A stretch of DNA of 41,479 nt, from the NCBI GenBank assembly GCA_003599195.1, contig QZIZ01000102.1, forward strand, positions 1 through 41,479. The letters run 5' to 3'. Source of the DNA: Deltaproteobacteria bacterium (GTDB lineage: Bacteria; Desulfobacterota; Desulfobaccia; Desulfobaccales; 0-14-0-80-60-11). This document shows, piece after piece, positions 1 to 41,479 of the stretch. A program made the position numbers and the translations under genes. The notes beneath the pieces were generated by a model. It saw only the letters and a list, made by a program, of their open reading frames with translations. It was not told the DNA's origin and searched no databases. Position 1 is the stretch's first letter. Each line of letters begins with the position of its first letter.

Positions 1-81
1 GAAGCGTTAGTCGCCTTGGAAAACGACAGAGAATTGGTCGCCTCCACCACAGGCTTCGATTGGATAATTAATTGCCTATAG
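1..81 (+). CDS. C-terminal fragment of an unidentified protein
   Basis: An open frame runs in from the window edge for 26 codons and stops with TAG at 79-81. The residues end in GFDWIINCL. It is followed by a convincing intrinsic terminator on the same strand at 149-178, which supports it being the end of a real transcription unit. The fragment is too short to assign a family, and the frame could also be open by chance. Confidence 0.4.
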   Translation, partial: EALVALENDRELVASTTGFDWIINCL

Positions 82-148
82 ACTGCAACTTGGTATAAAG
101 CCGCCAGCGGGGGCTTGCAGCTTTCTAATTAAGGAAGGGGTAGCCAAG

Positions 149-178
149 GCCATATCCTTTGAGGATATGGCTTTTTTT
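149..178 (+). terminator. Intrinsic terminator
   Basis: A perfect 9-bp stem (GCCATATCC, 149-157, with GGATATGGC, 163-171) closes a 5-nt loop and is followed directly by seven T residues. This is a textbook rho-independent terminator for the plus-strand unit entering from the left. Just upstream, 83-88 (CTGCAA) and 115-120 (TTGCAG) form a weaker inverted repeat that may be part of the 3' UTR. On the minus strand the stem follows the response regulator's end at 256 but lacks a good T tract there. Confidence 0.85.
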
Positions 179-255
179 CCGTCCGTGGACTGTCCGCAGC
201 CCGGACGCGCGAGACCTGATAAATGGGGCAACGGAAAAGGGCGGCAGCGAAGCGG

Positions 256-906
256 TCAGGTCAAGGTAGTATAACCTTGCTTGAGGGCATAGCGCGCCAG
301 CTCGACGTTGGTCTTAATACTTAATTTCTTTTTGATATTTGCCAGGTGAATCCGCACCGTGGATCCGCTGATGATCAGCAATTCGGCGATCTCGTTATTC
401 GATTTGCCTTCCGCCAGGTATTTCAGGACGTCTTTTTCCCGGGGAGACAAGGGAGCGTCGCCTTCAGGGGTGTTCCATGATTTCATCAGGAAACTTTCCT
501 GCACCAGTTGGGAGACCAGGCTGGAAATATAAATTCTGCCTGCGCGAATGGTGTTGATGGCGGTGATCAAATCATTAAAAGCGTTTTCTTTCAGCAGGTA
601 GCCGTCGACTCCGACTTTGAGAGCCCGGGAGAGGTGTTCCCTGGTCTTGTACATAGTGAGGATCAGGATCTTGATTTCCGGATGATGCCGCTTGAGGTCC
701 TGGGCCGCTTCCAGGCCCGAGACCTGGGGCAGGCCGATATCCAGAACGACCATCTGCGGGGCGAGCTTCTCAACGGCTGCGTTCAATTCCGAGCCGTCGC
801 TCACTTCGCCCACGACTTCCAGGCCGGGGATCTCCTGGAGACTCTGTTTGATGGCTTCCCGAAAGATGACGTGGTCCTCAGCCAGTAGAAGACGATAGGG
901 CGGCAT
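256..906 (-). CDS. NarL/FixJ-family response regulator
   Basis: A 216-residue two-domain transcription regulator. Residues 1-125 form a receiver domain, with acidic residues E10/D11, phospho-acceptor D56 in VVLDIGLP and a conserved Lys in YLLKE. Residues about 150-212 are a LuxR-type helix-turn-helix (LSPREKDVLKYLAEG, then the recognition segment STVRIHLANIKKKL). It begins with ATG 29 nt inside the upstream histidine kinase gene, so the two are translationally coupled. Phosphorylated by that kinase, it should bind DNA. The target genes cannot be read from the sequence. Confidence 0.93.
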   Translation of the reverse strand: MPPYRLLLAEDHVIFREAIKQSLQEIPGLEVVGEVSDGSELNAAVEKLAPQMVVLDIGLPQVSGLEAAQDLKRHHPEIKILILTMYKTREHLSRALKVGVDGYLLKENAFNDLITAINTIRAGRIYISSLVSQLVQESFLMKSWNTPEGDAPLSPREKDVLKYLAEGKSNNEIAELLIISGSTVRIHLANIKKKLSIKTNVELARYALKQGYTTLT

Positions 907-2599
907 CCTGGTGTTCCTCTTTATCGATGGGAATATTGAAGGAGATCCTGGTCCCGCCGCCGGACCGGCTGCGGATATGTAAAAAACCTCCGGCCAGGCG
1001 GGCCCTTTCTTGCATGGCGGTCAGGCCGATTCCCGTCTCACGGCCACCCGCCTCCCGCAAATGGAAACCCTGGCCATTATCCTCGATGCTGAAGACAACG
1101 CGGTCTTCGTTTCTCTTGACGATCACGGTTATTTGCGAAGCCTGGGCGTGGCGGGCGATATTGGTCAGGGATTCCTGGAAGATCCGGAAGATATTAACCT
1201 GCTTAATTTTGGAAAACAGCCGGTCGATGCCGTTGATTTCGCCGGGAGACCAGCGGATCTCGAACTGCCTGCCAAACTCCTCCAGGAGATTGTTGAGAGC
1301 GATGGCCAGCCCGAATTCCTCCAGGGAAGCCGGGATTAAATCCCTGGAGAGCCTCCGGACTTTTTCGATCACGTCTTCCAGATAATTAAGCAGGGATTGG
1401 AACTCGGCCTTCGCCTTCCTCTTTTCCTTGGAAATCCGGTGGAGCTGAAATTTCAGCACCATCAAGGCCTGTCCCAATTCGTCGTGCAATTCCATGGAAA
1501 ACCGGTGGCGCTCCTTTTCTTGAACCATCAGGAGTTGGGAAGAAAGGAGCCGGAGTTGATGTTCGGACTCCTTTAAGGCCTTTTCCTGTTGCCGGTAAAA
1601 TTGGACGTCCCGGTTGCGCCAGAAGTAGGCCACGGTGACACCCGAAGTGGCCACCAGGGCGATCAAGAGAATCCCCACCATTATGGCCTGCTCCCGGAGC
1701 ACGGCCTCCATTTCCGCGGCGTCGATTTTGGCCACGAAAAACCAGGGGGAGTCCGGGATGGTCCTGGTGACGGCCATTACCGGGATGCCGCGGTAATCCA
1801 TGCCCCGGATGATGCCCTCATTTCCCAGGGCCGCCTTGACCGCCGGCACGTCCGGCCGGTCCAAAGACAGGCGCAGGTTCAGGGGCGCATCGGGCCGAAA
1901 GGGCAGTTCATTCAGGTAAACTATCTCCCGGCCTTCATGCCGCACCAGGACAAATTCCGCGGTGGAGCTGGGGGTGGGCCTGGATTCGATTAAGGGATAG
2001 AGCTGCCGGTGGGGGTTGATACAGAGGAGAACTACACCGGCGTTTATTTTCCGCCCATTTTTCTGAAAATGGATGGGGACAATGAGATCGAGCCTGACCC
2101 TCCCTTCCGGATCAGGATGCATGTCGCTGAAAATTATCTTACCTCCGGAAATGGCCGACAGGGCCTTCTCCTTGATAAAGGCAGTCAGTTCCCGGTAATC
2201 ATCGGGAATTGCCAACTGCACATTGGCCCGGGAATCGAGCAGCCTGATGGATTCGTACATATCCTGCTTCAATCCCTGGAGCCGGTGAATAATCTCCTCC
2301 CTTTGCCCCGGCGGGGCCTGGCCGTCATACCATTCCTGCACCTCGGAGGCAAAGATGGGGTCGTCAAAGATCAATACCGCGTCGTGCATGCGCTCCTGCC
2401 GCCAAGATGTGATTTGGTTGACTTTCAAGTTGGCCACGGCGTTGAGCTGCGCCTCCATCTCCTCCCGGAAGTGGTCCTGTTGATGCTCGTAATACCAATA
2501 ACCCACCCCCAAAATTCCTCCCGAGAGGAGCGCGAAAATTAGCAGCAAGTGCCAGGGGATTCTCCAGGGGTTGTTGGGGAGATTATCGAGTGTAGTCAT
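878..2599 (-). CDS. NarX/DegS-type membrane sensor histidine kinase
   Basis: A 573-residue kinase. A transmembrane helix at about 14-37 and another at about 305-328 bracket a periplasmic region that looks like a Cache-type sensor (PDSPWFFVAKID just before the second helix is typical). A coiled coil leads to a HisKA_3 dimerisation domain with the phospho-accepting His in MELHDELGQA, then a HATPase_c domain with N-box residues (QESLTNIARHA), G1 box EDNGQGF and GIGLTAMQERA. This architecture pairs with NarL-family regulators, and such a regulator follows with a 29-nt overlap. No clear Shine-Dalgarno is seen at the ATG. The ligand is unknown. Confidence 0.93.
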   Translation of the reverse strand: MTTLDNLPNNPWRIPWHLLLIFALLSGGILGVGYWYYEHQQDHFREEMEAQLNAVANLKVNQITSWRQERMHDAVLIFDDPIFASEVQEWYDGQAPPGQREEIIHRLQGLKQDMYESIRLLDSRANVQLAIPDDYRELTAFIKEKALSAISGGKIIFSDMHPDPEGRVRLDLIVPIHFQKNGRKINAGVVLLCINPHRQLYPLIESRPTPSSTAEFVLVRHEGREIVYLNELPFRPDAPLNLRLSLDRPDVPAVKAALGNEGIIRGMDYRGIPVMAVTRTIPDSPWFFVAKIDAAEMEAVLREQAIMVGILLIALVATSGVTVAYFWRNRDVQFYRQQEKALKESEHQLRLLSSQLLMVQEKERHRFSMELHDELGQALMVLKFQLHRISKEKRKAKAEFQSLLNYLEDVIEKVRRLSRDLIPASLEEFGLAIALNNLLEEFGRQFEIRWSPGEINGIDRLFSKIKQVNIFRIFQESLTNIARHAQASQITVIVKRNEDRVVFSIEDNGQGFHLREAGGRETGIGLTAMQERARLAGGFLHIRSRSGGGTRISFNIPIDKEEHQDAALSSSTG

Positions 2600-2692
2600 T
2601 TTTACGTTTTATTGCAGTAGGTTAACGGTTTTTATTTTCCAGCATAACCATTTCCGTCTAGCTTTGCCATAGGTAAAATTATCTATTCGGGG

Positions 2693-2709
2693 ATCATAAT
2701 AATTATGAT
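2693..2709. promoter_or_regulatory. Perfect 17-bp palindrome, candidate operator
   Basis: ATCATAAT-A-ATTATGAT is a perfect inverted repeat of two 8-bp half-sites around one central base. It lies in the AT-rich divergent gap between the histidine kinase (starting at 2599, minus) and the decayed plus-strand gene at 2829. Size and symmetry suit a dimeric regulator. No copy was noticed elsewhere in the window, and no protein can be named as its binder. Confidence 0.4.
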
Positions 2710-2828
2710 AGAAGCGGGAATTTATTTTCGGTCTTTGGCTTCCAGAAGAGGAGAAGGTATTAAAATTGAAACCCTGGCGCTGTTTTGATAAGATTAGGCC
2801 TAAGTTATTGTCCCTTGGGGTTCCCACC

Positions 2829-3352
2829 ATGTCCCTGGCCAACGCCATAACCCTGGCCCGGCTGCCGTTGCTGCCGTTGCTGCTGTTGCTGGTGGCCATC
2901 CTCTTTGTGCCCTTTAGGGCCGTGCGCCTTCTGGGATTGGGACTGCTGATCGTCCTCTATCTGGATTGGTTCGACGGCTATGTGGCCCGGCTGCGGAACG
3001 AAGTTACGGAGATGGGCGCGGTGTTGGACGTGGCCCTGGACCGGGCGGTGGAGAACATGCCCCTGAAGGAAAAACTGGGAGCGGATTGGCTCATTGCCAC
3101 CGAGGTGGGGCAAAATGCCAGCAGGTTTACCGGTGAACTCACCGGCCTCCATCCCCGGGGAGAGAACAAACCGACCCTGCTGGTGGAACTCTCCCGGGCC
3201 CAAGGCCTGGACCTCAGCCGGTCTTTTGCTTATGGGGATCATTTCCAGGATTTCCATCTCTTCCGCCGTATCGGTTTTCCGGTGGTGGTCAATCCCTCCG
3301 GCGCATAAGGCGTTTGGCCGTTAAACACCGGTGGTCCATCCGGTTTTTTTAG
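2829..3352 (+). pseudogene. Decayed fusion: CDP-alcohol phosphatidyltransferase N-half + HAD-IB phosphatase C-half, frameshifted
   Basis: The intact frame ends at 3308. Its first ~75 residues are the start of a CDP-alcohol phosphatidyltransferase: a SLANAITLARL opening, hydrophobic helices, and the complete motif Dx2DGx2ARx8Gx3Dx3D in LDWFDGYVAR...GAVLDVALD. After the DRAVEN motif the sequence jumps into the C-terminal half of a HAD-IB (SerB-like) phosphatase: LGADWLIAT, RFTGELTG, SFAYGDHFQD, GFPVVVNPS. The remaining transferase membrane helices and the HAD catalytic DxDxT segment are both missing. At 3302-3305 the frame is lost, but the -1 frame continues the expected HAD ending (IRRLAVKHRWSIRFF) to a TAG at 3350-3352. 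I read this as a deletion joining two neighbouring genes, plus a later frameshift. The ATG at 2829 fits the family start; a TTG at 2766 is in frame. Confidence 0.75.
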
Positions 3353-3402
3353 GGCTCATTGACAGAGACCGGGTTTTAGAGTAGCTATATGCAGGGTGGC
3401 AT

Positions 3403-3612
3403 ATGAATGAGGCTCTGGTAAAACAATTGAAGCAAAAGGTGGAGGAAGAGCTGCGACAGCGGGAAGCAGCCATCCTGGACTTTTGGCTCAAGGAGCTGAA
3501 AGCCATCCAGGGTAAACATCACAAGGAGCTGGCGGCCCTGCAAAACGACTTGAAAGCCTTTATACTCCGGGCTGAGACCCGGCTGCGCCGCCTCAAAGAG
3601 GGCGTGGGTTGA
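3403..3612 (+). CDS. Small coiled-coil protein, unknown function
   Basis: A 69-residue, strongly helical, charged protein (KQLKQKVEEELRQREAAI...ALQNDLKAFILRAETRLRRLKEG) with heptad-like spacing of Leu, Ile and Ala, so a coiled coil is likely. It has no signal peptide or membrane segment. The ATG follows an AGGGTGG-like ribosome binding site, and its stop lies 6 nt before queD, so the two are probably co-transcribed. No family is recognised. It resembles small accessory helical proteins, but no function can be given. Confidence 0.62.
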   Translation: MNEALVKQLKQKVEEELRQREAAILDFWLKELKAIQGKHHKELAALQNDLKAFILRAETRLRRLKEGVG

Positions 3613-3618
3613 CCTGAT

Positions 3619-3990
3619 ATGTATGAAATAAAGATCGTTACTTCGTTTTCCGCGGCCCATCGCCTGGAAAACTTCTATGGCAAATGCGAGGCCCTCCACG
3701 GCCACAACTGGAAAGTGGAAGTATTTCTCCAAGGGGAACGGCTGGACGAGGCCGGCTTGCTCCAGGATTTCGGCGTGATTAAGGCCAAGACCCGGGATTT
3801 GCTGGAGGAGATCGACCACAAGTACCTGAATGAACTGCCGGTGTTCAGTAATCAAAACCCTTCTTCGGAGAATCTGGCCCGGTTTCTGTTCCAGCGGCTG
3901 GCCGCGATCTTGAACCGGGACGGGGTGAAGGTAAGCCGGGTGAGCGTCTGGGAATCGGATACCTCCTGCGCCTCGTATTTCCAGGATTGA
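3619..3990 (+). CDS. queD: 6-carboxy-5,6,7,8-tetrahydropterin synthase / PTPS family (QueD)
   Basis: A 123-residue single-domain protein of the 6-pyruvoyl-tetrahydropterin synthase family. The zinc ligands are visible as H14 (SAAHRL), H27 and H29 (LHGHNW). The catalytic Cys is C23 in GKCEALHGH, and Glu112 in VWESD is the substrate-anchoring residue. Length and motifs fit bacterial QueD, which converts 7,8-dihydroneopterin triphosphate to 6-carboxytetrahydropterin on the way to preQ0 and queuosine. The window also holds a QueC-like protein (qatC, 7 kb away), but no QueE, QueF or GTP cyclohydrolase. A pterin-directed role of the homologue cannot be excluded. Confidence 0.9.
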   Translation: MYEIKIVTSFSAAHRLENFYGKCEALHGHNWKVEVFLQGERLDEAGLLQDFGVIKAKTRDLLEEIDHKYLNELPVFSNQNPSSENLARFLFQRLAAILNRDGVKVSRVSVWESDTSCASYFQD

Positions 3991-3996
3991 CCCGGT

Positions 3997-4107
3997 ATGG
4001 ATTCAGAGCATTCCCTCAGCCTTGAAGCCGGCGGTGTTTTTAGACCTTCGAGGCCACACGCCTGGCAAGGGAGTGTTATGATCGAGTACGGAAGATATGT
4101 CGGTTAA
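3997..4107 (+). other. Possible short upstream reading frame overlapping the radical SAM start
   Basis: A 36-codon frame runs from ATG 3997 through a second ATG at 4078 and stops at 4105-4107, eight bases inside the following radical SAM gene. The second ATG has the best Shine-Dalgarno nearby (AAGGGAG at 4067-4073), whereas the radical SAM ATG at 4097 has only a weak GAAG two bases away. A nine-residue leader (MIEYGRYVG) could therefore feed ribosomes into the radical SAM gene by coupling. It could equally be chance. Confidence 0.25.
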
Positions 4108-5305
4108 AGCTGCGAAAATCTACCAGGAAAGGCCCTTATTCAACCGCTTTGTCGGCCTGATACGGCAGAACCCCCACATGTTGGTCACCATGGGGTGGGA
4201 GGCTTATCGCCACAAGGTGGGCATTAACGTGAATCGCCGTTTCTTCCCGACCTGGAGCCCCCTGCCGGGATACCTGCATCTCAACCTGACCAGAAGGTGC
4301 AACCTGAAGTGCCGCATGTGCATCCAGCATCGGCAGGATGACGGGGCCTCCGGCGGCCTCAGCTGGTATAACCCCGCCCGGGAGCTGCCGCTGGAGGTAT
4401 GGATCAACCTCCTGGACCAGTTTAAAGGCTTTCGCCCGCGGTTATATGTGACCGGCGGGGAGCCCATGCTTTATCGCCATTTCCGGGAGTTTTTGCTGGC
4501 GGCCAAGAAACGGGGCTTCGTGGTGAATCTGCAAACCAACGGCATTCGCCTGGCGGAGGTGGCCGACTTCCTGGTGGACCTGGGAGTGGAGTTGATTAAC
4601 ATCTCGGTGGACGGGCCCCAGGAGGCGCATGACCGCGTCCGGGGACCGTCGTCCTTCCGGCGCACCATGGAGGGAATCAGGGCTCTGGTCGCAGCCAGGA
4701 GAAGACTGAAACGGCCCGGCCCCATCCTTTTTATCAACAGCGTCATCTGCAAAGACACCCTGGGGGTCCTGGACCAGATGGTGCCTCTGGCCCTTGACCT
4801 GGAAGCGGACTTCCTGCACTTGCTGCATACGGATTTTAATTCTTCGGCCAACGTGGCCGTGCACAACAGCCTTCTCTCTCCTAAATTCGCCCAAGCACAC
4901 GGCCTGGACCTGGTTTCTCCTTCCCTTCCGGAAGGGGAGTACTACCGAAGCGAGATCAGCCGGGAGGATCTGCCCCAACTCCTGGCGGGGGTGGAAAAGG
5001 CCCGCAGTCAGGCCCGGGGCCGCATAAAACTGATCTTTCATCCGGAACTGCCCCGGGAGCTGATCGAACCTTATTATTTTGACCTGAAGCACCCTTTTCC
5101 CCAAAAATGCAATTCCCTTTGGAAGACCTGCCGGATTTTGCCGGACGGCACGGTGTCGCCCTGCCTCCACATGGTGATGGGCAACATCAAGGAGCAGTCC
5201 TTCAGGGAAATCTGGAACGGCCCCCGCATGCGGCAGTTTCGGAAAGTGATCGCCCGGCGGCTTTTTCCGGGGTGCGCCCGCTGCTGCAGCCGGGTATTTT
5301 CCTGA
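4097..5305 (+). CDS. Radical SAM/SPASM domain protein (tandem copy 1)
   Basis: A 402-residue radical SAM enzyme. The CxxxCxxC cluster ligands are C68, C72 and C75 (CNLKCRMC). TGGEPMLY is the SAM-binding GGE motif, and NISVDGP is the usual beta-strand motif after it. The last ~60 residues carry a Cys-rich SPASM-like region (KCNSLWKTC, LPDGTVSPCLH, GCARCC) that should bind additional Fe-S clusters. SPASM enzymes modify peptides or proteins, or mature cofactors. No precursor peptide is evident beside it. Copy 2 follows 10 nt downstream and is clearly homologous along its whole length, so this is a tandem duplication. The substrate is unknown. Confidence 0.9.
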   Translation: MSVKAAKIYQERPLFNRFVGLIRQNPHMLVTMGWEAYRHKVGINVNRRFFPTWSPLPGYLHLNLTRRCNLKCRMCIQHRQDDGASGGLSWYNPARELPLEVWINLLDQFKGFRPRLYVTGGEPMLYRHFREFLLAAKKRGFVVNLQTNGIRLAEVADFLVDLGVELINISVDGPQEAHDRVRGPSSFRRTMEGIRALVAARRRLKRPGPILFINSVICKDTLGVLDQMVPLALDLEADFLHLLHTDFNSSANVAVHNSLLSPKFAQAHGLDLVSPSLPEGEYYRSEISREDLPQLLAGVEKARSQARGRIKLIFHPELPRELIEPYYFDLKHPFPQKCNSLWKTCRILPDGTVSPCLHMVMGNIKEQSFREIWNGPRMRQFRKVIARRLFPGCARCCSRVFS

Positions 5306-5315
5306 GCGTTCGAAG

Positions 5316-6533
5316 ATGTTGAGAGAATCACAGGAAAAGACGCAGCCGCATTACTCCAGGCGGTCCATGGTGGGCCGCACCTGGCAAATGATGCGAAGCA
5401 ACCCCGGCATGATCTGTACCCTCCTGAGGGAAGAATACCGGCAAAGATGGGGCATCGCCCTGGACCGCCGCTACCGGCACGGGAAGAGCGGCTGGCCGGT
5501 GAGCCTCAATCTGGATCTGACCCGGCGCTGTAATCTGAAGTGCCTCATGTGCGAGCAGCACCGCCATCAACCGGGGACTTCCACCGCTCTGAGCTGGTAT
5601 GACCCGGCCCGGGAACTGCCCTTGGCCGCCTGGGTGAACCTGCTGGACCAGGTGGCCGCCTGGCATCCCCGGCTCTATATCACCGGCGGAGAGCCCTTGA
5701 TTTACCCTCACTTCCCGGACTTAATCCGGGAGGCCAAGAAACGGAAGTTGGTGATCCATCTCCAAACCAACGGCACCTTGCTGGAGAAAGCCGCGGACCT
5801 GCTGGTGGACGCGGGGGTGGAGATGGTGACGGTCTCCCTGGACGGCCCGCCGGCAGTCCATGAGCGCATCCGGGGCCAGAAGGGCGCGTTCAGCCGCAGC
5901 CGCCGGGGGATCGCCGCCCTGGTGTCGGCCCGGGGGCGCAACGCGTCGCCGCTGCTGCTCATTAACTGCGTCATCTCCAAGGCCAATATGGCCTTCCTGG
6001 ATGAGATGGCGCCCCTGGCCCAGGAGTTGGGGGCCGATATCCTGCAGATGCAGCACACCATTTTTAATACCGCCGGCAATATCGAACGCCATAACCGCTG
6101 GCTCTCCCCGGAATTTGCCCGGAGCCAGGGATTGAATCTGGTCCTTCCTTCCATTCCCGAAGGGGAATATTACGAAAGCGAAGTCACCGCCGCGGATCTG
6201 CACCGGTTGCAGGACGGCCTGAGAAAGGTGCGGCGCCGGGCTGATGGCCGCGTGCGGCTCCAGTTCTTTCCCGACTTGCCGGCGGAGCTGCTCGACCCTT
6301 ATTACCTGGATCTCAACCACCCCTTCCCCCAAGTCTGCCAGGCCTTATGGAAGGGGTGCCGGATCTTGCCGGACGGCACCGTGTCTCCTTGTTTACATCT
6401 GGTGGCCGGCAACATCACCCGGCAGCCTTTCCGGGAAATCTGGAACGGCCCCCAGATGAGAAAGTTCCGGCAACTTGTCGGCAAGCGCCTTTTTCCCGGC
6501 TGCGCCCGGTGCTGCAGCCGGAGCTTTACCTGA
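5316..6533 (+). CDS. Radical SAM/SPASM domain protein (tandem copy 2)
   Basis: A 405-residue paralogue of the preceding gene. The cluster motif is C72, C76, C79 (CNLKCLMC), with TGGEPLIY, VSLDGPP and a Cys-rich tail (VCQALWKGC, LPDGTVSPCLH, GCARCC) in the same positions. Long blocks are shared, such as SWY-PARELPL, LQTNG, WNGP-MR-FR and LFPGCARCCSR, while the first 50 residues and the mid-region have diverged. This suggests an old duplication with kept catalytic machinery and altered substrate or partner. Copies may act on the same product in sequence, or as a heterodimer. No recognisable precursor peptide lies nearby. Confidence 0.9.
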   Translation: MLRESQEKTQPHYSRRSMVGRTWQMMRSNPGMICTLLREEYRQRWGIALDRRYRHGKSGWPVSLNLDLTRRCNLKCLMCEQHRHQPGTSTALSWYDPARELPLAAWVNLLDQVAAWHPRLYITGGEPLIYPHFPDLIREAKKRKLVIHLQTNGTLLEKAADLLVDAGVEMVTVSLDGPPAVHERIRGQKGAFSRSRRGIAALVSARGRNASPLLLINCVISKANMAFLDEMAPLAQELGADILQMQHTIFNTAGNIERHNRWLSPEFARSQGLNLVLPSIPEGEYYESEVTAADLHRLQDGLRKVRRRADGRVRLQFFPDLPAELLDPYYLDLNHPFPQVCQALWKGCRILPDGTVSPCLHLVAGNITRQPFREIWNGPQMRKFRQLVGKRLFPGCARCCSRSFT

Positions 6534-6550
6534 GGTCAGATGACCGCGTG

Positions 6551-7717
6551 GTGATCAAGGACTTTTTTACCCGTTTTGTGGAAGTCCTGCACCGGGAGCG
6601 GGTTTTTCCCCTGCTGCTGGCAGTGACCCTGCTGGTCATTTTGGGAGGTCTGGGCTTTTCCCTGTTCGAGTCCCAGGAGGGTTACTGGCATGCCCGCTTT
6701 GGCGCGGGTATCTGGTGGGCTCTCGTCACTCTCACCACCGTGGGTTATGGAGACGTGGTGCCCACGACTTTCGGAGGGCGCCTGGTGGGGGTGGGCCTGA
6801 TGTTGGGCGGGGTGCTGAGCCTGTCGCTGCTCACCGCCACCGTGGCCTCAGTATTCGTGGAACGCAAGTTCCGCCGGGGGAGAGGTTTGGAAGCCATTAA
6901 GATTACCAATCATATTCTGATTCTGGGCTGGCACTATGACGGAGAAATCCTTCTGGAGCAACTGCTCCGGCGCCTGTCCGAACTTATGCCGGTGGTGCTG
7001 GTCAATAAGCTCCCTCCCGAGCAATTGGAGGGCTTGAAGGAAAGATTCCCCACCTTTGATTTGCAATACCTGTGGGGTGATCCCTCCCGGGAGGAGATCC
7101 TGGAGAAGGCCAACGTGCGCCAGGCCTCCAAGGCCCTGATCCTGGCGGACCGCCAGGAGGGAGAGACCGCCGAGCAGGTGGACCAGCGCACCCTGCTCAC
7201 CGTCCTCACCTTGAAGTCCATGAATGCCAAAATCCGCATCCTGGCGGAGCTGCTGCGCCCGGAAAACCGCCCCCACCTGGAGCGGGCCGGGGTGGATGAG
7301 GTCCTGGTCCGGGGTCAATACGACAGCTTATTGTTGGCCGGGGCCCTGGCCGCGCCGGGTCTTTACCATATCTTGACGGCCTTGCTCACCGTGGAAGGGC
7401 AGAACCTCTGGCCGGTGGCGGTGCCGGCCCGGTTCCATGGGCGGACCTTGGGAGAGCTGGCCGCTTATTTGAAGGAGCGCCATCAGGCCCTCCCCGTGGC
7501 CATCTATACCGAGGGCCGAGCCCTGGCCCTGGATGACCTGTTATCCGGCGAGCCCTCGGGCATCGACGAATTCATCCGCCGCAAATTCACGGAAAGCGGC
7601 ATGACCCACCTCTTCGGCCGCACCAAGGTGGATTGCCAGATCAACCCTGCTGACTCCCAGATTTTGGGACCCCATCAATTCGTGGTGGTTATTGCCGCCA
7701 GGCGGCCGGCCCTATGA
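6551..7717 (+). CDS. Two-TM potassium channel with C-terminal RCK (TrkA-N/TrkA-C) domain
   Basis: Read from GTG 6551 (GTG 6548 is possible) the protein has 388 residues: helix 1 at about 18-39, a pore loop with selectivity filter TVGYGD at 63-68, helix 2 at about 76-104, then a cytoplasmic RCK domain and a TrkA-C-like end. The earlier in-frame extension to 6347 lies wholly inside the radical SAM gene and is rejected. The Rossmann glycine motif after the membrane part is ILILGWHYDG rather than GxGxxG, so NAD or ATP binding may be altered. The gene overlaps the next, a cyclic-nucleotide-binding protein, by ATGA, which suggests that protein helps gate the channel. Confidence 0.88.
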   Translation: MIKDFFTRFVEVLHRERVFPLLLAVTLLVILGGLGFSLFESQEGYWHARFGAGIWWALVTLTTVGYGDVVPTTFGGRLVGVGLMLGGVLSLSLLTATVASVFVERKFRRGRGLEAIKITNHILILGWHYDGEILLEQLLRRLSELMPVVLVNKLPPEQLEGLKERFPTFDLQYLWGDPSREEILEKANVRQASKALILADRQEGETAEQVDQRTLLTVLTLKSMNAKIRILAELLRPENRPHLERAGVDEVLVRGQYDSLLLAGALAAPGLYHILTALLTVEGQNLWPVAVPARFHGRTLGELAAYLKERHQALPVAIYTEGRALALDDLLSGEPSGIDEFIRRKFTESGMTHLFGRTKVDCQINPADSQILGPHQFVVVIAARRPAL

Positions 7718-8214
7718 CCGTGCATTGCGAAAACCTGAGGAAAATTTCCCTCTTCCAGGACCTGGAAGATAAGGAAATCCAGCAGGTGGTTAAATGCACC
7801 TCGCTGCGGAATTTTACCGCGGGAGAGGCGATCCTTAAGGAAGGGGAGACCGGGGATAGCTTATTCATCATGTGCCAGGGGGAGGTGGAGATCACCAAGG
7901 CCTTGACCCTCATTCTCGAAGAGGATACTCCCAAGGAAAAGGTGATGGTTCGCCTCCGGGCCGAAGACGGAGTCTGCTTCGGGGAAATGGCCTTGCTGGA
8001 AAACGAGGCCCGCTCCGCCACCGTCACCGCCAGCACCCCCTGCACGCTGCTGGAACTCCACCAAAAGGAATTCCTGGCCCTGGTCCGGGAAAACCCAGAG
8101 ATGGGCCTGAAAATCCTCCTGCGGCTGGCCCAGGTGCTCTCCAGGTACTTAAGGAAGTCCAACCAGGACGTGATTAAACTCACCACCGCCCTGGCCGTGG
8201 CCCTGGGCGGATGA
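7714..8214 (+). CDS. Stand-alone cyclic-nucleotide-binding domain protein
   Basis: A 166-residue single-domain protein of the CRP/CAP ligand-binding fold without a DNA-binding helix-turn-helix. It shows LRNFTAGEAILKEGETGDSL near the N-terminus and the phosphate-binding cassette FGEMALLENEARSATV, with G90, E91 and R100 as the ligand-contacting residues. The C-terminal helix (ILLRLAQVLSRYLRKS) is the usual lid or dimer helix. Its ATG overlaps the K+ channel stop by four bases, so the two are translationally coupled and probably made in fixed ratio. By analogy to cyclic-nucleotide-gated channels it may be a detached regulatory subunit; that is inference. Confidence 0.85.
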   Translation: MTVHCENLRKISLFQDLEDKEIQQVVKCTSLRNFTAGEAILKEGETGDSLFIMCQGEVEITKALTLILEEDTPKEKVMVRLRAEDGVCFGEMALLENEARSATVTASTPCTLLELHQKEFLALVRENPEMGLKILLRLAQVLSRYLRKSNQDVIKLTTALAVALGG

Positions 8215-8218
8215 AAAG

Positions 8219-8285
8219 ACAGTGATCGGTAATCAGTAATCAGTTTTTTTACTGGTCACTGGTCACTGATTACTGATTACTTACT
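8219..8285. repeat. Heptamer hairpin repeat (RRTCAGT family)
   Basis: Degenerate 7-nt units (RRTCAGT) run to about 8243, then a T-rich loop, then the reverse-complement units to 8285. The transcript would fold into a long imperfect hairpin. It fills the gap between the cyclic-nucleotide-binding gene and yedF, leaving the yedF ribosome binding site just outside. Confidence 0.75.
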
Positions 8286-8325
8286 GCCCCAGGCCACTAA
8301 CCACTTAAGAGAGGAAAACTTGCAT

Positions 8326-8922
8326 ATGCCCAAAATCCTAGACCTCACCGGCCTGGCCTGCCCCCTGCCGGTGGTGCGTACCAAGGAGGCCCTGGAGCAG
8401 AAACATGACCAGGGTTTGATCGTCATGGTGGATAACATCGCGGCCCGGGACAATGTCACCAGGTTTGCGGAGAGCCGGGGCTGTAAAGTGGAGGTAGCCG
8501 CGGCCGGGAACTGCTATCACCTGACCATTCAGCCTCCGACCGGAGAGGTGGCTGCCAGTTGCGTCTCCCTCACTGCGGCCCAAACCCAGCCGGGCACGGT
8601 GGTGGTCTTCGCTTCCGACCGCATGGGCGAAGGAGACCCGGAGCTGGGGGCCATCCTCATGCGGGCCTTCGGCCAGACCCTGGTGCAGATGGAAGTGCCC
8701 AAGAAACTGCTCTTTTATAACCGGGGCGTCTTCCTCACCCTCGATGATTCCCCGATTCTCGCGGAACTCAAAGGCCTGGAGGACATGGGCGTGGAACTCC
8801 TGGTCTGCGGCACCTGCCTCGACTTTTATAAGGTCAAGGAGCGCCTGGCCGCAGGCAAGGTCTCCAACATGTTCAGCATCCTGGAAGCCCAGATGCAGGC
8901 GGGAAGGATCATTAAACCGTAA
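8326..8922 (+). CDS. yedF: YedF-type sulfurtransferase-like protein associated with selenium metabolism (TusA + DsrE-like)
   Basis: A 198-residue fusion. Residues 1-75 are a TusA/SirA domain (LDLTGLACPLPVVRTKEAL, with the persulfide-carrying Cys in ACPLP). Residues about 95-198 are a DsrE/F-like domain (GTVVVFASDRMGEGDPELG, LLFYNRGVFLT, LLVCGTCLDFY) with a CGTC pair of cysteines. This two-domain layout is the family annotated as selenium metabolism protein YedF, often encoded near selD or selenium-dependent hydroxylases in anaerobes; none lies in this window. ATG 8326 with GAGAGGA upstream is preferred over TTG 8320. Heptamer hairpins lie on both sides of the gene. Confidence 0.88.
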   Translation: MPKILDLTGLACPLPVVRTKEALEQKHDQGLIVMVDNIAARDNVTRFAESRGCKVEVAAAGNCYHLTIQPPTGEVAASCVSLTAAQTQPGTVVVFASDRMGEGDPELGAILMRAFGQTLVQMEVPKKLLFYNRGVFLTLDDSPILAELKGLEDMGVELLVCGTCLDFYKVKERLAAGKVSNMFSILEAQMQAGRIIKP

Positions 8923-8984
8923 GCAGTGAGCTGTGAGCAGTAAGCAGTTTTTTCTGCTTACTGCTCACTGCTTACCGCTCACCC
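8920..8984. repeat. Heptamer hairpin repeat (RAGCAGT family) between convergent genes
   Basis: Units of RAGCAGT/GAGCTGT on the left are followed by a TTTTTT loop and the reverse-complement units on the right, giving a near-perfect stem of roughly 25 bp. It occupies the entire gap between the convergent yedF and cytochrome genes and starts within the last bases of yedF. It could act as a bidirectional transcription stop, though it lacks a clean terminal T tract. Confidence 0.75.
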
Positions 8985-10394
8985 TCACAGCGCCCTCATA
9001 AAGGCAGTCAGCGCCTTCTTCTCCTGTTCGTTAAGCTTCACTCCGGTCACCAGGTTGAAAAATTCCACCGTGTCTTCGAGCGTCAGCAGGCGGCCGTCGT
9101 GGAGGTACGGCGGCGAGTCCTTGATGCCCCGCAGCGGAAAGGTCTTGATGGGGCCGTCCGCAGAGGCCAGGCGGCCGTTCACCATCTTGGGCTTGAAGAA
9201 GCGCTCGGCCCGGAGGTTGTGCATCAAGTTATCGGTATAGTAGGGGGGCGTATGGCACTCGGCGCAGCGGCCTTTGCCGAAGAAGACGTCCTGGCCCTTC
9301 AGCTCCTCCTCCGTGGCTTTGGAACGGTCCAGCCGGCCGAAGACATCCAGCTTGGGGGCCGGGGGAAAGTCGAACAGGGCCTGCATCTCCGCCATGAAAT
9401 GCACCTGGCTGCCCCGCTCCAGGATATTCACCCCCTTTTTGGTGGCGATCACCGGATCGCCGTCGAAATACGCGGCCCGCTGTTCGAATTCCGTAAAATC
9501 CTCCACCGATTTCAAGGCCCGCTGGGAGCCGAAGAGACGCTGGATGTTCACGCCCCGTAAAGTGGGGGTGTCCAGGCGGTGCCGGAACTCCTGGGGCCGG
9601 ATGTCTCCCACCAGGTGGGTGCCGGCGTTGGTATGGCCGTTGGCGTGGCAGTCGAAGCAGGAGACGCCCTGGCTGGGCTGCTCCGAGCGCCGGTCGTCCG
9701 TCTGGTTGAACTGCTGCTGCATGAAGGGGGTGACCAAAAGCCGCAGCCCTTCCAACTGCTTGGGGTTGAGGATGCCGTTAAAGAGTTCCTGGTGGTTTTG
9801 GGTGGTCACCAACTGCCCCTTGGACACGTCCCCCAGGTCGGGCCTGGTGGTCAGATAGATGGGAGGCGGAAACTCCGGGAGGAAGTGGTCCGGCAGGTCG
9901 AAATCCAGGTCGAAGCGGCTCAGGTCCCGGCCCGTCTGCTTCTTGATTTCGTCGATGTGGAACTTGGGGAAGAGCATGCCCCCTTCCGGGTGGTTGGGGT
10001 GGGGCAGCGGCAGGAACCCCGCGGGATAGAGGTCCTTTTCCTTAATCTGCTCCGGGGTCATGGCCGCGAGCTGCTCCCAGGTCACGCCTGCCGGCAGCTT
10101 GACCCGCACCCCTTCCTGGACGGCCTTGCCCCGGGACATGGTGACTCCCTGGGCGGCGCGGTTGCCCAGGTCGTAACGCATGGCCAGCAGTTCCTGTTGG
10201 CGGGTCATGATTTCAGGTTTGGCCGCTTTCATGCGGGTGAGAACGGCGGCAAAGTCCTCCTTGATGACCACCGGCGCATAGCTGGAAGGCTTGCCCTTGT
10301 CTTTGTCCGGCGCGGCGGCCATCCCCAGAACCAACACGGCCCCCACCGTTACCAGCAGCGCGGGTAAGCCGATTCTCTTCCAATTTTCCCTCAC
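8985..10394 (-). CDS. Exported diheme c-type cytochrome, cytochrome c peroxidase (MauG/CcpA) superfamily
   Basis: A 469-residue protein with an N-terminal signal peptide or anchor (KRIGLPALLVTVGAVLVLGMAAA) and two haem-binding motifs, CFDCH (246-250) and CAECH (377-381). The segment near the end, FPLRGIKDSPPYLHDGRLLTLEDTVEFFN, is typical of the diheme peroxidase family. Those enzymes reduce peroxides or oxidise protein substrates in the periplasm. At 469 residues it is longer than classical CcpA (about 320-350), with a ~170-residue N-terminal extension. The GTG start has a strong GGAGG six bases upstream. It is downstream of qatC on the same strand after a 190-nt gap, so co-transcription is uncertain. 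Confidence 0.88.
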   Translation of the reverse strand: MRENWKRIGLPALLVTVGAVLVLGMAAAPDKDKGKPSSYAPVVIKEDFAAVLTRMKAAKPEIMTRQQELLAMRYDLGNRAAQGVTMSRGKAVQEGVRVKLPAGVTWEQLAAMTPEQIKEKDLYPAGFLPLPHPNHPEGGMLFPKFHIDEIKKQTGRDLSRFDLDFDLPDHFLPEFPPPIYLTTRPDLGDVSKGQLVTTQNHQELFNGILNPKQLEGLRLLVTPFMQQQFNQTDDRRSEQPSQGVSCFDCHANGHTNAGTHLVGDIRPQEFRHRLDTPTLRGVNIQRLFGSQRALKSVEDFTEFEQRAAYFDGDPVIATKKGVNILERGSQVHFMAEMQALFDFPPAPKLDVFGRLDRSKATEEELKGQDVFFGKGRCAECHTPPYYTDNLMHNLRAERFFKPKMVNGRLASADGPIKTFPLRGIKDSPPYLHDGRLLTLEDTVEFFNLVTGVKLNEQEKKALTAFMRAL

Positions 10395-10509
10395 TGTTCA
10401 CCTCCTGAAAAGATGGGGTAGGATTTTGCTTGCGGCAATTGCTGAATTCCCCCCAAAACATAAGCATCAATCGAACCGGGGCAAGTGGGGCAAGGCCTTA
10501 AGAAACCTG

Positions 10510-10536
10510 GGTATTTCAACATCTAGACAAAATACC
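10510..10536. other. Short inverted repeat in the qatC-cytochrome gap
   Basis: GGTATTT (10510-10516) and AAATACC (10530-10536) enclose a 13-nt loop in the 190-nt gap between qatC and the cytochrome gene. No T tract follows on either strand, so it is not a convincing terminator. The rest of the gap shows no gene and no clear promoter. Confidence 0.3.
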
Positions 10537-10584
10537 GGGGTTCAGGAAAGACGGCGAGGGAAAGGGAAAGGCGGAAAAATCCCG

Positions 10585-11910
10585 TTACTGCCGGCCCAGG
10601 TAGGCCTCGAGCAAATGCGGTCCTTTATCCTGAAAGAACCGGTCGATCTCCTGAAAACCGGAGGCCAGCAACTGCCGGGTTGCCGCATACTTACCTGACG
10701 CGTCCGCTCCCGGCTCGCCCCAATGGAGCCGGGCCTCCACTTCCTGGGGAGCTTCTTCCCAGGTTTTCAGCGCCAGGAGCAGGGCCCGCAAATCCCGGCC
10801 CCGGACCCGGTGCTTCAGGGTATCGTTGCCCGACAGGGCGTCCAACAGGTAATCCTCCCCCCGGTCCCGGCCCAGGCGGTGGAGGGCCGCGCGGCGCAGC
10901 AGACAGGGATAGCAGTAGCCGCACTCGCCCCCACCTCTGCCCCGCCAGCGGGAGGCCACGGGCCGGGCGCAGGAACTGCTTTGGCTGGCCAGCTTCCCCA
11001 ATAATTCCGGGTTTTGGCAGCGGCCCAGCAATTCACCCTTGGTGAGGTATTGATAGGGGTTGATCAGGGGATTTTTAATGCCCGCGTCCCGCCACAGGCG
11101 GGTGATCTGCTCCAGGAAATAAGGATGGGTGGTGCGGGTGGTATAAGACCCCAGGCGGTTCGGGGTCAAAGGCGGATTGAGGCTGACCCAGCCGTTTTCG
11201 GGGATCAGCAGCGGCGTCTCCGGCCCGAAGGAGGAGGCCGCGCTCAGTCCCAGGGCCAGATACAACAGCGAGCGGCTCCTCAGAGTCAGCTCCGGGGCCT
11301 CCGGGAATTGCACCCGCAGGTTCAGGTGGTGTACCTGGTCAGGGCCGTAATGATTCATCAGGACTGCGGCCAGGTTCTGCTGCACTGCGGCCAACTGGCC
11401 GTAGTCGTGATGGCTCAGCAATAACAGGCGCTTTCCGCCTTCCAGTTGGTCGACGGCCCCGGCCAGGGAGTCGAGGCCGCCGGAGAAAAGGGCCGCCGCA
11501 TCAGGCCGCCAGGACTGCTCCCACCTGCCGGTAAAGCCCGGGTTGAGAGGAGACTCCCTGGCCTTGAGGGTCCAGAGGTCGCCGCTGAGGAAGTTCAAGG
11601 CCTGGGTCAAGCGGGGGAAAAGCCCGGCCCATTTTGGGGTTGTGGGTAAGTGAAGGACGATCTCCCGGGTCCAGGCGTCAGCCGCGGCACTCCGGGGCAG
11701 GAGCTTATCCCCGGCCCAGACCCCAAGAGCCGCCAGGAGAAAGGCGGTTACCGCGGGAGACGGCGGGGACGGGTGAATAAACAACTTTTCAAGGTTATGG
11801 TGGAGGGGATAGCCGCCTCTCCCCGGCTCATCCAGGTGGATGACGGCAGTCATCCCGGGCGGTGGCCGGCGCTTCTCGCCGGGAGCCCGGAGGTAGAGAT
11901 GGTCAGGCAT
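10585..11910 (-). CDS. qatC: QueC-like protein QatC of the Qat defence family
   Basis: A 441-residue protein. Its ATG at 11910 has AAGGA upstream; an in-frame GTG at 11946 is less likely. The N-terminal ~130 residues are an extension absent from housekeeping QueC. A PP-loop ATP pyrophosphatase signature follows (LFSGGLDSLAG, about 143-148), then the QatC-like block ENGWVSLNPPLTPNRLG...RTTHPYFL, and four zinc ligands C314, C330, C333, C336 (CGYCYPC). QueC makes preQ0 from carboxy-deazaguanine. QatC-type enzymes belong to the QatABCD anti-phage system and are thought to act on a protein partner. QatB is encoded directly upstream, separated by a 134-bp palindromic element. No QatA ATPase or QatD nuclease is nearby. 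Confidence 0.82.
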   Translation of the reverse strand: MPDHLYLRAPGEKRRPPPGMTAVIHLDEPGRGGYPLHHNLEKLFIHPSPPSPAVTAFLLAALGVWAGDKLLPRSAAADAWTREIVLHLPTTPKWAGLFPRLTQALNFLSGDLWTLKARESPLNPGFTGRWEQSWRPDAAALFSGGLDSLAGAVDQLEGGKRLLLLSHHDYGQLAAVQQNLAAVLMNHYGPDQVHHLNLRVQFPEAPELTLRSRSLLYLALGLSAASSFGPETPLLIPENGWVSLNPPLTPNRLGSYTTRTTHPYFLEQITRLWRDAGIKNPLINPYQYLTKGELLGRCQNPELLGKLASQSSSCARPVASRWRGRGGGECGYCYPCLLRRAALHRLGRDRGEDYLLDALSGNDTLKHRVRGRDLRALLLALKTWEEAPQEVEARLHWGEPGADASGKYAATRQLLASGFQEIDRFFQDKGPHLLEAYLGRQ

Positions 11911-11983
11911 ATCGTCCTTAGTCAGGTTTGAAAAGACAGGCCTCACACAAAGACGCCAAGACGCAAAGTAAGGCGCAAGTATT

Positions 11984-12117
11984 TATACTGAGCGACTTAA
12001 TTAGCCGCGCTTAGCATTCTCTGCGGCCTCTGCGCCTCTGCGAGAAAAAAGGGTTTCTCGCAGGGGCGCAGAGAGCGCAGAGATGATAATGCGCAATTAT
12101 TTATGTCGCTATGTACA
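11984..12117. mobile_element. MITE-like palindromic element, copy 1
   Basis: A 134-bp element with 13-bp terminal inverted repeats (TATACTGAGCGAC at the left; the right end reads TGTACATAGCGAC on the other strand). Nearly the whole element is an imperfect palindrome meeting around CTCTGCGAGAAA and TTTCTCGCAG. A second copy lies at 16205-16339. It encodes nothing. It lies between qatB and qatC, and a separate CGCAAAG-type repeat precedes it at 11945-11975. Confidence 0.75.
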
Positions 12118-12146
12118 GAAATAATGGCCCGCAATGATTGTCGAGA

Positions 12147-12827
12147 TCATTCCTGGAGCCGCCCCAGCATCTTTTCCAGGGCCAGGGTCACCCATTGCCA
12201 GCCCGCCAGGCCCCGCCACTGCTGGGGAGGCGGCGGTTCATCCAGCTCCATTTCTCCGGCCTGGACAATCCAACTCCTGAGGCCTGCCAAACCCTGCCGC
12301 CACTGGCCGTAGCTGCGGCCGGTTGCCTCCAGGGATTCCCCCAGGTCCAGGGTCAGGCGTTGATAGAGCGCCTCGGCCAGGAACCGGGCCACCGCCTGGG
12401 CTGGCGATGGCGGCGGCGCTCCTTCCAAACCATGCAGCACCATAACCAGGGAGGACCGGGCCACCGCGGCTTCCAGGCCGCCGTCGGCCTCCAGCAACGT
12501 GCTGGCCAGCACGGGCCGGGCCGTCTCCTGGAAAGGCCCCGGCTCGGAGGAACCTGTGGTAGCACCCCAGGCCGCGTCCCACCCCCGGGAAGCAGCCTCG
12601 CTGAGAAAAGCCCCCAAATTCTGCGCCGCCTTCCGGGTCAGCCGGAATTCCGCGGCCAAGCCTTGACCAGACGCGCCGTCCTCTCCCAGGGCCGCCAGAT
12701 AGCGGGCCACCACCTCCCGGGCTTCCAGGCCCGCGCCCTCTTCCGGGGCCAGATACCTGCCGGCCGCGGCCTTGGCCCGCCGCCATCGCCAGGTGGTGGG
12801 GGCGCGTCGCGCGCTGGAAGTGCCCAT
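12147..12827 (-). CDS. qatB: QatB-like protein, partner of QatC
   Basis: A 226-residue protein starting at ATG 12827 with GGAG six bases upstream. It opens with MGTSSA, the MGTS-type N-terminus characteristic of QatB, and contains the family block RKAAQNLGAFLSEAASRGWDAA followed by a helical region and a C-terminal helical part ending LALEKMLGRLQE. QatB has no known catalytic motif. From memory, recent work on QueC-like defence enzymes reports a deazaguanine-type modification of the N-terminal Gly exposed after Met removal; the conserved Gly2 here would fit. The gene lies between a heptamer repeat and a MITE-like element. Assignment rests on the N-terminus, the helical block and the adjacent qatC. 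Confidence 0.72.
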   Translation of the reverse strand: MGTSSARRAPTTWRWRRAKAAAGRYLAPEEGAGLEAREVVARYLAALGEDGASGQGLAAEFRLTRKAAQNLGAFLSEAASRGWDAAWGATTGSSEPGPFQETARPVLASTLLEADGGLEAAVARSSLVMVLHGLEGAPPPSPAQAVARFLAEALYQRLTLDLGESLEATGRSYGQWRQGLAGLRSWIVQAGEMELDEPPPPQQWRGLAGWQWVTLALEKMLGRLQE

Positions 12828-12839
12828 GATTGACTCCAA

Positions 12840-12950
12840 GTGATCAGTGATCAGTAATCAGTGATCAGTGATCAGTAATCAGTGATCAGTGGTCAGTAAT
12901 CAGTGATCAGTGATCAGTGGTTGTGAACCGAAACCGAAGACCGAAGACCT
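12840..12950. repeat. Tandem heptamer array (RRTCAGT), about twelve copies
   Basis: From 12840 to about 12920 the sequence is an almost uninterrupted run of 7-nt units of the type GATCAGT, AATCAGT and GGTCAGT. Unlike the other sites there is no long reverse-complement arm, though each TGATCA is itself palindromic. It passes into a second short heptamer series (ACCGAAG type, about 12925-12950). It separates the cobalamin radical SAM gene from qatB. Confidence 0.8.
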
Positions 12951-12979
12951 AAAACTGCTTGACCACCTTACCATAACTT

Positions 12980-14290
12980 CTAATTCTTCGCCAACCGCTT
13001 CAACCGCGTGTATCGTTCCCAGGAGAACTGCGGCCAGCAGGGGAAAAGGGAATTGTTGTGTAACAGGGGGTCGCTTTCCAGGTCGTAGCGGGACGCGGCC
13101 ACGGCCTGGGGCCAAAGCGCGGTGCCGGGGATGGGGGAGTATTGGGCCAGGACCGGGGCGGCTCCCAGTTCTTTGACCCGGAGGATGGAGTTGACCACTT
13201 CCTCCTCCTCCTGGCCGGGCAGGCCGATGAGGAGATAAACGCCGATTTCCTCCGGACGGAACCCCGCTTCCCTAAGATTAGCCAGGGCTTCCTCCAATTC
13301 CCCGGCCTGGATTTTTTGATCCAGGCGCTCCAGCCCCAGAGCAGTGGTCTCCACCCCCAGGCGCAGGGTGGCGAATCCGGAGCGCTGCAGCCAGCGGGCC
13401 ACCTCCGGGGTGATCAAACGGGTATGAAGGCCGTTGGGGGTGTGGAAGCGGAAAGATAGGCCCCGCCTTGCCAGTTCTTCCAGGATGACCAGCAAGTGAT
13501 TTTCTGGGTCCAGAAGCAGGGCGTCATCGTAAAAAGCCACGTCCTGGAGACGCAAGCGTTCTTGCCAATATCCCAATTCCTCAACCACCGCCAGGGGCGG
13601 GCGGCGCCGGTAGTGCGGCTGCAGCAGGCGGGAAGCGCAATAGAGGCAGTTCAGGGGGCAGCCCCGGGAGGTGAGGATGGGGAGATAAGAGAGGTGGGAG
13701 AGAAGGTGCAAAGCCGGGTAGGGGAGGGCATCCGAATTATCCGGAGCCGGACCGGCAGGGACAGGCAGCCCCGCGGCCGCCAGATGTTTGAAGATGGACT
13801 CCTCACCGGGGCCGGTTACTACCATGTCTGCCGCGCTGTGGGCCCGGGCGTGCTCCGGGCAGAGGGTGGCGTAGATACCCCCCATGATTACGGGAGTTCC
13901 GGGGAATTGTTCCTGGGCCGAAAGGATAGCAGCCTGGACCCCCGGGTACCAGTAAGTCATGAGGGAGGTGACCAGGATGGCGTCCGGCTTAGGTATGGCC
14001 GCCAGCCGCGCCCGGAAATCGGCCGCGGTGATACCGTAACGGCCGTAGCGCCGGGGGATGCCGTGGAGCGCCGGGGGAGTCGGCGCCGTCTCCTTGGGAT
14101 ATCTCCCCACGCCGAAGGCCCGGTCCTGGGTATGGGGAGTGTCCAGGCAATCCAGGAGATGGACTTGATAACCCTGGCTTTCCAGAAAAGAAGCCAGATA
14201 AAGCAGGCCCAAAGGCCTGGCGAAAAAATCGTAGGCCGCGAAATCGTAAATCCAGGGATTGATGAGGAGAAGGACCGGACTGGTTCCCAT
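12980..14290 (-). CDS. B12-binding-domain radical SAM enzyme
   Basis: A 436-residue protein of the cobalamin-dependent radical SAM class. Residues 1-180 form a B12-binding-like Rossmann domain (LLLINPW, PLGLLYLASFLESQGY, VIMGGIYATLCPE, VVTGPGEES). The radical SAM core follows with cluster motif CPLNCLYC in TSRGCPLNCLYCAS, then FYDDALLLD, LRLGVETT and a GLPGQEEEEV segment. Typical members methylate or rearrange unactivated carbons. The DxHxxG base-off cobalamin motif is not obvious. It starts 2 nt after tilS ends, so it is in that operon. The protein also happens to begin MGTS, like QatB two genes downstream. Confidence 0.85.
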   Translation of the reverse strand: MGTSPVLLLINPWIYDFAAYDFFARPLGLLYLASFLESQGYQVHLLDCLDTPHTQDRAFGVGRYPKETAPTPPALHGIPRRYGRYGITAADFRARLAAIPKPDAILVTSLMTYWYPGVQAAILSAQEQFPGTPVIMGGIYATLCPEHARAHSAADMVVTGPGEESIFKHLAAAGLPVPAGPAPDNSDALPYPALHLLSHLSYLPILTSRGCPLNCLYCASRLLQPHYRRRPPLAVVEELGYWQERLRLQDVAFYDDALLLDPENHLLVILEELARRGLSFRFHTPNGLHTRLITPEVARWLQRSGFATLRLGVETTALGLERLDQKIQAGELEEALANLREAGFRPEEIGVYLLIGLPGQEEEEVVNSILRVKELGAAPVLAQYSPIPGTALWPQAVAASRYDLESDPLLHNNSLFPCWPQFSWERYTRLKRLAKN

Positions 14291-14292
14291 TG

Positions 14293-15765
14293 CTAAGTTA
14301 TACTTTTGCGGCAGGCTTGCAGCATCTCCCAGATACGTCCGGTCCCAACGCCGGCCGAGGAGATTTCCAGTTCCAGCAGATTCCGGCTTCCGGCGGTTAG
14401 TTTCACTTCTTCGGCCAGACTGAGCCCGGCCACCCAGATAATCTCGCCCCGGCTGAGCACCAGCGGAATATAGGGCCGCAGCCAGCGGGGGATTTTGCGG
14501 TCCACCAGGAAATCCTGGAGTTTCCTGCTCCCGGCCGCGCCCGCGGGCCGGAAGCGGTCTCCGGGTTGGAAGTAGCGGACTTCCAGGGGAAAATGCACCC
14601 GGTCCAGATCCATCCAGGCGATCTGAGCTTCCCGGGGCCGGGAGGCCTTAGAAATACAAGGTCCGCTGTCCAAGCGCCAGCTCCAACCCCCGGTCTCGAA
14701 GCGGCCGGGGCAGGAGGGCAGCAGCCCGCTCTCCCGGGAGGGAGGCGGCAGGCGGCGCAGGATGTGCAGTTCCCTCCCCGCCCGGGCCACGATGCAGGTT
14801 CCCAGGGGAATTTGTCCCCCGCTTTTGCCGCCCCGGGCCAGGTCCAGGACCGCGTCTACCTGGACGGCGCTTAGGGGATAATCCTCCAGGACCTGGTGCA
14901 ATGCCCGGCGCACCACCAATTTCCGGAGAGTACCCGGCAATTGGAAAAATCCGGCCAGATGCAGCCGGTAAAAGTCCGGGGCCGCCGTCTCCACCACCTC
15001 GGCCCAGGCCCTGGCGGCCTCCGGGGCCACCAGCCGCCCTTCCTCCTGCAGCAGGGCCTGGGCCCGCCAGACGGCCTCCTTGATGCGGGGATTGTATTCC
15101 CGTAGGTGCGGCAGCAAGTCCAGCCGCACCCGGTTGCGGAGGTAATCCCGCTTCAGGTTGCTGGAGTCCCGGCAATAGGAGAGGGATTCCTGCTCCAGCC
15201 AGGCCAGGATCACCTCCTTGCCCACGGCCAGCAAGGGCCGGAGCAGACCCTCCGGGGTCGCGGGCGGCATCCCCGCCAGGCCCTCAGGCCCGGCGCCGCG
15301 CAGCAGGCGCAGGAAAAATAACTCCACCTGGTCGTCTGCGGTATGCCCCAGGGCCAGTTTTTGGTAGCCATGGCTGCGGCAGGCGTCTTTCAGAAAATTA
15401 AGGCGGAGCCGCCGAGCCGCCATCTGCAGGGAGAGCTTCTCCCGGCCGGCCAGATCCCGGGTATCGCCCTGCCCGAGATGGCAGGGCAGAGACAATTTTT
15501 GGGCCAAGGCGGCTACGAATTCGGCCTCTTCCCGGGACTCCCGGCCCCGCAGGCCGTGGTCGAAATGAGCCACCCCCAGATTCAGGGGCATTTCAGGACG
15601 AAGACGGTGCAGCAAATGCAGGAGGGCCACCGAGTCCGGACCCCCGGAAACGGCCACCAACACCCGGTCCTCCGGCGCACAGAGATTTTCCTGGCGCAGG
15701 CGCCGGGCCACCCACCGGGGCAGGTCGCGAGCGGCGGGAGAGATTGCCAATAAGGGGGGAATCAC
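14293..15765 (-). CDS. tilS: tRNA(Ile)-lysidine synthase
   Basis: TilS attaches lysine to C34 of the CAU-anticodon isoleucine tRNA, changing it to read AUA; this is essential in most bacteria. The N-terminal PP-loop ATPase motif is VAVSGGPDSVALLHL, followed by LGVAHFDHGLRG and LGHTADDQ. The C-terminal part has the TilS substrate-binding and C-terminal domains (RYFQPGDRFRPAGAAGSRKLQDFLVDRKIP). GTG 15765 is chosen: it overlaps the preceding regulator's stop as GTGA and has GGAA just upstream, giving 490 residues. An in-frame TTG at 15783 has no ribosome binding site. Confidence 0.93.
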   Translation of the reverse strand: MIPPLLAISPAARDLPRWVARRLRQENLCAPEDRVLVAVSGGPDSVALLHLLHRLRPEMPLNLGVAHFDHGLRGRESREEAEFVAALAQKLSLPCHLGQGDTRDLAGREKLSLQMAARRLRLNFLKDACRSHGYQKLALGHTADDQVELFFLRLLRGAGPEGLAGMPPATPEGLLRPLLAVGKEVILAWLEQESLSYCRDSSNLKRDYLRNRVRLDLLPHLREYNPRIKEAVWRAQALLQEEGRLVAPEAARAWAEVVETAAPDFYRLHLAGFFQLPGTLRKLVVRRALHQVLEDYPLSAVQVDAVLDLARGGKSGGQIPLGTCIVARAGRELHILRRLPPPSRESGLLPSCPGRFETGGWSWRLDSGPCISKASRPREAQIAWMDLDRVHFPLEVRYFQPGDRFRPAGAAGSRKLQDFLVDRKIPRWLRPYIPLVLSRGEIIWVAGLSLAEEVKLTAGSRNLLELEISSAGVGTGRIWEMLQACRKSIT

Positions 15766-16145
15766 GGTGTTCCGGTCTGGCAAAGTTGGGTTACGGCTTC
15801 CAGTATGGCTTCTTTGGAAAAGGGCTTGGACAGGAATCGATCCACCAGGCCGGCGTTTCTGCCGATTTCTTGGGGAGGGGGCAGTTCCGAGGAAATGAGA
15901 AGGATGCGGCAGTCGGGCATGGACTCCTTCAGCCGCCGGGCCACCTCCAGCCCGTTTTGCTGGGGAAGGCGATAATCCACCACGGCCAGCTGATAGTGAT
16001 GGCTGCGGCAGGCGGCGTCAATCTCCGCGTCGCCTCCGGCCAGAGAAGTGATCCCGTAGCCGGCCCGGTCCAATATGACCACCAGGGCGTCCCTGGTGCC
16101 GGGATCGTCGTCGATAATCAGAATTCGGTGGTCCATACCGTCCAT
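15762..16145 (-). CDS. Single-domain CheY-like response regulator
   Basis: A 127-residue receiver domain with no output domain. The acidic pocket is D12-D14 (LIIDDDPGTRD), the phospho-acceptor is D57 in AVVDYRLP, and the conserved Lys is in FLSKPFS. It probably relays or buffers phosphate from the kinase encoded just upstream on the same strand (16368-18182). The 222-nt gap between them holds the second MITE-like element. Its stop overlaps the tilS start by four bases, so a signalling gene is coupled to a tRNA-modification gene, probably through operon history rather than function. Confidence 0.9.
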   Translation of the reverse strand: MDGMDHRILIIDDDPGTRDALVVILDRAGYGITSLAGGDAEIDAACRSHHYQLAVVDYRLPQQNGLEVARRLKESMPDCRILLISSELPPPQEIGRNAGLVDRFLSKPFSKEAILEAVTQLCQTGTP

Positions 16146-16204
16146 TCAACGGTTAAGGGTTTATCTCATATTCACTAATTAATTGAAATTATAGATTCTT
16201 TAAC

Positions 16205-16339
16205 TATACAGAGCGACTTAATTAACCGAGCTTAGCATTCTCTGCGGCCTCTGCGCCTCTGCGAGAAACCCTTTTATCTCGCAGAGACGCAGAGAGCGCA
16301 AAGATGAATAATGCGCAATTATTTATGTCGCTATGTATA
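16205..16339. mobile_element. MITE-like palindromic element, copy 2
   Basis: A 135-bp relative of the element at 11984-12117 in the same orientation. The left terminus is TATACAGAGCGAC; the right terminus reads TATACATAGCGAC on the other strand, a 12/13 match. The two copies share most of their length, including CTTAGCATTCTCTGCGGCC and GCGCAATTATTTATGTCGCT. They differ mainly at the palindrome centre. It lies between the histidine kinase and its presumed regulator. No coding capacity. Confidence 0.75.
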
Positions 16340-16367
16340 AAAGCTAAAAGCTAATAGCGAATAGCAG

Positions 16368-18182
16368 TCAGGAGGCCGCGGCTCTCTCCTCCTCGGGTTC
16401 CCCGGCTTCCCCGCCGGCAGGGAAGGCCGGAAATGCCAGGTGGAACCGGCTGCCCCGGCCGGGTTCACTTTCCACCCAGATCCGGCCCCGGTTGACCTCC
16501 ACCAGGGTGCGGCAAATATGGAGGCCCAGTCCGGAACCGCCGCGCTTTTGGGCCCCCGAGGGATATTTTTCGAACAGGTGCTCTTGTTGCTCAGATTTCA
16601 TGCCGCAGCCGGTATCGGCCACGATGATTTCCACTTCCCGTGGTTCGGACCCGGAGAGAATCCGGGCTTCCACCTTAATTTCCCCGCCCTTCATGGTGGC
16701 GGCCAGGGCGTTGACCAAAAGATTGGCCAGAACCCTTTCCAACGAATGCTCATCCAGGTGCAGGGAAGGCAGATCCGGAGCCAGAACCGCAGTCAGGGCC
16801 ACTCCCTGATGTTGGGCCAAGGGGCTGAAGTGGTGCAACAGCCGGTGAATGACAAATCCCGGGGGCACCGCTTCCGGATGCAAGGCCAGGCTGCCGGCTT
16901 CGAACCGGCTCAGGTCCAGGACATTATGGAGATGCAGCAGCAGCCCCTCACTCCTTTGGATGATCCCTTGCAGTTTATGGTTAATCTCCGGAGGCAAAGT
17001 TTCATCCTGCAGGGCCTCAATAGTCAGGCGCACTCCGGTGAGGGGGGCCTTGATATCGTGGACGATCATGGCCAGGAAATCGGCATTGGCCGCCACCCGG
17101 TCCCGTTCTTCTTTGAGGTCCCGGGTCTTCTCCCTCAAGGCCCGGAGCATGGTATTGAAGGATTCCGCCAGCTCCCCCAACTCATCCAGGTTGGTTACCG
17201 GGATGTCTCCGGCCTCCTCGTCGATGGCCGCCTGGCGGGTGCCCTCGGTCAGGTGCTTGATCTGGCGGCGCATGCCCCAGGAAAGCCAGACGCTCAAAAG
17301 CGCGCCCACCAACGCCGCGGCCCCGCCTATCCCGAAGATCACCAGCTTCAGGGTTCCAAGGCTGGCGTCCATCACCCGGCGGTTCACACCCACCACGATG
17401 AGGTTTTCCCAGGGTTTTACGTCTTCTTCTTCCAGGGGCAGGTAGAACAAGGTATAGTCCTGGTCTCCCAACTTCAGGCTCTGGACCCGGGTGGGCGGAG
17501 CGGAACCGGCTGCAGCCAGCTCCTTGCTGCGGCGGATTTCATTGAGCGCGGCTTCCGGCAGAGCTTTAAAGGAGTTGACCACCAGACGGTTGGCATAGAA
17601 GATGGCCACTTCCGCGCCGGGGCGTGACAACGATTCCACGAAACCCCGGTCCACCAGCATGCCGGTGAGCATGACCCCCACCACCTTGTTTTCGAAGTGA
17701 ATGGGGGAAGTGGCGCTGAGTACTATGGAGTCCTGCCATTGGGTCATGCGCACCGCGTCTTTGCCTTTGAGCGCGGCCCTGACCAGGGGATTGGTGGAGA
17801 TGTTCACCCCGATGGCTTCCGGATCGTGGGCCCGGGCCTGGATGATACCCTTGGCGTCGGTGATGGTGAGGACATGGAGGCCGGTGGCGTTAATCATGAG
17901 GGTGGCCAGACGGCGCAGGCTTTCGCCGTCGCCCGCGGCCAGGAGTTCTCCGTAACTGGGGTTGTCGGCCAGCAGGCTGGCGGCCTGGGTCACCCGTTCG
18001 ATCTTTCTCAGATACTCCGCCAGCACCAGGCGCGCGGTGAACTCCACCCGCTCCCCGTGCCATTCCAGGATCTGGCGGGTGGCCAGGTATTGCATGACCA
18101 ACAAGAGTCCCACCAGGGCCACCAGCAGTGAGAGGAGGTTGACCCCTAATAGCTTAAAACCTACTTTGCTCCGCATCACCAT
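16368..18182 (-). CDS. Membrane sensor histidine kinase (Cache-HAMP-HisKA-HATPase)
   Basis: A 604-residue kinase. Transmembrane helix 1 is at about 9-31 and helix 2 at about 277-300, with a large extracytoplasmic double-Cache-like sensor between (GLHVLTITDAKGIIQARAHDP, HFENKVVGVMLTGMLVD). A HAMP linker (LDELGELAESFNTML) is followed by a coiled coil, a HisKA domain with the phospho-His in AMIVHDIKAPLTG, and a HATPase_c domain (LANLLVNALAAT, VADTGCGM, GGSGLGLHICRTLVEV). The probable cognate receiver protein is next on the strand. Start: ATG 18182, with an in-frame ATG two codons later; neither has a strong Shine-Dalgarno. Confidence 0.92.
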   Translation of the reverse strand: MVMRSKVGFKLLGVNLLSLLVALVGLLLVMQYLATRQILEWHGERVEFTARLVLAEYLRKIERVTQAASLLADNPSYGELLAAGDGESLRRLATLMINATGLHVLTITDAKGIIQARAHDPEAIGVNISTNPLVRAALKGKDAVRMTQWQDSIVLSATSPIHFENKVVGVMLTGMLVDRGFVESLSRPGAEVAIFYANRLVVNSFKALPEAALNEIRRSKELAAAGSAPPTRVQSLKLGDQDYTLFYLPLEEEDVKPWENLIVVGVNRRVMDASLGTLKLVIFGIGGAAALVGALLSVWLSWGMRRQIKHLTEGTRQAAIDEEAGDIPVTNLDELGELAESFNTMLRALREKTRDLKEERDRVAANADFLAMIVHDIKAPLTGVRLTIEALQDETLPPEINHKLQGIIQRSEGLLLHLHNVLDLSRFEAGSLALHPEAVPPGFVIHRLLHHFSPLAQHQGVALTAVLAPDLPSLHLDEHSLERVLANLLVNALAATMKGGEIKVEARILSGSEPREVEIIVADTGCGMKSEQQEHLFEKYPSGAQKRGGSGLGLHICRTLVEVNRGRIWVESEPGRGSRFHLAFPAFPAGGEAGEPEEERAAAS

Positions 18183-18414
18183 TAGTTAAACCATAGCATA
18201 TTATGGCAGATTGGGAAATGCCCGGAGGAGAAGTTGGGGAACGACAGTCATCGGCGGGAGTTAGGGCAAACTTCTCAACTGCCGCTTGCCTTCGGAAAAA
18301 AGGAAAACGGAAACTCTCCTTTCCCTTTAACTACGAGGGACGGAGAGTTCGTAGAAGACCATCGCCATACTTGGAGCCGGGGTATCGGGTCTTTAACTAC
18401 CTCTCTGGAGTCCT
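18183..18414. other. Intergenic region with one inverted repeat
   Basis: No gene is seen in these 232 nt. They lie upstream of the kinase and just beyond the SBBP gene's stop. An inverted repeat AACTCTCC (18312-18319) / GGAGAGTT (18342-18349) with an inner CCCT/AGGG pairing could fold in RNA from either strand, but has no T tract. Short open frames here lack homology and ribosome binding sites. Confidence 0.4.
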
Positions 18415-19812
18415 TTAATAAGGGTTTACGATTCTTCTGGGCTGCCGGTATTTGATGGTGCAAATGTTATTGCGATAGTCATCGCCCGTTAGGAGGATAT
18501 TATCCTGGCTGTCCAACACCAGGAACCTGGCTGGAAATAAGGATTGCCGGTATTTCTCCCGCTCGGCCCAGAGCTGCCGGCCTGCGGGACTATACTTGAC
18601 GGTGGCCAGGTAATGGCTTCCAGTGACCCCCTCCGAAAAGCCGGTTACATAGATACTGCCTTGGGAGTCCAAGGCGAGAGCATAGGCTTCCCCATAGTCT
18701 TTTCCGGTCCTATTGAAGCGGCGTACCCAAAGCTCCCGGCCGTCGGGATTGTACTTGATGGTGGCATAGTCGGCTATGGCCTCCCAGTCCTCTCCCCTTG
18801 TCGAGGTGCCGGTGACATAGACATTGCCGTAGCGGTCCACGGCGATGGCTGCGGGGTTATTCCAGTGGGTTTCGTCCCCCTTATACTGTCTCACCCAGAG
18901 TTCCTGGCCGTCGGGGCTGTACTTGATGGTGGCATAGTCCCCTTCTGTTGATAGCCCTCCCGATGACCCGGTGACATAGGCATTGCCCTGATAGTCCACG
19001 ACCAGGGCCACGGCTGCATCATCCCAGTTATCCGGACCGTTGTAACTCCTGCTCCAAAGTTCCTGGCCGTCGGGACTATACTTGATGGTCACAAAGTCCG
19101 AATCGGGGTATTCGCCTAACTGTCCGGTGACCAGGACATTATCCTGACCATCCACGGCCATGGCCCAGGCGAAATTGTTCGCAGCTCCCGGACCGGCATA
19201 GGGGCGTATCCACTGTTCCTGGCCGTCGGGGTCATACTTGATAGTGATGATGTCCGTGCCGGTCTCCGCCGAGGTTGAGCATCCGGTGACATAGACATTG
19301 CCTCTACTATCGAGGGCCAGGGCGGTGGGAAATTCATGATCATTGGCCGGCCCGTTGTAGCGCCGCACCCACAATTCCTGGCCGTCCTGGCTGTACTTGA
19401 TGGTGACGAAGTCCCCGCAAAAACTTCCCCAATCCTGTTCTGAATAACCGGCAACGTAAACATTGCCCCGGGCGTCCACCGCAATGGCCACCCCCGAATC
19501 ATCAGACGCGGGGCCTCTAAAGCGTCTCACCCAGAGTTCCCGGCCATCGGGGTCATACTTGATAGTGACTGCGGCCCATCCCCAGTCGCGGGGAATCTCC
19601 GAGGTCCCGGTAACATAGACATTGCCCTGGCTATCCACGGCGAGGGCGGTGCCCCAATCACGCGCCCCCCCATTATTGCGGCTGACCCATTCCTTGGTCA
19701 GCCGCCCCCAGGCCGGGCCCAGGAAGCACAGCAAGAGGAGGAGGACTTCAATTAGTGCCAGAGTCAGAAGAATGGGAAAGCGCCTGCTCCTTGAACGGCC
19801 TGTTACCAACAT
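18415..19812 (-). CDS. Exported SBBP-repeat beta-propeller protein
   Basis: A 465-residue protein from ATG 19812, chosen because AGGAGG sits six bases upstream; a GTG start 27 codons earlier has none. Basic residues and a hydrophobic helix (RRFPILLTLALIEVLLLLLCFLGPAWG) give a signal peptide or anchor. The rest is seven full and one partial repeat of about 55 residues, each of the form VDSQGNVYVTG...TIKYDPDGQELWVRRYNGP, the SBBP beta-propeller repeat. The last copy is incomplete and probably closes the ring with the N-terminal strand. Such propellers are usually secreted binding scaffolds; the ligand is unknown. The repeats are alike at DNA level too, so copy number could vary by recombination. 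Confidence 0.88.
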   Translation of the reverse strand: MLVTGRSRSRRFPILLTLALIEVLLLLLCFLGPAWGRLTKEWVSRNNGGARDWGTALAVDSQGNVYVTGTSEIPRDWGWAAVTIKYDPDGRELWVRRFRGPASDDSGVAIAVDARGNVYVAGYSEQDWGSFCGDFVTIKYSQDGQELWVRRYNGPANDHEFPTALALDSRGNVYVTGCSTSAETGTDIITIKYDPDGQEQWIRPYAGPGAANNFAWAMAVDGQDNVLVTGQLGEYPDSDFVTIKYSPDGQELWSRSYNGPDNWDDAAVALVVDYQGNAYVTGSSGGLSTEGDYATIKYSPDGQELWVRQYKGDETHWNNPAAIAVDRYGNVYVTGTSTRGEDWEAIADYATIKYNPDGRELWVRRFNRTGKDYGEAYALALDSQGSIYVTGFSEGVTGSHYLATVKYSPAGRQLWAEREKYRQSLFPARFLVLDSQDNILLTGDDYRNNICTIKYRQPRRIVNPY

Positions 19813-19931
19813 GAAGCCCCTCCTTGGGGTTGTACTCTTCGGGATGCGGTTGCTAATCCGGAATTGGTAAGCACAGGCAAAAGCCCAGGTCACAAGGGGA
19901 GACCCCTACCCCACATATTGAGATTCAACGC

Positions 19932-19961
19932 ATTATAATGAGTATAAAAATCGCCTGTCAA
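19932..19961 (-). promoter_or_regulatory. Consensus sigma-70 promoter for the SBBP gene
   Basis: On the minus strand TTGACA (19961-19956) is followed after 18 nt by TATAAT (19937-19932). Both hexamers match the sigma-70 consensus perfectly. The predicted start near 19925 leaves a leader of about 110 nt before ATG 19812. Only the spacing is one base over the optimum. Confidence 0.75.
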
Positions 19962-20121
19962 CAATTAAGAAGTGCATTTGTACCCACGGAATATTTTACA
20001 GAAACTGCAGCAAATTCAGCCGGGCCGCAGGGACAATTTTCATCCCCGCTCAGAGGCCAAGAAGGTCAGCAATTGCCGGGTTTTCCGGAAACAAATATCC
20101 CCGTCCGGCCAGATGCCGCTG

Positions 20122-20748
20122 TCAACCCAGCAGAAAAGAAGCAATCAGCCGGTACACCGGCATGAGGAACATCCCCATAATCCCGGTGTAAAACAGCACC
20201 AGGATGAGGATGAAGCCCACGGGCTCCAGGTAGGCATACATGCGGGCCAGGTCCCGGGGGAGCAGGGTGGAAACAATATGGGAGCCGTCCAGGGGCGGGA
20301 TGGGAATGAGGTTGAACAGGGCCAGGAAGATGTTGATCTGCACTCCCCAGAGGGCCATTTTCATGAGCCCGATGTTTGGGGGGCCCAACTGCAGGACATA
20401 CGAAAAGATCACTGCCAGGGCCAGATTACTTAAAGGCCCCGCGGCGCTGACGGTGATTTCCCCCCAACGGTAGTTCCGGAAATTGAGGGGATTTACCGGC
20501 ACCGGCTTGGCCCAGCCGAAGATGATGCCCGCGCCGCTGATCAAAAGGAGGGCGGGCAGGAGGATGGTGCCTATGGGATCGATATGGGGTACAGGGTTCA
20601 GGGTCAGGCGCCCCAACATCTTGGCGGTGGGGTCGCCGTTGCGCAACGCCACGTAGCCGTGGGCCACTTCATGGACCACCACGGAAAATAACAGGACCAC
20701 GGCCATCAAGGCCATTTCCAGGAGGTGGGAGGGACTGAAACCGAACAT
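20122..20748 (-). CDS. Site-2 protease family (M50) membrane metalloprotease
   Basis: A 208-residue, almost wholly hydrophobic protein. The zinc motif is HEVAH (H26, E27, H30) in the first membrane helix, and the third ligand lies in NLIPIPPLDGSH, the usual NPxPPLDG region. GWAKPVPVNP and SAAGPLSNLALA are standard for the small rhomboid-sized S2P/SREBP subfamily with no PDZ domain. Such proteases cut transmembrane segments, but the substrate is unknown. ATG 20748 has GGGAAG upstream and lies one base after the phosphomutase stop; a longer in-frame version reads through that gene and is rejected. The two genes are therefore cotranscribed. Confidence 0.9.
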   Translation of the reverse strand: MFGFSPSHLLEMALMAVVLLFSVVVHEVAHGYVALRNGDPTAKMLGRLTLNPVPHIDPIGTILLPALLLISGAGIIFGWAKPVPVNPLNFRNYRWGEITVSAAGPLSNLALAVIFSYVLQLGPPNIGLMKMALWGVQINIFLALFNLIPIPPLDGSHIVSTLLPRDLARMYAYLEPVGFILILVLFYTGIMGMFLMPVYRLIASFLLG

Positions 20749-20749
20749 G

Positions 20750-22168
20750 TCAAACTTCCCGGAGCAGCGCTTCCCCGGCCTTCTGCAATTTCTCCAGGCC
20801 CGCCGAGGAAAAATCCTCCAGGTAGAACCGCACCACCGGTTCGGTGCCGGAGGGCCGGAAGCAGACCCAACTGCCGTCCTCCAGGATGAACTTGTGGCCA
20901 TCGATGGTGACGTGCTGCTTCACGGCCTTGCCGGCAAAACTCCGGGGCGGGTTCTTAAGATGCTCCATGAGCCGGACCTTGGTTTCCGGGGCAAGGGAGA
21001 GATTGACCCGGCGGTTGTAAACCGGCCCCACCTTGGCAAACAGGTCTTCCAGGAGCTGGGACAGGTCTTTGCCTTTCCGGGCCACCATTTCCGCCACCAG
21101 GAGGTCGGCCAGGATGCCATCCTTTTCGGGCAGGTGGTTTTTCATGGAGAAGCCTTCGCTTTCCTCCCCCACCAGCAACGCCTGCTCGTTGGTGATGTAT
21201 TCCCCCAGATACTTGAATCCCACCTTGGTTTCGAACACCTTCCGGCCGTGGAAGGCGGCCACCCGGTCGATGAGATGGGTGCTGGCCACACTCCGGGCCA
21301 CGCCGCCCTCCCAGCCCCGGGTCTCGATGAGGTAATCCAGCAGCAGAGCCAGGATTTCGTTGGCCTCATGGTATTCGCCCCGGGAGTCCATCACCCCGAA
21401 GCGGTCCGCGTCCGCGTCCGTGGCCAGGCCCAGATGGGCTTTGGACTTAACGATAAGGGCGGCCAACTCCCCCAGGAATTCCGCTGACGGCTCCGGCCGA
21501 TGGCCCCCGAAAAGGGCGTCCCGGTAGCCGTGGAGCAACTCCACCTCCACTCCGGCTTCCTGCAAAAAGGTATCCAGGTAGCCCCGGCCGGTGCCGTAGA
21601 GCGCGTCCACCACCACCCGCAAACCGGACCGTTTGAGGACTTCCACGTCCACCAGGCTGCGGAGATGCTGGAAATATTCAGGCCGGGGGTCGATATCGGT
21701 CACCAGCCCCTGGGACCGGGCCTGGCTCAAGGGCAGGAGTTTGACGTCACCGGGGGCCAGCTCATTAGCCCGGGTCTCGATGGGCTTGGTAACATTCTCC
21801 GGGGCCGGCCCGCCGCTGGCCGGGGAGAACTTGACGCCGTTGTATTCCGGGGGGTTGTGGGAGGCGGTGATGTTGATGCCGCCGGCACGCTGGCCCTCCC
21901 GGATGGCGAAGCTCACCACCGGGGTGGGGCAATCCCGGTTCGTAAAATAACAGGGGATGCCGTTACCCGCCATCACTTCCGCGGCAGTGGCGGCAAAGTT
22001 CTCGGAGAGAAAACGGGTGTCGTAGCCGATAACCACGCCCTGTTGGGCAATACCTTCGCCTTTAAGGTGGCCGGCGATGGCCTGACAGACCAGGCGGGCA
22101 TTGGCAAAGGTAAAATCCTCGGCAATGATCCCCCGCCAGCCGGAAGTGCCGAATTTGATTGGGGTCAT
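20750..22168 (-). CDS. Phosphoglucomutase/phosphomannomutase family protein
   Basis: A 472-residue alpha-D-phosphohexomutase, interconverting hexose 1- and 6-phosphates for sugar-nucleotide and envelope synthesis. The four family signatures are present in order: FGTSGWRG at the N-terminus, the active-site phosphoserine S103 in TASHNPPEYNG, the metal-binding loop DADADRFG at about 240, and the phosphate-binding loop RPSGTEPVVRFYLED near the end. GEESEGFS is the sugar-specificity loop. Which hexose is preferred cannot be told. ATG 22168 has a GAGG-type site upstream. A heptamer hairpin separates it from ahcY. Confidence 0.92.
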   Translation of the reverse strand: MTPIKFGTSGWRGIIAEDFTFANARLVCQAIAGHLKGEGIAQQGVVIGYDTRFLSENFAATAAEVMAGNGIPCYFTNRDCPTPVVSFAIREGQRAGGINITASHNPPEYNGVKFSPASGGPAPENVTKPIETRANELAPGDVKLLPLSQARSQGLVTDIDPRPEYFQHLRSLVDVEVLKRSGLRVVVDALYGTGRGYLDTFLQEAGVEVELLHGYRDALFGGHRPEPSAEFLGELAALIVKSKAHLGLATDADADRFGVMDSRGEYHEANEILALLLDYLIETRGWEGGVARSVASTHLIDRVAAFHGRKVFETKVGFKYLGEYITNEQALLVGEESEGFSMKNHLPEKDGILADLLVAEMVARKGKDLSQLLEDLFAKVGPVYNRRVNLSLAPETKVRLMEHLKNPPRSFAGKAVKQHVTIDGHKFILEDGSWVCFRPSGTEPVVRFYLEDFSSAGLEKLQKAGEALLREV

Positions 22169-22220
22169 GGTGGAGCCTCTGAAACTAGGGGAAGGGCTGC
22201 CGCAAAAGGGGTTTCACTCT

Positions 22221-22292
22221 TCGGTTTCCGGTTTTCAGTTTCCAGTTTCCGGCAAATTTTTACTGAAAACTGAAAACCGAAAACCGAAAACC
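22221..22292. repeat. Heptamer hairpin repeat (GTTTYCA family)
   Basis: Units such as GTTTTCA, GTTTCCA and GTTTCCG (22221-22252) are followed by a short AT-rich loop and then by reverse-complement units of the TGAAAAC/CGAAAAC type (to 22292). Together they make a hairpin of about 30 bp in the 129-nt gap between ahcY and the phosphomutase. It has the same architecture as the other intergenic hairpins but an unrelated unit sequence. Confidence 0.72.
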
Positions 22293-22297
22293 ATCTC

Positions 22298-24773
<2,476 letters not shown>

Positions 24774-25013
24774 GCCATGACTCCTTTGTAAAAAAATCGG
24801 GTTGGAGGAATCGTCCTCCCTTTAACCTATTAATTTTAACTTTATGTAAAAGGAAAAAACAAGGATTTTCTCGGCGGCAGACTTTACTTAGGAGTGCCGG
24901 CAAAGCGGAAATCTAAGAAAAACCTTAAAAAATAGAGATATTTCCTCATTTTCCCGGCCGCGATTCAACCTTGCGGAAAGTAATGGAAAAGTTAGGAAAC
25001 GTCCCTGGTTATC
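24774..25013 (-). promoter_or_regulatory. metK upstream region: probable promoter and small hairpin
   Basis: The 240-nt gap before metK is AT-rich and carries no gene. On the minus strand TTGTTT (near 24873) with TTAAAA about 17 nt later is a plausible sigma-70 promoter. In the leader GGAGGA (24819-24814) and TCCTCC (24809-24804) form a 6-bp hairpin, and a run of seven T lies six bases further on, shortly before the metK ribosome binding site. It is too imperfect to call a terminator. I looked for SAM-I-like conserved blocks and did not find them. Confidence 0.35.
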
Positions 25014-25397
25014 TTAGCGCCCCGCAGTTTTCCAGCTTTTTTCAGTTTTCACTTTGGGGCGGTTATCTGCGTCCACCAGGACGATCCGGGGTTGATGCCG
25101 CTCCAGGGCTGCGTCGTCGTAGGTGGCGAAAGTGGCGATGATAATCAGGTCTCCGGGGGTTCCCTTCCGGGCCGCGGCGCCGTTTAGGCACATGACCCCG
25201 CTGCCGGCCTCGCCCTCCAGGGCGTAGGTCTGGAACCTTTCGCCGTTGGAGATATTAAAAACGTGCACCATTTCATAGGGCAGAATATCCGCGCCCCGCA
25301 TCAAGTCGGCGTCGATGGTGAGGGAGCCTTCATAACCCAGGTCGGCCTCCGTGACGGTGGCCCGATGAATCTTGGATTTCAACATTACACGCAGCAT
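25014..25397 (-). CDS. panD: Aspartate 1-decarboxylase
   Basis: A 127-residue pro-enzyme that decarboxylates aspartate to beta-alanine for pantothenate and CoA. It self-cleaves between G24 and S25 (YEGSLTID), turning the Ser into the pyruvoyl cofactor. Also visible are K9 in the SKIHRATVT start, Y58-region residues in [15 protein letters not shown], and [19 protein letters not shown] 25397 is used because [11 protein letters not shown] matches the family start; it overlaps panC by 13 nt, so the pair is translationally coupled. panB is not in the window. Confidence 0.96.
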
Positions 25398-26248
25398 AAC
25401 AGGGACTCCGAAAGCAGAGTATTGTCAATCAGCCGGGTTTTGCCCACCCGCACGGCCAGGGCCAGGCGGGCCTCAGGATCGATGGTGTCGACCTCCCGCA
25501 GAGTGTCGGGGTGCACCAGAGAGATATAGTCAATATCGGTATGGGGCGTGGCGGTGATAATCCCCCTGACCGCCTCCAGCACGCTCTCCCGGGACCTGGC
25601 CCCGGAGAGCACCAGCTCCCGGGCGGCCCGGATGGCCCGGAAGAGGCAGAGGGCCGAGGCCCGCTCTTCCGGAGAGAGATAGGTATTCCGGGAACTCATG
25701 GCCAAACCGTCTGCTTCCCGGACTATGGGGCGGCCCACGATCTCCACGGGCACGTCCAAGTCGGCTGCCAGGCGGCGGATCACCTGCAGTTGCTGGTAAT
25801 CCTTCTCCCCGAAAATGGCGGTATCCGGCTGCACCTGGTTGAGCAGTTTCAGGACTACGGTGGCCACTCCCTTAAAATGCCCGGGCCGGGACGCGCCGCA
25901 AAGCGGCCGGCTCAACTCCTCCACGCTGACGTAAGTCTGGTACCCCGGGGGGTACATGGCCTCCGCCGGGGGAGTGAAGAGAACATCCACCCCCACCTCC
26001 CGGGCCATGCCCGCGTCCCGCTCCAGGTCCCGGGGGTAGCGGGCCAGGTCTTCGTTGGGCCCGAACTGCGCGGGGTTGACAAATAAGCTCACCACCAGCT
26101 TGTCCGCGGCCTCCCGGCCGTAGCGCATCAGCGACAGGTGGCCGTCATGGAAATAGCCCATGGTGGGCACCAGGGCTATTCTTTTGCCCTGACCCCGCCA
26201 AGCCCGGGCCATCCGGCGCATCTGCGCCACATCACTGATAATTTCCAT
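25385..26248 (-). CDS. panC: Pantoate-beta-alanine ligase (pantothenate synthetase)
   Basis: A 287-residue ligase joining pantoate and beta-alanine with ATP. Motifs are [16 protein letters not shown] (HxGH nucleotide-binding), [33 protein letters not shown] and [12 protein letters not shown] (KMSKS-like). The product of panD is its substrate, consistent with the coupled panC-panD order. ATG 26248 is chosen over an in-frame TTG at 26269, which lies inside a terminator hairpin. The G-rich ribosome binding sequence of the ATG is also part of that hairpin, so translation as well as transcription may be controlled there. Confidence 0.95.
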
Positions 26249-26278
26249 AAAAAAAACCCCAGACCGCAACTCTGGGGT
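26249..26278 (-). terminator. Attenuator-like intrinsic terminator abutting the panC start
   Basis: On the minus strand ACCCCAGA (26278-26271) pairs perfectly with TCTGGGGT (26263-26256) across a 7-nt loop. Seven further T residues (eight counting the last stem base) run directly into the panC ATG. This is a complete rho-independent terminator between promoter and gene, which only makes sense as a regulated attenuator or as the end of a small leader RNA. Confidence 0.7.
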
Positions 26279-26340
26279 AGGATTTATTCGCCACCGCCGA
26301 GTCTCAGTCCGCGCTTGCCGGATCCAAGCTCCTAGAGCAA

Positions 26341-26368
26341 ATTATCACCCCAAAACCGGGAATGTCAA
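26341..26368 (-). promoter_or_regulatory. Sigma-70 promoter for panC-panD
   Basis: On the minus strand TTGACA (26368-26363) and GATAAT (26346-26341) are separated by 16 nt. The predicted start near 26334 gives a leader of about 86 nt. The leader contains a GCTTG/CAAGC stem (around 26331-26314), then the terminator hairpin at 26249-26278, then panC. This layout resembles a cis-regulatory RNA; a pan-motif RNA is one known class upstream of pantothenate genes, but I cannot align it from memory. Confidence 0.65.
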
Positions 26369-26378
26369 GCATTTTGAG

Positions 26379-26664
26379 GGGGTGAGCAGTGGGTCATTTT
26401 CATTCCGGATTTTTAGACAGGTTTTTATTAATTTTTGAAAATTTACCGAATAGGTTTGTTAGATTGGTAAATATGGAATAAGTAAGAAATTTATCGATAG
26501 AGGCAATTTATCCCCCCCCCACAAAAAAAGCGATGTCGGTAGTTTTTTTAAAAACAATTGATTATTATTCAATATAAGTGTCTGTTAATTTGTGGTTATC
26601 TCGACAAAATAGAAAGCTCCCATAACTCTCTGCATCATCAATAACTATCCTAGGCAGGTGAAAA
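26379..26664 (+). other. AT-rich upstream region of the hybrid kinase with C9 and A7 tracts
   Basis: No gene is seen between the panC promoter and the kinase ATG. The stretch is much more AT-rich than its surroundings and contains a run of nine C (26512-26520) followed by ACA and seven A, then a run of seven T near 26545. TTGATTATTATTCAA (about 26558-26572) is a short near-palindrome. A TATAAG nearby could be a -10 element, but no -35 at proper spacing was found. AGGTG precedes the kinase start. Confidence 0.4.
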
Positions 26665-28659
26665 ATGGCTACCATCCTTGTTGTTGATGACCGCGACCTC
26701 GGACGGGAACTGTTGTCCACCATATTAAGCTATGAGAGGCACCGGGTGCTGGAGGCGGCGGACGGCGCCCAGGCTTTGGCGCTGGTTCGATCTGAACATC
26801 CCGATCTGGTGATTTCCGACGTGCTCCTGCCCAAGATGGACGGCTTCCAGTTTGTCCGAGAGCTGCGCTCCGATCCCTCGATCTCAGCGACCGAAGTGAT
26901 CTTCTATACCGCGGTATTTGATGAGCAAGAGGCCCTGAAACTGGCCGAGGAATGCGGCGTCAGCCGAGTGCTCTTCAAACCTATGGAGCCGGAGAAGATT
27001 CTGGAGACAGTGTCTGAGGTTCTGAAAACGAGGGGCGCCCGGAAAATTTCTTCCCTGCCCGCCGCGTTCGAGCAAAAGCACCAACACCTGCTGGTAGAGA
27101 AGCTCATAAATCAGGTTAGGGAGCTGCAACGGAGCGAGGAGCGCCTCATTTTAGCCTCTGCAGCGGAGGGCTTTTTGGGTCTGGACATTGAAGGTAAGCA
27201 TATTTTTGTTAATCCCGCGGCCACCAGGATGTTGGGGTACGAGGAAGAGGAGCTTATTGGCTTTCCCAGTCACTTGGTCTGGCATCACTCCAGGCCCGAC
27301 GGGACGCCATGCCCTGAAGAGGAATGCCCGCTCCATAAAGCCATTAAAGGTGGCGTTGGGTATTATGCGGAAGAGGTTTTCTGGAAAAAGGATGGAACGA
27401 GTTTTCCCGTTGAAGCAAGAAATAATCCCATCGTCGAAGATGGCGAGATCACTGGGGCAGTAGTAACGTTCTGGGATATCTCCGAACGTCAGCGGACAGA
27501 GGAAGCCTTGCGCCGGAGTGAAGAACAACTGCGACATTCCCAAAAGATGGAATCCATCGGGCGCTTGGCCGGAGGGATGGCGCACGATTTTAACAACCTT
27601 TTAACGGTCATCAATGGCTATACCGAACTCTCATTGCCACTCCTGACGGACGACAGTCCTTTGCGCCAGAACATGCTTGAGATTCAATACGCGGCTGACC
27701 GGGCCGCCTCACTGACCCGGCAGCTCCTGGCCTTCAGCCGCAAGCAGGTGCTTCAGCCGCAACCTCTCAATTTAAATGAGCTGGTGGCCAGCATGCACAA
27801 CCTACTCAAGCGCCTTATTGAGGAAAACTTCGACCTAAAGACCATTCTGGGAGCGGATTTGGGGACAGTTAATGCCGACCAGGGGCAATTAGAACAGGTC
27901 ATCATGAACCTGGTGGTAAATGCCAGGGACGCCATGCCTCAGGGCGGCAAGCTTATCATAGAGACGGCCAACGTTGAATTGGACGATAACTATGTCCAAA
28001 GTCATAAAGAGGTCGAGCCGGGGCAATACGTGATGTTGGCAGTGAGCGACAACGGCTCCGGCATGAGCAAAGAAACCCAGGAGGGTATCTTCGAGCCCTT
28101 TTTCACAACCAAGGAGCAGGGAACGGGGTTAGGCCTGTCAATGGTTTACGGTATCGTTAAGCAGAGCGGCGGCCACATCTGGCTCTATAGCGAATTGGGA
28201 CAGGGCACTACCTTTAAAATCTATCTGCCCAGAATAATGCGCGCTGCCGATGCAATTCAACCATCTCCCGTTGCCAGGGCTCAAAAACCAGGTTCAGGGA
28301 CAATTTTACTGCTTGAGGATGACAAGATCGTGAGCAAGGTTACCCGCAAAATGTTGGAGACCGGCGGGTATGCAGTATTAGACGCAAGCAATGGCCGCGA
28401 GGCCATGGACATTAGTGAAAGGCATCAAGGCAATATTGACCTGCTGTTGACCGATGTCGTAATGCCCGAAATAGGCGGTCTGAAAGCAGCAGAATGTTTA
28501 GTGCTCCAGCGGCCGGAAATGAAAGTGCTCTTCATGTCCGGACACACAGAAAATGCCATCGTCCATCATGGTATCCTGGACCCATTGATTGCCTATATCC
28601 AGAAACCTTTTAAACTATTTGACCTTCTCAGCAAGGTGCAAGAGGTGTTGGACTCTTAA
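26665..28659 (+). CDS. Hybrid sensor histidine kinase (REC-PAS-HisKA-HATPase-REC), soluble
   Basis: A 664-residue cytoplasmic kinase with no membrane helix. Domain order: receiver 1 (D52 in VISDVLLP; Lys in LFKPMEP), a PAS domain at about 165-280 (GFLGLDIEGKHIFVNPAATRMLGY, ending VTFWDISERQRTEEAL), HisKA with phospho-His in GGMAHDFNNLLT, HATPase_c (VMNLVVNARDAM, VSDNGSGM, GTGLGLSMVYGIV), and receiver 2 near the C-terminus (LLLTDVVMPE; Lys in IQKPFK). The HDFNNLL type is common in Desulfobacterota and Myxococcota multi-step phosphorelays. Being flanked by receivers, it probably takes a signal from another kinase and passes it on. No partner is encoded beside it. Confidence 0.93.
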   Translation: MATILVVDDRDLGRELLSTILSYERHRVLEAADGAQALALVRSEHPDLVISDVLLPKMDGFQFVRELRSDPSISATEVIFYTAVFDEQEALKLAEECGVSRVLFKPMEPEKILETVSEVLKTRGARKISSLPAAFEQKHQHLLVEKLINQVRELQRSEERLILASAAEGFLGLDIEGKHIFVNPAATRMLGYEEEELIGFPSHLVWHHSRPDGTPCPEEECPLHKAIKGGVGYYAEEVFWKKDGTSFPVEARNNPIVEDGEITGAVVTFWDISERQRTEEALRRSEEQLRHSQKMESIGRLAGGMAHDFNNLLTVINGYTELSLPLLTDDSPLRQNMLEIQYAADRAASLTRQLLAFSRKQVLQPQPLNLNELVASMHNLLKRLIEENFDLKTILGADLGTVNADQGQLEQVIMNLVVNARDAMPQGGKLIIETANVELDDNYVQSHKEVEPGQYVMLAVSDNGSGMSKETQEGIFEPFFTTKEQGTGLGLSMVYGIVKQSGGHIWLYSELGQGTTFKIYLPRIMRAADAIQPSPVARAQKPGSGTILLLEDDKIVSKVTRKMLETGGYAVLDASNGREAMDISERHQGNIDLLLTDVVMPEIGGLKAAECLVLQRPEMKVLFMSGHTENAIVHHGILDPLIAYIQKPFKLFDLLSKVQEVLDS

Positions 28660-28724
28660 TTTAGGATTGATAGTCTGGGATATTATTGAGTGTGCAAGTT
28701 CGTAGTCATCTTTCATCTTTCGCA

Positions 28725-30302
28725 TCATAATGTACCCCACCCTCCGCCCCCGGGAGTGCGTATTGATAAACAACTGCCCGCGGGTAGTGTAAGATTGATT
28801 TTGCCGGGCAGCCTCTCTTCCCCTTTCTCCGTGATGAGCACGTTCTCCCCCCGCGCCCCAGGCCCTCCGCCGTGAAGGCCGTAAGGCGCATGCTCCCGCC
28901 GCTCGCTTAAGAGGCTGATGGTGACCGTTGTGAGAAAGCGAAAATCCCGGACCAGGCCCCGGCCCCCGGGGCAGCGCCCCTTGCCGCCGGAGTTTTCCCG
29001 GAAGGCATAGCCCTCCACCCGCAGGGGATAGTCATGCTCCAGGACCTCGATGGGCGTGTTCCGGGTATTGGTCATGTGGGTGTGGACCCCGTCCAGCCCG
29101 GACTTTCCCGGCCCCGCGCCCATGCCCCCGGCGATGGTTTCGTAGTAGGTGAATTCCTGGCCGGTGTCCGGGTTCACGCCCCCGAAGGCCAGGTTGTTCA
29201 TGGTGCCCTGGGACGCGGCCGGGATGGTTTGCGGCAGGGCCGGGGCCAGGGCCCCTAAAACTACGTCCACCAGGCGCTGGGAGGTCTCCACGTTGCCCGC
29301 GGCCACCGCCGCGGGGTAAATCGGGTCCAGAAGGCTGCCGGGCCGCGTCAAAATGCTCAAAGGCCGGAAGCAGCCCTGGTTGATGGGATATTCCTCCGCC
29401 AGCAGCGTCAGAAAGACGTAATAGCTGGCCGCGTCCACCACCGGGGGCACGGCGTTGACGCCGCCGGTGGCCTGGCCGTCGCTGGCCCGGAAGTCCAGGG
29501 TTGCGGCGTCGCCGTTAATGGTGAGGCTGAGCCGGATGGCCAGGTCCCGATGGCCGTAGCCGTCATCGTCCAGATAATCGGTAAAATGATAAGTGCCGTC
29601 GGGGATGGCGCAGATAAGCTCCCGCATGGCCCGCTCCGAGTAATCCAGCAAGGCCCGGCTCAGGTCCAGCAGTTTGCCCAGGCCGTAACGGCCAATGAGG
29701 GCGGGGAGGCGCTCCTGCCCCCGATTGAGCGCGGCCAGTTGCGCTTCGAGGTCCCCGCGGCGTTCGGAAGGAACCCGCATACGGGAGACGAGGCGGTTTA
29801 AAAAATCCTCCTGCAAGCGACCTTCTTTGTACAGATATGAGGGAGGAATGACCACCCCTTCCTCCTCCAGGCTCTTGGCCAGGGGCATGGACCCGGGAGT
29901 CGAGCCGCCCACGTCCGCGTGGTGCGCCCGGTTCACCAGGTAGAAGGCCAGGCGGTCCTGGGCATAGACCGGGGCAATGACCGTGAGGTCGGGGAGATGC
30001 GTGCCGCCCCAATATGGATCGTTGAGCAGCAGCACGTCCCCGGGAGCAAGCGGAAACTCAGGTAGCACCCGGGCCAGGGTCCGGGGCAAAGCCCCCAGGT
30101 GCACGGGGATATGCGCGGCCTGGGCCAGAAGTTCGCCCTCCGCGGTGCACAACGCGCAGGAATAATCCCGGCGCTCCTTGATGTTGGGGGAAAACGCGCT
30201 CTTGCGCAGGACGATCCCCATCTCCTCGGCCACCGCCGCGAAGAGCTTGCTGAAGATGGTCAGTTCTAAGGCGAGAGACATTAGTTTGGAGATAATCTCC
30301 AT
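28725..30302 (-). CDS. hyuB: Hydantoinase B / N-methylhydantoinase B subunit family (HyuB)
   Basis: A protein of about 525 residues matching the hydantoinase B/oxoprolinase family along its length: [82 protein letters not shown], and a Gly-rich end ([13 protein letters not shown]). These enzymes open cyclic amides with ATP, normally together with a HyuA subunit. No hyuA lies beside it, so the partner is elsewhere or the specificity differs. The start is uncertain: ATG 30302 is used; GTG 30314 and ATG 30281 are in frame, and none has a clear ribosome binding site. Confidence 0.9.
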
Positions 30303-30340
30303 TGCTGGTTTCACGCCATATTAACAAAATAAAGCCCAAG

Positions 30341-30384
30341 CTGTCAGCTATCAGCTTTCAGCAGGCAGCTTTTTATGATGGATG
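30341..30384. repeat. Left ~40-bp direct repeat (NNCAGCT heptamers)
   Basis: Four heptamers of the CAGCT type end in CAGCTTTTTATGATGGAT. A second version, CAGCTTTTTATAATGGAT, lies at 30575-30614 in the same orientation. The two enclose about 190 bp holding two perfect palindromes. Confidence 0.6.
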
Positions 30385-30390
30385 CTGCTC

Positions 30391-30413
30391 GTTCCCAAGC
30401 TCCGCTTGGGAAC
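30391..30413. repeat. REP-like palindrome 1
   Basis: GTTCCCAAGC and GCTTGGGAAC form a perfect 10-bp stem around a 3-nt loop (TCC). This TTCCCAAGC palindrome type is a familiar dispersed repeat in several bacterial phyla. There is no T tract, so a terminator role is unlikely. Confidence 0.7.
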
Positions 30414-30424
30414 GGAAGATATCA

Positions 30425-30443
30425 GTCCAAGCTTTGCTTGGAC
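30425..30443. repeat. REP-like palindrome 2
   Basis: GTCCAAGC and GCTTGGAC form a perfect 8-bp stem around TTT, 11 nt after palindrome 1 and with the related core CCAAGC/GCTTGG. The two together look like a REP doublet. A third, imperfect relative (CAAAGCTTGG) lies near 30490. Confidence 0.65.
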
Positions 30444-30574
30444 ACCTCTAGAAATGAACGGGAATATCGCCCACGAACCCGTTTCACCAGGCAAAGCTTG
30501 GCCTCCAAAGGGCTCAAAAGCAGTGGTAACCGGAACATCTGGAACCAGAACAGAGGAGAAACCGAGGCCCAATG

Positions 30575-30614
30575 TGTCAGCCAGCAGCTGTCGGCGGTCA
30601 GCTTTTTATAATGG
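30575..30614. repeat. Right ~40-bp direct repeat (NNCAGCT heptamers)
   Basis: Counterpart of 30341-30384, again a short series of CAGCT-type heptamers ending in the TTTTTATRATGGAT tail. The 370-nt gap between hyuB and the ATP-grasp gene is therefore built almost entirely of repeats, with no gene in it. Short open frames across it follow the repeats and are not credible. Confidence 0.6.
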
Positions 30615-30684
30615 ATTTGCAGTGGCCTTATTGCTATAAGGAGACAATTCCGCCCCCAACGGGTCCAGAGAGGAACAGCAATCC

Positions 30685-32193
30685 ATGGAGAAGTTGAAAA
30701 TCGGCTTCATCGGCACGGACGGCAGGAGTTTTTTGGCCGCGTTGGAGACCTCCCGGGCCACCAGCGAACTCTACCCCGGCGAATACCAAGGTTTCGTGGT
30801 CCGGGGCACCCCGGCCATGCCCCCCTTCGCCCGGAAGATGAAATGGCCGGTGGGATTTATCCCGGTATCGGACCATAAGTTGGAGGCCTACGCCGCTGCC
30901 CTGATCGAAGCTTTCCGGCAAGATACCCTGGATCTGGCCCTGGTCATGCCCGAGGCCCTGCTCTTTGATGGTCTGGTGGACCGGCTGGAGGAAGCGGGTT
31001 TTGGGGACCGGGTTATCGGCCTTGATCAAAAGGGGGCCTTCATTGAGGCGGATAAACTCGCGTGCAAGCACCTCTGCCGGGATGCGGGCATTCCCGTGGC
31101 CCCGGCCTGGGATGAAGTGGACGCCCGGGACTATCCCGCGGTTTTGGGGGTCTGCCTGGACTATCTCCATGATTTCGGCGGCGCGGTGCTGAAATTCCCT
31201 TACAGCGCCGGGGGCAAAGGGGCCAGGATTATTTTAAATACCTGGGAAATCCGGGACGTCTACGAGGAATTGCTGAAGGATTATAAAGAGTCTTACAGCC
31301 AGTTATGCGGCAAGAAAAACCCCTGGCCGCTCCTCATCGAGGCCCGCATGTCCGGGGTGGAAATCAGTTTTACGATTTTTGTGGATAAAAATGGGAATTA
31401 CCAACTGCTGCCCACGGCCATGGACTACCCGGAGCGGTTTGAGGGGCCGCCGGGCCTCGACAACCCCATCACCGGGGGCATGGGCTCCATCTCGCCCCAC
31501 CCCCTGGAATCCCCGGCCTTGATGGCCCTGGCGGAAGAGACCATCGCCAAACCCCTGATCAAAAGCATCAAGGAGAAAGGCATCCTGCGGCCGTGTGTGC
31601 TTTATCCCGGCTGTTTCGCCTCTTTCGACCAGAATTTCCAGCCCCGGGCGGTGCGGGTCTGCGAAATCAACATCCGCCCGGGGGAGCCGGAGTTTCAGCC
31701 CATTGTGAAAAGGCTGCGCAACCTGGGGGCAATGCTTAAGGCCATGCCGGAAGGCCGCCTGGCGGAAGTCGCGCCGGAAGTGAGGATGGATCAAATTTCT
31801 CTATGCTTGGCCCTGGTCACCGGCCCCGGCGGCCCCAAGCAGCAGAAGGGCTACCCCTGGTCCCTGACCAAGGGCGAGTTGCTTTCGATGGACTTCGAAT
31901 ATTTCGACAAAAAGAAGATTACCGTCATCCCTTCGGCCATGGATTGCACCGAGGAAGGCGTCTTCAAGTCCGACGGCTCCCGGGTGGCCTACCTGGTGGC
32001 CAACGCCACGGTGAAGGCGGGCCAGAAACGGGGCCAGGTAGTGGAGAGCCTGCGGCAGCGGCTCTTGAACGCCTTTGACCAGGGCAAAATCCGGGTGATC
32101 CCCCGGGAGAACGAACAGGGGAACCGGTTGGCCTTACGGCGGGACATCGGGCTGCATTATCAGAAGGCGGAAATGCTGGGAAGTGGGCAGTGA
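30685..32193 (+). CDS. ATP-grasp protein related to phosphoribosylamine-glycine ligase (PurD-like)
   Basis: A 502-residue ATP-grasp enzyme. Similarity to PurD is visible in GLVDRLEEAGF, VIGLDQKGAFIEADKLACKHLCRDAGIP (the PurD linker to the grasp domain), the nucleotide loop PYSAGGKGARI, LDNPITGGMGSISPHP and the metal-binding EINIRPGEPEFQP (PurD: EFNVRFGDPE). It has an unusual N-terminus (KIGFIGTDGRSFLAALETS) and about 70 extra residues, so it is probably not the housekeeping purine enzyme but an amine-carboxylate ligase of unknown substrate. ATG 30685 has an AGAGAGGA site. The last five codons (GSGQ-stop) lie in a heptamer repeat running to 32212. Confidence 0.8.
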   Translation: MEKLKIGFIGTDGRSFLAALETSRATSELYPGEYQGFVVRGTPAMPPFARKMKWPVGFIPVSDHKLEAYAAALIEAFRQDTLDLALVMPEALLFDGLVDRLEEAGFGDRVIGLDQKGAFIEADKLACKHLCRDAGIPVAPAWDEVDARDYPAVLGVCLDYLHDFGGAVLKFPYSAGGKGARIILNTWEIRDVYEELLKDYKESYSQLCGKKNPWPLLIEARMSGVEISFTIFVDKNGNYQLLPTAMDYPERFEGPPGLDNPITGGMGSISPHPLESPALMALAEETIAKPLIKSIKEKGILRPCVLYPGCFASFDQNFQPRAVRVCEINIRPGEPEFQPIVKRLRNLGAMLKAMPEGRLAEVAPEVRMDQISLCLALVTGPGGPKQQKGYPWSLTKGELLSMDFEYFDKKKITVIPSAMDCTEEGVFKSDGSRVAYLVANATVKAGQKRGQVVESLRQRLLNAFDQGKIRVIPRENEQGNRLALRRDIGLHYQKAEMLGSGQ

Positions 32194-32212
32194 GCAGTAA
32201 GGAGTGAGGAGT
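32186..32212. repeat. Single-arm heptamer repeat overlapping the ATP-grasp gene end
   Basis: A short series of GGCAGTGA/GAGCAGTA/AGGAGTGA units matches the RAGCAGT family at 8920-8984. It begins inside the last codons of the ATP-grasp gene and supplies its stop codon. No reverse-complement arm follows. The rest of the gap to 32377 shows no gene. Confidence 0.5.
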
Positions 32213-32377
32213 TGCCAGGGAGGAGGGAAGAGAGGATACCCTCAGTCGCTGTTACCAAGATTATGCGGCAGAATATCTGGGCAGCGGTAGCCGCGGGTTG
32301 GAAACAGGTTGACTCCCCAGGAAAACAAAGCTATTTTACTGCTCACCAAAATTTCTCTATCCAAAGGAGCAAGCGCA

Positions 32378-32839
32378 GTGAAAAAGGCAATGGTAACGGC
32401 GTTTATCGGCTTGGTTTTGATTTTGGGTTCCTCCTGGGGTTACGCCGCTGATGCCGGTGCCAAAGAGGAAGCTGTGGCCATGGTGAAGAAAGGCATCGAC
32501 TACATCAAAGCCAACGGCCGGGCAAAGGCCTTCGCCGAGTTTACCAATCCCCAAGGGAAGTTCAGGGACCGGTCCCTTTACCTGGTCGTTTCCGACATGA
32601 ACGCCAAGATCTTGGCTCACGGTCAGAATAAGGACCTGGTGGGCATGAATATGATGGATTACAAGGACGTGGACGGCAAGGAGGTCATGAAAGAACGTGT
32701 AGCCTTGATGAAAGCCCACAAAACGGCCTGGCAGAATTACAAATTCATCAACCCGGCCACCAACAAGATCGAACCCAAACAGATGTACTTAGAGCGGTAT
32801 GAGGATCTCGTCATCGCCTGCGGGGTTTATAAAAAATAA
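32378..32839 (+). CDS. Periplasmic single-Cache-domain protein
   Basis: A 153-residue protein from GTG 32378, which has AAAGGAG upstream and opens directly into a signal peptide (KKAMVTAFIGLVLILGSSWGYAADA); an earlier ATG at 32309 would bury that signal and is rejected. The mature part is a Cache sensor fold (EEAVAMVKKGIDYIKANG, RSLYLVVSDMNAKILAHGQNKDLVGMNM, WQNYKFINP). Cache domains bind small ligands and are normally fused to kinases or chemoreceptors. A free one probably hands its ligand state to a separate membrane sensor. No such gene is adjacent, and the gene appears monocistronic. Confidence 0.87.
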   Translation: MKKAMVTAFIGLVLILGSSWGYAADAGAKEEAVAMVKKGIDYIKANGRAKAFAEFTNPQGKFRDRSLYLVVSDMNAKILAHGQNKDLVGMNMMDYKDVDGKEVMKERVALMKAHKTAWQNYKFINPATNKIEPKQMYLERYEDLVIACGVYKK

Positions 32840-32896
32840 CCCTTGCCAGACTGCTAAAATAACCTGGGCGAACGCCCCTTCTGGGGTGCTTTCCCA

Positions 32897-32962
32897 AAAT
32901 ACTCCACCGCCCGGGCCGTAGCGCACCCGCCCCCGGGGGGGGTGCGCTGCAAAAAGCCGCAT
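32897..32962 (-). pseudogene. Fragment duplicated from the 3' end of ruvB
   Basis: These 66 bases match 34713-34775, the part of ruvB coding for [20 protein letters not shown], with a few substitutions and about three extra bases. In this copy the frame reads [21 protein letters not shown]. The orientation is the same as in ruvB, so it is a direct repeat 1.75 kb away. The DUF362 gene lies between the two. It has no start codon or promoter and is not functional. Confidence 0.82.
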
Positions 32963-33006
32963 CGAAGAATTGCAATTTTAAGTAGTCTGCCTAATCCCCC
33001 GGCCTT

Positions 33007-34506
33007 TCAACCCTCCAGGAGGGTATTAATGATGGCTGGTATTGAACCCGTGGGTGAGGCCGAAGCGAGGAAAACGTTCATCTGGTTCTTTTCCGTATTA
33101 AGCGGGGTAACGCCGGAGTATCCCGCTTCGAAATCCATAAAGGGATAGACTCCAACCCAGGTGTTCTTGGCCGCCTTCTGATTGACCACGGAGGCGCTGC
33201 GAAATATTCCCCCCCTGGCCAATGAAGAATCATTCGGAGCATCCGGGACAACCGGCCGCAGTACGTATTCCGATGCATACCAATCCACTGCAAATGGGTC
33301 CCGGCTGGATAGAATCACATTCCGGCGCACGGCAGAGCCACTGGCGTAATTATTGTCAATAGCAACCCAGACCGCATCCACCAGGTTCAAATCGGGGAGC
33401 CGCACCAGAGAGATATGACGGCCGATCAACCCATAGACATTATCTGGATCGCCCATTCCCCAAAAAAAGGTGTGCATCGCCTCCCACGATTCAAACCGGC
33501 TGCCATCGTACCCCATCACTGTTTGAAAACCGATATAGTTTTTCCAGGCTGCGGTGGTTCCAGCCATGCCGTGTTTTTTGAGCACGGGCATGTTTATAAA
33601 GACCAATCGGCCGGGTTGATAGGAAGCCCCATCCCAAAGCCCGTGGCGCATGCTGACGTAGCGTCCTCCGGCTGTCCGGAATTTCGGATAAGAATAACCG
33701 TTTGTGGGTTTGACCCCGGGAGTATTATCGTGCAGCAGCACGTACCCATCGGCCATGTTGCCGTTGGCATACTCACTACTAGCCGGCCCTGAACCGAAGT
33801 TGCCGCCCGGGAGAAGGTGGTCGTTGAGACCGGTCCAGTCCTGCACGGAAACCGGCCGCCCCATGCCCTGGAAGACCGCGATCACGTTGGCCAGACTTTG
33901 AGTCTGATCCTGGGCGTTGGCCGGGGTTCTGGTCGGGAAGTCAGGCATGCCGATGTCCTGGACGTTTTCGGCCACCACTACCTCTCCGACAAACCCATCC
34001 GGATGGTTGAGAATGCGCCAGATCAGCCCTTTGAGCAAGTCGGTGTTGGTACCCAAGCGGCCGGCGCCTGAATCATAACCTTCCCCCACCCACTGACCGT
34101 TGATTTTGATGACCACCAGGCTGTCCCGGGCCACCAGACCCTGGGGTGAGACGGTGGTCCGGAAAAAAGGCTGGCCTTGTTTGCCCATCAGAGAGATCAG
34201 AGCATCGATTCCGGCATCACGCAGGACTTGGTCGGATGGTCCAGGAGGAAGGGCGCCGCCTGCAAGGCTAAAGCTTGGAGCGGGGATATCTTTGACTACA
34301 AATACGTCCGACTTTGCTGTGGCGCTGGTCCAAAAGGGCAAGTCAAACGTGCTGCTCCAAGCCTTGCCTGGTGTTATCCCGGTGGCGCCGGCCAGAACAG
34401 AAGCGGCCACCAGCTTGGAGGCCGTGGACACGAATTCACGGCGAGTTAAGGAACTGTGGCGCCGTGACGACTTCGGACAACCCGGTTTGCGTCTCTTTTC
34501 GTCCAT
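33007..34506 (-). CDS. Tat-exported DUF362 family protein
   Basis: A 499-residue protein with a twin-arginine signal (SLTRREFVSTASKLVAASVLAGATG, about 19-45), so it is exported folded and probably carries a cofactor or metal. The body fits the DUF362 family: SLVVIKINGQWV, LIWRILNHPDGFVGEVVVAENV, RLVFINMPVLKKHGMAGTTAAWKNYIGF, and a late NVILSSRDPFAVDWYASEYVL. Other DUF362 proteins carry ferredoxin-type clusters, but no CxxCxxC motif is seen here. ATG 34506 follows GAAGGA. It is flanked by ruvB and by a duplicated ruvB fragment, which suggests the gene arrived here by insertion. Confidence 0.82.
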   Translation of the reverse strand: MDEKRRKPGCPKSSRRHSSLTRREFVSTASKLVAASVLAGATGITPGKAWSSTFDLPFWTSATAKSDVFVVKDIPAPSFSLAGGALPPGPSDQVLRDAGIDALISLMGKQGQPFFRTTVSPQGLVARDSLVVIKINGQWVGEGYDSGAGRLGTNTDLLKGLIWRILNHPDGFVGEVVVAENVQDIGMPDFPTRTPANAQDQTQSLANVIAVFQGMGRPVSVQDWTGLNDHLLPGGNFGSGPASSEYANGNMADGYVLLHDNTPGVKPTNGYSYPKFRTAGGRYVSMRHGLWDGASYQPGRLVFINMPVLKKHGMAGTTAAWKNYIGFQTVMGYDGSRFESWEAMHTFFWGMGDPDNVYGLIGRHISLVRLPDLNLVDAVWVAIDNNYASGSAVRRNVILSSRDPFAVDWYASEYVLRPVVPDAPNDSSLARGGIFRSASVVNQKAAKNTWVGVYPFMDFEAGYSGVTPLNTEKNQMNVFLASASPTGSIPAIINTLLEG

Positions 34507-34669
34507 GGCATATCCTTCTCCAAACGCCTTGCGATCCGTGTGAACTCAGAGACTGTTAGGGGTGCTATCTTAAAGCATTACTGGTCCAAAAGCAATGATA
34601 TGAACAAAATATCCTCGCCTTACAGGTCTCGATAAAGAAGGATTATCCCCTCGTTGATAAAATTTCTAA

Positions 34670-35695
34670 TCAAAATAAACTGGGATATGCTCCTTTCCGG
34701 TAGTTCTTTTGGAAATACTCCACCGCCCTGGCCGTAGCCACCCGCCCCCTCGGGGTGCGCTGCAAAAAGCCGCATTGGATAAGGTAGGGTTCGTAGACGT
34801 CTTCCAGGGTGTCCTGTTCTTCGCAGAGGGCCGCGGCCAGGGTGCCCAGGCCCACGGGGCCGCCGTTGTATTTCTCCAGGATGGTGAGCAGAATCTGGCG
34901 GTCCATGCGGTCGAAACCGAGTTGGTCCACCTCGAGAAGCGTCAGGGCAGCGTCCGCGGTTTCTTTGGTGACCCGGCCGTCGCCCTTGACCTGGGCGTAG
35001 TCCCGCACCCGTTTCAGCAAGCGGTTGGCGATGCGGGGCGTGCCCCGGGAGCGGGTGGCGATCTCCCAGGCCCCGTCTGCGTCCACCTCCACTCCCAGGA
35101 CTTTAGCGGCCCGGCGGGTGATCTGGGCCAGGTCTTCCGCCGCGTAAAAATCGAGGCGCAGCATCAGGCCGAAGCGGTCGCGCAGCGCGGGGGTTAAGAG
35201 TCCCGCCCTGGTGGTGGCGCCCACCAGGGTGAAGCGGGGTAGTTCCAGTTTCAGGGACCGCGCCCCCGGACCCTGGCCGATGATCAAATCCAGGCGGAAG
35301 TCTTCCATGGCGGGATAAAGGATTTCCTCCACCACTGTGGGCAGGCGGTGGACTTCGTCGATGAAGAGCACGTCTTTGGGCTGGAGGTTGGTCAAGAGCG
35401 CGGCCAGGTCCCCGGCCCGCTCCACCACCGGCCCGGAGGTGGTCTTGATGCCTGCGTCCATCTCCTGGGCGATGATGTGGGCTAAAGTGGTCTTTCCCAA
35501 CCCCGGGGGGCCGTGCACCAGGATGTGGTCCACCGCCTCGCCCCGGGCCTTAGCCGCGGACATGGCGATCTCCAGGTTGCGGCGCACTTCCGTTTGGCCG
35601 ATGAACTCCAAAAGGGACCGGGGCCTGAGGCCCACTTCCAGGCCTAAGTCCTCCACCTGCCGCCGGGGATTGACTATGCGCTCTTCTTCAGCCAT
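34670..35695 (-). CDS. ruvB: Holliday junction branch migration DNA helicase RuvB
   Basis: A 341-residue AAA+ motor that with RuvA drives branch migration of recombination intermediates. Walker A is GPPGLGKTT (about 62-70), Walker B DEVHRL, sensor 1 GATTRAG and the arginine finger region PALRDRFG. The C-terminal winged-helix domain ends [13 protein letters not shown]. It stands alone; ruvA and ruvC are not adjacent. A heptamer hairpin lies upstream, between ruvB and the divergent ABC transporter. A piece of its 3' end is duplicated at 32897-32962. The 163-nt gap downstream to the DUF362 start shows no gene. Confidence 0.96.
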
Positions 35696-35780
35696 TACCG
35701 GCTAATCTACCGCAGCCCAAGCAGATTTGCAAGCCGACACTCTTGGCCGGGGGGTTCCGATTTGTTAGACTGTTCGGGAA

Positions 35781-35874
35781 ATAATCAGTAATTAGTAACC
35801 AGTGATCAGTAATCCGTGATCAGTGAGTAGAAACCGGTTTTTCACTGATTACTGATGACTGATTACTGATCACC
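35781..35874. repeat. Heptamer hairpin repeat (RRTCAGT family)
   Basis: About five units (AATCAGT, AACCAGT, GATCAGT, AATCCGT) lead to GAAACCGGTTTTTC and then the reverse complement units ACTGATT/ACTGATG to 35874. The stem could reach about 35 bp. It fills most of the divergent gap between ruvB and the ABC transporter, so promoters for both must lie within or beside it. Confidence 0.75.
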
Positions 35875-35885
35875 GGCCATTCACC

Positions 35886-36824
35886 ATGCAAACCGCCATC
35901 ATTGCCCAAGGCATCAGCAAGTCGTTTAAAACCGGCTTCTTCCAGCCCCGGAAACAGGTGCTCCATGATGTGGACCTGGAAGTGGCCTCCGGCGCTATTT
36001 TCGGCATCCTGGGTCCCAACGGCGCGGGGAAGACCACCTTTATTTCCATCCTGGCTACATTGCTCAGGCCTGACGCGGGCCAGGCCCGGGTCCTGGGGCT
36101 GGACGCGGTCAAGGACGCGGGCCTGCTTAGGGAGCGGGTCAACCTGGCGGCCAGCGGCGCGCACTTCCTCTGGTGCCTGACGGTGGAGGAAAACCTGAAG
36201 TTTTACGGACGGCTCTACGGTTTGGGAGGCAAGGCTCTGAGGGCCAAAGTGGAGGAGCTTCTGGACCTGTTCGAACTTCGGCCCCACCGGCGGGTGACCT
36301 TCGAGCGGCTGTCCACCGGCCTCAAACAGCGCCTCGCCCTGGCCAAGGCGTTGATCAACACTCCGGAGCTGCTTTTCCTGGATGAGCCCACCACCGGCCT
36401 GGACCCGGAGATGGCCGGGCACCTCCGGGAGGAAATTCTGCGGCTGAACCGGGAGACCGGCCTGACCATCCTGCTCACTACCCACAATCTCCGGGAGGCG
36501 GAGTTGCTGTGCGGGGAAGTGGCTTTTTTAAAAGAGGGGCATCTCTTGGCCCGGGGCACGATGGCGGACTTGCAGGAACGCCTGGGTTTGGGGGACCATC
36601 TGAGCATCTTCTTCCAAGACGGCGTCCCGGCCCTGGATTACGCCCGGCTGCCCGGGGTATTGGTCCATAAAATCGAGAATAATCGGGTAGACCTCAAGGT
36701 GGACCGGGCGGAAGAGCGCCTGGCCCCCATTCTGGCCGCGGTATCCCGAACGCCGGGGCAAGTCGTCCAGGTGCAGCTCAAGGAAGTGGACCTCACCGAG
36801 ATTTATCATGAAATTACCCACTGA
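35886..36824 (+). CDS. ABC transporter ATP-binding protein (ABC-2 / drug-export type)
   Basis: A 312-residue nucleotide-binding subunit. Walker A is GPNGAGKTT (about 40-48), the Q-loop region reads AASGAHFLWCLTVEEN, the signature is LSTGLKQRLALAKAL (a variant of LSGGQ), Walker B is LLFLDEPTTGLD and the switch His is in LTTHNLREAE. The ~90-residue C-terminal extension with VQVQLKEVDLTEIYHEIT is typical of DrrA/CcmA-like exporters. It overlaps the permease gene by 17 nt, so subunits are coupled. The substrate could be a lipid, polysaccharide or drug; the sequence does not tell. Confidence 0.93.
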   Translation: MQTAIIAQGISKSFKTGFFQPRKQVLHDVDLEVASGAIFGILGPNGAGKTTFISILATLLRPDAGQARVLGLDAVKDAGLLRERVNLAASGAHFLWCLTVEENLKFYGRLYGLGGKALRAKVEELLDLFELRPHRRVTFERLSTGLKQRLALAKALINTPELLFLDEPTTGLDPEMAGHLREEILRLNRETGLTILLTTHNLREAELLCGEVAFLKEGHLLARGTMADLQERLGLGDHLSIFFQDGVPALDYARLPGVLVHKIENNRVDLKVDRAEERLAPILAAVSRTPGQVVQVQLKEVDLTEIYHEITH

Positions 36825-37602
36825 TTTTAATAAAATTTTGGCCTTCGCGGCCCGGAGCGCCCTGGTCAACCGGAGGAACGTCTTCGCCGTCTTCGAGATG
36901 CTCTTCTGGCCCGCGATCGGTATCTTCTCGGTGGGGCTGCTTACCCGGTTTTTGAATCTGGACGCGGAGACCGTGACCTTCATCCTTATCGGCGCGGTGA
37001 GCATGAACACCATCCAGATCGCCCAGTTGGACCTTTCCTACGCCCTCCTTTATTCCGTCTGGGCCAAGAGCCTGAAGCACGAATTCATGGCCCCGGTGCG
37101 GTTGACCCACATCCTGGTGGGCGCAGGCGCGGTGGGCCTGATCCGGGGCATGCTGGTCTTTGCGGTGATGGCCTTTTTCAGCATGTGGCTCTTCAACATG
37201 GACCTAAGCCGGCCCGGGCTCGGAGGGCTGCTCATCTTCCTTATCGGCATGTTTCTCAATGCCGCGGTCATCGGCGCCCTGGTCCTGGCCCTGGTCCTCA
37301 GGTTCGGGCAGCGGGCCGAGGTCGCGGCCTGGGCCTTCTCCTACCTGATGCTCCTGCTATGCGGCCTCTACTATCCGGTGAGCGTCCTGCCGCCCTGGAT
37401 CGGGGAACTGGCCCAGATCATCCCGCTCACCTATTTTCTCGAATATTTCCGCCACTTCTACGGCTTTCCCCTCAACTATCCCCATCCCCTGCTTTACGGT
37501 TTCTCGTTAAGCGTGGTATATTTGTGCGTCTGTTATGCCCTGGTGCATTACACTTTGAAATCGGCGTTGCAGCGGGGGACTTTATTAAGGCTGTCGGAAT
37601 AG
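36808..37602 (+). CDS. ABC-2 type transporter permease
   Basis: A 264-residue membrane protein with about six predicted helices (for example FEMLFWPAIGIFSVGLL, LIRGMLVFAVMAFFSMWLF, LIFLIGMFLNAAVIGALVLALVL, AFSYLMLLLCGLYYPVSVLPPW). The motif LCGLYYPVSVLPPWIGELAQIIPLTYFLEYFR is a family hallmark of ABC-2 permeases (usual form GxYYPxxxLPxxL). Its ATG lies inside the end of the ATPase gene. Together they form an exporter that probably works as a dimer of each subunit. A purine-run hairpin follows the gene. Confidence 0.92.
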   Translation: MKLPTDFNKILAFAARSALVNRRNVFAVFEMLFWPAIGIFSVGLLTRFLNLDAETVTFILIGAVSMNTIQIAQLDLSYALLYSVWAKSLKHEFMAPVRLTHILVGAGAVGLIRGMLVFAVMAFFSMWLFNMDLSRPGLGGLLIFLIGMFLNAAVIGALVLALVLRFGQRAEVAAWAFSYLMLLLCGLYYPVSVLPPWIGELAQIIPLTYFLEYFRHFYGFPLNYPHPLLYGFSLSVVYLCVCYALVHYTLKSALQRGTLLRLSE

Positions 37603-37614
37603 GTCCCGAGGATT

Positions 37615-37710
37615 GGGGGAAAAGGTGAAAAGGGGAAAAGGCGAAAAGGTGAAAGGGTTGCGGCGCTTTTTTCCCCTTTTCCCCTTTTTCCCTTTTTCCC
37701 CCTTCCCCCT
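37615..37710. repeat. Purine/pyrimidine hairpin of GGNGAAAA octamers
   Basis: A run of GGNGAAAA-type octamers (37615-37655) is followed by a short GC-rich loop (GTTGCGGCGC) and a mirrored run of TTTTCCCC units to about 37710. The strands are nearly pure purine then pure pyrimidine, so besides a hairpin a triplex is conceivable. It lies between the ABC permease and murI. Confidence 0.72.
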
Positions 37711-37743
37711 TAATCCCTTACAAGCGATTAATACATTGGGAAA

Positions 37744-38547
37744 ATGATCGGCGTCTTCGATTCCGGTTTCGGCGGGCTGGTGGTCTTGCGGGAGTTTTTA
37801 AAGGTCCTCCCTCAATACGATTATCTCTATCTGGGGGATAACGCCCGCATCCCCTACGGCACCCGCTCGGATAAGGTGGTGGTGCGCTTCACCGCCCAGG
37901 CCGTGGATTTCCTCTTCCGCCAGGGCTGTCAGCTCATCATCCTGGCCTGCCACACCGCCTCGGCCAAGGCCCTGCGCACCATCCAGCAGATTTACCTGCC
38001 GCTCCACTATCCGGAGCGCCGGGTGTTGGGGGTGGTGATTCCCACCGTGGAAGAGGCCCTGGCCCGGAGCCCGGGCAGACGCATCGGCGTCATCGCCACC
38101 GAAGGCACCGTGTCTTCCAGGTCCTTTGAAATAGAATTGAAGAAATTGGACCCCGAAGTGGAAGTAGTGCAGCAGGCCTGCCCCTTGTTGGTACCCCTGA
38201 TCGAATCCGGCGAACAGGAGTGGGAAGGGACCGGGATGATCCTGAAGCGCTACCTGGCGCCTTTGCAAACGGCCCGGCTGGACACCCTGATCCTGGGCTG
38301 CACCCATTACTCCATTTTGATGGATCAAATCCGGGCTTTATTGAACGACAAGGTGGGGCTGATCTGCTCCGGCCAGGTGACCGCGGTCAAACTGGCGGAT
38401 TATCTCCAAAGGCACCCGGAGATGGAAGCCCGCCTCAGCCGTGGAGGCAGCCGGCGCTACCTGACCACCGACCTGACCCCCCGCTTCCAGCAACTGGCCG
38501 GCCTCTTCATGGGTCAGAGCCTGACGACGGAAGTGGTGGAGTTGTGA
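37744..38547 (+). CDS. murI: Glutamate racemase
   Basis: A 267-residue cofactor-independent racemase supplying D-glutamate for peptidoglycan. Motifs are IGVFDSGFGGLVV at the start, LGDNARIPYG, the first catalytic Cys in LACHTASAKAL and the second in LGCTHYSIL, with GVVIPTVEEA between. The first site normally reads ACNT; here His replaces Asn next to the catalytic Cys, an uncommon change. Length is normal. The gene begins at ATG 37744 with a weak GGGAA site and is flanked by repeats, so it seems to be its own unit. Confidence 0.94.
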   Translation: MIGVFDSGFGGLVVLREFLKVLPQYDYLYLGDNARIPYGTRSDKVVVRFTAQAVDFLFRQGCQLIILACHTASAKALRTIQQIYLPLHYPERRVLGVVIPTVEEALARSPGRRIGVIATEGTVSSRSFEIELKKLDPEVEVVQQACPLLVPLIESGEQEWEGTGMILKRYLAPLQTARLDTLILGCTHYSILMDQIRALLNDKVGLICSGQVTAVKLADYLQRHPEMEARLSRGGSRRYLTTDLTPRFQQLAGLFMGQSLTTEVVEL

Positions 38548-38554
38548 GGATAGC

Positions 38555-38712
38555 GGGCAGTGAGCTGTTCAGGGGGCCGGGGTAAGTAAATAAGCCTGCG
38601 ATTTCATGCTTTTCAACCTTAAACCTTCATTGTCTCGAAAATTTCTGTATTTTCCCCGGCCCCTGATCTCCGATCCCTGGCGACTGCTCACTGCTCCCTG
38701 CTCACCGCTCGC
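38555..38712. repeat. Nested hairpin with 71-nt unique loop between murI and pyrG
   Basis: An outer stem from RAGCAGT-type units (GGGCAGTGAGC, 38555-38565, with GCTCACTGC, 38686-38694) surrounds an inner perfect GGGGCCGGGG/CCCCGGCCCC stem (38573-38582 with 38654-38663). The 71-nt AT-richer centre is not repetitive. The whole ends just before the pyrG promoter, so it is outside the pyrG transcript. Confidence 0.65.
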
Positions 38713-38716
38713 TTCC

Positions 38717-40423
<1,707 letters not shown>

Positions 40424-40428
40424 AGAAT

Positions 40429-40520
40429 AGTAATCAGTGATCAGTCATCAGTGATCAGTGGCGTTAAGTCGGTTACTGATCACTGATCACTGATTACTGA
40501 TTACTGATCACTGGTCACCA
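40429..40520. repeat. Heptamer hairpin repeat (RRTCAGT family)
   Basis: Units AATCAGT/GATCAGT/CATCAGT lead to a short loop (GGCGTTAAGTCGG) and then the reverse-complement ACTGATC/ACTGATT units to 40520. The stem may reach about 33 bp. It fills the 105-nt pyrG-kdsA gap. Its unit sequence is the same as at 8219, 12840 and 35781. Confidence 0.78.
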
Positions 40521-40528
40521 TTCACCGC

Positions 40529-41359
40529 ATGGACAACAAATTCCAAATCTCCGACCTCACGATTGGGGACGGCGACCTGGTAATGATCGCCGGTCCTTGC
40601 GTCATTGAGTCCGCTGCGGGAACCCTGGAGATTGCCCGGGCCCTCAAGGAAATAGCGCAACTGCTTTCCCTCCCCCTGATCTTCAAAGCTTCTTACGACA
40701 AAGCCAACCGCACGTCCGTGACCTCCTTCCGGGGGCCGGGTTTGCGGGCGGGCCTGGAGATTCTCGCCCGGGTCAAGGCGGAAACGGGCCTGCCGGTGAT
40801 CTCCGACGTGCACCAGGTCTCCGAGGTGGAGGCTGCGGCGGCGGTCCTGGACGTCTTGCAGATCCCCGCGTTCCTCTGCCGCCAGACGGACCTGGTGATG
40901 GCCGCGGCCAAGACCGGGAAGGCGGTGAATATCAAGAAAGGGCAGGTCCTGGCGCCCTGGGACATGGCCCCGGTGGTGGAGAAGGCGCGTTCTGCCGGCA
41001 ACGAGAAAATCATCCTCACCGAGCGGGGGGCCTCCTTCGGCTACAACAACCTGGTGGTGGATTTCCGGAGCTTGCCCCTGATGCGGGGCCTGGGGTGCCC
41101 GGTGGTTTTGGACGTGACCCACAGCGTGCAGCTTCCGGGAGGGCAGGGGACTTGCTCCGGGGGCCAGCGGGAGTTTATTCCGATTCTCGCCCGGGCCGGG
41201 GTGGCGGTGGGGGTGGACGGGCTGTTCATGGAAGTGCACCCGGACCCGGATCAGGCCAGGTGCGACGGACCCAATTCCCTGCCTTTAAAGGAGGTTTTAC
41301 ACCTGTGGCGGGAGCTTAAGACGCTGCATGTGTTTTTTCAGGAAGAGAAAGAATCATGA
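40529..41359 (+). CDS. kdsA: 3-deoxy-8-phosphooctulonate synthase (KDO-8-P synthase)
   Basis: A 276-residue aldolase-type enzyme joining arabinose 5-phosphate and PEP to KDO 8-phosphate for lipopolysaccharide. Motifs are IAGPCVIES (N-terminal), [51 protein letters not shown] and the C-terminal [19 protein letters not shown]. The Cys in AGPCVIES marks the metal-dependent class (the metal-free E. coli type has Asn). It implies a Gram-negative cell envelope. The stop is TGA 41357, overlapping an ATG whose frame ends after eleven codons. Confidence 0.96.
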
Positions 41360-41479
41360 AAGTCTTGCGTCAACAAGTATTGTCTCTGTAGCGGGAGCTA
41401 ATACCAAGTTCGCTGTCTCAAGCAACAAACCCTGAATGAGCGGCGTGCATCGGCGTGCATCGGCGGTTAATATTTAACC
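41360..41479 (+). other. Window end after kdsA, no gene identified
   Basis: The ATG overlapping the kdsA stop (41356) opens a frame of only eleven codons, [11 protein letters not shown], so an operon partner such as kdsD or kdsC is not intact here. A short direct repeat of CGGCGTGCAT lies at about 41442-41462. No terminator was seen before the window edge. Confidence 0.4.

Follow-up and report, generated by a model that had tools for sequence, protein, structure and literature searches.

The qatB–qatC pair and its surroundings

The window, meaning the whole 41,479-nucleotide stretch of DNA that was analysed, carries on its minus strand a qatB homologue followed by a qatC homologue, and both open reading frames are intact at the coordinates assigned beforehand in a first-pass annotation. 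The qatB homologue (12147–12827, minus strand; start MGTSSARRAPTTWRWRRAK) encodes 226 amino acids and was assigned by profiles, relatives, and fold. Its protein opens MGTSSARRAPTTWRW, and its ATG at 12827 is preceded by GGAG. The Met-Gly-Thr-Ser codons (12816–12827, minus strand), invariant in 17 aligned QatB rows, hold the putative acceptor, Gly2. The qatC homologue (10585–11910, minus strand) encodes 441 amino acids from an ATG at 11910, preceded by AAGGA. The frame is open from a GTG at 11946 (453 amino acids), which is probably not the start, since relatives open M-A-x-x-L-x-L. Three landmarks follow on the same strand: the SGGLDS pyrophosphate (ATP) loop (11467–11484; residues 155–160 of the GTG-started frame), the T270-R271-T272 triplet (11131–11139), equivalent to T278 and T280 of Pseudomonas aeruginosa QatC, and a CGYCYPC motif (10903–10923) that together with Cys326 (10969–10971) supplies four zinc cysteines. 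Tandem ACTGATC-type repeats lie directly upstream of qatB (12830–12915), and a CTCTGCG/CGCAGAG inverted repeat lies between the two genes (11990–12090); in other genera, the B and C genes overlap or nearly touch.

Upstream of qatB lies a gene for a B12-binding radical SAM protein (12980–14290, minus strand), the usual neighbor across the order Desulfobaccales, followed by the gene for the tRNA lysidine synthetase TilS (14293–15783, minus strand), which belongs to a conserved block. On the other side, a potassium channel/TrkA-N gene and a cNMP-binding gene (6347–8214, plus strand) occupy a position that in many relatives is convergent to qatC. A di-haem/MauG-like cytochrome gene also neighbors the pair, so that the cytochrome and radical SAM enzyme reported as neighbors in the first-pass annotation are both borne out. 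Further away, at 4097–6533, two radical SAM-type genes stand side by side as tandem duplicates with about 55% mutual identity, the second with a SPASM domain. The radical SAM protein next to qatB itself opens with MGTS and was considered as a second substrate of that kind. Among the relatives scanned, this start occurs in the window and in genome G004 only; the candidate was rejected, and the resemblance is probably a coincidence.

Judged by its sequence, the gene at 10585–11910 (minus strand) encodes a true QatC. The protein scores 319.9 bits against the NCBIfam equivalog NF041925 (cut-off 280), matches the PADLOC QatC model at E 3e-97 and the crystallized QatC 9vlk at E 6.5e-110, and reaches a mere 13.6 bits against the canonical QueC model TIGR00364, below the cut-off of 150.3. 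It has the N- and C-terminal extensions of the family along with the Thr278/Thr280 pair, SGGxDS, and the four zinc cysteines. The TRT triplet, a histidine, SGGxDS, and the four cysteines are kept in all 22 of 22 QatCs of the order, and the SGGxDS loop is identical in all loci compared except for L, V, or I at its variable position. A peptide-pattern search of viral contigs gave no relative of the window QatC.

The partner is more divergent. Against NF041924 the window QatB scores 21.9 bits (E 1.4e-4), short of the cut-off of 100. The profile check proposed in the first pass hence held outright for QatC, while QatB taken alone falls outside and enters its family only by way of its relatives and its fold. 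Sixteen of 17 QatB relatives match NF041924 at E below 0.1 (the best at 4e-18), 13 of the 17 match a PADLOC QatB model, and the profile of the family finds the solved QatBs 9vll_A (E 1.7e-12) and 9zee_A (E 1.5e-8). An AlphaFold2 model of the window protein (pLDDT 88.5) has the predicted all-helical QatB fold and superimposes on the crystal QatB 9y01_A with Z 18.0 over 192 residues at 3.0 Å, the next unrelated entry reaching only Z 4.9. On these grounds, the small helical MGTS protein seen in the first pass (12147–12827, minus strand) is, by its predicted structure and its relatives, a divergent QatB.

Conservation in QatB is concentrated at the N-terminus. Although identity to the window protein drops to 29% among the 17 QatBs, residues M1, G2, T3, S4, R7, P10, W15, R16, A18, and K19 are invariant, and the opening conserved in the order reads MGTSxxR[RK]xPxxxxW; the window protein has the MGTS start as well as the conserved proline and tryptophan. 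In the model, helix 1 begins at residue 13, leaving about 12 residues ahead of it, versus 63 unresolved residues in the crystal QatB. The disordered tail of some 30–90 residues that is common, not universal, in QatBs is absent from the window protein. A short start with P...W(R/S)xAK also occurs in some QatBs of ABCD operons, for example those of Petroclostridium (L089) and Lachnoclostridium (L081); the short tail therefore marks a sub-branch of QatB and not decay. In G004, of the same genus, the ATGGGCACTTCC start of qatB is swapped for a short TTTTCAG repeat (L028:7380–7440) and the MGTS codons are absent, which is either a true loss or an assembly error.

Retention of the pair in Desulfobaccales

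QatB and QatC are each present in 23 of the 29 genomes of the order, and each in 20 of the 22 with completeness of at least 90%; QatB spans all 11 of 11 genera. Where present, QatC is single-copy except in G014, which additionally has a contig with a QatB identical to that of G009, and a long-QatC gene. The identical QatB proteins (contigs L026 of G014, C194, and L040 of G009, C150) suggest that one of the two metagenome-assembled genomes is contaminated with the other. Among the exceptions, G018 has QatC and no QatB was found; in G020, neither was found. In G027, qatB is present and QatC is missing, and the contig stops just past qatB, so that this lack may be an assembly gap. Elsewhere in the phylum QatC is rare: among 395 evenly sampled genomes, it occurs in 17 of 18 belonging to the order and in only 10 of the approximately 377 outside it. 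Those 10 divide into four ABCD operons, four loci in which a long QatC has an MGH partner, a QatC accompanied by D with no A or B found, and a QatC whose short contig also holds an MGTS partner; compact QatCs outside the order are mostly accompanied by A and D. At one locus (L022, genome G044), QatC is followed by QatD with neither QatA nor QatB, and an open frame of 467 residues and unknown kind lies upstream.

The pair usually lies in one syntenic setting. A block consisting of the K+ channel and cNMP protein genes convergent to QatC–QatB–radical SAM is common to both families of the order, and the QatCs of the order group into a single clade (SH-aLRT 99) that branches in step with the genera. 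Shared gene order together with a single clade that follows the genera points to vertical descent at an ancestral locus, and the shared block argues against a prophage or mobile context. Around the locus lie housekeeping genes, namely those for TilS, phosphomannomutase, SAM synthetase, AdoHcyase, and RuvB. Defence systems are usually scattered among genomes; fixation throughout an order is unusual for one.

A further reading makes the pair part of a larger operon, in which the adjacent B12/radical SAM enzyme would make or alter the group that QatC attaches to QatB. The radical SAM gene adjoins qatB in most genomes of both families, and it still stands beside qatB in G014, where qatC has moved away. 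In G012 and G009, however, it is located on a different contig and qatB has other neighbors, and G016 has B and C, yet no radical SAM match was found there. Moreover, TilS and a kinase, which continue the block in one of the two families, are kept equally well there by synteny alone. We consider this larger unit improbable.

Neither QatA nor QatD was found in the window by home-built profiles, in accord with the first-pass annotation: the operon holds no KAP NTPase of the QatA kind and no TatD nuclease of the QatD kind, and none stands beside the pair in any relative of the order. In 43 of the 80 named loci fetched from GTDB genomes by means of the QatC alignment, the profiles find a complete ABCD operon; in one more they find B, C, and D, the contig there being too short for A to be visible. 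In the draft genome to which the window belongs (81% complete), no qatA or qatD turned up elsewhere, a finding that the first pass had named as one that would refute its reading. No KAP NTPase was detected in that draft, and its single TatD lies unlinked on another contig; at 107 bits against the QatD profile, compared with 258–364 for true QatDs, it was set aside as an ordinary housekeeping TatD. The closed genome G024 (a single contig of 3,282,536 bases) likewise contains both genes of the pair and lacks a KAP NTPase. In the order as a whole, just one genus (g3) has a strong KAP NTPase; its 65–70 bits to the QatA profile, on which almost every full-length QatA passes 450, mark it as a different KAP protein. 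Seven other genomes of the order gave weaker KAP matches of about 20 bits. The order-wide profile search thus returned no QatA, and no fragments of A or D were traced in the order.

Both genes are under purifying selection. Within the genus, dN/dS is 0.16–0.23 for qatC and 0.27–0.43 for qatB, rough values because synonymous sites are fairly diverged. In three genomes, G008, G012, and G014, the two genes have been separated onto different contigs, each with its own neighbors, and neither has been lost. In G012 and G014, both genes are inside their contigs with unrelated neighbors at the break; in G008, another gene stands upstream of qatC and qatB lies near the end of another contig. That the two part company and are nonetheless both retained is most easily explained by a joint function.

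These results decide between the two readings offered in the first pass, a remnant of a degraded defence island and a two-gene core with a role of its own. A degraded qatABCD island would account for the missing A and D, ABCD being the usual form of the family, as in the 43 complete operons and the BCD locus among those fetched. It is nonetheless rejected as extremely improbable: the pair is intact in nearly every genome, dN/dS is well below 1, active-site residues are kept, the QatCs are a single clade in an ancestral chromosomal block, and A and D have left no trace. Intact in almost every genome of the order, the pair has been handed down as a functioning unit; it is not debris. The two-gene core, by comparison, gains support from order-wide retention, purifying selection, kept residues, and survival of the genes when unlinked.

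A proposed QatB–QatC enzyme–substrate pair

We favor the reading, at a probability of roughly 0.6, that QatB and QatC form a self-contained enzyme–substrate pair, passed down vertically as part of the core genome of Desulfobaccales and independent of QatA and QatD. By analogy with the P. aeruginosa proteins, which form a complex (Gao et al., PMC13279940), QatC would bind QatB. It would then activate, with ATP, a carboxylate substrate that may be CDG or a related compound, while removal of Met1 would expose the amine of QatB Gly2; QatC would couple the activated substrate to that amine, and the modified helical QatB would be the active species. In P. aeruginosa, MGTS/Gly2 of QatB and QatC catalysis are essential for defence (PMC13279940), and every residue reported as essential in that study that could be mapped is kept in the pair. 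Gao et al. proposed that QatB is modified at its N-terminus in the manner of type IV CBASS deazaguanylation, a modification they did not detect, and they could not reconstitute the QatC reaction (PMC13279940). That QatC forms a complex with QatB and modifies its Gly2 in Desulfobaccales is an inference.

The identity of the donor deserves separate consideration. Canonical QueC is encoded in most genomes of the order (G016 gave no match, G028 and G006 weak ones only), so that CDG should be made in most of them. However, the donor may not be CDG, given that Thr-Thr replaces Tyr-Asp in QatC and that the published reconstitution failed. In G007, QatB and QatC are in frame across one TAA; a predicted fold of the read-through product (alignment set A4) has a mean pLDDT of 67, with QatB residues 1–6 and the QatC loop expected to face QatB below 50, values too low to weigh for or against docking of Gly2.

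Several observations count against the enzyme–substrate reading, namely the short tail of QatB, which may not reach the active site, the genome without MGTS (G004), the genomes with QatC alone (G018) or with neither gene (G020), and the order-wide fixation that would be unusual for defence. As to biological role, the pair may serve immunity that has become fixed or may have been domesticated; any part in immunity or stress is putative. Domestication, in which the same Gly2 chemistry would serve a housekeeping or regulatory role and no longer immunity, is a possible reading, though one we rate below even odds. It draws on the near-universal presence of the pair at one syntenic locus among housekeeping genes in single copy, the loss of A and D, the keeping of both genes after unlinking, and the rarity of QatC elsewhere in the phylum, where compact forms mostly travel with A and D. 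Set against it, QatBC alone protects E. coli from phage lambda (PMC13279940), so BC suffices for defence; QatB changes at about double the rate of QatC, a pattern compatible with an arms race and with loose constraint alike; and no metabolic partner was identified.

Whichever role applies to the proposed enzyme–substrate pair, it has consequences for how the family is understood. The 2026 demonstration that QatBC is the minimal active part of qatABCD came only from laboratory deletion of A and D; Desulfobaccales presents the natural counterpart of that deletion, kept across an order, and no description of an order-wide lone QatBC was found in the published literature. In this order, the reaction of QatC and what triggers it can be sought in a clean natural setting free of A and D, the short-tailed QatBs suit mass spectrometry, and protein–nucleobase (or similar) conjugation may exist outside patchy immunity. 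Tentatively, a QueC-type pair for N-terminal conjugation, a kind familiar until now from immunity, could here have turned into a housekeeping or regulatory module that belongs to the core genome of an entire order; taken together with the actinobacterial and MGH/long-QatC pairs described below, the two-gene unit might then be the basic form, and QatA and QatD add-ons.

Comparison with known systems

The recurrence of BC pairs without A and D, which the first pass had proposed to look for, extends beyond the order to Actinomycetota. Lone pairs in Streptomyces, Nocardia, Micromonospora, and Actinophytocola (L100–L116) resemble those of Desulfobaccales in consisting of B and C only, with a short-tailed partner opening [MV]GTSTRWxGP...W; across 11 loci only B and C are conserved, with no third gene. 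They differ in forming a separate, long-branched clade in which T280 is replaced by serine (TRS for TRT). A third kind, found in at least six phyla, combines a QatC-like protein of 580–710 amino acids with a partner of about 260 amino acids opening MGHxRLGxLPRTRxW, as at L025:7671–10533, L104:3957–6601, L119:6066–8872, L208:5746–8656, and others. The two genes overlap, and no QatA or QatD was found within the flanks of these modules. The partners at L025 and L104 gave no Pfam or PADLOC match, and a profile built for the MGH partner recovered it from all three additional genomes. In a survey of the QueC family, about 34% of QatC-cluster genes adjoin qatA or qatD (PMC13329287); the lone pairs found here explain part of those away from them.

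Canonical QueC shares with QatC the SGGxDS loop, the zinc cysteines, and the Rossmann core; in the genome of the window it is a separate gene (contig C165), and QatC did not replace QueC in E. coli (PMC13329287). QueC and Cap9 carry a CDG-reading Tyr-Asp where QatC carries Thr-Thr. Type IV CBASS, with Cap9 and a CD-NTase opening MGGS, likewise pairs a QueC-fold enzyme with a protein substrate, and just as Gly2 is the acceptor there, Gly2 may be the acceptor in QatB. Yet QatB is unrelated to the CD-NTase, and QatC has N- and C-terminal extensions. QatABCD (9y01/9y02, 9zee, 9vll) agrees with the pair in the family and active site of QatC, the fold of QatB, the order of B and C, and an MGTS N-terminus followed by P...W. 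From this system the Desulfobaccales pair departs in having neither QatA nor QatD, in a QatB tail of about 12 instead of about 63 residues ahead of helix 1, and in being fixed at one chromosomal locus throughout an order instead of scattered.
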